Below are positions 1 through 64,000 of a stretch of 64,000 nucleotides of DNA, piece after piece (the first letter of the stretch is position 1; each line of letters opens with the position of its first letter). This DNA is from Antedon mediterranea (Eukaryota > Echinodermata > Crinoidea > Comatulida > Antedonidae). The stretch is from positions 1,307,001 through 1,371,000 of the forward strand of contig NC_092674.1 in the NCBI RefSeq assembly GCF_964355755.1. Direction: 5' to 3'. A program made the translations under genes and the position numbers. The notes beneath the pieces are model-generated. The model saw only the letters and a list, made by a program, of their open reading frames with translations, was not told where the DNA came from and did not search any database.

Positions 1-846
1 ACCAAAATACATCAGGGATAAAGGAGTATACCAAAATACATCAGGGATAAAGGAGTATACCAAAATACATCAGGGATAAAGGAGTATACCAAAATACATC
101 AGGGATAAAGGAGTATACCAAAATACATCAGGGATAAAGGAGTATACCAAAATACATCAGGGATAAAGGAGTATACCAAAATACATCAGGGATAAAGGAG
201 TATACCAAAATACATCAGGGATAAAGGAGTATACCAAAATACATCAGGGATAAAGGAGTATACCAAAATACATCAGGGATAAAGGAGTATACCAAAATAC
301 ATCAGGGATAAAGGAGTATACCAAAATACATCAGGGATAAAGGAGTATACCAAAATACATCAGGGATAAAGGAGTATACCAAAATACATCAGGGATAAAG
401 GAGTATACCAAAATACATCAGGGATAAAGGAGTATACCAAAATACATCAGGGATAAAGGAGTATACCAAAATACATCAGGGATAAAGGAGTATACCAAAA
501 TACATCAGGGATAAAGGAGTATACCAAAATACATCAGGGATAAAGGAGTATACCAAAATACATCAGGGATAAAGGAGTATACCAAAATACATCAGGGATA
601 AAGGAGTATACCAAAATACATCAGGGATAAAGGAGTATACCAAAATACATCAGGGATAAAGGAGTATACCAAAATACATCAGGGATAAAGGAGTATACCA
701 AAATACATCAGGGATAAATGAGTATACCAAAATACATCAGGGATAAAGGAGTATACCAAAATACATCAGGGATAAAGGAGTATACCAAAATACATCAGGG
801 ATAAAGGAGTATACCAAAATACATCAGGGATAAAGGAGTATACCAA
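1..846. repeat. 29-bp minisatellite, about 29 copies, at the left window edge
   Basis: A 29-bp unit (positions 1-29, starting ACCAAAATACATCAGGG) repeats head-to-tail to about 846. Copies are almost identical; the only clear variant I see is a G-to-T change near 719. The array begins at base 1, so its true length is unknown. It lies downstream of the last visible IFT81 exon, so it is either inside the next IFT81 intron or beyond the gene. Such homogeneity suggests recent expansion or an assembly edge. Confidence 0.97.
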
Positions 847-890
847 AAATATAATAAAATTATTTGCTCAATTGGAGACCTGTTGTCTTA

Positions 891-1052
891 GGCTCTGTCT
901 ACACTATCAATCTAGTTTGACAAAAAAAAAGTTTGATGTGCCCAAATATGATAGTGGTATGCTAAAATATGGTAGTGATATGACCTCATCATGTCAATAT
1001 ATGGGCACATCCCATTTTTTGTAACATTAAGTTTTATAGTGTAAACAGATCT
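891..1052. mobile_element. MITE family A, copy 1
   Basis: The left end reads GGCTCTGTCTACACTATCAA and the right end is its degenerate inverse (ATAGTGTAAACAGATC). Between them lie the family's internal words (TGTGCCCAAATATG, GGTAGTGATATG, ATATGGGCACATC). It is non-coding and lies next to the 29-bp array. Confidence 0.8.
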
Positions 1053-1165
1053 TTATGAAGTAGAGTTTAAGCAAGTTTAAACCATATTAACTAAAAGATG
1101 TAGAGATTATATATGGTATAGTGGAACTAGGTCCTATAAAATAATAAAAGTTTGTTAAAAGTTAC

Positions 1166-4100
1166 CTTGCCAAGGTTCTCTTGTTCTTGTATTTTTTTGG
1201 AGTAAAGTTCTCTGTAAGATTTCTTCTTGTCTTGCGGGTTGACGTACGACTTCACTTCCTCTTCAACTCGTTTCTGTTGAAGCAGCAAGATGTTACGCAT
1301 ACAGTTCAAATAATGGAATCTGCTTTCCTCCTGAGAACATTCCTCTCGAAATGCTTTTACGTCCTAAAGATGACAAATAAAATCAGTTGACTGTAGTAGT
1401 AGCTAGTAGGGCCTAATAGACGTATAAGTAGCCCCCAGCAGGCCAGGTAATTACCAATGCCACCTTTACCTTAGTTATTGGGAGAGTTGAATGTATAGTT
1501 TGAATGGTTCTGTGTCATTAATCTAATGCAGACTGCAGTGACATTTTTTTAAATAACAATATTTCTTAATGATAGACTATGTTCAAAGCTGTATACAAAT
1601 GTGTTGGAAAATTCGGGCCCTTTGAAAAGTTGGGTTTTGCGAAAACTTAATAATAGTGAGGTTTTGCAATCTTACAAAAATGGATACGTCACGCACACGT
1701 ATTCGTTGTCGTAAGCATGGCAACGAAATATTGAGGGTGCCGTCCAAAATATGACTGCTGTAAATTTGAGAACAATTATCTTGTACCTGTTCTAGCTTAG
1801 AGCAGTTGCTGTCCAAGCCAGCTGCCAGAGTATCATAAGAGCTCTTCTTCTCTGTGTGTGCTATTTGTATCTCTTGATGTTTCTGTCGCATTGGTCTCAG
1901 CTCTTTGATGACTGGTGCCAATGCAGACTTCTTAGATGCGATCTTGGAATTTAGACGATGAACCTAAAACGAAAAAATTTATTTGGTTTTTTTTTCAATC
2001 TTTCGACAATCACAAACAAAAAAGTTGAACGGGGCTGTCGAGGTAAAGCAAAAGTTTAAAAAACTGCCATCAAAAGATGTGCTTTGTGTTTTTATATATT
2101 TAGGCAAATTGCCAAGGATAACCATAAGCAAATTCATTCACTATCCTTCTTAAAGGTGGCAATCCTGTATGAGGAACACAGTTTAAAATAAGAAATTATC
2201 AAATACTTCTATAAATTCATTTCTTTCAAGAACGGACAGAAAATAGGACAAACTGAATCAAGAAGGTGTTGAAGCCACTAATAGTGATCAATTTAAGGAG
2301 ATCATCATTTACAAAAATCCACTCTTCCTGGGCCTAGACTTCCTAATGAAAGTACTTAAACAATACATTTGAGTTTTATCAATAAATGTCAAAAACAATA
2401 AATGTGTTCGTTTTACTCACCATATCTGATATATCCTCCAATGTTCGTCCTTTCATATCGTCCAGCTCACTTTTCATCGTTGACACTTTTTCTAGTTCTT
2501 CCTGGGTGTCATGGTAACCAGAGATTCCTTTCTTTGCTTCAAGTTCAGACTGAAATAAAATAATTTAATTTTTTTTTAAATCAACAAACTCATACCGGAC
2601 AAAAATATCTCTAACAATGAGCCTAGTTGTTTGGTTATAAGACAATCCTGGAACAAGGGCAGGATTTGGACCCATTACCCTAGATTGATAAGCAAACATG
2701 TTTACCACTAAGCTACAGTGTTGTTACGATCTTATAGTAAAACTTACAAGATTCCTTTGGATGGCGTTATCCTTCTGTTTCAAGATCTCTTCTGTTCTCG
2801 ACAGAATGCCAAGTTCCGAGCGGAGTTCTGCCAAGATTTGCCGCTTCTTCTTATACATCGTACTCATACCTCGTAGTTTATTGACATATCTTTTGAACTG
2901 AAAGACAAAAATGTTAATAGTAAGAGAAACACAATGACATCTAGGACCATCAAATTCTTAAGTAGAATTGTAATAACATAAAAAAAACTAAGGTATTCGT
3001 ATGAGGTATATATAGCACTAATGCGGTATTATATAGCACTGATACAGTGTTATCTTGCCCTAATATGGTGTTATATCGCCCTAATACGTTGTTATATCAC
3101 CCTAATATAGTAATATAAAGATACAACAAAATTAACTTCTTACTTCATCCCCTTTTAACACTTCTTCTCCTTGCAATCCTTTCACGGTTTCTCGCTTCTC
3201 ATTTATCTCTTGTCGCAGCGACATAACCTCATCCTTCGCATCTTTCAAGCTCTCAGCAGCGCCCTCTTTCTTGCGTGCAATGATAGATGCTTGCTGCCGA
3301 AACAGTGACACTTTGTCGTCCAAGGGATCATTCCTCATCATCCGCTTTTCAATTAGTCCATTGATTTCAGAGTTCAAATCTTTAATCTGTAAAGAAAGTA
3401 AATTAAATGTTTAAAGCTGTACACTATCAAACTAGTTTGACAAAAAAGTGTCCAAATATGGTAGTGATATGACATCATCATGCCTATATATGGGCACATC
3501 AAATAACGTTTGATAGTGTGGACAGAGCTTTAGATCGTATAATGATAAGCTTGAACAATGCGTGTGTCAATACTTAAATATCCAAAATGTTTGTTTTTTA
3601 AATATCCAAAATGTTTGTTTTTTAAATAATATTATAATGAATTCTCACCTGTCCATACAGATCATCCAGGTCAGCCTGACCCATTGCAGGCTCATGCACG
3701 ACCTTCTCCAGGTCCCTACAAGCTTTCCGCTTGTTCTCAATCTCCTTTGGTAGTTTATCTTGACATAAATATGCATTTACTTTGTTTTCTTCATCAAGCT
3801 TCTGAATAAGACCTGAGTATGAAAGACAAATAAGAAATAATCAACTAATCAATTTAAGGTACACCAACCAAAGGACAAGGATCTATTTAGGTGTTACCAA
3901 CATTTTCCTGGATTGGCCCAAAAGTCTCGTTTTCTGTAAATTCTCGTTTACAGAATAAATCTTAAATTGCAGAAAAGAATTACCTTCTGGGGTTGAGCCA
4001 ACTGTTGCTTGTTTTAAATCTCTTAGTTGTTGTTGAATCCTCTTGTATCGTTGTTCAGATTGGTGAAGCTAAGAGAGGTTACAAACAGTAGTGAGTACAA

Positions 4101-6598
4101 CTCAAATACCTGGATGATGTCTTATATCTTAGTCAAATGTTAACTAATAAATGCAGTGCTAACCACAGCCAGTTGTTAATTACATTACGACAGTACTATT
4201 ACTAAATCTAAATCTTTTTTTAGATTATACAATACTAACACAAATTGCTTACTTACTAACTCTAACAAATGGAATAAAATAGTTACATCAACCTTACCTG
4301 ATTTCTCTGCTCTAGCTTCTGCTGGCCTTGTTCTGCCTGTTTCTCTTGTTCAAGCCGAAAGCTTCTTGCAATCTCAATATTCTTCTCATAATTTGGTATG
4401 GTATCGATCTAAAATAATTTTACAGATATGATATTTAAACAATTGTATTTAATACCATCCAATAAAAGTTCTATTTACTTAACATTAATCATAACAATTT
4501 ACAATACAATCATATAACTTTTTTGATTTTCAAACAATATTAATATGTATTTCATAGCATGTTTAGCTTAGAGCTATTGTTTTGAAAATGTTTATGTATT
4601 TACAATATACCGCAATAAATATATATTTTTTTTTTTCCTTTTTTTAAAAAGACTAATTTGAACATAGAGAGTTCAGAATAACTGTACCCACATTGTAGGA
4701 CATATTTAGAAAAAAAAACCCAAAAACTTAACCTTTTTCTTGAGTCTTTCAATTCTCTTTGATAGTTGTTCCTTCTCTTCATCCATGTGCGAGATGTCCT
4801 TCTTGATGTCAGATGTGGAATAGTTGGATTTCTTCAACTCTTCAGCTTCTTTGTGAAGTACTTTAAACTGGCCCATCATATCATCATACTATACCAATAT
4901 AAAGATAAAATATTAGTATATGTTTATAGCAGACTATAAAGTCAATTTTGCAATACCAGACACCTTTGAGCTCGCCCAATATGTCAAATTTTCCTGAAAG
5001 TCTGATATTCAGAATGCATTTTATTTGTAAAAATAAATTTGGGACCTTTTTGTAGTACTAATATATTATTTATCACCATGATTCATATATTTCAAAAAAA
5101 AAATAAAAAATTGGTTTCAAATCATTAAAATAGTATATTCAGTTACAGAAATTGAGTTGTTACACTAAGGAATACTCTAAAGCCTTGTCTACACTATTAA
5201 ACTTTATGTGACAAAAAAATTGAATTGTCCATAATATGGACATGATGTAAAATCACTACCATATTTGGGTATATCACTACCATAATTGGGCACATCACAC
5301 CTAGTTTGACAGTGCTCTAGAACTTGTCTAGTGAATCCTTTCTACCTGTGCCATGGCATCTGCTACATTACTATCTGACATGACATCAGGAGGGCATTCA
5401 ATCTTCACCAGAAAGCGTGCCAAGTACGCTCGCTTCTTTACTTCGGGCATCTTCTGGAAAAGCCACACTAATATTTCATAGACAACTGGTTTGTTGGCCG
5501 TCACCAGTCCTTGTCGAAAGGCTTGCCTGTGAAAACAATCATTGTTGTTTACTCATCAGTAAGCCTAGACGCATACAATGTGTATCTATTAGTGGACTTA
5601 AGCCTTGTCTACACTATCAAACTTCATGTGAAATAAAATGTGATGTCTGTGCCCATATATGGACGGGATGATGTCATATCACTACCATATTTAGGCAAAT
5701 CACTATTATATTTGGGCACATCACTACCATATTTGGGGACATAACACTTTTGATAGTGTAGACAGGGCATTAAGCATAGGGTAGTTTGCAGTGATTGGCA
5801 GGTTTCAATTGCTTTGTAGTTCTAAATTGTAAGATTCTTTTTAGCAGGCTCTTAAGTTTAAGTTATAGTTTTGCAGTGTTGGAATTACAAAAAAAAATGT
5901 AAGATAGTGTGATTCCAATCAATAACATAATTTCTGTGTATATTTTATATGCAAATGTTGAATGAATGAATTGACAGGAACTGTATTGACATAACTGATT
6001 AACAATCACATATCAGTAGATTCTTATTTCTATAATCTTTAATTTTTGTCTAAATATAGGGTATTTTCGAGTACAGAAATGTACATACACTTCTTGAGAT
6101 GGTTTGTAACGCAGATATTTTAATTCCGTCATGACTCTCACGGCCGTTTGATCAGCTCCTTCCTCTCGTATATCCATCTTATTCTGGAAAAAAATAATTA
6201 TAATTTTCAAATGTTTATTAACATTTTTCAGATCAAATATATACACAATCTCATTATTTTAGATCTATACAAACATGAATATATTTTATACCACAAAATA
6301 TTTTGCAGAGAAATTATTTTGAAGGTTTGTTAGGGATCAAGTAAAAGCACCAATCACGAGTCGATTATAGATGATTTATTGAGTAGTGATTGGTCCAACT
6401 ACTTTACAAGTGAAGGGTTCATAAGCATGCTGTGTGAATCCAGTATTACTGTACCTGTGGACTGATCTCTGCAAGAACATCATTGAGAACTTGAAGCAGC
6501 TGGATGGGTGTAAGTGAATCAAAGCTAATCAAGTTGTAGCTACGACTATACGGAGGCTGGTTCAGCTGCTCCACAATGTACTTGAGAGATTCATTCAT
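1166..6598 (-). CDS. IFT81: Intraflagellar transport protein 81 (3' end outside window)
   Basis: IFT81 is a core IFT-B subunit that, with IFT74, binds tubulin and carries it into growing cilia. Twelve coding exons (minus): 6598-6455, 6183-6089, 5526-5346, 4888-4733, 4408-4298, 4068-3984, 3812-3649, 3386-3144, 2897-2748, 2549-2421, 1963-1787, 1363-1166. All have GT-AG borders and the phases join to give 611 codons. Residues 1 to about 125 match the calponin-homology-like tubulin-binding domain (start [18 protein letters not shown]; also [19 protein letters not shown]). The rest is coiled coil with family-specific stretches such as [20 protein letters not shown] and [14 protein letters not shown]. 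The conserved C-terminal segment after QENLGK is missing, so at least one exon lies left of the window. The ATG is preceded by a good 3' splice site near 6640, implying a 5' UTR intron. Introns carry several family A MITEs. Confidence 0.95.
2650..2718 (-). repeat. tRNA-derived SINE head fragment
   Basis: On the minus strand this contains an A-box-like TAGCTTAGTGG followed about 40 bp later by a B-box-like GGTCCAAATCC, the pol III promoter arrangement of tRNA genes. The sequence does not close into a credible tRNA acceptor stem, so I read it as a SINE remnant. It lies in the IFT81 intron between exons 9 and 10. Confidence 0.5.
3413..3530. mobile_element. MITE family A, copy 2 (short)
   Basis: A deleted copy of about 118 bp inside an IFT81 intron. 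The left end is AAAGCTGTACACTATCAAAC and the right end TTTGATAGTGTGGACAGAGC, with internal GGTAGTGATATGACATCATC and a central ATGGGCACATC. Confidence 0.8.
5180..5320. mobile_element. MITE family A, copy 3
   Basis: Starts AAGCCTTGTCTACACTATTA and continues with the TTATGTGACAAAAAAAT arm. It holds the mirrored words GGACATGATG and TTGGGCACATCAC. The right arm is shortened (CTAGTTTGACAGTGCTCTAG). It sits just downstream of IFT81 exon 3 in the intron. Confidence 0.7.
5599..5773. mobile_element. MITE family A, copy 4, flanked by TTAA
   Basis: Left boundary TTAAGCCTTGTCTACACTAT, right boundary ATAGTGTAGACAGGGCATTAA. It lies in the IFT81 intron between exons 2 and 3. The short word CACTACCATATTTGGGCA is partly reiterated inside. 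Confidence 0.8.
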
Positions 6599-6599
6599 G

Positions 6600-8090
6600 A
6601 TTTATTACACTGCACGTCTAAATGGATCAATCAAAACCTTTAAAAAAATCAAGAAAATAAAAATAATAAAATCGTGAGAAAGGTAAAAGGACGCCGATCG
6701 ATGATGGTGTAAGTTAATAAATTATTAGATAGGCCTAGCTAGTGGTATAGCTAAGTTAGGCAAATTTATATATAACAACAAATAAAAAATTCTCGTAGGG
6801 GGGGGGGGGGGGGCTAGGCTATGCCTATTTCTGCCATTCACAACCCACTACTAATACTACTGGGTTAGGCTGCAGCATGATATGAATACCGCGCCTGCTG
6901 CTGTCAACGAACAACTTGCTAGGCTAGCCTAGCCTACAATAATACAAAGGCCTAGCCTAGCTGTGAACCAGTTTATTATGCAATTTAACACGATCTATAT
7001 TTTAATATAAATGTATAGGTATGTGACTTACCCAACAATTTCAATTTTATTTGTTTTTTATAGCGTAAAAAGTATGTTTAATTCAACACAATCTGTACCG
7101 CTTTACGTTTCCATGTAAGGAATTTGTGTTGTCCGGAACATAATTGAGTAGCCGTTTTGGTGTTCTGGGAATGTTATCTTCTTCTTTTTCCGATATGTAT
7201 GGAACGCGGAAAGCGTTTTTATTGCCTTTTTATATAGTATATGTAGCACGAAAAATATGCCGTTTCAGAACTTTGAAGGAAGCTAAACTTTGAAACACAA
7301 CTAGTACAATTATAACTATCATATATATTTCTTCAGTTATTTATTCCAAGTTTGTGTGATTCCTTACTAGCAATATTGATTTTCTTTTAGTAAAAATGTT
7401 TTTGTATTTCATTTTCTTGTATGGTCTTCACCAAACTATATACTGTAGTATAACAATTTAATCTTTTATATAGTAAAACATAACAGTTGTAAGCATATTT
7501 ACATTATAATTGTATTAAACATGACAACACACAATTGTAGCTTGGTGGTTTTACCTTTTCCTACAAATCCTCTGGGTTTATTAAATTCTCTTTGACACAA
7601 AAAACTCAAAATTAATAAGATTCGCAAACATACCATAGCAGACAGAATCAATTATACTACTGTAAACTTTTAATAACTGTGTATTAAACCTTGTTTGCTA
7701 CAACTTTTTCCCATTTATTGAAGCAACAAAAAGAAAGATTAATATCGCTAGTACAGTAGTACACAAAGGAGGCAACAATAGAACATAAACAGCATTTGTA
7801 TTTGTTTTAAAAACAATATATAAAATAAAAATCAATCAATTCTCCAATAACATAATTAGTACATAATGATGTCATAATCATTGATTTTAAATGAATTAAA
7901 TACAGTGTATGATTTAAACTTGATTATACAGTTGAATATAAACATTAACTTTTAATGGCAAAGTTCTAAAATAATCAACAGTTTTGTTTGTTTTTGCTTT
8001 TCCCAAAGTGCTTCCTATTATAATTTTGCACACCTTGGGGAGAGAGTGAGTGTGTATATTCTCTTTATGTACACATTGATGAGAGAGTAA
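6600..8090. other. IFT81 5' flank, no coding gene seen
   Basis: Upstream of the IFT81 start there is a run of about 17 G residues near 6799-6815 and a patch rich in GGCCTA/CTAGC words (6730-6965). On the minus strand a 5' splice site reading GG|GTAAGT near 7031 could end a 5' UTR exon of roughly 7034-7140, pairing with the 3' splice site near 6640. From 7150 to 8090 the DNA is AT-rich and I see no gene. Confidence 0.5.
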
Positions 8091-8273
8091 AGCTTGGTTC
8101 CCACTAGAACGTAACGCAAGGACGTAAACGCAATGCAAGCGTTTTAACCAATGACAAGCGAAGTTATAGACAGTTAGCAATCACAAGCGAATAAGCCATC
8201 GCTTGTGATTGGTCAATTCACTTGCGTTGCATTACGTCCTTGTGTTGCGTCGCTAGTGGGAACTACGCTTTAG
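8091..8273. mobile_element. MITE family B, copy 1 (long palindrome)
   Basis: The left arm begins AAAGCTTGGTTCCCACTAGA and the right arm ends with its inverse (CTAGTGGGAACTACGCTTTA). The whole element folds back: ACGTAACGCAAGGACGTAAA faces ATTACGTCCTTGTGTTGCGT, and CAATCACAAGCGA faces TCGCTTGTGATTGG. It begins 13 bp past the stop codon of the BEN-domain gene, so it probably lies in that gene's 3' UTR. A second copy is at about 46.9 kb. Confidence 0.85.
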
Positions 8274-8285
8274 CAAGTATTCAAT

Positions 8286-9129
8286 CTAAGCTGGATCTCC
8301 TTCTGGTTTGGCATCACTTTCCGATTCAAACTTTTTAAAAAGTTTGCTAATGTCAGTCTTTCTTTTCCTCCGCAGTCGTCGACATCCTTCGTCGATCGAA
8401 ATGATGCAATGTTTCCAAATAAACGACTGATCAATGAATGGAATCTTATAGTACTCAATTACAAGATCTTTTACGATCCGTATCCGCACCGGATCTAGTT
8501 TCTCTCGTCCTTGCTTTCCGTTTACGTTACTGTTACGCATTTCATCCTTTGTGAATAACTTGCGCACCAACCCCAACGCAAAGTTTCTCGGTGACGTTGC
8601 CCATCTGTGTACCTCGGCAACCGTATCCGGTGACAACACCACAACTTGTTTCTCTTCTTCCTCGGCAGCAACGCTGGTACCCACAAAAACATTTTCTTCT
8701 TTTTGTTCACACTGCTTGTTTTGTTCCAGTAAGAGGTCCAGCTTGGCGTCTAATAGAGCCAGTTTCAAATTTATGTCTGTATTGAAGCGTTCTAATCTTG
8801 CGTCAAAATGAGCAAAGTAAGAACGAATTCTTCTATCCAATTCATCTTCCTCTGTATTTGTTAAACTCAGGGAGTCGGAATGCAATCTGTTATTCATTGG
8901 TGGATTAATGTCATGTGACGATTCATCTCCGGCAAGCAATTTTGGTGTCTACAAATTGATTTAAAAGAAAAGTACTGTAATTAAATGAAAGGGTAAACTT
9001 CAAAATATTAAACTAAAAAATTATTAGTGTACTACTTACTACTAACTCTTCTTCAACATTTTCCATTTTCATATTTGTCACTATTGTCTGCAATGACCCT
9101 TGTTCACTTGTATGTTCTCCATTCATCAT
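8286..9129 (-). CDS. BEN-domain protein, 250 aa
   Basis: Two coding exons (minus): 9129-9040 (30 codons, ending at a GTAAGT donor) and 8948-8286 (220 codons plus TAG), phase 0. Residues about 55-95 form a charged amphipathic helix, probably coiled coil. Residues about 128-230 resemble a BEN domain, a DNA- or chromatin-binding fold found in transcriptional repressors; key stretches are ALGLVRKLFTKDEM, GREKLDPVRI and WKHCIISIDEGCRR. The C-terminus is basic, then acidic. A 3' splice site just upstream of the ATG (near 9150) points to a 5' UTR intron. The specific orthologue is not clear, so no symbol is given. BEN assignment rests on motif memory and should be tested by profile search. Confidence 0.8.
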
Positions 9130-9299
9130 CAATAATTATACAATTTGTCTGTAAAAAAAAACATAATTTTTAATGCATTTTTAAATTAACATTTTTTTCA
9201 GATAAAAAAAATGTTGCTTTTATTGTGACAAAAATAAAATGTGACCGATTTCAAACAAAAGGCGACGATTATAAATAATCATTGTTAGCAAGTAGGTCG

Positions 9300-9795
9300 T
9301 AGGCACCTATTATTAATTTATGAGTATAGGTAGCCTAGCTAGCTAGGCTAGGCAGACTTAATTACTGTGTAGCATCATAAGCCCATCATTGACATTATAC
9401 TTTGATAGATGATGGGCTCACTGGCTCACTCAGCTAGGCCCTTCTTGCCTGCCCTCGGTAGGCCCTAGCCTAGGCTATTAGGCCTAGCTACTACTACTAC
9501 TAGGCCTAGTACTTGCCTAGGCTAGCATCCTAGGACTAGCTAGCTAGGCCTACTACTACTAGGCCTAGAGGTAGGCCTCCTCTAGGGCGGCTAGCTAGGC
9601 CTAGCTAGGGCCTAGCGCCTACGGGAATCCGCGCCTACTACTAAGTCTAAGGCCTACTACTAGCCTAGCTAGCCTTAACTAGAGAAATAAGCCGACAACA
9701 AGAAGAATCACTGGTTTCTTGAATTGCGACAGTTGTCACTTTTGTTACCTCTGACTATAGAATTTAAGTTAGGCCTGCCCTAGCCTAGCTACCAG
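9300..9795. repeat. GGCCTA/CTAGC-rich low-complexity island
   Basis: Dense overlapping palindromic words (AGGCCTAG, GCTAGCTAG, CCTAGG, CTACTACTA) run for about 500 bp upstream of the BEN-domain gene. No clean period is visible. Comparable shorter patches occur near the 5' ends of IFT81, PLSCR, PIPOX and PSMD1. Confidence 0.7.
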
Positions 9796-10792
9796 TATTC
9801 CATTATTTTTATTTTCACACACGAATCTTCGAATTCGATCGACTCGACCCCTCGCTCGTACCTCGAGGTGAACATGCGCCACCTACCAGTAACGGTAGTA
9901 AGGCAAGTATGAAACGCCGAAAATCTCTTCTCCTCTGGATCGAACATAGATGGCGCTCACCATAAAAGTAGGGAACATTCCAGTTGCCAAAATGTAATGT
10001 AATCTAAATATGCCTCGAATCGAGGTATATTATTCGTATACCTCTCGAATCTGCAGATTGATTTAGATAGTGCCCTCTATCGGTTTTTTATAAATAACAT
10101 GATGTTTTATATATTTTTAAACTGGATAGAAACCATATTAATTATTCATAATCGTGGTGTTATCATCATCATCTTTAATGGAGAGTAATCGTGAAAATAA
10201 TGTACAATTGTTACTTGGATCATCTCTGACATTAAATGTAATTCAAAGACTTTGGTCTTGCTTAAATACAAAAGATAACATCTTCGCATATTCAATTTCT
10301 AGACAAATTTGGCAAATAAAATAACAAGAATTGTTATATGTATTGTATCACAGTCTTGAATGTCAATATATACTAACAAATAATTCCAGAAACAATAAAA
10401 TGGCCGACATTCTGAAAGACATATTTTTAATTGTAGTAATTAAATGACATAGTAATAAACAAAATTTAAGTAAAAAACACATTTAAAATTGTATATTTTA
10501 ATTTATAACATCAAGAAGGACACCGTACTCTTAAATACCTCATTCATGAAATTCAAGTATATTTTTCACAAATTGATTTCAGTTTCATTGGTATAATTCA
10601 TTTAGCAACAGTAAAGTTAAGTAATAAAAATGCAGTCATAGAACTTACAGCTTTAAGATTGCGTACTAATGTTGTAAAAGGTAACTTTACATTAATCATA
10701 AACTTTCAAGGTAGACATCTTTTAAAAATGTACTAATAACCAATATCATGTATTAACTAGATGTAGCAGCGACACACAGACGTGAGATAAAA

Positions 10793-10866
10793 TGAGGTAT
10801 ACAACAAGTACAACCCTGGTATACAACAAGTACAACCCTGGTATACAACAAGTACAACCCTGGTAT
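10793..10866. repeat. 23-bp tandem repeat, 3+ copies
   Basis: The word GGTATACAACAAGTACAACC recurs with a 23-bp period and decays at the right end into GGTATTCAACAG. It generates a spurious open reading frame. Confidence 0.85.
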
Positions 10867-11622
10867 TCAACAGTTTTTCCTTGTTTAGGCCCGGTTGGTA
10901 TAAGACTTTTTCTTCTAGTTCTAAGTTCCCTGAAAAAGTTCCTATTTTTGTATCATTTCATTTACTGTAAATTGCTTGTTATTTTTGGACTGCTTCAAAT
11001 AAATGTGAATGAATAATAATAATAGAACTAAGACTGCCTATTTAGGGATGTAGCCATGAGAAATAAAGTTGTTTTTCGGTTTTTGCAAGAAAAGGGAACA
11101 ACCTCTGCTAAAGTCACTGGGTTGTCAAAGGCCTCTGTGAAAAAGTGGTCAGGTTGAAACCTTACCAATCGTACTGTTGGATACGGCTGCTATTAATCAC
11201 TTTTACTAATTGATAAACTTTGATATTATTAGCTGTATTGACAAAATTAAATTAAAAACATCTTAACATGTAAAGAAACGTAGATCATGTAAAGCTATAG
11301 TGTAAATATTGGTTGCTGCCTCTAATGTTAGAGTCTAAAGATAAACTTGCTCGCTGGCCAAACAGTGTTAAGCAACACACATTTTCATAATGTAACGCCA
11401 GATACTAAAAAATGGTAAATTAAATTTGTACAAATAATTTATCATTATCAAGACATCAAATTTAAGAAAAATAAATTCTTTTACATTTTTCAATTAGTCA
11501 TATATCAAAGTCAGTATTATGAAATAGGTTTTTAAAGCTAATTTGCATAAAGTAACTATATATAATTATTCTTATTAAAGTTCAAAACCTCAAGAAACAC
11601 CACTTTACTAGTTTAAAAAGTA

Positions 11623-11832
11623 TTACAGCAGAACCCAACAAAATGTCCCCTTAATAGGGGTGTACTCTAAATAGGGGTGGTCCCCTTAATAGGAGTGTAC
11701 CCCTTAATAGGGGTGTCCCCTAAATAGGGGTTGGCCATGTTAAAACATATTGTTCCTCATTCACAGGAACTTGTCTTACTAATAGGGGTGTTCCCTAAAT
11801 AGAGGTGCTTCAAATGATGGGCCCTACTGTAT
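11623..11832. mobile_element. MITE family D, copy 1
   Basis: The ends are inverse (TACAGCAGAACCC at left, GGGCCCTACTGTA at right). The interior is built of short near-palindromes CCCCTTAATAGGGGTGT and CCCTAAATAGGGGT. A related fragment with the TCTACTGTA end is at about 54.4 kb in a DAO intron. Confidence 0.55.
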
Positions 11833-12097
11833 TGTATTACAAAATGAAAAGAAAAAAAGAAAGCTAAAGACAAACCATTTGCAAGATGATTACATCTACC
11901 ATTAGATTTGTCTCAGCTTAATGAGGTATTGTACCTAAATAGTAACTGTACATACATATTTGATAAGAATACGCCTACAATGATATGCACACAATTAGCA
12001 CATACTTAATTTTTACGGCTCAACATTACAAAAGGTCAAATGTCCTGAATCACAGTGCACAGCATTCAGGAGAAGAATTCATTTTGTAATAATTTAA

Positions 12098-15000
12098 TTA
12101 ATAAAATCCTGTTTTGTTCTGGTCCTTTTGATTTCCAGATCTCTCAAAGAACATGAAATCCTACAAAGAATAAAAACAAATATGATTATGTTTTTTTCGT
12201 TTTGAATGCCAATGACATTATACTCAAACATTATACAGCAGTACTTGATTATATATGATTATTATTTTTTAGTTAACCTTATTTATTTGAGGGTGAACCT
12301 AAACAGCCTATGCCGACAATCAAGGGGCCCTCATGATGAGTTATGATGACGTGTCTGTGTGTGACAGTGGCTGTGTGTATACTAGTACACCAGGGTAACC
12401 CCCTACTCGGCTCGAAAGTACTAGGTTCTTTAAAGTGCTCATGAGCTAGATGTGTACACTGGACCTATAGTTTATATGGTCCTTATCTGAGAAGACTCAT
12501 TCTACCACCAGAACTATGGAGCAAGTGAGGCTCGAACCCTTGCTAAAGTTATGGCTATGTATTACGGTAAAACCGTCTTAACCGCTTGACCACTAACTCA
12601 ATTATTGTGATTATTTATTTTATAAAATTTATTCAAATAATATACTAAATATAAAAATATATACTTAATAATAAATATATAACTTACAATAAGGAAGCAG
12701 GCACCCAACATTACGGCTTTGATGTTCACGTCCAAATCCATCGGGAATGAGATTCCAAAATTGTCAGCATCAGTGAAGGCTTCCTTGGCGAAACCAGACC
12801 ATTGCTTTGAAATTTTTCCAACTTTTGTGCTACCATCAGCAGACAAAACCTAGACAATAAAACAGCATCATTTATGATTACAAAAAAGATCAGTGATCTC
12901 AATTTGCTTCAGAGAACAATGGCTTACATTCTTAAGCTCTGTCTACAATATCAAACTTTATGTGACAAAAACATGTGATGTGCCCATATATGGAAACAAT
13001 GACATCATATCACTACCATAATAGGGCATATCACTACCATAATAGGGCATATCACTACCATAATAGGGCATATCACTACCATAATAGGGCATATCACTAC
13101 CATAATAGGGCATATCACTACCATAATAGGGCATGTCACTTTTTTTTGTAAAAATAGTGTAGACAGTGGATTCCATTAAAATCGCTACACGCGCAGATGT
13201 CGCCGACGCAATCGGGAGGGCTCACCGATTCATCGCAGTCAAATCGACAAAGTTCAACCATGTTCAACTTTGCCGATTGTGTCGGCGATGAATCGTATAC
13301 GCGTACCAAAGAATATTTAGCGCTCGCGTACTAGATCCCCGATAAATTCTAGCGTTTCCATAGAATCGCTACGCTCTGTCCTGTAGCGATTTTAGGGAAA
13401 CCCGGCTTTAATAAACATCATCTTTAAAACTTACATCAAACTCAACATCACCGCACATGTTCCATGTACACAGAGGGCCGCTTATTTTCAAGATGGTCTC
13501 CTCGTTCGCATTCTCAATTGTAAATTGTGGGTAACAGACACTCCATGATTGTTTCACGTAGCCAACCACAGTTCCTGGTGGTGCGCATACTTCAAGTTTT
13601 TGAAGACAGCTAAAATATAATAATAAAGATAAGTATTAATATAATATGGATAACTACCAGAATTATGTGGTAACAAACCTAGGCACTTTACGAGGTTTAA
13701 TTGCAGAAAGGCTTGTCAATTTTATATTATTTAAGTATACAAAAATAGCTTTGAAAAAGATAAACAATTTGTAGTAGTAAGCGCAAACTTTTCTATCCAT
13801 TTTTATTAAGCTCTGTCTATACTATCAAACTAGTTTGACAAAAAAAAGTATGATGTGCTCAAATATGGTAGTGATATGTTTAAATATAGTAATGATATGA
13901 CATGTCCATATATGGGCACATCACATTTTTTTGTCACATAGTTTGATACTGTAGAAAATGCAATAACAAATACTGTAGGTGCAAGAATCCTTCCTCTGTT
14001 TTAAAAAATGAATAAAGTTCGACTGCAAATGGCCGTACAATGGCTTTAATATAGTACATTTGTTTAAGCTTTTTTGTAGTAATTTATTGCAAAAAACAAT
14101 AATTAAAATTCAGTAAACCAGGAGAAAATGTGAAAAACCGGAATCACAGGGGTAGACCGGGAAAAAAACCTACGTATACATGGTCACATATGTATTTACT
14201 GTAATAATTGCAATTATCATGGGAAAGCTACAGTAAAAATAATTGAATTGTGTATTAATATGAAAAAAAAAAAAATAAAGAATTATATTGTTTTCAACAG
14301 ATAGTAGATCAGTAAAATAGTTAATAATTAAACACTACAAAGCTAGATATTAATAAACCAAATAACTGATTTCAAGTGTCAAAGGGCATACCCTAAATCT
14401 TCTGAAACACAGAGTCCTTAACCTTATGCGGAAAAAAAAACATAACATTTTATACTACAGTAAATATATTTAGTATAATATTAATATAAACACTTGTTTT
14501 CAAATTAAATTTTTCAATGAAAGTTCATAGGACACTGTACTTACCAAAAACACCAACACGATGTACAACGCAGAGGCCTGGATAGATGCATTACCTCCTT
14601 AGTACCATTGTCCAAAATCTTCATATCAAACGGCCTAGAATTTCCACAACAGTTACGGGTACAACAATCCGTATCTATTTAAATGATGTTATGAGAACTT
14701 TAAATACAACAATTAAATTGTTTTGTAGTTATTTATTTCTGCCATATTTTTCTTTAGGATCTTGCATGTGACACATTGTTTTCTTTTAAAGCTCTGTCTA
14801 CACTATCAAACTTTGTGACATAAAAAGTGTGATGTGCCCAAATATGATATGCTTAAATATAGTTAGTAGTGATATGACATTATATCATACCCATATATGG
14901 GCACATCACATTTTGTTTGTGACATAAAGTTTGATAATGTAAAGCTTCAATACAAGATACCCATACCCTTTAAAATGTCTTAATTATTAATTGTGTTTAT

Positions 15001-18000
15001 ATTGACATAATATTAAAATACTACATGTTCTTGAAATGAAACATCAAAATGAAAGTTGTCTATAAATTATGAAAAAGTATAAATATTATAAGAAATGTTA
15101 TGATATTGGTTGGATACTGTTAACATAAGCAACACACAAAACTGGTAAAATGTTTACAGTTTCAGGAAGAAGCTGATTAAGAGAGGTTTAAAAGAGAAAA
15201 AAAAAACGTCATGACATACCCTCAGCAGCAAAGTACACCTGCTGACCCAGCGTATTCTTTATCACATACTTGTTGTTGGTTTCAAAGCTGGTGAAAGCTA
15301 GCAAGAAAAAAAACAAGTAATATTTAAAGTTTTAAGATTATCACTATGATTCTGAAAGCTCAAGAAAATGATATCAACATTACAATAACATGAGAGCGGC
15401 ATAATCTCAATACAAAACAATGTAACAGCTCAAAATAATAGAATATAATTATGATTTAATAGGGTACCCCTAGCATTAGGAAGATTTCGATTTGTAAAGA
15501 AAAAGGAGTAAGTTTAGGTTAAATTATTACAATTATAATTCAACCCTGTTAATGGTGACGTTTGGTCACTGTAGGGTGATGATGAAATAAAAAAAAAAAA
15601 AAAAAAATTACAATATGAGCATGTAAGTTGGGATGTACAGAACCTACAGACGTTAAGCAGTTCCTAAGCCAAGGTCATGACCGACGACACGACTCAATGC
15701 CGAGGTCATCACAAATAGACATAAAGTCAGGTCAAGATCATTTTGTTAAAATCGCAATGAACTCGTCCCGGCTTCAGAATAAAAGCGGTGTCCTCAGACA
15801 TCGCGTCAGCTGGTAAGCGACATCATCACTTCCTAGTAGATCTTAATCAAATTTCCTGCCTATATACTGTAGGTTAGGATGTATCATACTGTACTGTAAA
15901 ATATTGCTAAAATTGTTTGATGTCTGGACTTCACTGGTAGGAATTAAATTTGATTTGAGTATTGACTGCTGAACGTCTAGAGACTGATAAATGGCAACCT
16001 ACAGTATAGAACCTTTGCCCTTTGAGATCACATTTACTTATTATTACAGCCTCTAATACTAACCTAGCAAAGGTCTTGTTCAATAAATACTTTATTTCCT
16101 GAAACAAAATAGTGAGTAAGTGCCTTATACAATGTTTTCCATGACAAAAAACAAAAGAAGCCATGAAATATTAGAAATATAAATGATGATGAATGATGAA
16201 GAGGAATATATTTATTCACGAAACTGATGTACAGTACAACTCATTCACTCAACATCGATCACAAGACTGATGTACAGTACAACTCATTCACTCAACATCG
16301 ATCACAAGACTGATGTACAGTACAACTCATTCACTCAACATCGATCACAAGACTGATGTTCAGTACAACTCATTCACTCAACATCGATCATAAGACTGAT
16401 GTACAGTACAACTCATTCACTCAACATCGATCACAAGACTGATGTACAGTACAACTCATTCAATCAACATCGATCACAAGACTGATGTACAGTACAACTC
16501 ATTCAATCAACATCGATCACAAGACTGATGTACAGTACAACTCATTCAATCAACATCGATCACAAGACTGATGTACAGTACAACTCATTCAATCCACATC
16601 GATCACAAGACTGATGTACAGTACAACTCATTCAATCAACATCGATCACAAGACTGATGTACAGTACAACTCATTCACTCAACATCAATCACAAGACTGA
16701 TGTACAGTACAACTCATTCAATCAACATCGATCACAAGACTGATGTACAGTACAACTCATTCAATCAACATCGATCACAAGACTGATGTACAGTACAACT
16801 CATTCACTCAACATCGATCACAAGACTGATGTACAGTACAACTCATTCACTCAACATCGATCACAAGACTGATGTACAGTACAACTCATTCAATCAACAT
16901 CGATCACAAGACTGATGTACAGTACAACTCATTCACTCAACATCGATCATAAGACTGATGTACAGTACAACTCATTCACTCAACATCGATCACAAGACTG
17001 ATGTACAGTACAACTCATTCAATCAACATCGATCACAAGACTGATGTACAGTACAACTCATTCAATCAACATCGATCACAAGACTGATGTACCGTACAAC
17101 TCATTCAATCAACATCAATCACAAGACTGATGTACAGTACAACTCATTCACTCAACATCGATCACAAGACTGATGTACAGTACAACTCATTCAATCAACA
17201 TCGATCACAAGACTGATGTACAGTACAACTCATTCAATCAACATCGATCACAAGACTGATGTACAGTACAACTCATTCACTCAACATCAATCACAAGACT
17301 GATGTACAGTACAACTCATTCAATCAACATCGATCACAAGACTGATGTACAGTACAACTCATTCAATCAACATCGATCACAAGACTGATGTACAGTACAA
17401 CTCATTCACTCAACATCGATCACAAGACTGATGTACAGTACAACTCATTCAATCAACATCAATCACAAGACTGATGTACAGTACAACTCATTCACTCAAC
17501 ATCGATCACAAGACTGATGTACAGTACAACTCATTCACTCAACATCGATCACAAGACTGATGTACAGTACAACTCATTCAATCAACATCGATCACAAGAC
17601 TGATGTACAGTACAACTCATTCAATCAACATCGATCACAAGACTGATGTACAGTACAACTCATTCAATCAACATCGATCACAAGACTGATGTACAGTACA
17701 ACTCATTCAATCAACATCGATCACAAGACTGATGTACAGTACAACTCATTCAATCAACATCAATCACAAGACTGATGTACAGTACAACTCATTCAATCAA
17801 CATCGATCACAAGACTGATGTACAGTACAACTCATTCAATCAACATCAATCACAAGACTGATGTACAGTACAACTCATTCAATCAACATCGATCACAAGA
17901 CTGATGTACAGTACAACTCATTCAATCAACATCAATCACAAGACTGATGTACAGTACAACTCATTCAATCAACATCGATCACAAGACTGATGTACAGTAC

Positions 18001-21000
18001 AACTCATTCAATCAACATCGATCACAAGACTGATGTACAGTACAACTCATTCAATCAACATCAATCACAAGACTGATGTACAGTACAACTCATTCAATCA
18101 ACATCGATCACAAGACTGATGTACAGTACAACTCATTCAATCAACATCGATCACAAGACTGATGTACAGTACAACTCATTCCATCAACATCGATCACAAG
18201 ACTGATGTACAGTACAACTCATTCAATCAACATCAATCACAAGACTGATGTACAGTACAACTCATTCAATCAACATCGATCACAAGACTGATGTACAGTA
18301 CAACTCATTCAATCAACATCGATCACAAGACTGATGTACAGTACAACTCATTCAATCAACATCGATCACAAGATTGTGATATTACAAAAAAATCCATCAC
18401 CATTTTTACCGCTCTGTTCTGCAGCACTTTGAAGTGCCAAATAACTGTGTTATATTAACTGTACACAAACTGAAAAACATTTTTTGGTGACGTGGAACTG
18501 AAGAAATCAACAATACAAGATTAATTATTAAAGTCATAATTTATCCATTCGAATTAAAAATTAAATCATATTTTAGTGATTCAATTAAATCCCTTTTTAT
18601 TATTCAAAAGAATTAAACAAATTGTAATCGAAATCGTCTTGGTATATCAATGATTAATGGAAGTCTACAAACTATGTAAATATTGTATTCCATTAGTGTT
18701 ATGATTATGTTTACTGAATAAATCTACTTGTAACCAAGTAACTATGGCGATAAGCTGATTTACATAACAGTTTAACATTAAGTAATGTTAAATATTATTC
18801 ATTCTTATGAACACAAAATAAATTAATTTGTGTACAAGTGTAACATACTTACAAGTGGAGTGGAATATGATTATAAAATTATTATTATAAAGTACTAGGG
18901 GTAGAGAATAAATATAATAACCCGGTTGTAAACATGACCTCACCCAATAACAATGTCAAAGATAGCACTATGTAAATAGTTTTGTAATTCAGGTCAACAA
19001 ATAGGTGAAGGATATATGTACAGTGCTGTATACTGAAAAAATATACACTTAATAATGTAAACATACGGAACACATAAAGTTGATTTATGTAAAAAGATAA
19101 TCACATATATAAAAATATTACTGGTATTAATAATAATAAATATTTTATTTTAACACGGAAAAGCTTGTATCATCACCTCAATACAAAAACGTATTCTTCA
19201 TTATCATTTTTTTAGTTTCGTTATTCCGTCACAAAACTAATAAAAACAGGGACATTAAATTATTAAAATTTTATTTGCAGTACCATGAACCTATAAATTA
19301 GACCTAATTGATATGGCTATGGTAGCACTACAGTATCTAGTACAAAGAGATGCATCATTGGTTATTGTGAAATGGAATTGAGTAGCTGTTTTATTGCTGA
19401 ATTATTACAGGAGAAAATTATAATCAATTTGTTGATGGATCTTATCAATCAAACTGTCATGTCTTGTAGATCCTGTTTTCTAAATTACTGGTTTCTTTCT
19501 AAACAATTAAAATGTTAATTTAACATTAATAGAGCATACCGGTAGGTGTTGTATATTAATATGAAAAGAAAATTCATATAATTAACACATTTTCAAGACG
19601 ACCCCTAAAACTATTTAATTGTAACACCTGGTCAATAACTACCTTTCAAGTTTATTCAATACAAACAAACATGTCAATAATCTATAAAGTATTACTTACA
19701 TTCTAGTCTAAAGTAGATAGAGGATGTCTATAATAAAGCTGGGGGTGTACCATGTGTGGTTTCAACAAGGACAACTTCCTGGTTTGAGGTTAGGTAGGGA
19801 GGAACCAGGAAGCTAACAAGGTGCAAGACAGAGATACTGTATCTCAACAGAAGCTGCTCCACAAACTACTGTGTACAAACATGCAGAGTGGAGGACCTAC
19901 ATTTCTGATTTTACGTTCCCTGGAGACTTTAAAATGATCATTAACATCATCCCTTGTTGTAATACATCATATATTTATTATAATAGTCTAATTAGACTCA
20001 TGTCTATTTTCCTATCATTGTCCTGAAGATCGTTGTACAGTAGCACAACAATACAGGAGTAGTAATATAATAATCTATTTCCTTTATTACACATGGTGTA
20101 CCGTAAAACTAAACTTTAAATTAAACTTTACATTATATAATAGTTTTGTCTTAGAAATTTGCTGGTATGTTTATTGAAAAAAAGTAATCAAATTATTACT
20201 GCACATGGGGGTTAATTTTAGGGGGTTAATTTTAAGGGGGTCAACCTGAATTTTAAGGATCCTATATTATGTGTACAGTATACATTTTGGTAAAATGTAG
20301 GCACATCACGCTTTTTCTGTCAAACTAGTTTGATAGTGTAGACAGAAGTTTCTGTACTTAACTGTATAAAATCAATTCTTTATTAATACATCAAAACAAA
20401 TTTAATAACCTTATCATCAAGAAGGCAAGCAAAAAACAAACAAATAAACAACATCAGAACTTTAAAAAACAAATAATCATGTCTCCTAAATTAATAAACA
20501 TTTGTTCAAGATTTACCTTCTAAGAGCTCAACTTGCTGGTGTACCAACAGTTGATCAATCTGGGTGAGATATTCCAGCCCAGGAGGACAGTTTGAAATCT
20601 GCTGCGGTACAGGCATCCACGTTGACGCCACCGTGCCTGGCGGTGCAGGGGGTTGTCCAGCACCCTGAGGCTGACCATAAGGATTAGGCTGTTGTCCCTC
20701 AGGTGGTGGGTAAGGTTGGTTGCCTTGAGGGGGAGGGTAAGGTTGGTTTACAGTTACTGGTTGTACTGGAGGATAAAATGGTTGTTGTCCATAGCCTATG
20801 GATAGAATTTATACAAATTGTTGTCAATATTTACACAGTTGACAGTATTCATTGTATTCATTGTATTCATTGTATACTCAAATGTTTACAGACAATGTGT
20901 CACAGCTGAAATTCTCAAATTAAATCGTTTTCAACAATCATTACAGTTCACTGTCCCAAAAACCTTTTTTATTGAGGTCCTAAATGTCCCAAATTTAAAA

Positions 21001-21611
21001 TTAAAATACAAAAACAGACATAATTGGTCAACCCAAGGGTGTCTGGCATTGAAAGAGTGAACTGTGTAGAGTTTACATTTTAAACTAAAATGTTAGAGAG
21101 AGACATAATTATACTTACCATGAAATGAATGTGAAGACATGGAATGAAAAAGAAATATATGATATTATTAAATAAAATAGAACATTGTAAGGATGAGGAA
21201 AAGGTTTTTAATTATGAAATGGAATAGTAAAATGAAAACTTCTTTTAAAACAGTCTTGAATTGATATAACCATCAAAATTATTTTGATGTTTATTTCAAG
21301 TAGTTATATTTTAAATATAATATAATCAATTTCAGTTAATGAGTTTCTACAGTATTACATTTTAAAACAATTGATAGAATATGAAAAACTCTTAACAACT
21401 ACATTTTAGGGAATACAGTTGTAAGTAAATGCAGGCTAAGAAATCAATATTAACTTATTAAATGTATTCATTGTTGTGTTGTACACAGTACTCATTAAAA
21501 TACTAATTCCAAGAAAATCTAAAAACTGCTAATAACAAAAAATCAAGGTTATTAACTTAGTAATGAGATAAAATTAGAAACTTGAATAATGATATACTAA
21601 CCGTCTGCCAT
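12098..21611 (-). CDS. PLSCR: Phospholipid scramblase, 298 aa
   Basis: Phospholipid scramblases are membrane proteins linked to Ca2+-dependent lipid flipping. Seven coding exons (minus): 21611-21602, 20795-20517, 15297-15220, 14674-14545, 13609-13435, 12849-12688, 12160-12098; 897 nt with every phase joining. Residues 4-75 are Pro/Gln-rich (repeated QPYPPP), the usual N-terminal extension. The scramblase core follows: [49 protein letters not shown] Cys cluster at about 157-167 (CTSCWCFCC) is a likely palmitoylation site. Residues 250-264 ([15 protein letters not shown]) match the Ca2+-binding segment. A C-terminal membrane helix spans about 265-283 ([16 protein letters not shown]). The first coding exon is only 10 nt, and a second possible first exon lies at 21119-21140. 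The gene is head-to-head with PIPOX. Its 5.2-kb second intron carries a 43-bp minisatellite. Confidence 0.95.
12288..12598 (-). repeat. tRNA-derived SINE
   Basis: On the minus strand the head carries an A-box-like TAGTGGTCAAGCGG (near 12582-12595) and a B-box-like GGTTCGAGCC (near 12529-12538), resembling a Ser/Leu-type tRNA. A body of about 240 bp follows. The far end (GAGGGTGAACCTAAACAGCC near 12290) resembles a stretch at 24.31-24.35 kb, suggesting a shared SINE tail. It is in the last PLSCR intron. Confidence 0.6.
12932..13168. mobile_element. MITE family A, copy 5, with internal 21-bp expansion
   Basis: Left end TTAAGCTCTGTCTACAATAT, right end AATAGTGTAGACAG. The word CATATCACTACCATAATAGGG is reiterated about six to seven times at 13.00-13.13 kb. 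This is the family's CACTACCATA motif grown into a microarray, which produces an open frame of repeated MPYYGSD with no gene meaning. Confidence 0.85.
13169..13404. mobile_element. MITE family E (inverted repeat) abutting copy 5 of family A
   Basis: The left end GGATTCCATTAAAATCGCTA is mirrored by TAGCGATTTTAGGGAAACCC at the right. The centre contains a perfect smaller palindrome, CAAAGTTCAACCATGTTCAA followed by CTTTG. It is less AT-rich than its surroundings and directly joins the end of a family A element, suggesting nested or adjacent insertion. Confidence 0.6.
13807..13957. mobile_element. MITE family A, copy 6
   Basis: Left end TTAAGCTCTGTCTATACTAT plus the arm CAAACTAGTTTGACAAAAAA; the right arm GTCACATAGTTTGATACTGTAG is decayed. 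It is in a PLSCR intron. Confidence 0.8.
14789..14946. mobile_element. MITE family A, copy 7
   Basis: Left end AAAGCTCTGTCTACACTATC, with internal ATGTGCCCAAATATGATATG and ATATATGGGCACATCACATT; the right end GTTTGATAATGTAAAGCTT is decayed. It is about 110 bp 5' of PLSCR exon 4, in the intron. Confidence 0.8.
16216..18374. repeat. 43-bp minisatellite, about 50 copies, in PLSCR intron 2
   Basis: The unit ACTGATGTACAGTACAACTC plus ATTCAATCAACATCGATCACAAG is repeated for about 2.16 kb. Two positions vary repeatedly: C or A in TTCA(C/A)TC, and G or A in ATC(G/A)ATC. TTCACTC dominates the left end and TTCAATC the right, while the ATCAATC form recurs mainly in the right half. Each unit contains the palindrome ATCGAT and the word GTACAGTAC. 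No coding content. Confidence 0.97.
20295..20348. mobile_element. MITE family A, copy 8 (right half only)
   Basis: Only the right arm survives (GGCACATCACG, then GTCAAACTAGTTTGATAGTG and TAGACAGAAGTT). No left end is visible upstream. Confidence 0.6.
20941..21066. mobile_element. MITE family C, copy 1
   Basis: Short inverse ends (CAGTTCAC at left, GTGAACTG at right) enclose TGTCCCAAAAACC at left and AGGGTGTCTGGCATTGAAAG at right. Related copies are at 39.2 and 43.7 kb, where the right arm reads GTCTGGTATTGGAAGAGTTA. Confidence 0.55.
21119..21140 (-). CDS. Possible alternative first exon of PLSCR
   Basis: On the minus strand ATGTCTTCACATTCATTTCATG is followed by a strong donor GTAAGTAT. It would supply MSSHSFH and end in the same phase as the annotated first exon, so it joins the proline-rich exon in frame. 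No 3' splice site precedes it, as expected for a first exon. Expression is unknown. Confidence 0.4.
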
Positions 21612-22705
21612 TTTTCAATTAGTTTACTGTATGTTCAATATTCCTGTAATAAAAATTCAAAAACTTAAATAATAACTGGCAATGTAATTAAGTAAAGTAA
21701 TATTTTAATGTTTAATAATCATAATTATTAATATTATTTTATAAAATAATAAATCATATTGAATATTCCATATTTATAAATGGTTTATTATTATTTATTA
21801 ATAATTAAATAATGATTAGGCCTACTACTTAATTCTTGTGCTGCTGCTACCTACTACTACTAGGAGGCTAGCCTAGTTTTAACAAAGATAGGGCCTAGGC
21901 CGAGATGTAGTAGGTAGTTAATAGGGTAGGTGAGGTAGGAAGGGCCGGCCGGGGCCCTCACTGTGCTGTCTAGTAGGCTAGCCCCTACCTAGCTAGCCTA
22001 GCTAATGTAATGCTAGGGTATGCCTCTCTCTAACTGGTTTAACTTTAGTTAGGCATGTCATAACCGGTATAAATAATAAAAATAGTTTTAAAATGTACAT
22101 AAGGTATAAAAAATCAATTAAATGCATTTACATACAGTTGAGAAAAGTGGTGTTTTATTGTCCAAAAACACTCTGTGACAGTTTCGATAACACACCTACG
22201 CTCGTCTCGTCTCGTCGCGTCGTCGTACACACACAAAACGCCCAAAAAAACACACACGTCCAGAGGTCGTGTCCTTTCCGCATGGATGAGTTCACACTAT
22301 TAACTACTGTACACTGGAATTACATCGTTTGTCTATGCACCCCCTGCTGATTATAGTTTAGATTGTATTTATAGAAATTAGACCACTCCATAATTTATCA
22401 ATGTATACAAAAGAGATAGTAACTGATGACTATAAACAAGAATAAGTGAAATGGAAATTAATTTAGTAATATAATCATAAAAACTGTGTAAATAAGTAGA
22501 CCCTATCATATCTCTGCACTAACAATATTCTCGACTTGTGATTGGTCAAAACTATAAAGAGGGCGACAGACCACACCAAGACTCGAGAAGAAGTCGATTG
22601 TTATGATCAAAGATCGTATAGCGCCACGTAGTGGCGCTATAGTATCTTTGGTTATGATGTACAGTAATTAATTTTGCAAAAACAAAACAAAAACAACTTG
22701 AGAAC
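21612..22705. promoter_or_regulatory. Divergent PLSCR/PIPOX intergenic region
   Basis: This 1.1-kb stretch separates the two start codons. On the PLSCR side, a minus-strand 3' splice site near 21644 implies a 5' UTR intron. A GGCCTA/CTAGC-rich patch occupies about 21815-22020 and a CGT-rich patch about 22195-22270. On the PIPOX side are an ATTGG (inverted CCAAT) at 22541 and TATAAA at 22553-22558, plausible core promoter elements given the 150 bp to the ATG. A 41-bp palindrome follows at 22609-22649. Confidence 0.5.
22609..22649. promoter_or_regulatory. Near-perfect palindrome in the predicted PIPOX 5' UTR
   Basis: Two 19-nt arms (22609-22627 and 22631-22649) are inverse at 17 of 19 positions around a 3-nt centre; the core is TATAGCGCCAC/GTGGCGCTATA. 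If transcription starts shortly after the TATA box at 22553, it would form a stable hairpin about 57 nt before the PIPOX ATG. It could equally be a protein-binding palindrome or a very small mobile element. Confidence 0.7.
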
Positions 22706-25700
22706 ATGGCTAGTATCTTTGGAGGTGATGGCGTATTTGATTATATTGTAGTAGGGGCTGGTATAGAAGGATCTTCAACTGCATACCGACTTGCAAAAGA
22801 CAACAAATCCGTGCTCCTTCTTGAACAGGTAGGCCTACTAGGCTAGCTAGGGCCAGGCCCGGGCTTATTTTAGTCCTTCTTGCTTTCTACCTAATTAGCT
22901 TAGTAGTATAAGTACTATACTACGTAGTCTAGTCTAGTCTAACTAACTGGTTAAAACCTGATCTGAGAAGAGAAATCATCCATCCAATAAATTATTTGGA
23001 AGGTATGGTGCGTCACCAGTGTTATAACTCACTTTGGGAATTTTATCCTGGGTAACAATAATTTGTAAGACTGGAATTTGTCCTTAAAAAACATTAGAAA
23101 TAAAATCACATTTGTTAAAGCATGCAGGGGTTTCTTCCATGGTTAAACATAAAAACAGCAGTGTTTCAGATTAATTTTTTTTTTATTTTGTAGTTTCCGT
23201 TACCTCATTCACGAGGAAGTTCGCATGGAAAATCACGGATTACGAGATACACGTACGCCCAAGATTATTACATGGCTATGATGCCAGAGAACTATAGATG
23301 CTGGAAAGTCCTGCAGGATGAAGTGGGCAAGGAGCTCTATATGTGAGAACATACCAAGTCATGACTACATTTCACAAAAATAAAAAGACACACGTGCAGT
23401 GGTGTAACGCTGAAGCCCCTTCCTATGTGGTCTTCCAACAGTGGATGACTTCAGTGTTTTTATCCTTTTTCGACATATTTTAGTGCATGTTGTTTCCTCT
23501 CTGCCCTGCTCATGGGCTCCTGTAAGCTTCTTGGTCCCTGGGCTTAGTCAGTGAGCGCTCATAGCCTTACGTCACTGCACACGTGCAGGTCAATTCAAGA
23601 ACAATCATTGATTGTTAATTAAAAAAAACAATAGAAAACTCTGTACAGTTATTGTTTTATTTTTTGAAATTTTCAACCATGTTTATAGTACAAAAAAGTA
23701 CATTAAAAATACACAAAAATGTATCAATGTAAAATTTTATGTTACCATTAATTCAGTTAAATCGTAGAGCTTGTCCTTGGACCAGCATGAAATTAATAGA
23801 TAATAGTTCTTTGATACTTGAACAATTATAATTTGTTAATTGTAATATTTGTTTTATTCCAGAAAAACTGGCCTACTATGCATAGAAAAGAACTTTGGCG
23901 AAGAATTTCAGATATCTCGTGAACTGTTAATAAAAAACAAATTGGAATTTGGAGATATTACTGCAAGTGCGGCCTGTAATAGGTGGCCAGGATTGCAGTT
24001 CAACTCAAGTTATGGAATGTTTATTGACGAACAAGCCGGTGTCCTGAGAGCTGACCGATGTCTTGAAGCCTTTCACGTAAAAAACATTTCATGCATCAAT
24101 CAAACATAGGCCTATCTTTTTTTTTTAATGTAATGCAACATTTTAATAACATAATTTAAAATTGTACAGATAATGTTTGTTATATATATATTTCTAAAGT
24201 TGTTATATATTTTAACTGTGTATGAATTTTATGAGCTACGAACAACAAATTATTTCTTGAAAGATTGAATGTATCCGGCAGATTTTTTTTTTTTATTAAA
24301 CTTTGTTTAATGAGGGTGACTCAAACAGTCGAGGCTGACATGCATAAGGCCCTTCACAATTAAAAAATGGGAACGATACAAATACGAAAAGACGAGAAAA
24401 AGATAACAAAAAGAGAAAAAAAGAGACCAATAAAAAATAAATATATATCTCCCTGTATGTATGATGTTTTTATGTGAGACGAATAAAGTTTCTGCATTCT
24501 GTATATACCTTTATTTTAATCACAATGTATTTTTTTAATTAAAAAATCTTTCTCTTTTTTTAAAGCAAATTTTCAGAAAAAATGGAGGAGTACTAAAAGA
24601 TTCTGAAAAAGTATTGAGAATTATTCCTGGCACGATGGTAACCGTGGAAACAAATAAATCAAGTTATAAAGCCAAGAGCATTGTGTTAGCTCCAGGAGCT
24701 TGGTCAAGTGCGGTACTTAAGCCACTTGGCTTGAATCTACCTCTCAAGGTACTTCCTTACATATTTTAAGGCCGAAATCAAGCTTTATGTGACAAAAAAA
24801 TGTGATGTGCCCATATATGGACATAAAGCTGTCATATCACTACCATATTTGGAAATCACTACCATATTTGGAAATCACTACCATATTTCACACTTTTTTT
24901 GTGAAACTAGTTTGATAGTGTAGACAGAGCTGAAGGTATATGATATTTAAGAAACATTTAACATGTTAACATTACTCAAATTTATGTAGTGTTTCACATT
25001 TATTTAGTACATATACTTAGTACACACTTACAGTAGTACATTACGTTAGTAAACATATTACGTATAACACAATACATTTTTGATCACCTTTAAAATCAGT
25101 TATTTGTTTAAAACCTTAAAGGTTTGGCGTATCAATGTGTGTTATTGGAAAATCAAGAATCCAACAGATTTCCAAGATATGCCAGTGTTTATTGATTATT
25201 CTGGAACCCATCATATATATGGTTTACCATGTCTGGAATACCCTGGCCATATGAAGGTATGGTATGTTGGAAGAAACAGTCTACAGCACCCCTTTGGTAA
25301 AACTTAGACTGAACAGTTGTATAATATGTTTCTTTCTTATACAACATTTGCTATTGCATACATCATGGTTTTAAACTACATTTGAAAACCACCCCTGGGA
25401 AGCAAGTATGTTACCTAGAAAAACTAAACGGTTTTTCAGTTTGAAAAAGCAAGAGGAACATGTTAACTTATGGTGAATAGGGAGATTTTGATTTGTAATG
25501 ACCTACGACCTAGGAGCCAGCTAGGTCAGGTCAATTGGTGTGTCATCAGTCATCATCTAGACCTACTGTAGAAATCATAAAAACTGTCTTGATATGCAAA
25601 CAAGCACAAGTTTTAATTTCCCCCCGATTATCGCATATCGAAAGCTAACTAGTATTTATAGCGAGGTACATTTTTAGAAACAGCACAATGTACTGTAATT

Positions 25701-26962
25701 CAACTTTCTGTCCTAGATCTGCTACCACATTGGTAACAACCACATTGACCCTGAACTACGAGATGCTGAAGCTGGTGGCAGACAAAATGATATTGAAATA
25801 TTAAAGAAATTTGTGCAAGATCACTTCCCAGGTTTAGAGTCACAACCCAGTATTATTGAAACCTGTATCTATACAGTAAGTCTTTCTAGCCATAGTATTA
25901 CACATGCTAAAACTTTTTTTGTAACCACTTTCTCCAATTATGAGTAATGCTTGCACCGATATGTTAGAATCCTCCTCTCTCCAACTTGCTGTCTTTCCCT
26001 TGATTTTGTTGTCTAAATGCAAATTATATCTAACAAAGACAAAATACAAAAGTATTTTGTAATTATGGATATGTTTCTAATCAAATACTTCCTCTTTTTA
26101 ATTTTCAAATTAAACCAATTATCCTACAACCCTTTCCATTGTGATCAATTCTACCAATTATCCCACAACCCTTTCCATTGTGATCCATTCTACCAATTAT
26201 CCTACAACCCTTTCCATTGTGATCCATTCTACCAATTATCCCACAACCCTTTCCATTGTGATCCATTCTACCAATTATCCTACAACCCTTTCCATTGTGT
26301 GATCCATTCTACCAATTATCCTACAACCCTTTCCATTGTGATCCATTCTACCAATTATCCTACAACCCTTTCCATTGTGATCCATTCTACCAATTATCCC
26401 ACAACCCTTTCCATTGTGATCCATTCTTCCTTGACAGTTTTCTTATGTTTTATATCTTTAGACTACTCCTGATGACGGGCCTGTACTGGATGTTCACCCA
26501 GTTTATCCAAACATTGTCATAGGATGTGGATTTTCAGGTTTGTGTGGGCTTCACCAATTTTGAATTAAAAATCACATAAAAAAATAACAAATTCCTAACC
26601 TTAATTTAGGCTAATTCAGACACAAAACTTAGGTAATAAATACAAAGGTTAGTTCAATCCAATAGATTCAATCCCCATAATTTTTTCCAAATCATGTACC
26701 TTATAGGCCCACTGGGACTATACTTGGTCATATACATTATGGTCATGTTATACTAGAAAACGATATGAAATGACAATCCATAATTGCTTTTGTGGTTCAA
26801 CTTAAACATGCTCTGTTATACTTAATTCTTACAGGTCATGGGTTTAAGTTAGCACCAGTGGTTGGACAGATTCTGTCGGACTTGGCTTCAGGAAAAGCGC
26901 CATCGTTTGATATATCACATAACAGAATATCGCGGTTCAATATTCAAAATTCACGGCTGTGA
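22706..26962 (+). CDS. PIPOX: Peroxisomal sarcosine/pipecolate oxidase, 388 aa
   Basis: This flavoenzyme oxidises sarcosine, L-pipecolate and related N-methyl or cyclic amino acids to imines plus H2O2 in peroxisomes. Eight exons: 22706-22828, 23194-23342, 23863-24076, 24566-24748, 25122-25256, 25717-25875, 26462-26537, 26835-26962; 1167 nt, phases consistent, close to the human 390 aa. Residues 15-22 hold the FAD dinucleotide motif GxGxxG (VVGAGIEG). The family stretch [16 protein letters not shown] follows. Cys318 in ETCIYTTTPDD aligns with the cysteine that covalently binds FAD in this family. [16 protein letters not shown] closes the fold. The C-terminus is SRL, a type 1 peroxisomal targeting signal. 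AATAAA signals lie at about 27159-27168. Exon 7 is preceded by a 39-bp repeat array. Confidence 0.96.
24290..24360. repeat. SINE-tail-like fragment
   Basis: TTTAATGAGGGTGACTCAAA and following bases resemble the end of the tRNA-derived SINE at 12.29 kb (GAGGGTGAACCTAAACAGCC, then GGGGCCCT). No head is visible nearby. It is in PIPOX intron 3. Confidence 0.35.
24768..24930. mobile_element. MITE family A, copy 9 (left tip lost)
   Basis: It begins near TTAAGGCCGAAATCAAGCTT instead of the usual tip, then AAGCTTTATGTGACAAAAAA, three short CACTACCATATTTGGAAAT words, and the intact right arm GTTTGATAGTGTAGACAGAG. It lies in PIPOX intron 4, just after exon 4. Confidence 0.75.
26114..26428. repeat. 39-bp minisatellite, 8 copies, next to a PIPOX 3' splice site
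   Basis: A pyrimidine-rich unit (CCAATTATCCTACAACCC plus TTTCCATTGTGATCCATTCTA) is repeated eight times. A T/C change (TCCTAC/TCCCAC) alternates between copies, and one copy has a 2-bp insertion. It ends about 33 bp before the acceptor of PIPOX exon 7, so it supplies the branch-point region. Open frames through it are artefacts. Confidence 0.95.
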
Positions 26963-28300
26963 TTGTAAATTCAAATTACTACTGCAGTAAAGTAATTTTT
27001 GTTTGTATTTTCACGTCTAAGACATTAATTGTTTTTTATAAATTTATTTTAGTTTAGATCATGGGACTGGTGACTCTTGTAGTTACTTCTTTACTTATTT
27101 ATTTTAGCAGTCCTGATTATTTCAGCTGCTGTATATTTTACATATGGTTTGTTGGTCAAATAAATAAATGAAAAGAATGTGAATAGAAATGATGAAAGAC
27201 TGCTGTGTGAACATGAAAAAACAGAAGAGAGCATAATAATCCTAATAAACCAATCAGGTCATTTAATTTCTTGCTATATTTGGTCTTTGTAAATTAATAA
27301 CTGATAACAAATTATTATTACACTGTAAAATTAATTGATATATAATTATACTATGGTACTATAATTAAGGGATTTAACTTTTATTTATTAATAAAGGAGA
27401 TAAACACTTATATAATGTTCTGATTTTGTATTTGGAACCACATTCGATCGGTAAAAGGAGGTTTTATTTCTTCGGTGAAAAATGTCAATTTTCATACAAT
27501 ATTAACAAGTTTCTTTATTTCGGCTACATTATGTTGCTGCCCTCTATTCGTAACACGTGAGTTAACTTTATTAATCGACCATATTTCGCTACGCACACGT
27601 CACAACAAAAGAAGTTGTTATTAGACTGAAAAGTAAGTTTAAATTTAAAGTTATCGACGCTAATTTGTCTATGAATCATACCAATATATAATAATGAATT
27701 ACACTCTCATAAAATTCCCAGGCTAAATGTTGGCCTATTCTTGGTAAGTGATGTGCTAGGCCACACATGGTTAGTCACCGCCGGTAAATAGACGATATAT
27801 CCGGGGGAGAGATGATAACAGAGACGATTGGGTCTAGGCTACCTTTGCTCAACTTTCAGCCACCGGTTGGATAAAAGGAGAGATAACAGCACCAGGACCA
27901 CTTACTAGTTGGTTTAATCCTGCACGAACGACAGCACTTACACTCAATGCAATAATTCACAATTCCCTGTCCTTAAAAATCCCTTTCTTTTCATTAAACA
28001 AAAGTCAAAATGGATAGTAATAAATTATAGTATTTATTAATATTTTATAAATAATGTCAATGGTTGGCCATTTATGCAGGTAGAACGCAACAAAAGTAAC
28101 AGTATCTGGTGTCGGTAATATATCCCATTTCAATAATCTTGTCCAACAATGAGCCATCAACTACAATATTTTTTGTTTTCATTATTGCCAAGCTAGCTAT
28201 CTGAACTGTACTTAGTGTTGTATCTCATACATTACATTCAGTGCCGCAGTCAAATTCTATTATCACTCTCGGCTTTTACATTTTTGTTATTTTCAGTATT
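26963..28300. other. PIPOX 3' end and TMEM254 5' region
   Basis: PIPOX 3' UTR with overlapping AATAAA at about 27159-27168. Further right, a donor-like A|GTAAGTTT near 27632 could end a 5' UTR exon that joins the TTTCAG acceptor at 28296, five bases before the TMEM254 ATG. The stretch 27.72-27.95 kb is less AT-rich, with GGCC-type words. No other coding exon is recognised. Confidence 0.4.
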
Positions 28301-29633
28301 ATGGCGGTTGATAATCAGTACTTTCGATTGCCCAGTGTTTTCTGGATGGTATCTGTCTCGAGTGGCATTGCACTATTAACGGTAAGTTCATTGTCATTTC
28401 CCAGTGTTTTCTGGATGGTATCTGTCTCGAGTGGCATTACACTATTAACTGTAAGTTCATTGTCATTGTCCAGTGTTTTCTGGATGGTATCTGTCTTAAG
28501 TGGCATTGCACTATTAACGGTAAGTTCGATGTCATTGCCCAGTGTTTTCTGGATGGTATCTGTCTTGAGTGGCATTGCACTATTAACGGTAAGTTCGATG
28601 TCATTGCCCAGTGTTTTCTGGATGGTATCTGTCTTGAGTGGCATTGCACTATTAACGGTAAGTTCATTGTCATTGCCCAGTGTTTTCTGGATGGTACTGT
28701 CTTGAGTGGCATTACACTATTAACGGTAAGTTCATTGTCATTTACTTTTCCTTCTTTAAATTTTATATAAATATTTTTGATAAATAAAGATTTTGATAAA
28801 TTAAAACATTACTTGTTGATTTTTTTTTTACAGCTAGCAACTTTTACTCCAGCAGTAGTTCCACATGAGTACCTTGGACCAATTGGATGGTTAACTAGAT
28901 ATTTAGTCAATGAATGGCCTGCTATACTTAATATATTGTAAGTACAAACTTGAAATACAGTTTATACAGTATACAGTAATTATGTACATGATTTCATTAA
29001 TATTTAATTAAATTTTTAAAATCTTGTGATATTGCAGAATGGTATTCACAATAGCATCACACACTGTAGAAGCTTGTTGTGCAGTAAACACTGCTAAGTA
29101 AGTTGTTTATTTATTGTTTATAATAGATTTATCCATCCTTAGTATAAAAGGTTCATCTGGATCTCTGTATAGTATTCAGAGATTTGTTTCTGTAATTAGC
29201 AAGTTTGTTGGATGAAATGAAAAAACTGTATGAACAATTGGATGAAACAAGATATATCACCATTCTTCATCTACTTCACATCTTAAGTATTTAAAAGTAT
29301 TTTGTTAATGTTAAATTAGCTTGCATTACATGTACCTACCAGTATAGTAGTAATTCTTATGATAAGTGGTTTAACCATAAGAATGTAAAAAAAAAAAAAC
29401 ATTTTCTGTTGAGCACAATGGTTTCCACATTTAAGTACAGAAGTTTAAACTTCTATATTTAAGCATAGACTTTCACTTATTTATTTTTTTCATGGTATAA
29501 CTTTGGTGTTTTTTTTGTCAGAAATAAATCAATTGAAAACCCAGCGAGACGGAAATGGTTGATATCTGTATTTGTGTTTGGTTATTTTTCCTACAGGCAT
29601 CTACTTGCCTACAAGCCAAATAAAAGCAAGTGA
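28301..29633 (+). CDS. TMEM254: Transmembrane protein 254, 118 aa
   Basis: Four coding exons: 28301-28381, 28834-28937, 29038-29097, 29522-29633; 357 nt. It matches the small multi-pass membrane protein TMEM254 (human 123 aa; molecular function not established). Hydrophobic segments are SVFWMVSVSSGIALLT, the segment around EWPAILNILMVFTIASHTVE, and KWLISVFVFGYFSY; the conserved loop is VPHEYLGPIGWLTRYLV. The C-terminus is basic (YKPNKSK). The last 51 nt of exon 1 plus the first 18 nt of intron 1 are tandemly repeated six times (28331-28743), giving six candidate donors at 69-bp spacing. I used the first donor because it gives the family's usual length. The gene is tail-to-tail with PSMD1. Confidence 0.9.
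28331..28743 (+). repeat. 69-bp tandem duplication spanning the TMEM254 exon 1 donor, 6 copies
   Basis: Each unit contains CCCAGTGTTTTCTGGATGG through AACGGTAAGTTCATTGTCAT, that is exon end, 5' splice site and intron start. Donor GTs fall at 28382, 28451, 28520, 28589, 28658 and 28726. The 69-bp unit keeps frame and has no stop, so copies 2-5 would each add 23 hydrophobic residues. Copy 6 lacks one base and shifts frame to a stop near 28703. Confidence 0.95.
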
Positions 29634-30777
29634 AATTAGCAGCATGTAAGCTATTGATATCATGTAACTTTAGAAGATTTGTTTATCAACATGAGGGTAC
29701 AGTATTATAAATTACAGTAATATATATTAGGGCTTACATAATTTTGTGAATTTTAATATTTTTAGTTAATTCTCTTCGCAGAAACTAAATTACCAATTGC
29801 AGGATACTTATTAGTGTCATTTGCATTACTTAAACTCTGTCTACACTATCAAACTTTATGTGACAAAGAAAGTGTCATGTCATCACACTTTTTTTGTCAA
29901 ACTAGTTTAATAGTGTAGACAGAGCTTTAAATTGGTGCTTTTGTAAGAGGTAAAATATTGATGATGAGGTTTGATTGTAGTTTTCTGTTATAAACAGAAT
30001 TTTGTCTATGCAATAAGTTTTAATTCTTGTAATTTTAATATTTATCATTTTATGTATTTGATGTATGTAAGATGCTTTGATCTTTTTGAAAGGCCGCCTT
30101 ATAAGTAGCATATATTACAGTATTATGAGATACAAATTAAATAGAATTTTTATGTATGGGATAAAATTGAGTTCAAGTTTAATGTTTTTAATTTATATAA
30201 AAGGTATTGTCACCTTTATAATCAGTATTTTCGTAAAATGTCGTCTTTGCAACATTAATGGTAAACTGGATCACATTGGTATAATAATAAATTATAATAA
30301 TAAATTATTAAATAAAATGAATATTTCAACATAATCTCCTCTATCTTTTTTTTTATTGTGTAAAAGTTTGGTCGACAACACCCAGTCCTGTGTCCTGATT
30401 GGTCGACAACACCCAGTCCTGTGTCCTGATTCAACACAACTAAATACAAAAAATAATACAAAAAGGTACACAAGCTTTCAGTATTTTAATCTGGCTCAAT
30501 TCCCATACAGTATTAAAAAAAACGTTTACAAAGAAAAGGCTTAATATATTAAATGATTACATTGTTGTTTTAATGTCAAATATCATTCAGGTCAGAGTCT
30601 TCCAAACTCTGGTTCTTCCTCACGACAAAGAAGAGTTATGAATTTTGGTCATTTTCAATCTACAATATCATTTTAACAACAGAACAGAATAATTATATAT
30701 GCTTTAACATAAGAGATGCAAATCTATTGAAGTAATGTTTTTGTATCATTATGACTGAGTTGTACTCCTCAATTCCT
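29634..30777. other. Tail-to-tail interval between TMEM254 and PSMD1
   Basis: AT-rich, with one family A MITE (29.83-29.93 kb) and a 32-bp direct duplication at about 30367-30431 (GGTCGACAACACCCAGTCCT twice). A plus-strand AATAAA at 30311-30316 and a minus-strand AATAAA (TTTATT near 30350) sit close together and could serve the two converging genes. No coding exon is seen. Confidence 0.45.
29829..29930. mobile_element. MITE family A, copy 10 (internal deletion)
   Basis: A copy of about 100 bp keeping both tips: TTAAACTCTGTCTACACTAT and AATAGTGTAGACAGAGCTTTAA. Most of the middle is lost. Confidence 0.85.
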
Positions 30778-33700
30778 CTAATCTTCATCCACATATTCAA
30801 ACGGCTCTGGGGGTTCTGGTTCCTTTTCTTCCTCAGCGAGAGATGGACCGCCAGCTGAAAATAATAATTTTAAATCATCAGCACAAATGATTTTCGTTAA
30901 GCCTTGTCTACACTATCAAACAAAATGTGATGTGGCCATACATGGACATAATGATGTCATATCAAGTCATATTTTGGCATAGCACTACCATATTTGGGCA
31001 CAGCACACTTTTTTTTTTCAAACTAGTTTCATAGTGTGGACATAGTTTTATGTAATGTTACATAATGCTGAATGGGGTTTTACTGTAAATCGATTAATGA
31101 GGAATATGAATTACATATCCTAAAACTGTATATCTTGCATACAATGCAAGTCCGTTATTATTTAGTACTTACCTGCAACAGTTTCAACAACTTGTTCAGG
31201 TTCTTCTTCTGTGAATGCTTTGCGAGCTTTCATCATCACAATGCCACCACTTGAAAGCTGAAATTACAATACAATAAATCATATTCATTATGCACTGTTT
31301 GACTGTGTAGCACATACAGTATAAAGCTGTCTACACTATCAAACTTTATGTGACAAAAAAAAATGTTTATGTGTCCATATATGGACATGATAATGTGACA
31401 TCACTACCATATTTAAGAATATCACTGCTTTATTTGGGCACATACTTTTTTTGTCAAACTAGTCTGATAGTGTAAACAGAGCTTAACACTAAACAGTTTT
31501 ACCACTAAATAGTATTAACACTAAAGATAGACTCACCGACTTGAGAGGTTCGTATCTGCTGTCCTCTAGAGTTAACACCTTCAATTGTGCCGTCATCACT
31601 CTTGCAGGGTTTGCCAACATTTCAAAAGCAGGTTCCACTTTCTTCTCTTTACTCTCTGATTTCTCGTCTCCCTTCTTCTCTTTCTTATCTTCTTTCTTTT
31701 CTTTACCACTTTTCTTATCCTCCTTTGTTTCTTTCTCGGATTTCTTCTCTTCTTCCTTCTTTACAGTCTCTTCTTTCTTTACAGTCTCTTCCTTCTTTAC
31801 ACTCACTTCTTTCTTTACAGTCACTTCTTTCTTTTCGCCTTCCTTCTTCTTTGTTTCTTTCTTTGAAGTTTTTTCTGTCTCTTTATCTTTTTCACTTTTC
31901 ACAGCGTCTTCAGAAGATTCATCCTTTTATACAAAATAGAAACAGATTATTTTTTAATGAAATTAAAATAAATTATACCAAAATGAAACAAAATAAAAAT
32001 TTCTTACCACATCCATCTTCTCTTCTTTTTCTTCCTTTTTCTCTCTCTTCTTCGCCTTTGCCGTGATGGACAACACTGCTGTTGTCACTTTTTCCTTCTC
32101 CTTTTCCTTGGGAGTTTCCAAAGGTGCTGGGTAGCCATACATCGATGGTTTGGCATTAGATTTCAACTCTAAGACTGGCATGTTGAGGTCGGCATTTAAT
32201 GCTATCACAGCGGTTGGTGAGAACGACAAGGACAGGAAGTGCGCAAGAGGGAACCAATACCAAAGGTGAATAAACACAAACATACCGACAATAGAGGGAG
32301 CATGCATGTGACCGCTTTGGGATTGTAATCTGATGGTAACATTTCGACCACCTACAAAAATAAAATATATTTTATCAATAAAAAGAGAAGCATCATTTAC
32401 AATCAAACATGCATATTTTTGAAAGAGGAGGATGCTGGGATAGATATTGCAATATGTAATCTTACCAGCATCAATGATACCCTGTGCAATAATGGCGCCA
32501 AATTTAGCCATCACGTCCTCATGCTTGTCAGATAAGGTTTTGCTGTAAACATTTTTGAAAAATGTTACCTGGAAAATTAAAATGAATACATTTATATATA
32601 AATATCTAGCACCTGAGATACTCCTCATGAAACAGCTTGTATTTGCAGTGCATTAAAAAAACGTTCAAATCATACATTATTGCAGGACAGAAACTGCAGT
32701 AACTGCAGTATTTACACATATAATGCAGAAATAATTCACTTATCTATCAGGCTTTACATAATAAAAGGTGAAATACCTTTGGACAAGTAGCTTCTGTCTG
32801 CTGAATCAATATAATTGCGGAGGAAATGAGGGCGCCCTGTCTGACGTAATTAACTGGATCATTTAACATCGGCTCCAAGATACCAAGGGCTTCCTGAATG
32901 GGAAAAAAAACCAACTTTGTTTATAGCAGCAGTTAATTTGTTTAAACTTTTTATTATTTTAGTTTTTAAGTTCTATCTATTGCTGTATTCACACAATATA
33001 CAGTCCAGTAGCTATATGTAACATTTTTTGTTAGAAATAAATACAGTATGACATGACAAGTTTCAGTAGAATGAGCGCTGAGAAATCCTGACTGAAATTT
33101 AAAAAGTAGATTATTTTCCTCCAGATAATTATACAGCTGGGAAAAGACTGCTCGCTCCAGAATTTTGAAAGCTATAGGGAGAATACTGATTGGTCTATAG
33201 GTAGAAAACTAAACTGGGCTAAAGTGTGAACGTAACTTATTTAAAGCATGTTTTTTGATACTGTATATGGCATCTACTCTTACCTTGTTTCCAGATCCTG
33301 CACAAGCGATACCTAATGCCATTGCCGCACCATACCTCACATGTGAGTTGTAACTCTCAGACAGCAATGAAACAGCATTTGGACACTGTTCAGGTTGTCT
33401 AAATAAATTTTAATTTTAAAGTAATAATTAAGTAGTGATTAAAATCATTAATCATTTTTAATAAAAAACCTTTTAATTTATTGAACATTTTAAATAAGTA
33501 TTTCATAGATTTTCAGTCAAATTTGACAAATGTTTACATTGATGAATTTCGTATAAAGGTTATAAATAATCAGTAAATTACCACAATATAAATTATCTTC
33601 TTAACTGAATTGGTTTAAATGCTTAATTCAATCACTCACTCTACTATAAACACAAGATCTACATTTCTTTTCAAGCTATTGCTATTAAAAAGTAATTTTC

Positions 33701-36700
33701 CGAGGACGATGTGATTATCTATAAAATGTAAGTATTTTAGGACAACAGTTTTCAAAGGTGAACGTCAAACATACGTCAGTAATATTTAGTAAATTACAAA
33801 TAAAACAGAACAAGCAAGCATGTATATACCAAGGCCAAGGATGAAATAAGTATTCTGAGCTGAAAATGCTTGGAATGAAAGGAGAGGATACAGAGAGTCG
33901 AAAGGAGAGAAAGTAGAAGGGAGAGAAAGTAGAAGGGAGAGGAATTAGAAGGGAGGGGAATTAGAAGGGAGGGGAATTAGAAGAGAGGGGAAGGGAGAGG
34001 AATTAGAAGGGTGGGGAAGTCAGGAAATAGAAGGGAGAGGAAGACAGGAAGTAGAAGGGAGAGGAGATCAGGAAATAGAAGAGAAAGGAAGTAGACACGA
34101 GAAGAAATAGAAGGGAGAGAGAGTAGACGAGAGATAGAGTAGACAGGAGAGGAAGACAGGAAGTAGAAGAGAGAGGAAGACATGAAGTAGAAGGAGAGGA
34201 AGACAGGAAGTAGAAGAGAGAGGAAGACAGGAAGTAGAAGGAGAGGAAGACAGGAAGTAGAAGGAGAGGAAGACAGGAAGTAGAAGAGGGAGGAAGACAG
34301 GAAGTAGAAGAGGGAGGAAGACAGGAAGTAGAAGAGGGAGGAAGACAGGAAGTAGAAGAGAGAGGAAGACAGGAAGTAGAAGAGAGAGGAAGACAGGAAG
34401 TAGAAGGAGAGGAAGACAGGAAGTAGAAGGAGAGGAAGACAGGAAGTAGAGGAATACACAGATTAGAAAGGGGAGATTAGAAAGGAGAGAAAGCCGAGTG
34501 TGGTAATCTTAATGAGATAGACCGTAACAAATACATTTAGTTAAATATTGAGATTTCTACATGTCATTACAAAAGACAGACAAGACTGACTGATACAGTA
34601 CCCTTGCAATTGTGAAATATTACAGTTCAACCTCTAAATGGTTAATCCCGAGATTTAGTTTTCTAGTTATCTTATGACTTGTGGTTTATCTAAGATAAAA
34701 TGATCTTCAGATAGTAATTCAGTTTTAACAAATGGCCGATACTCCTTTACAATGAGCACTGAATTCTTTCACCCTGAAAATTAAGTTTCTAAATACAGCT
34801 AAAGAAATACATAATCTTACCATGTATCTTGACAATTAAATCATTAAGGTGTCTGGGTAGTACCAGTCTATAAACAAAGTATTAGGACCCTATGTATACA
34901 ATCAAGGAGATAACACAAAATAAAGAGAATTTTATTCTTTGTGACCATAAACAAAGACGACAAACACTAATATTTTACTAATGATCGCAGAAGACAATGC
35001 GGTAGTATGCGTATTATTAATTTATTTGTATTCTCCCGTGGGGAGGTCACGATTGGTGTCCAACAACACGTGACATTTGTTGAAATAAATCAGCGTTGAC
35101 ACAATATCTATTGATGGTCATTTTAGTCACTTAATCTGTTTATTATACAGTGGATTGTGGTATTAAGACATCAACTATTATACCTCCTATTCATTGGATC
35201 AGTTTATTATATAATAAAGATAAAAGAGTTAAAGTGATTTTTCTTTTACAATGCAACGAAAGCTGAATTTGTTTCACACACGTGTACTAGATTGTAAAAT
35301 ATTGAAAGAATAGTTTTAAAGAAATCTTTCAATAGCCAATTCTTGGTATTGTATTATGTCCAGTATCATGGGTAAATTCTAGAATACAGTGTCACACATG
35401 TATCACATTTTGCACATGTACAGTATCATAAACATTGAAGCTTTAGCACAGGCACCACAAATTAAGCCGTATGAGACAGTACGTGGATGTGTTTGAGGAA
35501 TGAGGGGTTTGATTATAAACAATAAATAAAATGTTTTTTTTTGTATTTATTGTTTCAATTCATGTAAATAAAAAGCACTTAAAATTACCAAATCTTATTT
35601 GCTAAGTTGTGTTATATGTGTAGATACTTAAATAAGCCAGAAAGTGCTTTAGGGCCAAGTGTCCATAATACATGGTAAATGCACACATCAGTTAAAGAAG
35701 CTAAATAAACATATAAAGTCTTATAAAATAAGATAATTCCCAAAGAGAAAATTGTTTAGTATCGTCACTAGATAAAATGTATTAAATGGCAAATAAGCCA
35801 GAAGGGCTTTAGGGCTGAATCTCCAAAGGACATTGCATTATGGGTAAATAGATAAATCAGTAAACAGTAAGGTAAAGACTTCAAAGACATCAATAAATGA
35901 ATTAAAAGTCCGACCAAAATGCATTGATTATTTAACAGCTATAGCAAGTGTAGCAAATTTGAATTTAATTATTATGTTATTTTTCACATGCTAGTAGAAC
36001 CCATCTTGCACCTTAAAGCTCTGTTTACACTATTAAACTTTATGTGATGTGCCCATATACGGACATGATGATGTCATCACTACATATTTAAGCATATCAC
36101 TACAAAATTTGGGCACATCACACTTTTTTGTCAAAATATTTTGATAGTGTAGACAGAGCTTAATGATGGTAATGAAATTTTAACTGTTAAACAGATAAGA
36201 GTGTATAGTCACATAAACACATAGCACACAAACTGTACATTGGGTTGTCCAATGATAAATGTATACAACTGGCGTCTTATCATCGTCATTGACAATTTAT
36301 TCATTTGACAAAAGAACAACTGGTTACTTAACATCAAGGTTACAAGTGAGATTAACTCTTAAATTAATAAAATACTAATAAATATTAGAAATAGAGTTAT
36401 AGAGCAACACAGTCAAAGTCAATATATCCAAAGAACTATTACTAGTGCTGAATTAAAATTAAGGCTCGATTTATCTTAAATGTTTAATTCAAGGGCTATT
36501 AACAGCAGGTGAGAAGCTAGTATAAAGCCAAGGGGATTGTAGATCTAGATGGGAGAATGCAGCCTAATATACTTCATCAATCTTAATCAACAGAAGCCTA
36601 GCCAGTGGATTGTAATCTCTCACCAAATGTATTGAAAACTACTTCTAATCATTGGAGCTAATTCTTGTGTAACTGGTCTTCTTGCCAAAAAGGGTTGTAA

Positions 36701-39700
36701 TCTTCCATTTAAGTTATCCCTGAAACAGTTCCTATTTAATGTTACCATTTTTAAGTTATTGTAATTAATGTATGCTGTTTTTTTCATGAACTGTTTCTAA
36801 ATAAATGTTGTTTAAGTGTTGTTGATTATGAATAAAAAATAAATACTATAGATTATATAGAGGCGACTATAATATGCATGAAACGAAATAGACGAATCCA
36901 AGACAAATATACTGTATTATAACTGAATTGAATAAAAAATAAAGCCACTTAATCAATCAAGACAATATTTTGTTTAAATAAACAATATAACATAACATTC
37001 CAAAGTAGACAAACAATGATTTTGTTTAAATCTTTAAACTAATAGTTTAATAGTTTTCCTTTAACAATACAAATCTAAAATGACAATCCTATCAACTTAC
37101 TATAATAACAAAAGTATTTAATAAATTAAATCAAGTGTCTATATACAGTGTTAAGTGGATCACATTAGTACAGTCTAATAATAGTGAGTAGGGTCGGCCT
37201 TATTCATCTAACTTTAATTAAACAACCTTCTTAATTTAATTAAACAATAATCTGATTTAGATTAAACTTTTCATTCTGTAACACTGACAGTATTACGACA
37301 TTGTCAACACAGACAAATATTTCTTTTTCCCGTGTGAATATTACAACCAAGTTTTCTAGCCATTCTAAGTTTTACAATTTCTTTTCTTTTTGCTTACTTT
37401 CACATTTTGATTTATAGTATTTTTACTCTATTTTAATGTTGGTCAAGAATTAGCAAACATGGAATTTGGTTGTCAGAAAGAAAATGGTCTAAAAAACAGA
37501 TTTAAATTGTAATAAAAATTGCCATTTTAACATAGATCTGTCTACACTATCAAACTAGTTTGACAACAAAGGTGTGATGTGCCCAGATATGGTAGTGATA
37601 TGCCAAAATATGGTAGTGACATGCCCAAATACGGTAGTGATATGACATCATCATGTCCATATATGGGCACATCCCATTTTTTTATCACATAGATTTGATA
37701 GTGTAGACAGAGCTTTAGATAAATTAAAGTGGTTAAGCTTGGTCATGTAATTTAGCAGGAGTTACTGTAACAAATTGTGTATTTCCATTGGGATCCCGCA
37801 ATCAATAATTATAATTACACGGTCAAATGGTCAAGAAAATCGCTAGTTAATATTTAATGACACCGTATGACTTGAGAGAGAATAAGAATTTCATTAGGTA
37901 TTCAAATCTTCAATCAAAAAATTCAAAATATTGATTACAGTAGATGTTGATACATATAATACATGTGGTAAGTAGATAGCTAATTAGATTGATTGAATAA
38001 CATTAACTTTTAAAAAAGCTTGAAATTCTCAACAAATGCCTTAGCAGATTTGCGGCATAAGGGAAGCTACTTTCCCACTAGTGTATTTTAACATATTATT
38101 TTTAATTTTTATAATGAACAACGTTCTTATATTTTTTCGTGCTTTTTTAAACATATTTTTATGAATCTCTGTACCACAATCAAATGAGTTTCCCAGTTTG
38201 GGATAATAAAGTTTTATTGAAATAAATTAAACATCATTAATGTAATGTTAATTGTTATGAATTTTGTTTAAATTCCTTATATTCAGCATCATTTTTGGGT
38301 ATATTTCTGTATGTTTGTCCTTCAGGCCTATAGAATAAATCTCATTCATGAAATTGAATGCTACCCACACAAATCAAGAGGGAATACATAATAACCCCTG
38401 CCTACCAGTTTACTCTACATTTATTATGTTAAGTACCAGTAAATGTTAATAGCTTTGCAAGTTTCCTCCTCAAAAAATATTGAACAAATGAAACTGATCA
38501 ATTTCTGACACGGATTTAGTCTAACCTTGATTTTTCAATCAATCTCATAAATAATTGATAAAATTCACAGGCCTTATTTTGTTTATTTTTCAGTGATTTC
38601 AGCCTACATTAATGTGTCCTTATACAAATTAATGTAGCAATACAACTGACTAATAGCCAATGAAAATGCTTCATTCACATCTAACAAGCATTTAGTATAC
38701 CTACTAGCCAATCAAAATGCTTCATTCACATCTAACAAGAATTTAGTATACCTACTAGCCAATCAGAATATTTCATTCCAATAATAAGAATTTAGTATGA
38801 CCACCTGCCAATCAGAATGCTTTAATCACAGACAGAACAAGTTCATTCGTTAGCCAGTATTTGCGCAATCAGACTGTGCTTGATGACAACATTATTTTAT
38901 GTAAAATGTTATTACTTGAAAGATGTAAACAGCAATTTGGAAATAATACATATACTGTAAACTATAAACAAGGTAGGAATCACATTGTTGTTTAATGTAT
39001 AATTATTATTAATTAATAGGAAAATTAAAGGGACAATGTAGAATTCTGTGTAAGGATACTGTCAAAAATAAATTCCTTGACATTCATTTAAATTTAACAA
39101 TGGTTTTTGTTTTATCCCGAAAGTAGGAATACATGTTTGAGAGTGGGTAACTTGAAAATTAAGTTGTGGCATTACACCAATTAATACACTCAACTCTCCT
39201 AATACCAGACTCCCCAAAAACCACTGAACTCTCCCGAAACCAGACTTTTCTTGAGTTCCAAAAATCCCCAAAAGTCATTTATACCATTAAAAAAAAATTC
39301 CATACCAGACTTACCAATAAACCAAACATATTACCGTAGGCCAGCCCAAAGGTTTCCAGTATTGGGAAAGTTTACTGTACCTTATTTTCAGACAGACAGA
39401 GCAACATTTTTTTTAAATTACAGCTTTTTAAATATGACATATGTCCTTTTTTAAACTAGAGACTACCACTACCAGTAGAAATTACCTAGTCTTTTGTGGA
39501 AAAAAAGAACTCTCTCTCTCTCCCTCTTAAATGAATATTAGACAGTATGAGCCAATTTAAGTTTTGTCAATTAAATAGTGCAATAGATAAATTTCATTTC
39601 CAGGCATTGTGTCCCAGTGTAACTTAATATTCAGGTAAATTCTCATTAATTATAAAAACTTAATTAAACCCAATATCATAATTCCTATTAATCTGAATTT

Positions 39701-42700
39701 TAAGTAGCAAATTAGCATTTTCTACAATTTTATGAGTGTGCTAAAAGAAATATTATATTTCTATTTCAGATAGTTCTGGCTGGCTAACAGAAAAAATTAC
39801 TAAGAGATATTTTGACAAAACATCAAATTAAATTTATTTGTGGAAAGTTTGGTTTGGATTCACATTAAATAATGTTGGTGTTGTACATTTCAAGAATTCT
39901 ATAAAAGAACAGCTGCTAGATAAATTAGGTATAATCTAGCAACAATTATGGAAAATTTACATCATTTGAATATGCATGAGATGGTTTATAATTACAGTAT
40001 AACAACAGTGGAAACCATGATTTGCATCTATTGAATATGCATGAGATGGTTTACATTTACAGTATAACAACAGTGGAAACCATGATTTGCATCTATTGAA
40101 TATGCATGAGATGGTTTACAATTACAGTATAACAACAGTGGAAACCATGATTTGCATCTATTGAATATGCATGAGATGGTTTACATTTACAGTATAACAA
40201 CAGTGGAAACCATGATTTGTATCTATTGAATATGCATGAGATGGTTTACATTTACAGTATAACAACAGTGGAAACCATGATTTGCATCTATTGAATATGC
40301 ATGAGATGGTTTACATTTACAGTATAACAACAGTGGAAACCATGATTTGCATCTATTGAATATGCATGAGATGGTTTACATTTACAGTATAACAACAGTG
40401 GAAACCATGATTTGTATCTATTGAATATGCATGAGATGGTTTACATTTACAGTATAACAACAGTGGAAACCATGATTTGCATCTATTGAATATGCATGAG
40501 ATGGTTTACATTTACAGTATAACAACAGTGGAAACCATGATTTGCATCTATTGAATATGCATGAGATAGTTACAACACTACTGTATTAAAACAACAGCAA
40601 ATATGGAAACCATAATTTACATTTTTGAATGAGATGGTTAAACTACTTTATGAAATCGCTAGTGAATTTTTCATCTAAAAATGTTGTACGAGAATATAAC
40701 GTATAAATTTGTCGAGGAAGAAAACATTAACTGGAATTCCAGCGTAAATTCAACTAAACATGACAACATTGAATGGTACAACTGGCCTATGTTGTCATTA
40801 TGTTCCGTTATATTACTCTCAATTCTTGGAAATACATTGGTTTGTCTGGCAATAGTTAAAAACAAAAAACTCCAGAATGTTACAAATTACTTTTTATTTT
40901 CGTTGGCAATTGCGGACCTTATGGTAGCTATGCTTGTCATGCCATTTGGAGTTGTTAACAATGTAACGGGTAAGTTTAATATTTATACTAGAATTCAATG
41001 TTAGATATTGAAATTCATTCATTCAATCTTTTATTTCAGAATCCCTGGTCAATAGAATATAAAAAAACTGTACTAATTACTACAACTCATTAGGATGGCA
41101 TTCCACCTGGAGAGAATCTTTGCCTAAGACGTCTATAATTGTTGAGGCTAAAACATATTTTAAATATTTCATTCCAAAATCCAATCAAATGAGAGGAATT
41201 TACTTACGGTAGGTGTTATATAATTTCATATATTTCATATTATAATATAATTATAGTTTATTTATTTTCTTGACAGGTTATTGGTCAATGGGACTAGTGT
41301 TGTGTGATATCTGGGTATCTCTTGATGTTCTATGTTGCACCTCATCCATCCTACATATGTGTTGCTTGTTTGTTGATCGTTACCTCGCGATACAAAACCC
41401 ACTTAAGTATTCGCTTAAACGCAAGACGTTACGTCAAACCGTCACTAAGATAACAAGTCTTTGGATTTTGAGTATAATGATCTCGTTACCGTTATTCATC
41501 GTTGGTCTCTTAAATCCTGAAAAAGTATTACACGACGGAATTTGCGCGCCGATGACGAAGGAATTTGTTTTTTACGGATCAGTTTTCGCATTTTTTATAC
41601 CACTACTTATTGTCATCGTGACATATTCTTTAACAACTTTGATACTTCACAAAAAATCAAAATCCGTAGAAAAGTCAGATAAGTCGAAAAAACGAAGGTT
41701 TAGAACTTTACAGAGAAAACACATTGTGGAAAAGATGCAAAATAAATTTCGATGCAAACAGAAAGTAAATAATAACTCGATTAAAAAGACTTTTCAAACG
41801 CACGAATCAATCGAAATGAAAACGTTAATTGAAAGTACAAATTTAAATCAAATGCAGGAATGTTTTCATGAACCAAATTTCTTACGAAAAAATTCAAAAC
41901 ATTACAACGAAAAGAGAGCGGAGAAGGTCCTCGGAATAATATTTGTATCATTTGTGATTGGTTGGTTACCGTTCTTCACCACAAACATTATCAACGCCAT
42001 GTGTAGTCAATGTATATCTAACAACTCGTTATTTATTTCATTTGAGTGGCTAGGATGGTCTTCAAGCTTGGTCAATCCTATCATTTATACTATTTTTAGT
42101 AAAGATTTCCAGAAAGCCTTTTGCAAACTTCTTTCCGTTGGGGGTTTGTGTCAAAAAAAGATAACAACGAGTAAAGGATTTGAAAATTATCTAACAAATT
42201 TAAAGTACAAAATAAATCAATCGCAAGAGACGCATGTTTAAATAAATATAGCAAAATTAAATTAAAATGCCAAAGACATTGTGTGCAGAATTGTTCAGCA
42301 TTTGGCTGCCTTCTGTCTGTACTGTATGGTTTTATATGAATGAATTGTTCAGCATTTGGCTGCCTTCTGTCTGTACTGTATGGTTTTATTATGAATGAAT
42401 AAATATACCTGAATATTATATTAGCATTTTTTATGAATGTCATGATTGTATATGTTTATCTGATTTGTATAGTAGTGCTAAATTTACATTTCAAACTAAA
42501 AACAACTTTAGAATGCCTAGCTGTAAATTAAATAGAATGACCTCTAGAGGTCAAATTCTGTCTAATTACAGGGTCATCCGACTCAGTGTGCAATTTGTTG
42601 CATTATCAACAAAATTTAGTTGGTTTTTATTTTGAATATATTGTATGTAATGATTAGTTTAATTGAAAAAAAAAAAATTGTTAAATGAATATTCCCCTCA

Positions 42701-45700
42701 TTACACTAAACATAAATAAGACTTGTCATTTTTATTTATTTATTACATTCACCTGTTTGTTCCCAATACATTACCTTCATTATGTAAAAGTAAAACAAAA
42801 ATCAAATAAATATTAAATGTTTAAGACAGTGAGGACATGAGTAGGAGACTTGGATTAGTAAGGCTTAGCATTGGCAATCTTGAGGTCTCACAAACCAAGG
42901 CTGACATCAATCTTAAGTATCTACCACTTTAAGGCTTAACATTCTAAACTATTACATAAAATAATTAAGTACTTAAATGGTCATTATTACAAACTAATTC
43001 AGTGAAATATTTGAATGAACCAAATAAGTAAACATGGTGATGATCTTGTACTGTATCTCAACATTACCTGTCCAGTATCATAGGCTTATTCTGTAATACA
43101 ATATCACATATTTATTCCATGTGACACAGTATTATGTTAAGTTAGGCTTATGGTCTATTATACTGGCATGATATGTGATAGATATGTGACACTGTTTTAC
43201 AGAATGTTCCTATGTTACTGTAGAAATTATCACAGTATCAAAAATATTAATGATTTGAAAGGTACAATCACTGTTTACACACTTCAGACAGATAATGTGA
43301 CCCCTGTTATGTGAAAAAAATATATAAATAACACATACCTCAAAAGTAGGAAGCCAAGTGCAGTGACGGCAGCTCGTCTGACGTCGTCATCTACGTCGCT
43401 AACTGCTACATGGAGTAATCGACGGATTGCTTTATTGTTGCCTGTACCACAGTACGCCAGAGCGATGGTGTACATACCAGAACGCCGTAGGATTGGGTCC
43501 TTGTCTCTGGCAAGACTTTCAATAAGTGTATCGGCCTCTTCCAATCTTCCGTACATTGTCTACAACACAACATACATAATTTGACAAAATACATAATACA
43601 ATCATTACGATTAAATTAAATTGGATATCAAATGCATCGAATTTAAAATAACTGTCTAACAATTACCAAAACAATAGTTATACAATCAACTATCTCAATT
43701 CCAGAATCAGAAATTCTCCCAATACCAGACTTTTCTTGAGGTTGAAAAGGTCCCTAATTCATTGTTACCATTAAAAATACATTCCAAATACCAGACTTAT
43801 TTGGCCAGCTCAAAGGTGTCTGGTATTGGAAGAGTTACTGATTTAAATTACCAAAGCTATGCCAAGACAGAGTCCTCGTAAAATCTTCTCATGTTGAGTT
43901 TCTTGCGCATACTGAAACAAACAAAAACATTTAAGTAAATAAAAGATTACATTCTGTTTTAAATATTAAAATTTACCTAAAACCAATCGCATACATTAAG
44001 TGAATGAAAAAAAAATCAGTTGGGAAATTAAAGTGGGAAAAAACCCATCAAAATCACTTACGCCAACCATGTCTTCAATAGCTTTAGCAGATTTGGATCC
44101 TAACATGACAAGCCCCATAGCTAGGCCAGCCGCTTCACCAGTAATTGCATCGTCCTGGTACAGGTTAAACTTGAGCTGTTCATAGATGTCAAGACGTGCT
44201 GTGCCCATAGCTGCTAGGCCTAGCCCTAAACAACCACCATGACGTACCATCTGCAAGAGAGAAACACACCAGAAACAGAACAATACAATATTATTTTTTC
44301 TCCTATCAGGTTAAGGGAGTGTCATAAATAATCAAGTCAAACCAAGAATAATGGAATTATAAGGAAAGCCTATAAAGCACATACACATACAGTGTGGAGT
44401 CCAGATAAGAGTTACCACATTGTATTATGTCAATATCTCTAAGTCAGTATAACGTCACCCCTAAGATTGACCAACTTTGAAACTTAAAGCTCTGTCTACC
44501 CTATCAAACAAGTTTCACAAAAAAGTGTGATGTACCCAAATATGGCATTGATATGACATCATCATGTTAATATATGGGCACATCACATTTTTTTGTCACA
44601 TAAAGTTTGATAGTGTAGACAGAGCTCAATGAGTATTTGCTTTGCTATAATATCTTACATCAGTGCTAGCATCTTTAAGTTGATTAAGTAGATACTCAGT
44701 GATAGATGAGCCATGGTTAGCATGAATAAGACCTAAAGCATACAGTCCTCCACCTTCCTGGTATGCACTACCAGGACTTGAATCCTTTGGAAGGTATGTA
44801 GACATCAGATTAAGGGCCTCCTTCTCATGACCTTTGTGAATGACCCCTAAGCTAGCTGTTGCGGTAAACTTTGCCCAGTTTGTCGCCCTTGCAAGCCATT
44901 CAAGATTGTCTCTGAAATAAATAAAACCATAACAAATTAATTGAAAAGTAATGGATTTTAAATGTGACGAGAATTATTAAACTTAATTCATCTAGAGGCT
45001 AACTACAAACTACATACATAGGTTAGTAAAACAAGGTAATACAGGTATTTATTATTGTGAATGCAAGTAAATAAAGTTGGAAAAATCAACAAAATCTGTA
45101 AAAGCAGCATTTTTCCGAAATATAAAATAAAGTATTTCAAGTTTTAGCGGTTTACTTTACCTGAGAAAAGCGTCGCTTGTTGTGCCACTGTGCATAAACG
45201 CATTTGATATAACCGTAGCATTATGACAAACTGAATTCCTAACTGCATCCTGAGAAAACAAAATGTTCATTTCTAAGCCTCTGTCTACACTATAAAATTA
45301 GTGTGATGATGTGCCCAAATATAGTAGTGTTATCACATTACAGTGTCGATATATGGGCACATTTTTTGTTACATAAAGTTTGATAGTGTAAACAGAGCTT
45401 AAATATTAAGACAAACAATATCTTATAAATAAAACTGTTTTACTATAATAAACTTGTAAATTTTTATACTACAACAGAGGGCACTATGTAGACCCATTCA
45501 GCGTGCGAGATGAGCAGGGCCTATTCCTAAACAGCGTGCGAGATGAGCAGGGCCTATTCCTTAAACAGCGTGCGAGATGAGCAGGGCCTATTCCTAAACA
45601 GTATGCGAGATGAGCAGGGCCTATTCCTAAACAGCGTGCGAGATGAGCAGGGCCTATTCCTAAACAGCGTGCGAGATGAGCAGGCCCTATTCCTAAACAG

Positions 45701-48700
45701 CGTGCGAGATGAGCAGGGCCTATTCTTAAACAGTATGCGAGATGAGCAGGGCCTATTCCTAAACAGCGTGCGAGATGAGCAGGGCCTATTCCTAAACAGC
45801 GTGCGAGATGAGCAGGGCCTATTCCTAAACAGCGTGCGAGATGAGCAGGGCCTATTCCTTAAACAGCGTGCGAGATGAGCATGGCCTATTCCTAAACAGT
45901 ATGCGAGATGAGCAGGGCCTATTCCTAAACAGCGTGCGAGATGAGCAGGGCCTATTCCTAAACAGCGTGCGAGATGAGCAGGCCCTATTCCTTAAACAGC
46001 GTGCGAGATGAGCAGGGCCTATTCCTAAACAGCGTGCGAGATGAGCAGGGCCTATTCCTAAACAGCGTGTGAGATGAGCAGGGCCTATTCCTAAACAGCG
46101 TGCGAGATGAGCAGGGCCTATTCCTAAACAGCGTGCGAGATGAGCAGGTCCTATTCCTAAACAGCGTGCGAGATGAGCAGGGCCTATTCCTAAACAGCGT
46201 GCGAGATGAGCAGGGCCTATTCCTAAACAGCGTGCGAGATGAGCAGGGCCTATTCCTAAACAGCGTGCGAGATGAGCAGGGCCTATTCCTAAACAGCGTG
46301 CGAGATGAGCAGGCCCTATTCCTAAACAGCGTGCGAGATGAGCAGGGCCTATTCCTAAACAGTGTGCGAGATGAGCAGGGCCTATTCCTAAACAGCGTGC
46401 GAGATGAGCAGGGCCTATTCCTAAACAGCGTGCGAGATGAGCAGGGCCTATTCCTAAACACATACATGTCTTATATATCATAGTCTCTATGTGCTCAACA
46501 TAACCTCATTAAGCTGACTTACTTACCTTTGTATTTTTAAGTATAAGTAAATCTGTGTGATTACTTCGTATTAGAAATTGTAATTTTAAACCAATACTTG
46601 TTTCTCCTGATAAAATAGCTGCTAACTTTTCCAATTTAGCCTGGTGTTCTTTTTCATCATCAGTCTAAATAATAAAAGTCAACCATTTTTTTTTACTAAA
46701 GTTATCATTATATATACATTATTATAGATTTATTTCATATCATATAAATTATGTAATTCTAAATGAGGTAAAGTAAAGAAAACTCTTAAAGCTTATTTTT
46801 TAACCCCAAAAATCTCTTGAGGACGACAATTTATTTTCATACCCAATATTTAAGCTCGATTCCCACTAGAATGTAACGCAAGGACGTAGATGCAACACAA
46901 GCGTGTTGACCAATCACAAGCGATAGTTCGATTAATTCATCACTTGAGATGCAAATCACTGCATTGTGTTACGTCTTTGCGTTGCGTCCTAGTGTGAACC
47001 AAGCTTTAATCAATGATGATATTAAGCAAAACAAAATATTTACATACCAGTTCCTTTGGTTTTGGTGTTTCTGCTGGTGTTGTATCAGATTCAGGTTTTG
47101 TTGAATCAACTTCCATTGCTTCACTAAAACATAACATAACTGATAATTAGCTTCAATGAAATCAAGTTGAATGCAACATATAATGTATAGGCAGTTATTA
47201 CTGCATTCAAATACAACTCTGTCTACACTATCAAAGTTTATGTAAAAAAAATGTGCTGTGTCCATATATGGACATGATGATGTCATATCACTAACATATT
47301 TGGGCACATCACACTTTGTCAAACTAGTTTGAAAGTGTAGACAGAGCTTTACACACACATTCTGAACACAACACATATTTTCCTTTAAAAAAATGTTTAT
47401 TAATGTAATGGTATTACTTATATAAAGAAAATCCAGAAATAACTGTGTTGCATGTAGACTGTTTGTAAAGAGATGTCCAATATGTCAAAAAAAGAAGTAA
47501 TTAGGAAATTGTTACCTTTGTTTTTCTGTATGTGGTGCTTCAGTAGCCAATGGGATTGGAGCAACCGAACGCAAGGCAGCTAACACCTTTGATAAGAAGT
47601 GTTGTGAGGCGCTGTCATACAGATCAAATCCTATTTGATAAGCCATTAACGTTTGTTCCTTTAAAAAAATATTTTAAAATAAAAAAAAACATTTAACATA
47701 ATTTCTCTGATGAATAGAAATACCATAAAATATTTGAAGGCCTTAAGCTCTATTATTCTACACTATCAAATTGTATGTGACAAAAAAGTGTGATGTACCT
47801 AAATATGGCAGTGATATGCTTACATATGGTAGTGATATGACATCATCGTGTCCATATGGGCACATCACATTTTTTTTGTCAGATAAAGTTTGATAGTGTA
47901 GACAGAGCTTAAGTGTTTTATTGTGATTTGTATACATACATGACCCTCTTTGACAAGTTTTCCCAGAATATCAGCAACAGCTTGTGAGTCATCAAGGAAG
48001 ATTAAACACTGACAAACGTTAATATAGTCTGGAACCTGAAGACTAGTATACAAATGGACTAAGACACGCAATACCTTGAAGGAAATTAAAAGCATCATTT
48101 AAATTCTAATTGTTACATGTTTATATCTTGTCATATTTTATTTTTGTGAGGGTCCCTAATGATCAGCTTCGACTGGATGGACCACCCTCGTAAAATATTG
48201 TTGAAATAAATAAATAAATTCTCTGTACAGCTGTCTGGTTAATTTGATAAAAACTATTACACTGTAACTTTTCATATACTAGGAAAGGAACTATTATGTA
48301 CTTGGTTAATTTAATGTTTACGTAAAAGAAAGTGCTCATTTTGGAAAATTATGTCATAATCATATCCCACAGCTAATCATGACTGGTACTTTGCCGTTAC
48401 CTTAGTGGTTTTAAATTAAATTAAATACAAATAGGCTCTATGCACTGTTTAACACAAGTGTAAAAAGAAAGAAAATGTTTATTGTTAAATAAACCAGGAA
48501 AAGTTTAATAAACCAAACAAATTGACCAAGACAACAGAAAAAAGTCCGAAAATGGAGTCTCACATCACCACACTGTTACACTAACTTGTCAAGAAAAGTT
48601 TACTTACAGTGTTTCTAAATTGCCTGTGTTGTATTAAAGACAGACACACTTTGAGGCTATACTGCATCATTTCAGCTCGGTTATCCTAAGACAAAAAGAA

Positions 48701-50896
48701 CAAAAATTATAATCTGTTAACAAATTAAATTAAAGCTTGTTTCCTTGGGAGAATGATTGATATTAAAATAGGATACCAAAAGTAAGTGACAAAAAAATTG
48801 TGATGAGCCCAAATATAGCAGTGATATGCCCACATATGGTAGTGACATGACATCATCATGTCCATATAATTATGGGTACATCACATAAGTGAGTGCTTAA
48901 CTGTGATGTATGTTCTGATGTATCTTTATTGGTCTCTGTAAGCATCTAGACTTTATCAATTATTTCAAGTGACCCAGAAAATTACCAACTTACAGACTGT
49001 AAAATTGCTTTTTCAAAGACATCAATTCTTCTTGTCTCCAGAGCAATGCCAATTGCTTGCTTGTATTGGCAGTCTGTGAAACATCTCTCAAACATCCTCT
49101 GCACGACGTCCTCCAAGCGAGGGTCAATAGATTGCTGATCGTCAGGGTTCTCATAGTTGTGGATTGAGCGCTTTGTGTAGAAATCAATACATTTTGCTAC
49201 AAAAAAAAGTAATTGATTTTTAAAATTGACAATGGTATGGGTATCAATGGAGATAAAAATAAAATAAGCAAAAAGCTAAATCAAAACACCTATAAAACAA
49301 CTATAACTGCAAACCTACCAATCGTTGTTTCAACGTATTCAGAAGTAGAGTTGACGTCAAAGAGTTCTCCGGCTCCGAGGGCATAGGTTAGAGAATCCTC
49401 AAATGCTCCAAGGTGATAGTACACCTGAGAAATTCAAAAAAATTTATGTTAGTGTTTTTACATTAGTATAAAAAGGAAATACATTGATGTTTCTCTACAC
49501 TATCAAACTAGTTTGACAAAAAAAAGTATGATGTGCCGAAATATGGTAGTGATATACCCAAATATGGTAGTGGTATGACATCATGATGTCCATACAGTAT
49601 ATGGGCACATCACATTTTTTTTACCACATAAAGTTTGATAGTGCAGACAGAGCTTAACAGTATAATATTGAGGCATCAAACTTTGAAAATTACTGGGAGA
49701 AAAGTTGACCTTAGAAGCAACAAGAGCGGCTAGCTTCCTTTCTGGAAAACCATCATCTTCATAGAAGACTTCTCTGCAAATAGTAATAAAACAACATTTA
49801 ATTATCATATAAAAAGTGGGAAAATTTAAAAATAAAATACTATTATTTATGTACATGTTATAAACATAAAGTTGATAAAAAATTTGTCTAGCCTATAAGA
49901 AGGCAAATGCTAAAGTGGGAAAGGTCATTGACATTTTCAACTAAAAATACATTGTTGACAGCAGGTATTATTTAATTTGATTGTGTTAAACACTTTAAAT
50001 CCTTGATTACAACCTGATAAGTTCTGCTAGACATTCTTACTAGTTGATTGCTATTAACTTACATTTTGTCAACTACATCCGAGATCTCAGCCCAGAAGTC
50101 ATCAACAATTTGATTCAATCGTTGAAGAGCAAACACCTGTAAAGAACAAATAATTGGTGGTACTGTATAGTAATATCGTGATTGTCTGTGCCTTTTTTTT
50201 AAAACTTGAATTCAATCTTCAAAAAATAACAAAAAAATAGTGTAAATAATATCTATATAATATTATGAATGTATCAATCATAAATACCTTTAGGTCACTT
50301 TCCTTTTCATCCAATAAGGATATCACACCCCCTATAAAAAAAAATTCACAATATAATAAATAGCCTAGGAATAGCTAGAAAGGTTAGCAATTTGTTAAAA
50401 AAATAAAAATAAAGGTCTGCTAAAAATCAATAAATTGTTATATAGTAATATATTATATTATTATATAGGCCTAATGAATAAATAGGCTAGGCTAGGAGGC
50501 CTAGGCCCAGGGCCTATTTAGCCTATCCCTATATTATATTTAATCATTATAATAAATATATAATTATTAAATAACTCCAAACCTGTTTTTAAACATAAAA
50601 GTCTAGGCCTAGGCCTAGATAGAATGTTTACTATTACTATTTAGTATTTTACCTTTAAATCTACCATCTCACTCTAGGAACCACCTAGCTAGCCCCTAGG
50701 CCTATAGTGATTGGACTTGTGTACCCTTTCTCCTCGACTCATCCCGGCCCACTGCACTTAAAAATGAGTGACTGAGCAAGATTTGAAGAAAATCTTGAGG
50801 GGTCACTCATCATAAACAGTTTCACAAACATTTTCAAACAGTTTTATAAAATTATATATTGTAGAAATGTACTATACCTGCAGATGTTATCTTCAT
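30778..50896 (-). CDS. PSMD1: 26S proteasome regulatory subunit 1 (Rpn2), 1039 aa
   Basis: PSMD1/Rpn2 is the large scaffold of the 19S base; it binds the Rpn13 ubiquitin receptor. 23 exons (minus): 50896-50878, 50331-50288, 50136-50063, 49773-49710, 49424-49319, 49196-48994, 48685-48608, 48074-47940, 47658-47516, 47123-47048, 46664-46527, 45249-45161, 44911-44659, 44250-44062, 43911-43852, 43559-43339, 33398-33284, 32893-32777, 32568-32466, 32351-32008, 31923-31537, 31257-31173, 30854-30778; 3120 nt. Start [15 protein letters not shown]. Residues about 390-740 hold the PC repeats ([51 protein letters not shown]). Residues about 820-945 are a Lys/Glu-rich tract that accounts for most of the excess over human (953 aa). 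The C-terminus [14 protein letters not shown] matches the Rpn13-docking tail. Intron 16 (9.9 kb) hosts a receptor gene on the other strand. Confidence 0.97.
30898..31050. mobile_element. MITE family A, copy 11
   Basis: Left end TTAAGCCTTGTCTACACTAT; right arm CAAACTAGTTTCATAGTGTG then GACATAGTTTTA. It is in the last PSMD1 intron. Confidence 0.8.
31322..31484. mobile_element. MITE family A, copy 12
   Basis: Left end TAAAGCTGTCTACACTATCA, right end GATAGTGTAAACAGAGCTTAA, with internal ATATATGGACATGATAATG. It is between the last two large PSMD1 exons. Confidence 0.85.
33060..33230 (-). mobile_element. LINE reverse-transcriptase fragment
   Basis: The minus-strand translation reads [19 protein letters not shown], then [12 protein letters not shown] and [12 protein letters not shown]. 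This is the well-known fingers/palm stretch of non-LTR reverse transcriptases (YRPISLLP...LE...QL...FL...QSGFR...HST). It is short and decayed, inside the PSMD1 intron between exons 17 and 18. Confidence 0.85.
33878..34493. repeat. Polypurine minisatellite in PSMD1 intron 16
   Basis: About 600 bp of almost pure A/G on the plus strand, built from 16-25 bp variants of GAAGACAGGAAGTAGAAG. The central part (34.15-34.45 kb) is most regular. The complementary strand is polypyrimidine and carries a Ser/Leu/Phe-rich spurious frame. Confidence 0.95.
36013..36163. mobile_element. MITE family A, copy 13, clean TTAA borders
   Basis: TTAA precedes AGCTCTGTTTACACTATTAA and TTAA follows GATAGTGTAGACAGAGC. 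It is one of the best examples for a TTAA target site. It lies in PSMD1 intron 16. Confidence 0.9.
37536..37714. mobile_element. MITE family A, copy 14 (full length)
   Basis: Left end ATCTGTCTACACTATCAAAC plus TAGTTTGACAACAAAG, with three GGTAGTGATATG-type words, a central ATATATGGGCACATCCC, and right end TTTGATAGTGTAGACAGAGC. It is in PSMD1 intron 16. Confidence 0.9.
38650..38840. repeat. About 52-bp degenerate tandem repeat, 4 copies
   Basis: The word TAGCCAATCAAAATGCTTCA with TTCACATCTAACAAG and TTTAGTATACC recurs four times with growing divergence. Each copy includes a CCAAT pentamer. It lies in PSMD1 intron 16, about 2 kb upstream of the receptor gene. Confidence 0.75.
39190..39374. mobile_element. 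MITE family C, copy 2
   Basis: Left end AACTCTCCTAATACCAGACT, right end CCAGTATTGGGAAAGTTTAC. The inner ACCAGACTT words recur. The same arms occur at 43.69-43.84 kb. Confidence 0.65.
39963..40640 (+). repeat. 65-bp minisatellite with octamer motifs, about 10 copies, upstream of the receptor gene
   Basis: The 65-bp unit (for example 40031-40095) starts TTGAATATGCATGAGATGG and ends ACCATGATTTGCATCTA. Seven copies carry a perfect ATTTGCAT, the POU-factor octamer, and two carry ATTTGTAT; nearly every copy also has ATATGCAT. The last copy decays by 40640, about 40 bp before the receptor ATG. Whether it is an enhancer or just a minisatellite cannot be told from sequence. Confidence 0.93.
40681..42241 (+). 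CDS. Aminergic (5-HT2-like) G protein-coupled receptor, 417 aa, nested in PSMD1 intron 16
   Basis: Two coding exons, 40681-40969 and 41277-42241 (phase 1), with an in-frame TGA shortly before the ATG. The N-terminus has three N-glycosylation sequons (NIT, NSS, NST). Seven-helix landmarks: N51 (1.50), D79 (2.50, SLAIADL), C106 paired with C186 in loop 2, amine-anchoring D113 (3.32, WVSLDVLCC), DRY at 130-132, P205 in [11 protein letters not shown]326 and F329/F330 (GWLPFF), and NPIIY at 363-367. FFIPL, KVLGIIF and DRYLAIQNP favour the serotonin 5-HT2 class; the ligand is inferred, not shown. Loop 3 is long and basic. It would signal from the plasma membrane, probably through Gq. The 3' UTR has a 54-bp duplication (42.28-42.39 kb) and AATAAA at 42398. 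It lies wholly within, and antisense to, PSMD1 intron 16. Confidence 0.93.
42283..42396. repeat. 54-bp tandem duplication in the receptor 3' UTR
   Basis: Two near-identical copies of GAATTGTTCAGCATTTGGCT through TGTACTGTATGGTTTTAT, ending at the AATAAA near 42398. Confidence 0.9.
42404..43338. other. PSMD1 intron 16, right part: nothing recognised
   Basis: AT-rich DNA between the receptor 3' end and PSMD1 exon 16. No exon, repeat array or RNA gene is seen. Confidence 0.5.
43687..43839. mobile_element. MITE family C, copy 3
   Basis: Contains ATTCTCCCAATACCAGACTT at left and the inverse GTCTGGTATTGGAAGAGTTA at right, with inner AAATACCAGACTT. It lies between PSMD1 exons 15 and 16 and ends 13 bp before the donor side of exon 15. 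Confidence 0.65.
44484..44628. mobile_element. MITE family A, copy 15
   Basis: TTAAAGCTCTGTCTACCCTAT at left; TTTGATAGTGTAGACAGAGC at right. It is in a PSMD1 intron, about 30 bp from exon 13. Confidence 0.9.
45275..45403. mobile_element. MITE family A, copy 16
   Basis: Left AGCCTCTGTCTACACTATAA, right TTTGATAGTGTAAACAGAGC then TTAA. It is about 130 bp long and 26 bp from PSMD1 exon 12. Confidence 0.85.
45498..46460. repeat. 33-bp minisatellite, about 29 copies, in PSMD1 intron 11
   Basis: The unit CAGCGTGCGAGATGAGCAGG plus GCCTATTCCTAAA repeats for 0.96 kb. A few copies have an extra T (34 bp) or GTATGCG for GCGTGCG. It is markedly richer in G+C than its surroundings. Because 33 is a multiple of three, long open frames appear on both strands; they are artefacts. 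Confidence 0.97.
46853..47007. mobile_element. MITE family B, copy 2
   Basis: Left TTAAGCTCGATTCCCACTAGA with AACGCAAGGACGTAGATGCA; right TTACGTCTTTGCGTTGCGTC and CTAGTGTGAACCAAGCTTTA. It is internally palindromic like the copy at 8.1 kb and carries the same CAATCACAAGCGA core. It lies in a PSMD1 intron. Confidence 0.85.
47215..47350. mobile_element. MITE family A, copy 17
   Basis: Left ACTCTGTCTACACTATCAAA, right TTTGAAAGTGTAGACAGAGC, with internal ATATATGGACATGATGATG. It is in a PSMD1 intron. Confidence 0.9.
47743..47913. mobile_element. MITE family A, copy 18
   Basis: TTAAGCTCTATTATTCTACAC at left (small internal insertion), TTTGATAGTGTAGACAGAGC followed by TTAA at right. The right end is only 27 bp from the donor side of PSMD1 exon 8. 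Confidence 0.9.
48778..48890. mobile_element. MITE family A, copy 19 (tips lost)
   Basis: Only the interior remains: GTGACAAAAAAATTGTGATG, GCCCACATATGGTAGTGACA, TGACATCATCATGTCCATAT, GGGTACATCACAT. The terminal repeats are not recognisable. Confidence 0.65.
49493..49657. mobile_element. MITE family A, copy 20
   Basis: Left CTCTACACTATCAAACTAGT, right TTTGATAGTGCAGACAGAGC then TTAA. It is in the PSMD1 intron between exons 4 and 5. Confidence 0.9.
50455..50710. repeat. GGCCTA-rich patch in PSMD1 intron 1
   Basis: Overlapping TAGGCCTAGG/GGCCTAGGCC words (50.45-50.53, 50.60-50.63 and 50.68-50.70 kb), like the islands near the other gene starts. There is no periodic unit. Confidence 0.6.
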
Positions 50897-51854
50897 GACC
50901 CCAAATTCCTTTAGAAAGAATTTATTTAAATATAAAAATGAATTTTAAACTTATTTTATAATCGAGTGTACTACCAAACCGGCATGAATGACTATTATAA
51001 TTTGTTGCCAGAATAATCAAATATTTTCCGCCCAATAATTTACTAACAATGCGCCCTCTATATTTCAAACTACATTTCATTATAAGATCTTTGATTTCAT
51101 CAAAGAACTTATAACACAAGAATCTCCTGTTCGTCCGAAGCGCGTAACAATTTCGAAAGGCATTGTGGGATAGAATAGAGCTATGGGTGGCGCCATTGTG
51201 AGCCATGGAGTAGGGCGCCCGCATCAAATTAGAAAGTCAAAATCATAGAGGGGTTCTGCTAATGCTCTAGGGGGTATAGAGTAATTGACTGAGGAGTAGG
51301 GCGCCCGCATCAAATTAGAAAGTCAAAATCATAGAGGGGTTCTGCTAATGCTCTAGGGGGGTAGAGTAATTGACTTCCTAGTTTGGAGGGGGCGCTGCTC
51401 CATGCTGTGAAATGGCGTCGCCCAGTTTGACCTTTTAACCCTGTACTTCCGATACTGTGTTTTGAATGCAAAATTGAAGAACAGGAGATTCTTGTGTTAT
51501 AAGTTCTTTGATTTCATCCAGTACGACGTCCCCACACAGGACAGCCTCGGTGGTGCAGGAGGAGAGGTATAAAAATAAGATTTTTTAAGATTTTGGGGGT
51601 TTTTTTTCGTATTTTTAAATACAATCTTGATGTACTTTATACAGAAACTCCACTACAAGATGAAATACTGTGCAATGTTATTTCAGGAGTCGATATTTAT
51701 GAATTAATGTCATTAGGAATATCATCTCATGTCAAATTATTACATAATTATTTCAGAGGGAGGTAGGCCTACCTCCTGATTATTTGAGGTTTTTTTGTCT
51801 GATTTTTATGTAAACAAACAAAAATTGCATTTTCAGTTTCACAAGGATTTAAAT
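50897..51854. promoter_or_regulatory. Divergent PSMD1/DAO intergenic region
   Basis: Start codons of PSMD1 (minus) and DAO (plus) are 958 bp apart. A 408-bp Mutator-like MITE occupies 51102-51509. On the DAO side a donor-like GAG|GTATAA near 51566 and a TTTTCAG acceptor near 51835 imply a non-coding first exon, so transcription probably starts at or just after the MITE. No TATA box is obvious. Confidence 0.5.
51102..51509. mobile_element. Mutator-like MITE with 9-bp target-site duplication
   Basis: Perfect 31-bp terminal inverted repeats (51102-51132 and 51479-51509, beginning AAAGAACTTATAACAC) are flanked on both sides by GATTTCATC (51093-51101 and 51510-51518). Nine-base duplications are typical of Mutator-like elements. 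Inverse similarity continues inward with divergence (GGCGCCATTGTGAGCCATGG against CTCCATGCTGTGAAATGGCG). Inside are two direct copies of an 85-bp unit (51208-51292, 51293-51376). It is non-autonomous, with no transposase. Confidence 0.9.
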
Positions 51855-54800
51855 ATGAGTATAAACCAAGAGTATGGCAAAGTATGTGTGGTTGGCTGCG
51901 GTATTATAGGGCTATCTACCGCCATTGTCATCCAACAACAGAATCCTAACACACATGTCACTATCATTGCTGACAAGTTGTCACCAGATACTACAAGTGA
52001 TGGTGCTGCAGGATTGTGGGAACCTAAGTTGGAAGGTGGTAGATCTCACCAAGATAATCAAATGAGGTATTCATGCTGATTCAAGATATAATTGTCCCCC
52101 TGAAAACAATAATATTTTAATTTTTTCATAATTATTCACTTTGACCAGAAATTGGAAATTATTTACCTGAAAAAACTGTCGCAAACAATAATCAAAATTG
52201 ACTGGAAGTCAATGGGTTTTTTGTTAAATTTTTTTTTTTTTAACTTTTTTTTTCTTAATGAAATAATTATTTTTATTTAAAAAAATTGCATTTCTATCAA
52301 AGTGAAAACATTAATAATAAAACTGCAAATTAGGCTATTAAAAATCTGATTTATAAAACTTTATTTTTCATGATTTTTGGTGGACATCTTTAAATAAACA
52401 AGAAATTTCCTAGCCTGAAATTATATAAACGTGCATAGGTAATTTTACTTTTATCTAAATTTCTCTGTACATTACAATCATAATTGACTTCTATTGATCA
52501 CAACAAGTTTTTCAATTCCACGAATAACCAAAGAACTCTTTTCTTTAAGTGACTGGATTTTACGGACTGGAAAATATCTGGAATCAATTACACAGAGTAA
52601 AGAGTCAGTAGCGGCCAGTGTGACAATTTTATCGGGTTATTATCTCAGCAATAAGCAAGAACAGGTAAGAATATGCAATTTCTCCGCAACACAATAATTT
52701 GAATTTAGTTCCAAAAAGTGGAATTATTTTCAGTGTGCTTTCTTTGCAGTTGGACGACTGTTCTGAAAAGTTTTATGGCTGCAGAAAGCTTGATGCGAAA
52801 GAGATGACTGCATTTTTTCCAAACTACAGGTGAAACAAAATATTTAAAAAAATAAACATTTGTCTAAATACCTGACCACTGTAGTAAGGCTAATTTACAC
52901 AGACGATCGATATAGGCCTATACAGTACTATTATATCATTTATTAGAGTTTCGTTTTAAAGTCGACTGTACTGTGAATAAATTTTTAATTTTTAGCAATG
53001 GATGGCTTTTGACATCATTTCAAGTGGAGGGTAGAACATAATTACCATGGTTGTTGAATAAGTGAGTTATGCCTACATTTTACAAAATAACTTGTTCATA
53101 GTATGTGTCAGAGAGCAGTATAATCAACAAAGATGCACATTATTGCTGCAGACCTTTGTGTGACATTCTACATAGGCCTAACTCTCCCAAATCTTGTACT
53201 AGTCGAAACACCTGTTTCCAAAATGAATGCAGTGAAAGTTTTGACAATTCTAAACATTCTTATGTTAACTAACTTTAGTCGATCAAAATCTTTTAGATTT
53301 AAAGAAAATGGTGGCAATCTTGTGAAAAGAAGACTCAATTCCATATCAGAGGTTAGTATGAAATTACGTCATACCAGGGATATTCCCATACTATATATTT
53401 TTTTTGTGACTAGTCTCAATTGTCGTATTTGATTGGGAACTTTCGTTGTCAACATAAAGATTCGTTGAGTAGTACTGTTTGTTTTTGAATGGTAATTGTA
53501 AACAGAAAATCATTCAAATAGAAAACGAACAATGAAAACTTGTTCGTTAAGAACAATCTTAACACTCAAAATATTCTGTTAAATAAGTACTCAACGGAAA
53601 AACTATCGCATCGACAATTGTCAGTCCTAAACCATTCCCGCATTGGTCAGGCAAACATTTGGTGTTCAATGAAAATAGAATACAATTGTCGTATTCGATT
53701 TAGACTTCCCACCGTTGAGTACAGTTTTTCCGTTGAGTACTTCTTTAACGGAGTATTTTGAGCGTTGAGATTGTTCTTAACGAAAAAGCTTTCGTTGTCA
53801 ACGTTTTCTATTCGAATGACTTTCTGTTGAGCACAAATTTACAATTCGAATACAAAAAGTACTCAACGAATCTTTACGTTGACAACGAAAGTTCCCAATT
53901 GAATACGACAAATATATTTTCAACATGTGGAAATGGAGAAAACAATTTTTTTAGATTTATTTAAATGTTTTTCTTTAGATATTTGGTGAATATGATATCA
54001 TAGTGAATTGCGCTGGATTAGGAGCGGGCAAACTAGTGAATGATGATTCTGTTCATCCAATCAGAGGTCAGGTTATACGGGTTAGTTACAAATTAAGATT
54101 CTGTTTATCCAATCAGAGATCAGGTTATACGGGTTAGTTAAAATTTAAGATTCTGTTTATCCAATCATAGGCCAGGTTTATAGGGTTAGTTACAAATTAA
54201 GATTCTATTTATCCAATCAGAGGTCAGGTTATACGGGTTAGTTACAAATTATTTAATAATCGTGGAACTGTACATTGTTGTGCCATCTTTTACAGAGACA
54301 TATATTCAAGAAATTGTATTGATCCCTAATATCGGCGGAACTGTCAAAACATTACATTGCCCTTGCCTGTTTTGTAGTGTCCCCTTAATAGAAGTGTCAC
54401 CTGGATATAAGGTATCTAAAAAGAAGGGTCTACTGTACAACTTTCCTCTGAAATGTGTATAGGCCTACAGTAATACAGAAACCTGACATTAATAATACTG
54501 TACTATTTTATGATCATACTGTACACTATTTTATTCAATTGATGACCAAGTGTTTGGTTTTTTTTTTCAGGTCAAGGCACCATGGGTGAAACATTTTATT
54601 ATTGACATTGATGATAAGTATGATGGCTCTGTCCATATTATACCATGGTAAAAAATAATGTTTTTTTTTTTGCAATTGTCAATTTTTCTTTTTTTTCTAA
54701 ATTCTTTGATTGAACCGACGAATTAGCACCGCAACACAAATGCATTACTATGATACAACATTTTTTTAGTTTGTTTTATGATGAATTCAATTCAATAAAT

Positions 54801-56166
54801 ATGTTGTTAATTATTAAATAGATAAAAATATAATAAATCATTTCATAAACAGTTTAAAACTATACTGTAAATATTAACTGAAGTATAGTCATTTTGACAT
54901 GGGGTCCCTTGGGAAAGATTTCTCATCCACATTGTGGGCAAATGGCGTAGGTTGTCACTTAAGATCGCCTAATACTTAATATAGTGCTACACAGATGATG
55001 ATCAAATTAAGAGGATCGAAACGTCAAATCATGACTTCCCTCTCATTATGTAAAAACACACATCAGATTTTTTTTGTTTATGATGATTCTCTTTCCAGTC
55101 GAAATACAGTTCTAGTTGGCAAAAGTGTTCAAAAGAACAATTGGAATTTAAAAGTCGATAAAAATGACAGGAAAGAAATTTGGAGAAGTGCTGTAAACAT
55201 GTTCCCAAGTATATCTGTTAGTAATCTCTGCTTGTTTATTTTTTTTTGGAAATGAACCATCCTATCTTTCTTCAAGGCACACCCATAAACAATTAAAGAC
55301 AATGAGAATATGTTGTAACCAAATGTGTTGCCATTTTAGTGAAATTTGGTGGCAGTACTCGACACAAAGGGACCTTTAAGGGAGTAGAATGTTATGGTAT
55401 GTGTCGTCCACACCTGTGCACAATTCAGCCCAGTAGGCTGCAAGTTGCAGGTTATTCGCCCATTTACATTTACAATAGAAATATTTTTGTTTTCGTAGCA
55501 CGCTGAATTAGATCATGAATGGGTAGGACTGCGACCAGGCAGGCCAACTGTTCGTCTTGAACGAGAAACCATCAATATAGATGGTAACATTGTACCGGTA
55601 AGTACAAAGTTTAATCATGGAGGTATAAAATATTATTGTTTTACCTCCATGGTTTAATTCACTATAGCCAATAGTAGATTGTAATATTAATAGTAGACTG
55701 TAATGCCAGAAGGCAAATTTCATTTACTGTGTATTTGACAATAAATTTTAACTTGAACTTGAACAGTTACTAGTTTTGATATGTTATTTACTTTAGTTTA
55801 GAAATGTTTTCTTGAATTCGTTAAAAAATACTTTATATTATACATTATGCATTTATTTACCACATTTGCAAACTCATGTTTGTCTCCATAATACAATCAT
55901 TGACCATGGTTTGCTAGTATAGGTCCTTTTTATTTTAATTAATTTTGTTAAATAATTAGTGAAATCAAACAAATTCGCTTTCTAGAAGGTCATCCTCACG
56001 TTTTGTTGTGAATAATTATAATGTTTGTATTTTGTAGATTGTTCATAATTATGGACATGGTGGACGAGGTGTTAGCATGTCATGGGGCTGTGCCGAAGAT
56101 GCTGCTAAACTTGTTCAAGACATCATAGACGAGGAGAAACAAAGGACCATAAAGAGCAAGCTATAG
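51855..56166 (+). CDS. DAO: D-amino-acid oxidase family gene, interrupted by one in-frame TAA
   Basis: The family (DAO, and the related D-aspartate oxidase) uses FAD to oxidise D-amino acids to imino acids plus H2O2 in peroxisomes. Ten exons: 51855-52066, 52508-52664, 52750-52829, 52996-53061, 53297-53351, 53979-54080, 54571-54647, 55099-55216, 55499-55597, 56038-56166; 365 codons, all phases joining. FAD motif at 14-19 (GCGIIG); [40 protein letters not shown] (substrate Arg region); [24 protein letters not shown]-terminal SKL, a PTS1 signal. WGCA and RLERE look closer to DAO than DDO. Codon 165 (53039-53041) is TAA where relatives have Tyr in a YLxWL motif. Everything downstream stays open and conserved, so this is a very young pseudogene, a null allele or a sequence error. 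The 3' end of exon 6 is repeated four times. Confidence 0.92.
53415..53915. mobile_element. Foldback element in DAO intron 5
   Basis: Very long inverted arms: TTGTCGTATTTGATTGGGAA at the left faces CCCAATTGAATACGACAAAT at the right, and GTCAACATAAAGATTCGTTG faces CAACGAATCTTTACGTTGAC. Further inward, GTTCGTTAAGAACAATCTTA and ACTCAACGGAAAAACT are also mirrored. Arms of 150-200 bp surround a roughly 100-bp centre (53.60-53.69 kb). No protein is coded and no target duplication is clear. Confidence 0.85.
54029..54250 (+). repeat. 52-bp tandem duplication spanning the DAO exon 6 donor, 4 copies
   Basis: The end of exon 6 (CCAATCAGAGGTCAGGTTAT ACGG) with its donor GTTAGT and the following intron bases is repeated. 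Donor GTs fall at 54081, 54133, 54185 and 54237, exactly 52 bp apart. Copy 3 has changes at the exon edge (TATAGG). As 52 is not a multiple of three, using a later donor would shift the frame unless all extra copies summed to a multiple of three. Confidence 0.93.
54330..54445. mobile_element. Family D fragment in DAO intron 6
   Basis: GTGTCCCCTTAATAGAAGTG, GGATATAAGG and the end GGGTCTACTGTAC resemble the family D element at 11.6 kb. The left end is not clear. Confidence 0.4.
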
Positions 56167-56289
56167 GCCCTTGTGATGGAACACATTATTATTTAAAAAC
56201 GTTGCATTTACAAAATTACTGTACAATACTTACATAACAATAAAAATGATGTAATAAAAATGAAATAAAAGGTACAACAATATCACTCT

Positions 56290-56900
56290 GTCGCTTTGGC
56301 TCCATGAACTATTGTTTAGCATATTAATTATTGTAGGGATGGATGAATTTTTAAATCTTTCGGTTCTCGTTTTGTATTGTTGATATTTGACCTTGCCATT
56401 GCTTCGGAGCACACAAGGAATACTACGGATAGCGGGGGTTGGGGAGCAAATAACTGAACTTGTCCGAGTTCGACAGCTTCTTGCCAAAAGTCAGTACAAG
56501 ATTATCATGCCTGACTTTTAGCGAAGGTAAATTTAAACATTTTAAAGCTAATTTATATGAATTTTAATTAAGGCCAAGAATAATTTTTAGTGCCCTTTTT
56601 TGGATCCTTTCAATAAGTTGGGTATGAAGAGTTGAGTAACGACACCATGCCATAAAGGGCAGTCGTACTCCAATATAGGGCGAATACAGTATATACCGTA
56701 CTCAAATAAATACATTTCATATCGTCATTAGCCCTACGTAAAATACAGAGTGTATTATAACGTACGGGAAGCCTTTGTAATTATTTCGTTAACATGTGAA
56801 TTCCACCTCAAGTCGTCTTGGACCAAATCTCCTAAGCTTAATATGCTTCACAACCTGGAGTTCAGTGCCACTAAGCACGTTTAATTTGTTCAATATATTT
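56290..56900 (-). mobile_element. LINE 3'-end remnant
   Basis: Minus-strand translation gives QLIERIQKRALKIILG (near 56.56-56.62 kb) and, after a frame break, TERFKNSSIPTIINMLNNSS (near 56.29-56.35 kb). Both are typical of the thumb and C-terminal end of non-LTR element ORF2 proteins. Stops and shifts show it is dead. It sits about 120 bp past the DAO stop codon, close to AATAAA signals at about 56239. Confidence 0.75.
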
Positions 56901-57799
56901 TGTCAAATTGTCAATAAAAATGCTGTGATATGTTACTGCTGATACTTTTCTATTTTCAAAGAATATTAATAGATCTTAAAATCAGCATCACTACTTACCC
57001 TAGGCGTAGTCATAAGGGCGACCTAAGGGCATATGATGAATTTGTCGATTTTATTAAGTTAACGAAACCGTATAAAATAATTAGTAACATTTTATTTGTA
57101 TTAACAGTGACAAAATATATTGAATTGAACATGATTTTCACCCAAAATGAGTTAAATAGATGGATTCCACATTTATATTAGCATATCTTAGGTCGTCTTA
57201 GGTTTCGTGATCTTAGGTCTTAGGGGGTCTTAGCTTTCGTGATCTTAGGTCTCAGGGGGTCTTAGCCTTCGTGATCTTAGGTCTTAGGGGGTCTTAGCTT
57301 TCGCGATCTTAGGTTTCGTGACACCCCTCCCTACAAAATGTAATATATGCCTAATGAATAATTATCATATGTCTGATACTTACTACTCTTCCTTATAATA
57401 TTTCTTACAGTAAATAAAATATCTGGAACCAGAGATACAATCCAGTCTCGACCGGACTGGCAGGTCAACAAAAGTTGACTAGTATTATATTAATAGTTAT
57501 ATTATTAATATTAATATTTTTTTTTAAATATGCCATATGCCAGTCCGGAAGAATTCATCTACAGTTCTGTTTTATTCAGCTCCTTTCTCAGCAAATAATT
57601 CGATCGAGGCGAAGCCGAGTTGATAGATAACCTTTCCACATTCACCAAATGCAATTATTTGTACCATTACACGAATATAAAACGTTTATTATTATTATGT
57701 TTTATATAACATCTAAACAGATTCCTGTCATTTGTCATCCTGCCTAAATGTGTGACATTAAAATGGCAAACTCAAAAATGCTTATTTTTCTGGGGAACA

Positions 57800-57830
<31 letters not shown>

Positions 57831-58090
57831 CTAAATCAATTTAAAGTGCATTGCATCCATGTATCAAACATCCTAATAAAGTCGGTTTAAATTAATGAAA
57901 TAAACATGTTGTAGTAATAAGGAGGATAACATTTTAATATGTAAGGGAATGTAGGCCTAATAGTTTGAGCTGGTTCAAGGTATTTCGAATTGAAAAGTTT
58001 TATCTGTTATCATGAGAATAATCGCATTGTCTTTGTAGGCTACATGACAAAAATAATGCATGGCCTACCTCCTGGGAGTAAATAATTAGA
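56901..58090. other. Intergenic DNA, no gene seen
   Basis: AT-rich. It contains the 57.18-57.32 kb tandem repeat and an (AT)n run at about 57803-57831. No coding or RNA feature is supported. Confidence 0.5.
57181..57323. repeat. About 38-bp tandem repeat, 3-4 copies
   Basis: TCTTAGGTCTTAGGGGGTCT and TAGCTTTCGTGATCTTAGG alternate three to four times, with single-base changes (TCTCAGG, AGCCTTCG, TTTCGCG). Confidence 0.9.
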
Positions 58091-58107
58091 TTTAGAAAGT
58101 TTAAAAT

Positions 58108-58405
58108 TTATGAAAAATGTTTATGGGATAACGTTTGTGCTGAGACACAGATTCCATAATTAAATAATCTGGATATGTCATGGTCGATTGCTTTACAGTG
58201 TCGTAAAAACGCCATGGCAAGTTCTTTATTTTCAGATAATTTACTGATGCAATACTCTGGTAAATACAATAAAGGAAAAATATTCGAAGATAATTGATTA
58301 TTATAACCATGGACCTTGTTATAACAAACACATGCTCCATTAATTTGAAATAGAGCTCCACTCAGACTTTCTCTTATTATGTTTAAGTACAGATAAAATA
58401 TGGCA
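58108..58405 (-). CDS. Unrecognised open frame, possible terminal exon
   Basis: On the minus strand a frame without stops runs about 95 codons and ends in TAA near 58108. It includes GALFQINGACVCYN, LPEYCISKLSENKELAMAFL and HCKAIDHDISRLFNYGICVS. Composition looks protein-like (Cys, His, mixed hydrophobics), unlike the surrounding AT-rich DNA. It has no obvious start codon; an AG upstream (ATAATAAG near 58378) could be an acceptor. I do not recognise the family, and it may be a gene remnant. Confidence 0.25.
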
Positions 58406-58409
58406 ATAT

Positions 58410-60916
58410 TTTACAAAAACTACATTTTTTAAGTAAATAAATTAATTGTTTAGACTTATTCGAATATACCCCTTTTTTTAATGTAAAAGAATTGGAAATT
58501 ATAAGGTATCATCCTCACAAATCGCGAAATTGCCGTGATTTTCAAGAAAATCGTACACATTGAAAACAATTTCAAGCAAAGATGAAGTATTAGGAATGAT
58601 ATTTTTAAATAACAGTTTTTACGAAAGTTATGAAAAAATAGTAATTGTCTTTGTGGAGCTGCTCCAGTTTAATACAGACATGATCTTAAAGTATAAAGTA
58701 GATAGAATAGTAGCCTAAACCACAAATTAAATTGTTAAAATACATAATAATGTATTCTTTATACAATATTTGTTTTATACGAATTATAATTATTTATAAA
58801 TGAGGAGTTAGCCAATAAATCACATTATTTATTTGAAGCCATACTCTTTTACTCCAGTTACTGTACTACTGTTACACTGTACCAATACTCAACATTGTAT
58901 TGAAGCATGTAGTAGTTGCATTGATTGGTATGGTTGCTATCTTTATAATTTATTTCTAGAAAGTAGGCCTATCTGCAGATGCCTACGCCGCATCCACATG
59001 CATCTTATTAATATACATACAGTATGCAATTCAGGCAATAAAGGCTGCTAAGTTGATATATTGATTAGGAATCTAAGCATTATAAAAAAAAATCAGTAAA
59101 AATCAGTAGTTTGTTAAGAACATTTGTATAGCTCAGTTACTGAAGAAATAGAAATAAACACTTGTTTGATAATTAATTGCATACTTACCATTCGTGTTCG
59201 GATGATCCGTGTTCCGATGATCCGTGTTCGGATGTTCGGATGATCCGTGTTCGAATGTTCGAATGATCCGTGTTCGGATGTTCGGATGATCCATTTTCGG
59301 ATGTCCGTGTTCGGACGTTCGGAAGATCCGTGTTCGGAAGTTGTTTAGTCATACCATGGAGGTTCACAGCAAGTAGATTTCGTTTCCATGGAAATCCCAC
59401 ATCCATTCAGCTTCAGGAGACGCAGATGATGTAAAGTTTTAACGATAATAGCTCTACGTCAGTTTTCATATTTTAATGCGTCCGTTTTAATTTTCTATTC
59501 GAGAAAACTCTAGCTTATTGCTTTAGATATACTGTAGTACGGTTTTATATGTTTTATATTAAGGCAAATTAAGGCAAATTGTTGACACGGGGTCACGGAC
59601 ATAGATTTCACATGAGGCTTTAATTATATCAATATAAGCACAATAATTCAATAGTTAACATTTTTATTATGTATTTAATACCAGTACCGTGGTAACCTTA
59701 CCTCAAAAATTAAATTCCTTAATTATTATTTTTATATATTAGAGATTTACGGAGCAGCCCAAGCGGAAATGTCGGCAGACTTTTCAGCGGAGAGGCAGTA
59801 ATCATCATCATCATCATATTTGAACCACTGGTGGACAAGAACACCAACAGAGGAAAGAATGTGTACAGTTTGTAACAATAATTTAGTTGAAAACGGATTT
59901 TATTTTTTACAATTTCCTTAATATAATTTAAGAAACTAATTACTTCCATCTTTTTACTTCAAATTTCCTTCTGTTAAAAAAATTATTTTATTAATGTCAA
60001 GTAAAAAAGAAAATATATATTCTAACCTTGCAAAGTTCATTTTCTTTGCTTATAAAAAGATAAAGCATTATTTAACGCACACATAAGTTTATTTTACTGT
60101 TTAAATTTATATTGATGTATTCGGGTCAATGGCCTGTATAATAAATGACCTGCAATGCTCCTAGGAAAGAAATAAAGAAAGAAAGAACCACTACCCTGTG
60201 GTCCATCTTAAATAATGAAATTCTTTAATTATTATTTGGCTTTTTTCGGGGCTACTCTTGTTATAGTTCGCTGTGTTGAGGATGATATTTCATAAAAGTA
60301 GGACCAATGGAAATTCCCATGAGTGTCTATAAGGTATTTAATACGTGTACATGAATACAGCTATTTTATTAGGGGCGAGATAATTTGCCAGGAATTATAC
60401 CAGCCCAGGCAAATACTGTACATAATAGTAGGGATGGTTGGGTGGGAAAATAAAATCTGACTGATGCTAGCGAGTTGCTGTAAAATCAATGATACATGTC
60501 CAGTTTGTTATACTATGTATAGTGAATCTGATCTATTTGATAGGGACACCTGTTTTTATAAATAAGTCGCCTAGTCTTTAAAGTTTAATTTTAATATTAG
60601 CACGGTAAACTTTTCATTATTTATTATTCGAACAAACAAGTGTACAATATTAATGATACCAATTCTCCTTAAAGGTCAGGTGCAGGCAAATGTCTATTGA
60701 TCATACATTCCAATAATTATCGATCTATAGTTTCCCATATGTTTCATAAATTTGGGGAGTTTATTTGTGTTACACGAGCTTGTTGAAAATAAGCACTTTC
60801 TTATCAGTTCAAATTACACATTAAAATCTCTATTCTTTTGTACACCAATGTTGTAAATAGAGGCATTATGAAACATAATTATTTTCTACTGTGTAGCGTC
60901 TTTAATTGAATAATTA
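58410..60916. other. Intergenic DNA, no gene supported
   Basis: AT-rich DNA with one small repeat patch (59.19-59.35 kb). Short open frames here have no recognisable content. Confidence 0.5.
59188..59348. repeat. Short tandem repeat of GTTCGGATG/ATCCGTGTTCGGA
   Basis: Irregular copies of 11-22 bp built on GATGATCCGTGTTCGGATGT. On the minus strand this reads as a Ser-Glu-His-rich frame followed by a GTAAGT donor-like site at about 59187, probably by chance. Confidence 0.85.
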
Positions 60917-63442
60917 TTATTTAATTAAAGAGTCATCGGTTACCTTAGTCAAGTCTTTACGTTTTTCTTTCAACGATAACATATTTGCTTCCATTACTGA
61001 CTTGTACCTTAGATCATCATTTTTTTTACTCTGTGTACACATTGCTCTAGCAGCAGACAGCAGTTGCTCTCGTTGGAAATAACTTTTCTGAGAGAGCCAT
61101 TGAAATGTTTTGTTCGCCTTAAATAAGATTTTACTTTCTATATAGCTTATTCTGGAATTGGGTGCACGCTTAATATAGTGATCAAGAAGACCAAAAATTC
61201 TTTCCCCACTGATGTTGTTGCTGACACATGATCTCCCTTGTTTCACCACTTCGTCATCACATTCAAAATGGTGGCCTCCCGGCAGTTGATCTTGCAGCTG
61301 GCGCCTACATACTCGAATGACAACATCTAACAGAACAGTTAACAATCCCTTTACATCACTGTCATACTCTGTAGATGTTGTCAGGCTGTTAAACACGTCA
61401 TCTTCATTGACATGTATGTCTTTGAATATGGTTGTCTTCTCACGTCCAACAACTAATGACGAAGGGTCAACTTTCCACTCTTCTAACTTCTCCACTGCGT
61501 GCATGAATGGCTCGTTTGTTTCAAGAATGCTTTGGTCTCTCTCAACAAAAGTCATCCATGGTCCTGAAATGTATTTTCCTACTATTCCTAGCGCTCGGCA
61601 ACCTATTTGAATTTCACTGATTTTGCTATCAGCCAAGACTGCTTGATGCAGGTCATTTGTTGGCAGCCATACTTTGGTGAAGAATTCTTGCAAATATGGT
61701 GTTAAATAATAAACAGCGCCGGCATTTCTATAAAGAATATGAAATCGATTGCCCATCACCTTTGACAGTATCTGGCCTAGTTTTATATCATTTTCTTTGA
61801 GAAAACAATGCATCTCACTAGGTAAACCACTTCCATTAATGAAACAAAGCTGGCACACCGCAGCTATAAAACTCTGTGCCCCACTAAGACTTCGTCGTCT
61901 ATTTGACATCGACAACATCGACTTGTGAATTTCAGGAAAATTCTCCGCTTCCCAAGTGGAAATTTCTTTGTCACAGGACTTAGCGAATGTGTCTAAAGGG
62001 TGCATAGCACAGAAAAATTCGTTGAGGTTTTTATTACCTTCAGACTTTGCTTCTTTGATTTCACGATTTACAGCTTTATTTACAATACAACGGTCAGTCA
62101 TGGTATTTGAAATGTTATCAATTATCATCTGCGATGAATTGAATCCACTGGTGGCCTTGCTAGCTGCACCTAAATCATTGATTGTGTTGAAAATACCTTG
62201 GGCATTAGAAGTTGATGTGCCCGATGACAAAAGCGATATGCCGGTTGTATAAGTATCATTATCATCTGCAATCTGTACTTCTAAATAATGATTTCGTTTT
62301 TTTGTGGTACCATCATATTTGAGCGTCGTATTGTTTGCATATTGCAAAACCTCGCTCACATGTATTCTTGCTAGTTCTCTCATCTCTCGTAGCATTCGTA
62401 AGCAGGTGACAGCTTCTGGTAGTATACCAATATTAATGCCAGCTAGTTCTGTTACAGCATGGTGTAAAACAGACGAAATATTTGATGCAGGAACTTCTTT
62501 TTCCAAACAATGGTACACCGCACGACGAACACACCAATTAAAAGTCTTTCCATTTTTTTTTGTTTTTATGAAATTAGGAGATGATAACTCTGCAACTTCT
62601 TCATTTAGTTTGAGGACTTCTTCATTCATTTTTTTGCATTTATCACGTTCCTTTTTCAAATATGTTCTAACTAATTCCTCTTGTGATTCCAATTGGTCAA
62701 TTTTCTTCTTTAAATTTTTGACTATGGTTCGTTTTTCTCTCTTGATTTTTGACAGTGAAAGCTTAGCTTTCTTTAACTGCTCGTCTAAAACATCAGGTTT
62801 CAATTTTTTTATTTCTCTCTTCATCCCACGTATCTTGCATTTCAAAGATTCAATTGTCTTGGTTTTTCTTTTGATAGTTTGATTTAGTCTTTTTCGTTGG
62901 ATTTTTTTCGGCTTCTTTTCCAGTTTGGTTGTTAGCTTCTTTTCCAGTTTGGTTGTTAGCTCTCTTACAGAATCTTCAAGTAGTTTAATTTCTTCTGCTA
63001 ACTTCTGATTGACAGATTGTTGTGTTATGCAGTCTGCACAAGAAGTGAAAGGAAATTTCCGTTTGATGCCTTTTTTATTCACTTTTTCTGCTACAGGTAC
63101 TGGAAGGACAAATTCTTCTGCCAAAAAAACTTCCAATTTACTTCTTTCACTATCAGTCTTTCTTTTTGAGATATCTTGTCTATTTTTATTGATTTTATTT
63201 ATTTTTGAATACAAAGAACTTCCAATGTTTACATTCACATCGTTGCTTTTAAAAATCTTTGCAATCCATCGAACAAGTAACGATATTGGTTTTTTTAATG
63301 TACGTACCAGCTGTCTCATTTCGAGTACCGCACCATTTGTTAGTTTAACCCCACAAAAGTCATGCTCTTCAGCCTCTAATTTGGCTAATGATAGGCCAAG
63401 AGAGGCCGAATATTTACCGATAAAATCAACAGAGTCCTCCAT
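60917..63442 (-). CDS. 841-aa intronless protein of unknown family, possibly transposase-derived
   Basis: A single uninterrupted frame, ATG to TAA. I do not recognise a named family. Residues about 1-130: Leu-rich, then basic, ending in a CADC pair (134-137). Residues about 145-290: Lys/Glu-rich coiled coil with an 8-residue duplication (TTKLEKKL). Residues 300-841: globular, with KYDGTTKKRNHYLEVQ (D377), NTMTDRCIVNKAVN (D450), LNEFFCAMHPLDTF (H481) and SGERIFGLLDHY (E747). The D-D-E spacing, with a late Glu in a helix before a C-terminal ILFKANKTFQWL stretch, recalls RNase H-fold DNA transposases; that is inference. All neighbours are multi-exon, so a coding region without introns stands out. 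A TTTTTCACAG acceptor just upstream (near 63485) may join a non-coding first exon. No flanking terminal repeats were found by eye. Confidence 0.85.
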   Translation of the reverse strand: MEDSVDFIGKYSASLGLSLAKLEAEEHDFCGVKLTNGAVLEMRQLVRTLKKPISLLVRWIAKIFKSNDVNVNIGSSLYSKINKINKNRQDISKRKTDSERSKLEVFLAEEFVLPVPVAEKVNKKGIKRKFPFTSCADCITQQSVNQKLAEEIKLLEDSVRELTTKLEKKLTTKLEKKPKKIQRKRLNQTIKRKTKTIESLKCKIRGMKREIKKLKPDVLDEQLKKAKLSLSKIKREKRTIVKNLKKKIDQLESQEELVRTYLKKERDKCKKMNEEVLKLNEEVAELSSPNFIKTKKNGKTFNWCVRRAVYHCLEKEVPASNISSVLHHAVTELAGINIGILPEAVTCLRMLREMRELARIHVSEVLQYANNTTLKYDGTTKKRNHYLEVQIADDNDTYTTGISLLSSGTSTSNAQGIFNTINDLGAASKATSGFNSSQMIIDNISNTMTDRCIVNKAVNREIKEAKSEGNKNLNEFFCAMHPLDTFAKSCDKEISTWEAENFPEIHKSMLSMSNRRRSLSGAQSFIAAVCQLCFINGSGLPSEMHCFLKENDIKLGQILSKVMGNRFHILYRNAGAVYYLTPYLQEFFTKVWLPTNDLHQAVLADSKISEIQIGCRALGIVGKYISGPWMTFVERDQSILETNEPFMHAVEKLEEWKVDPSSLVVGREKTTIFKDIHVNEDDVFNSLTTSTEYDSDVKGLLTVLLDVVIRVCRRQLQDQLPGGHHFECDDEVVKQGRSCVSNNISGERIFGLLDHYIKRAPNSRISYIESKILFKANKTFQWLSQKSYFQREQLLSAARAMCTQSKKNDDLRYKSVMEANMLSLKEKRKDLTKVTDDSLIK

Positions 63443-64000
63443 GATTCATCTAGTAGGATCTATTATGTGCTGATTTGAACAATCTGTGAAAAAGAAGTTT
63501 GATTTCATATAGTATTATGATGATGCTCAATGATCATCTTTCAAATTACTAAAACCCGTTGTGAAGATTTCAATAGAAAAATTCCATAATAATATTAAAC
63601 AGCATAATTTCATTAAATAAAAAAGTGTGTTTGTTTGATGTACGGTTTTCCCTAGTTATCCGGCCATGATGCCACAATTAACATTTTTTTGGGAGGTAAA
63701 GAAAACTATTTTTTGACCTGGCCTATCTCATTTTCCCTTCTCATTCAATATCAAATTCAGTCAATGATTGAATTAAGATGATACTTACATTAATCTCCGA
63801 GGTATCGTAGTATGCTACACATTACCTAAGTAAGAAACGTAATAATTTAATTATTATTTATCCATATTATATATTTTCAACATGACTATGAATTATTATT
63901 ATTATTATTATTGATTCTTTGTATCATTTTTACACAGAGCCTTTCTACTTGACAACAGAACATTTGTTAACTTTTATTTAGACCCTTATTTGGACTTTCT
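63443..64000. other. 5' flank of the 841-aa gene, no other feature seen
   Basis: AT-rich DNA with a short ATT trinucleotide run at about 63892-63912. The minus-strand acceptor near 63485 is the only splice-like signal noted. Confidence 0.5.

Follow-up and report, generated by a model that had tools for sequence, protein, structure and literature searches.

The closest described counterpart of the array reported here is found in the human CBS gene. It is a 31-bp VNTR, c.1444_1467+7(16_21), whose name defines a unit of 24 exon and 7 intron nucleotides, present in 16 to 21 copies (PMC2630376). A review locates the repeat where exon 13 meets intron 13, and associates higher repeat numbers with lower activity (PMC5188458). 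As in the TMEM254 gene studied here, the tandem unit consists of an exon end and the first intron bases (PMC2630376, PMC5188458). Gene and host are different, however, and the 31 bp of the CBS unit are not divisible by three, whereas the 69-bp unit of TMEM254 is in frame. In a second CBS variant, 844ins68, an intron-exon junction has been duplicated once, over 68 bp, and splicing removes the duplicate and leaves a normal mRNA (PMC2630376). The duplicated junction is discarded in splicing, as we propose for TMEM254, but 844ins68 duplicates the intron 7/exon 8 end and is one duplication rather than an array. As to its site, donor sites are named in PMC2630376, whereas a work cited there has a 3' splice site in its title. 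Internal tandem repeats have also been described in human duplicated genes, at the borders between exons and introns (PMC2812944). These are, again, minisatellites lying across splice boundaries, and splicing is altered by them; the system is one of paralogue variation and new introns, whereas the present one consists of donor copies, with the frame lost in the related arrays. Finally, PMC4974935 deals with a tandem duplication across an intron-exon boundary, as at TMEM254, from which a new intron arises, whereas no workable new intron is seen at TMEM254. A limited search of the literature naming TMEM254 found nothing on repeats in this gene, and a few searches of limited coverage for donor-spanning minisatellites or duplicated donors met no case beyond CBS and those of PMC2812944 and PMC4974935.

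The TMEM254 gene lies on the forward strand of the 64-kb stretch of DNA that was analysed (the window, to which all positions refer unless a contig is named), where G+C varies from 29 to 38% in 4-kb steps. Its splice sites were set by eye. The first coding exon runs from the ATG to the first donor (28301-28381), its final 52 nt being the exon part of the first repeat unit, and is followed by coding exons 2 (28834-28937), 3 (29038-29097) and 4 (29522-29633, stop codon included), which together encode a single open 118-residue protein. An 82-residue query made of exons 1-3 matches PF14934 with an E-value of 7e-10 (39.5 bits for a cut-off of 23); the match covers residues 24-82 and spans the donor-1 junction, located after residue 27. 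A pyrimidine-rich, acceptor-like stretch ending in AG can be read at 28281-28296, 4 bases 5' of the ATG. Because this sequence ends at 28296, the exon with the ATG is probably preceded by another in the transcript and, if the acceptor is real, this exon would measure 85 nt by donor 1 and 429 nt by donor 6. Protein and DNA queries, including a two-unit array query, match the assembly (354,431,138 bases in 18 contigs) only at this locus, with search tools that both score the best candidates only.

The surroundings of the gene call for a few observations. The gene for PSMD1, a 26S proteasome subunit, lies at about 30780-33400 on the reverse strand, convergent with TMEM254; a joined piece of it matches human PSMD1 entries with an E-value of 4.6e-57, and a coding repeat of 18 bp (31751-31834) is found within its lysine-rich part. 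Minisatellites are abundant in the region, with large ones at 1-848 (29 bp, 29 copies), 16216-18373 (43 bp, 50 copies), 39955-40571 (65 bp, 9.5 copies) and 45499-46460 (33 bp, 29 copies). An unbroken open frame of 842 codons (stop to stop) with a lysine-rich start, possibly a mobile element, occupies 60917-63445 on the reverse strand. No Rfam family reached the gathering threshold within the window.

Six tandem, head-to-tail units (28330-28742), each made of 52 nt of exon and 17 nt of intron, lie where the first coding exon ends. TRF reports a period of 69, 6.0 copies, 95% matches and a score of 741 over 28327-28742. Five units are 69 bp long: 28330-28398, 28399-28467, 28468-28536, 28537-28605 and 28606-28674, with GTAAGT donors at 28382, 28451, 28520, 28589 and 28658, respectively, the second donor having a T instead of a G at position -1. 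The sixth unit (28675-28742) lacks one base, and its 68 bp include an intact GTAAGT at 28726 and an in-frame TGA at 28703, so that the frame opened at ATG 28301 runs through copy 5 and is closed in copy 6. GTAAGT is thus present in all six copies, while the units differ pairwise by 1-8 changes, the gap counted. At the internal joins, the intron sequence ...GTCATT passes into the exon sequence GCCCAG, with ATT in common; the sequence 5' of unit 1 ends in TTTCGATT, and that 3' of unit 6 begins with TACTTTT. The preliminary description of this DNA had proposed a 69-bp unit holding the exon end, the 5' splice site and the first intron bases, repeated six times, and TRF and the unit alignment agree on this. 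The five intact donors that it listed are all present, and the one-base deletion in the sixth copy does break the frame; its list had, however, missed the sixth intact GTAAGT, at 28726.

With donor 1, a normal protein of 118 residues is obtained. Donors 2 to 5 are predicted to yield products of 141, 164, 187 and 210 residues, carrying one to four extra 23-mers that are hydrophobic and devoid of charged residues. From donor 6, the predicted product is broken in frame and ends after 134 residues, the stop at 28703 lying upstream of later exon junctions; a stop in such a position is expected to expose the transcript to nonsense-mediated decay. Among the copies in frame (1 to 5), eight columns carry substitutions, five of them replacement and three silent. 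Since a random change would be a replacement in 72% of cases, five or fewer out of eight has a probability of 0.39 under neutrality, the number of changes being small. The copy-to-copy changes therefore look neutral, without sign of protein constraint. The persistence of GTAAGT over six copies was considered as a sign of use and is uninformative, such conservation having a probability of 0.42 by chance alone. An in-frame period is expected by chance about one time in three and, because the copy-to-copy changes look neutral, the 69-bp period is weak evidence for a protein of variable length. The TMEM254 array by itself does not decide between the protein and the neutral readings.

The assembly was searched for other minisatellites containing donor words. 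This retrieved 25 arrays, which with TMEM254 make 26, two single matches from the GGTAAGT search and one simple repeat from the AAGGTRAGT search having been set aside; in the GGTAAGT searches, arrays were taken from the first 100 or so matches listed, on contig C1. Protein homology extends across the donor-1 junction in five of the 26, and is one-sided in three; three more have open exons with no accepted family. The five are TMEM254, DHX8, a DNAH3-like dynein, eIF3L and an ABCC transporter. DHX8 aligns ungapped across the junction (E 6.7e-58). The dynein heavy chain matches DNAH3 (E 4.8e-27) and is ungapped in the best alignment; the top row of the search is a chain of 4069 residues that bears the name of a different protein (E 3.2e-27). 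For eIF3L, the match across the junction has an E-value of 1.2e-36, and Pfam Paf67 is found with 1.3e-24. The ABCC match across the junction reaches 1.8e-13, with Pfam ABC_membrane below the cut-off; an alternative placement of the acceptor was poorer (E 9.3e-11, with a gap) than the one adopted. Homology is one-sided in MIGA (E 9e-6, 25.4 bits for a cut-off of 25), where the match starts one residue ahead of the junction, and in a pair of SRCR genes, L026 and L027, where the domain lies in a downstream exon (E 1.5e-31; L026 was the one searched). In L033, L035 and L023, exons of at least 33 residues are open to the first donor and show no accepted family; an additional search with L035 gave no match. 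The remaining 15 arrays (L007, L008, L009, L010, L011, L015, L016, L017, L018, L024, L029, L030, L031, L032 and L034) are not assignable to a coding exon, so that arrays at coding exons are the minority of donor arrays. One of the 15, L034 (assembly G000, C7:29502500-29504800), is a donor array of 37-bp units, followed downstream by an open frame with a possible signal peptide at its start; its exon is possibly a 5' untranslated one.

The array of the dynein gene has 82 GTAAGT donors at 68-bp spacing over 5.5 kb; the exon end upstream of it and the exon downstream look intact. DHX8 has 22 donors, one of them GTAAGC, and 20 of its 21 spacings are 37 bp. The SRCR paralogues lie about 23 kb apart on C6 of G000 and are 91% identical over 1,565 bp, the array included. 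In both, a donor array with 53-bp units lies at the end of a signal-peptide exon, with 25 donors in one and 17 in the other, indicating that array length has changed between the two. Within the first 19.4 Mb of C1, the GGTAAGT matches listed contain at least three homology-supported arrays (DHX8, eIF3L and dynein); scaled to 354 Mb, this would mean roughly fifty such arrays genome-wide, an estimate of very large uncertainty. These arrays form a recurrent, testable class, of which TMEM254 is one instance.

When each donor was joined to the downstream exon, several of these joins being set by eye, the first donor alone was found to keep the frame without a stop in all ten relatives of the TMEM254 array: one productive donor out of 22 in DHX8, 82 in dynein, 14 in eIF3L, six in ABCC, six each in MIGA, L033 and L035, 22 in L023, and 25 and 17 in the SRCR pair, counted there on GGTAAGT words. 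In TMEM254, donors 1 to 5 of the six do so. Only one locus out of ten, TMEM254, has a period divisible by three (the SRCR pair being taken as one locus, and L035, whose spacing is variable, as 52); since the probability of one or fewer is 0.10 when one third is expected, no shortage of in-frame periods is claimed.

We favour, at about three chances in four, an explanation in which tandem duplication and expansion have taken place over the 5' splice site while splicing occurs mainly at the exon-proximal donor, TMEM254 belonging to a recurrent and tolerated class. An initial tandem duplication, apparently at the shared ATT (a 3-bp microhomology), would have copied 52 nt of exon end and 17 nt of intron, and slippage or unequal exchange could later have brought the array to six copies. 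With the exon-proximal donor at 28382 mainly used, normal TMEM254 would be made and copies 2 to 6 would leave within the intron. The choice of donor 1 could reflect exon definition or early binding of U1, which would commit to whichever donor is transcribed first; both are textbook ideas invoked here as a putative cause, and exon definition is a likely one because donor 1 closes a short exon (85 nt in TMEM254 and about 124 nt in DHX8). Gene identity and frame imply that DHX8, DNAH3 and the others can work in the animal only through use of their first donor. The genes of the class presumably do work, which would mean that donor 1 is used in them and, by the rule drawn from these relatives, TMEM254 likely uses 28382. 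Minisatellites over 5' splice sites would be tolerated because the exon-proximal donor keeps being used. Several points count against this explanation. Test systems in which equal donors are set in competition often favour the one nearest the intron, and in TMEM254 this would be the unproductive donor 6. The later donors of TMEM254, unlike those of its relatives, are open. In addition, the upstream exon is without homology support in MIGA and the SRCR pair, where homology is downstream, and in L033, L035 and L023, for which no family was found. Several exon joins were set by eye, and the 15 unassigned arrays leave the class a minority among donor arrays.

Donor 6 is also central to a reading that we regard as doubtful, in which donor 1 is dominant but a real fraction of transcripts is spliced at later donors, chiefly the sixth, and lost to nonsense-mediated decay, so that TMEM254 output falls with copy number. 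Donor 6 is indeed intact, is the closest to the acceptor (leaving a 108-nt intron) and leads to the stop at 28703; in human CBS, activity is lower when the 31-bp repeat is present in more copies (PMC5188458). The preliminary description had left two readings side by side, a natural length-variable membrane protein and tolerated splice redundancy. The second fits best and is likely; the first is possible on paper, but nothing found here supports it. It would have donors 1 to 5 all in use, giving TMEM254 proteins with one to five first membrane segments, and it can appeal to the open frames, to the hydrophobic, uncharged 23-mers and to the identity of four of these five donors from -3 to +6. Nevertheless, the five replacement and three silent changes show no enrichment for silent ones, donor 6 leads to an early stop, and the ten relative arrays are out of frame and productive at donor 1 only; near-loopless hydrophobic repeats and an altered number of helices would also be expected to disturb topology. 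We consider such a protein quite unlikely. Also very unlikely is a combined scheme in which donors 1 to 5 produce a protein ladder, donor 6 acts as a nonsense-mediated decay sink and copy-number alleles set the mix; if it were true, TMEM254 would be the sole member of the donor-array class of this genome whose later donors are read as protein.

Two further possibilities concern the repeats themselves. Every unit contains CCCAG or TCCAG 23 nt past a donor, and could thus provide both donor and acceptor for internal pieces to be spliced out as new introns. The piece cut would, however, be 23 nt, which is too short, or 92 nt, skipping one unit; neither is divisible by three, and the AG has no good pyrimidine tract before it, as judged by eye. 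A workable, frame-keeping new intron with donor and acceptor inside the TMEM254 repeats was looked for and not found, and intron gain is scarcely credible here. That the array is an assembly artefact, or an expansion private to the individual and without wider meaning, is suggested by the use of one assembly only and by the proneness of tandem arrays to error. But the copies bear distinct variants, the flanks of the array are unique, and other donor arrays occur at further loci on several contigs, all of which makes this highly improbable.

The choice of the spliceosome between equal 5' splice sites is a long-standing problem, and most work on it has used constructs with two sites. In this genome, natural genes carry 6, 14, 17, 22, 25 and 82 near-identical tandem donors and, TMEM254 excepted, the use of any donor but the first leads to a broken frame or a stop. 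Ordinary RNA sequencing of the animal would measure the rule of donor choice directly. The kind of array is already known from the human CBS VNTR; its recurrence and size in one genome are what make it a natural test. If the favoured reading is true, a minisatellite can apparently occupy the splice site of a conserved gene without destroying it.

Special seeding of minisatellites at donors is not shown by the word counts. With CAGGTRAGT and gaps of 28-58, 101 matches were obtained, with 9 arrays among the 100 or so listed; the reversed word gave 19 matches and 5 arrays. As single words, CAGGTRAGT and its reversal occur 4451 and 3226 times, a ratio of 1.4, and therefore about 7 arrays would be expected against the 9 found. 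Likewise, GGTAAGT exceeded its reversal in one search (1557 vs 906) and fell below it in another (1301 vs 2468), and AAGGTRAGT gave 83 matches for 1411 with the reversed word. There is thus no general excess of donor-word minisatellites over reversed words for these three words in the assembly. Among the CAGGTRAGT arrays, six of the nine were exon-end-like, compared with 27% of single words above control (P = 0.016); variants of this count give 5/9 (P = 0.071) and, with the SRCR pair taken once, 5/8 (P = 0.041), so that the enrichment in exon ends is suggestive only. Acceptor arrays were retrieved with the word TTTTNCAG and gaps of 30-60, which gave 647 matches for 200 with the reversed word, although donor and acceptor arrays are not fairly comparable because the T-rich word is common by chance. 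Fifteen arrays were collected among the matches listed on C1 and C2, after removal of some isolated matches and of a family of dispersed repeats, and L043 alone opens clearly into a coding exon. This locus (G000, C1:41235200-41236800) is a mirror case of the donor arrays: a 39-bp repeat made of an intron end and an exon start carries three acceptors, and its last copy opens into an exon that we take to be DEAD-box helicase-like.
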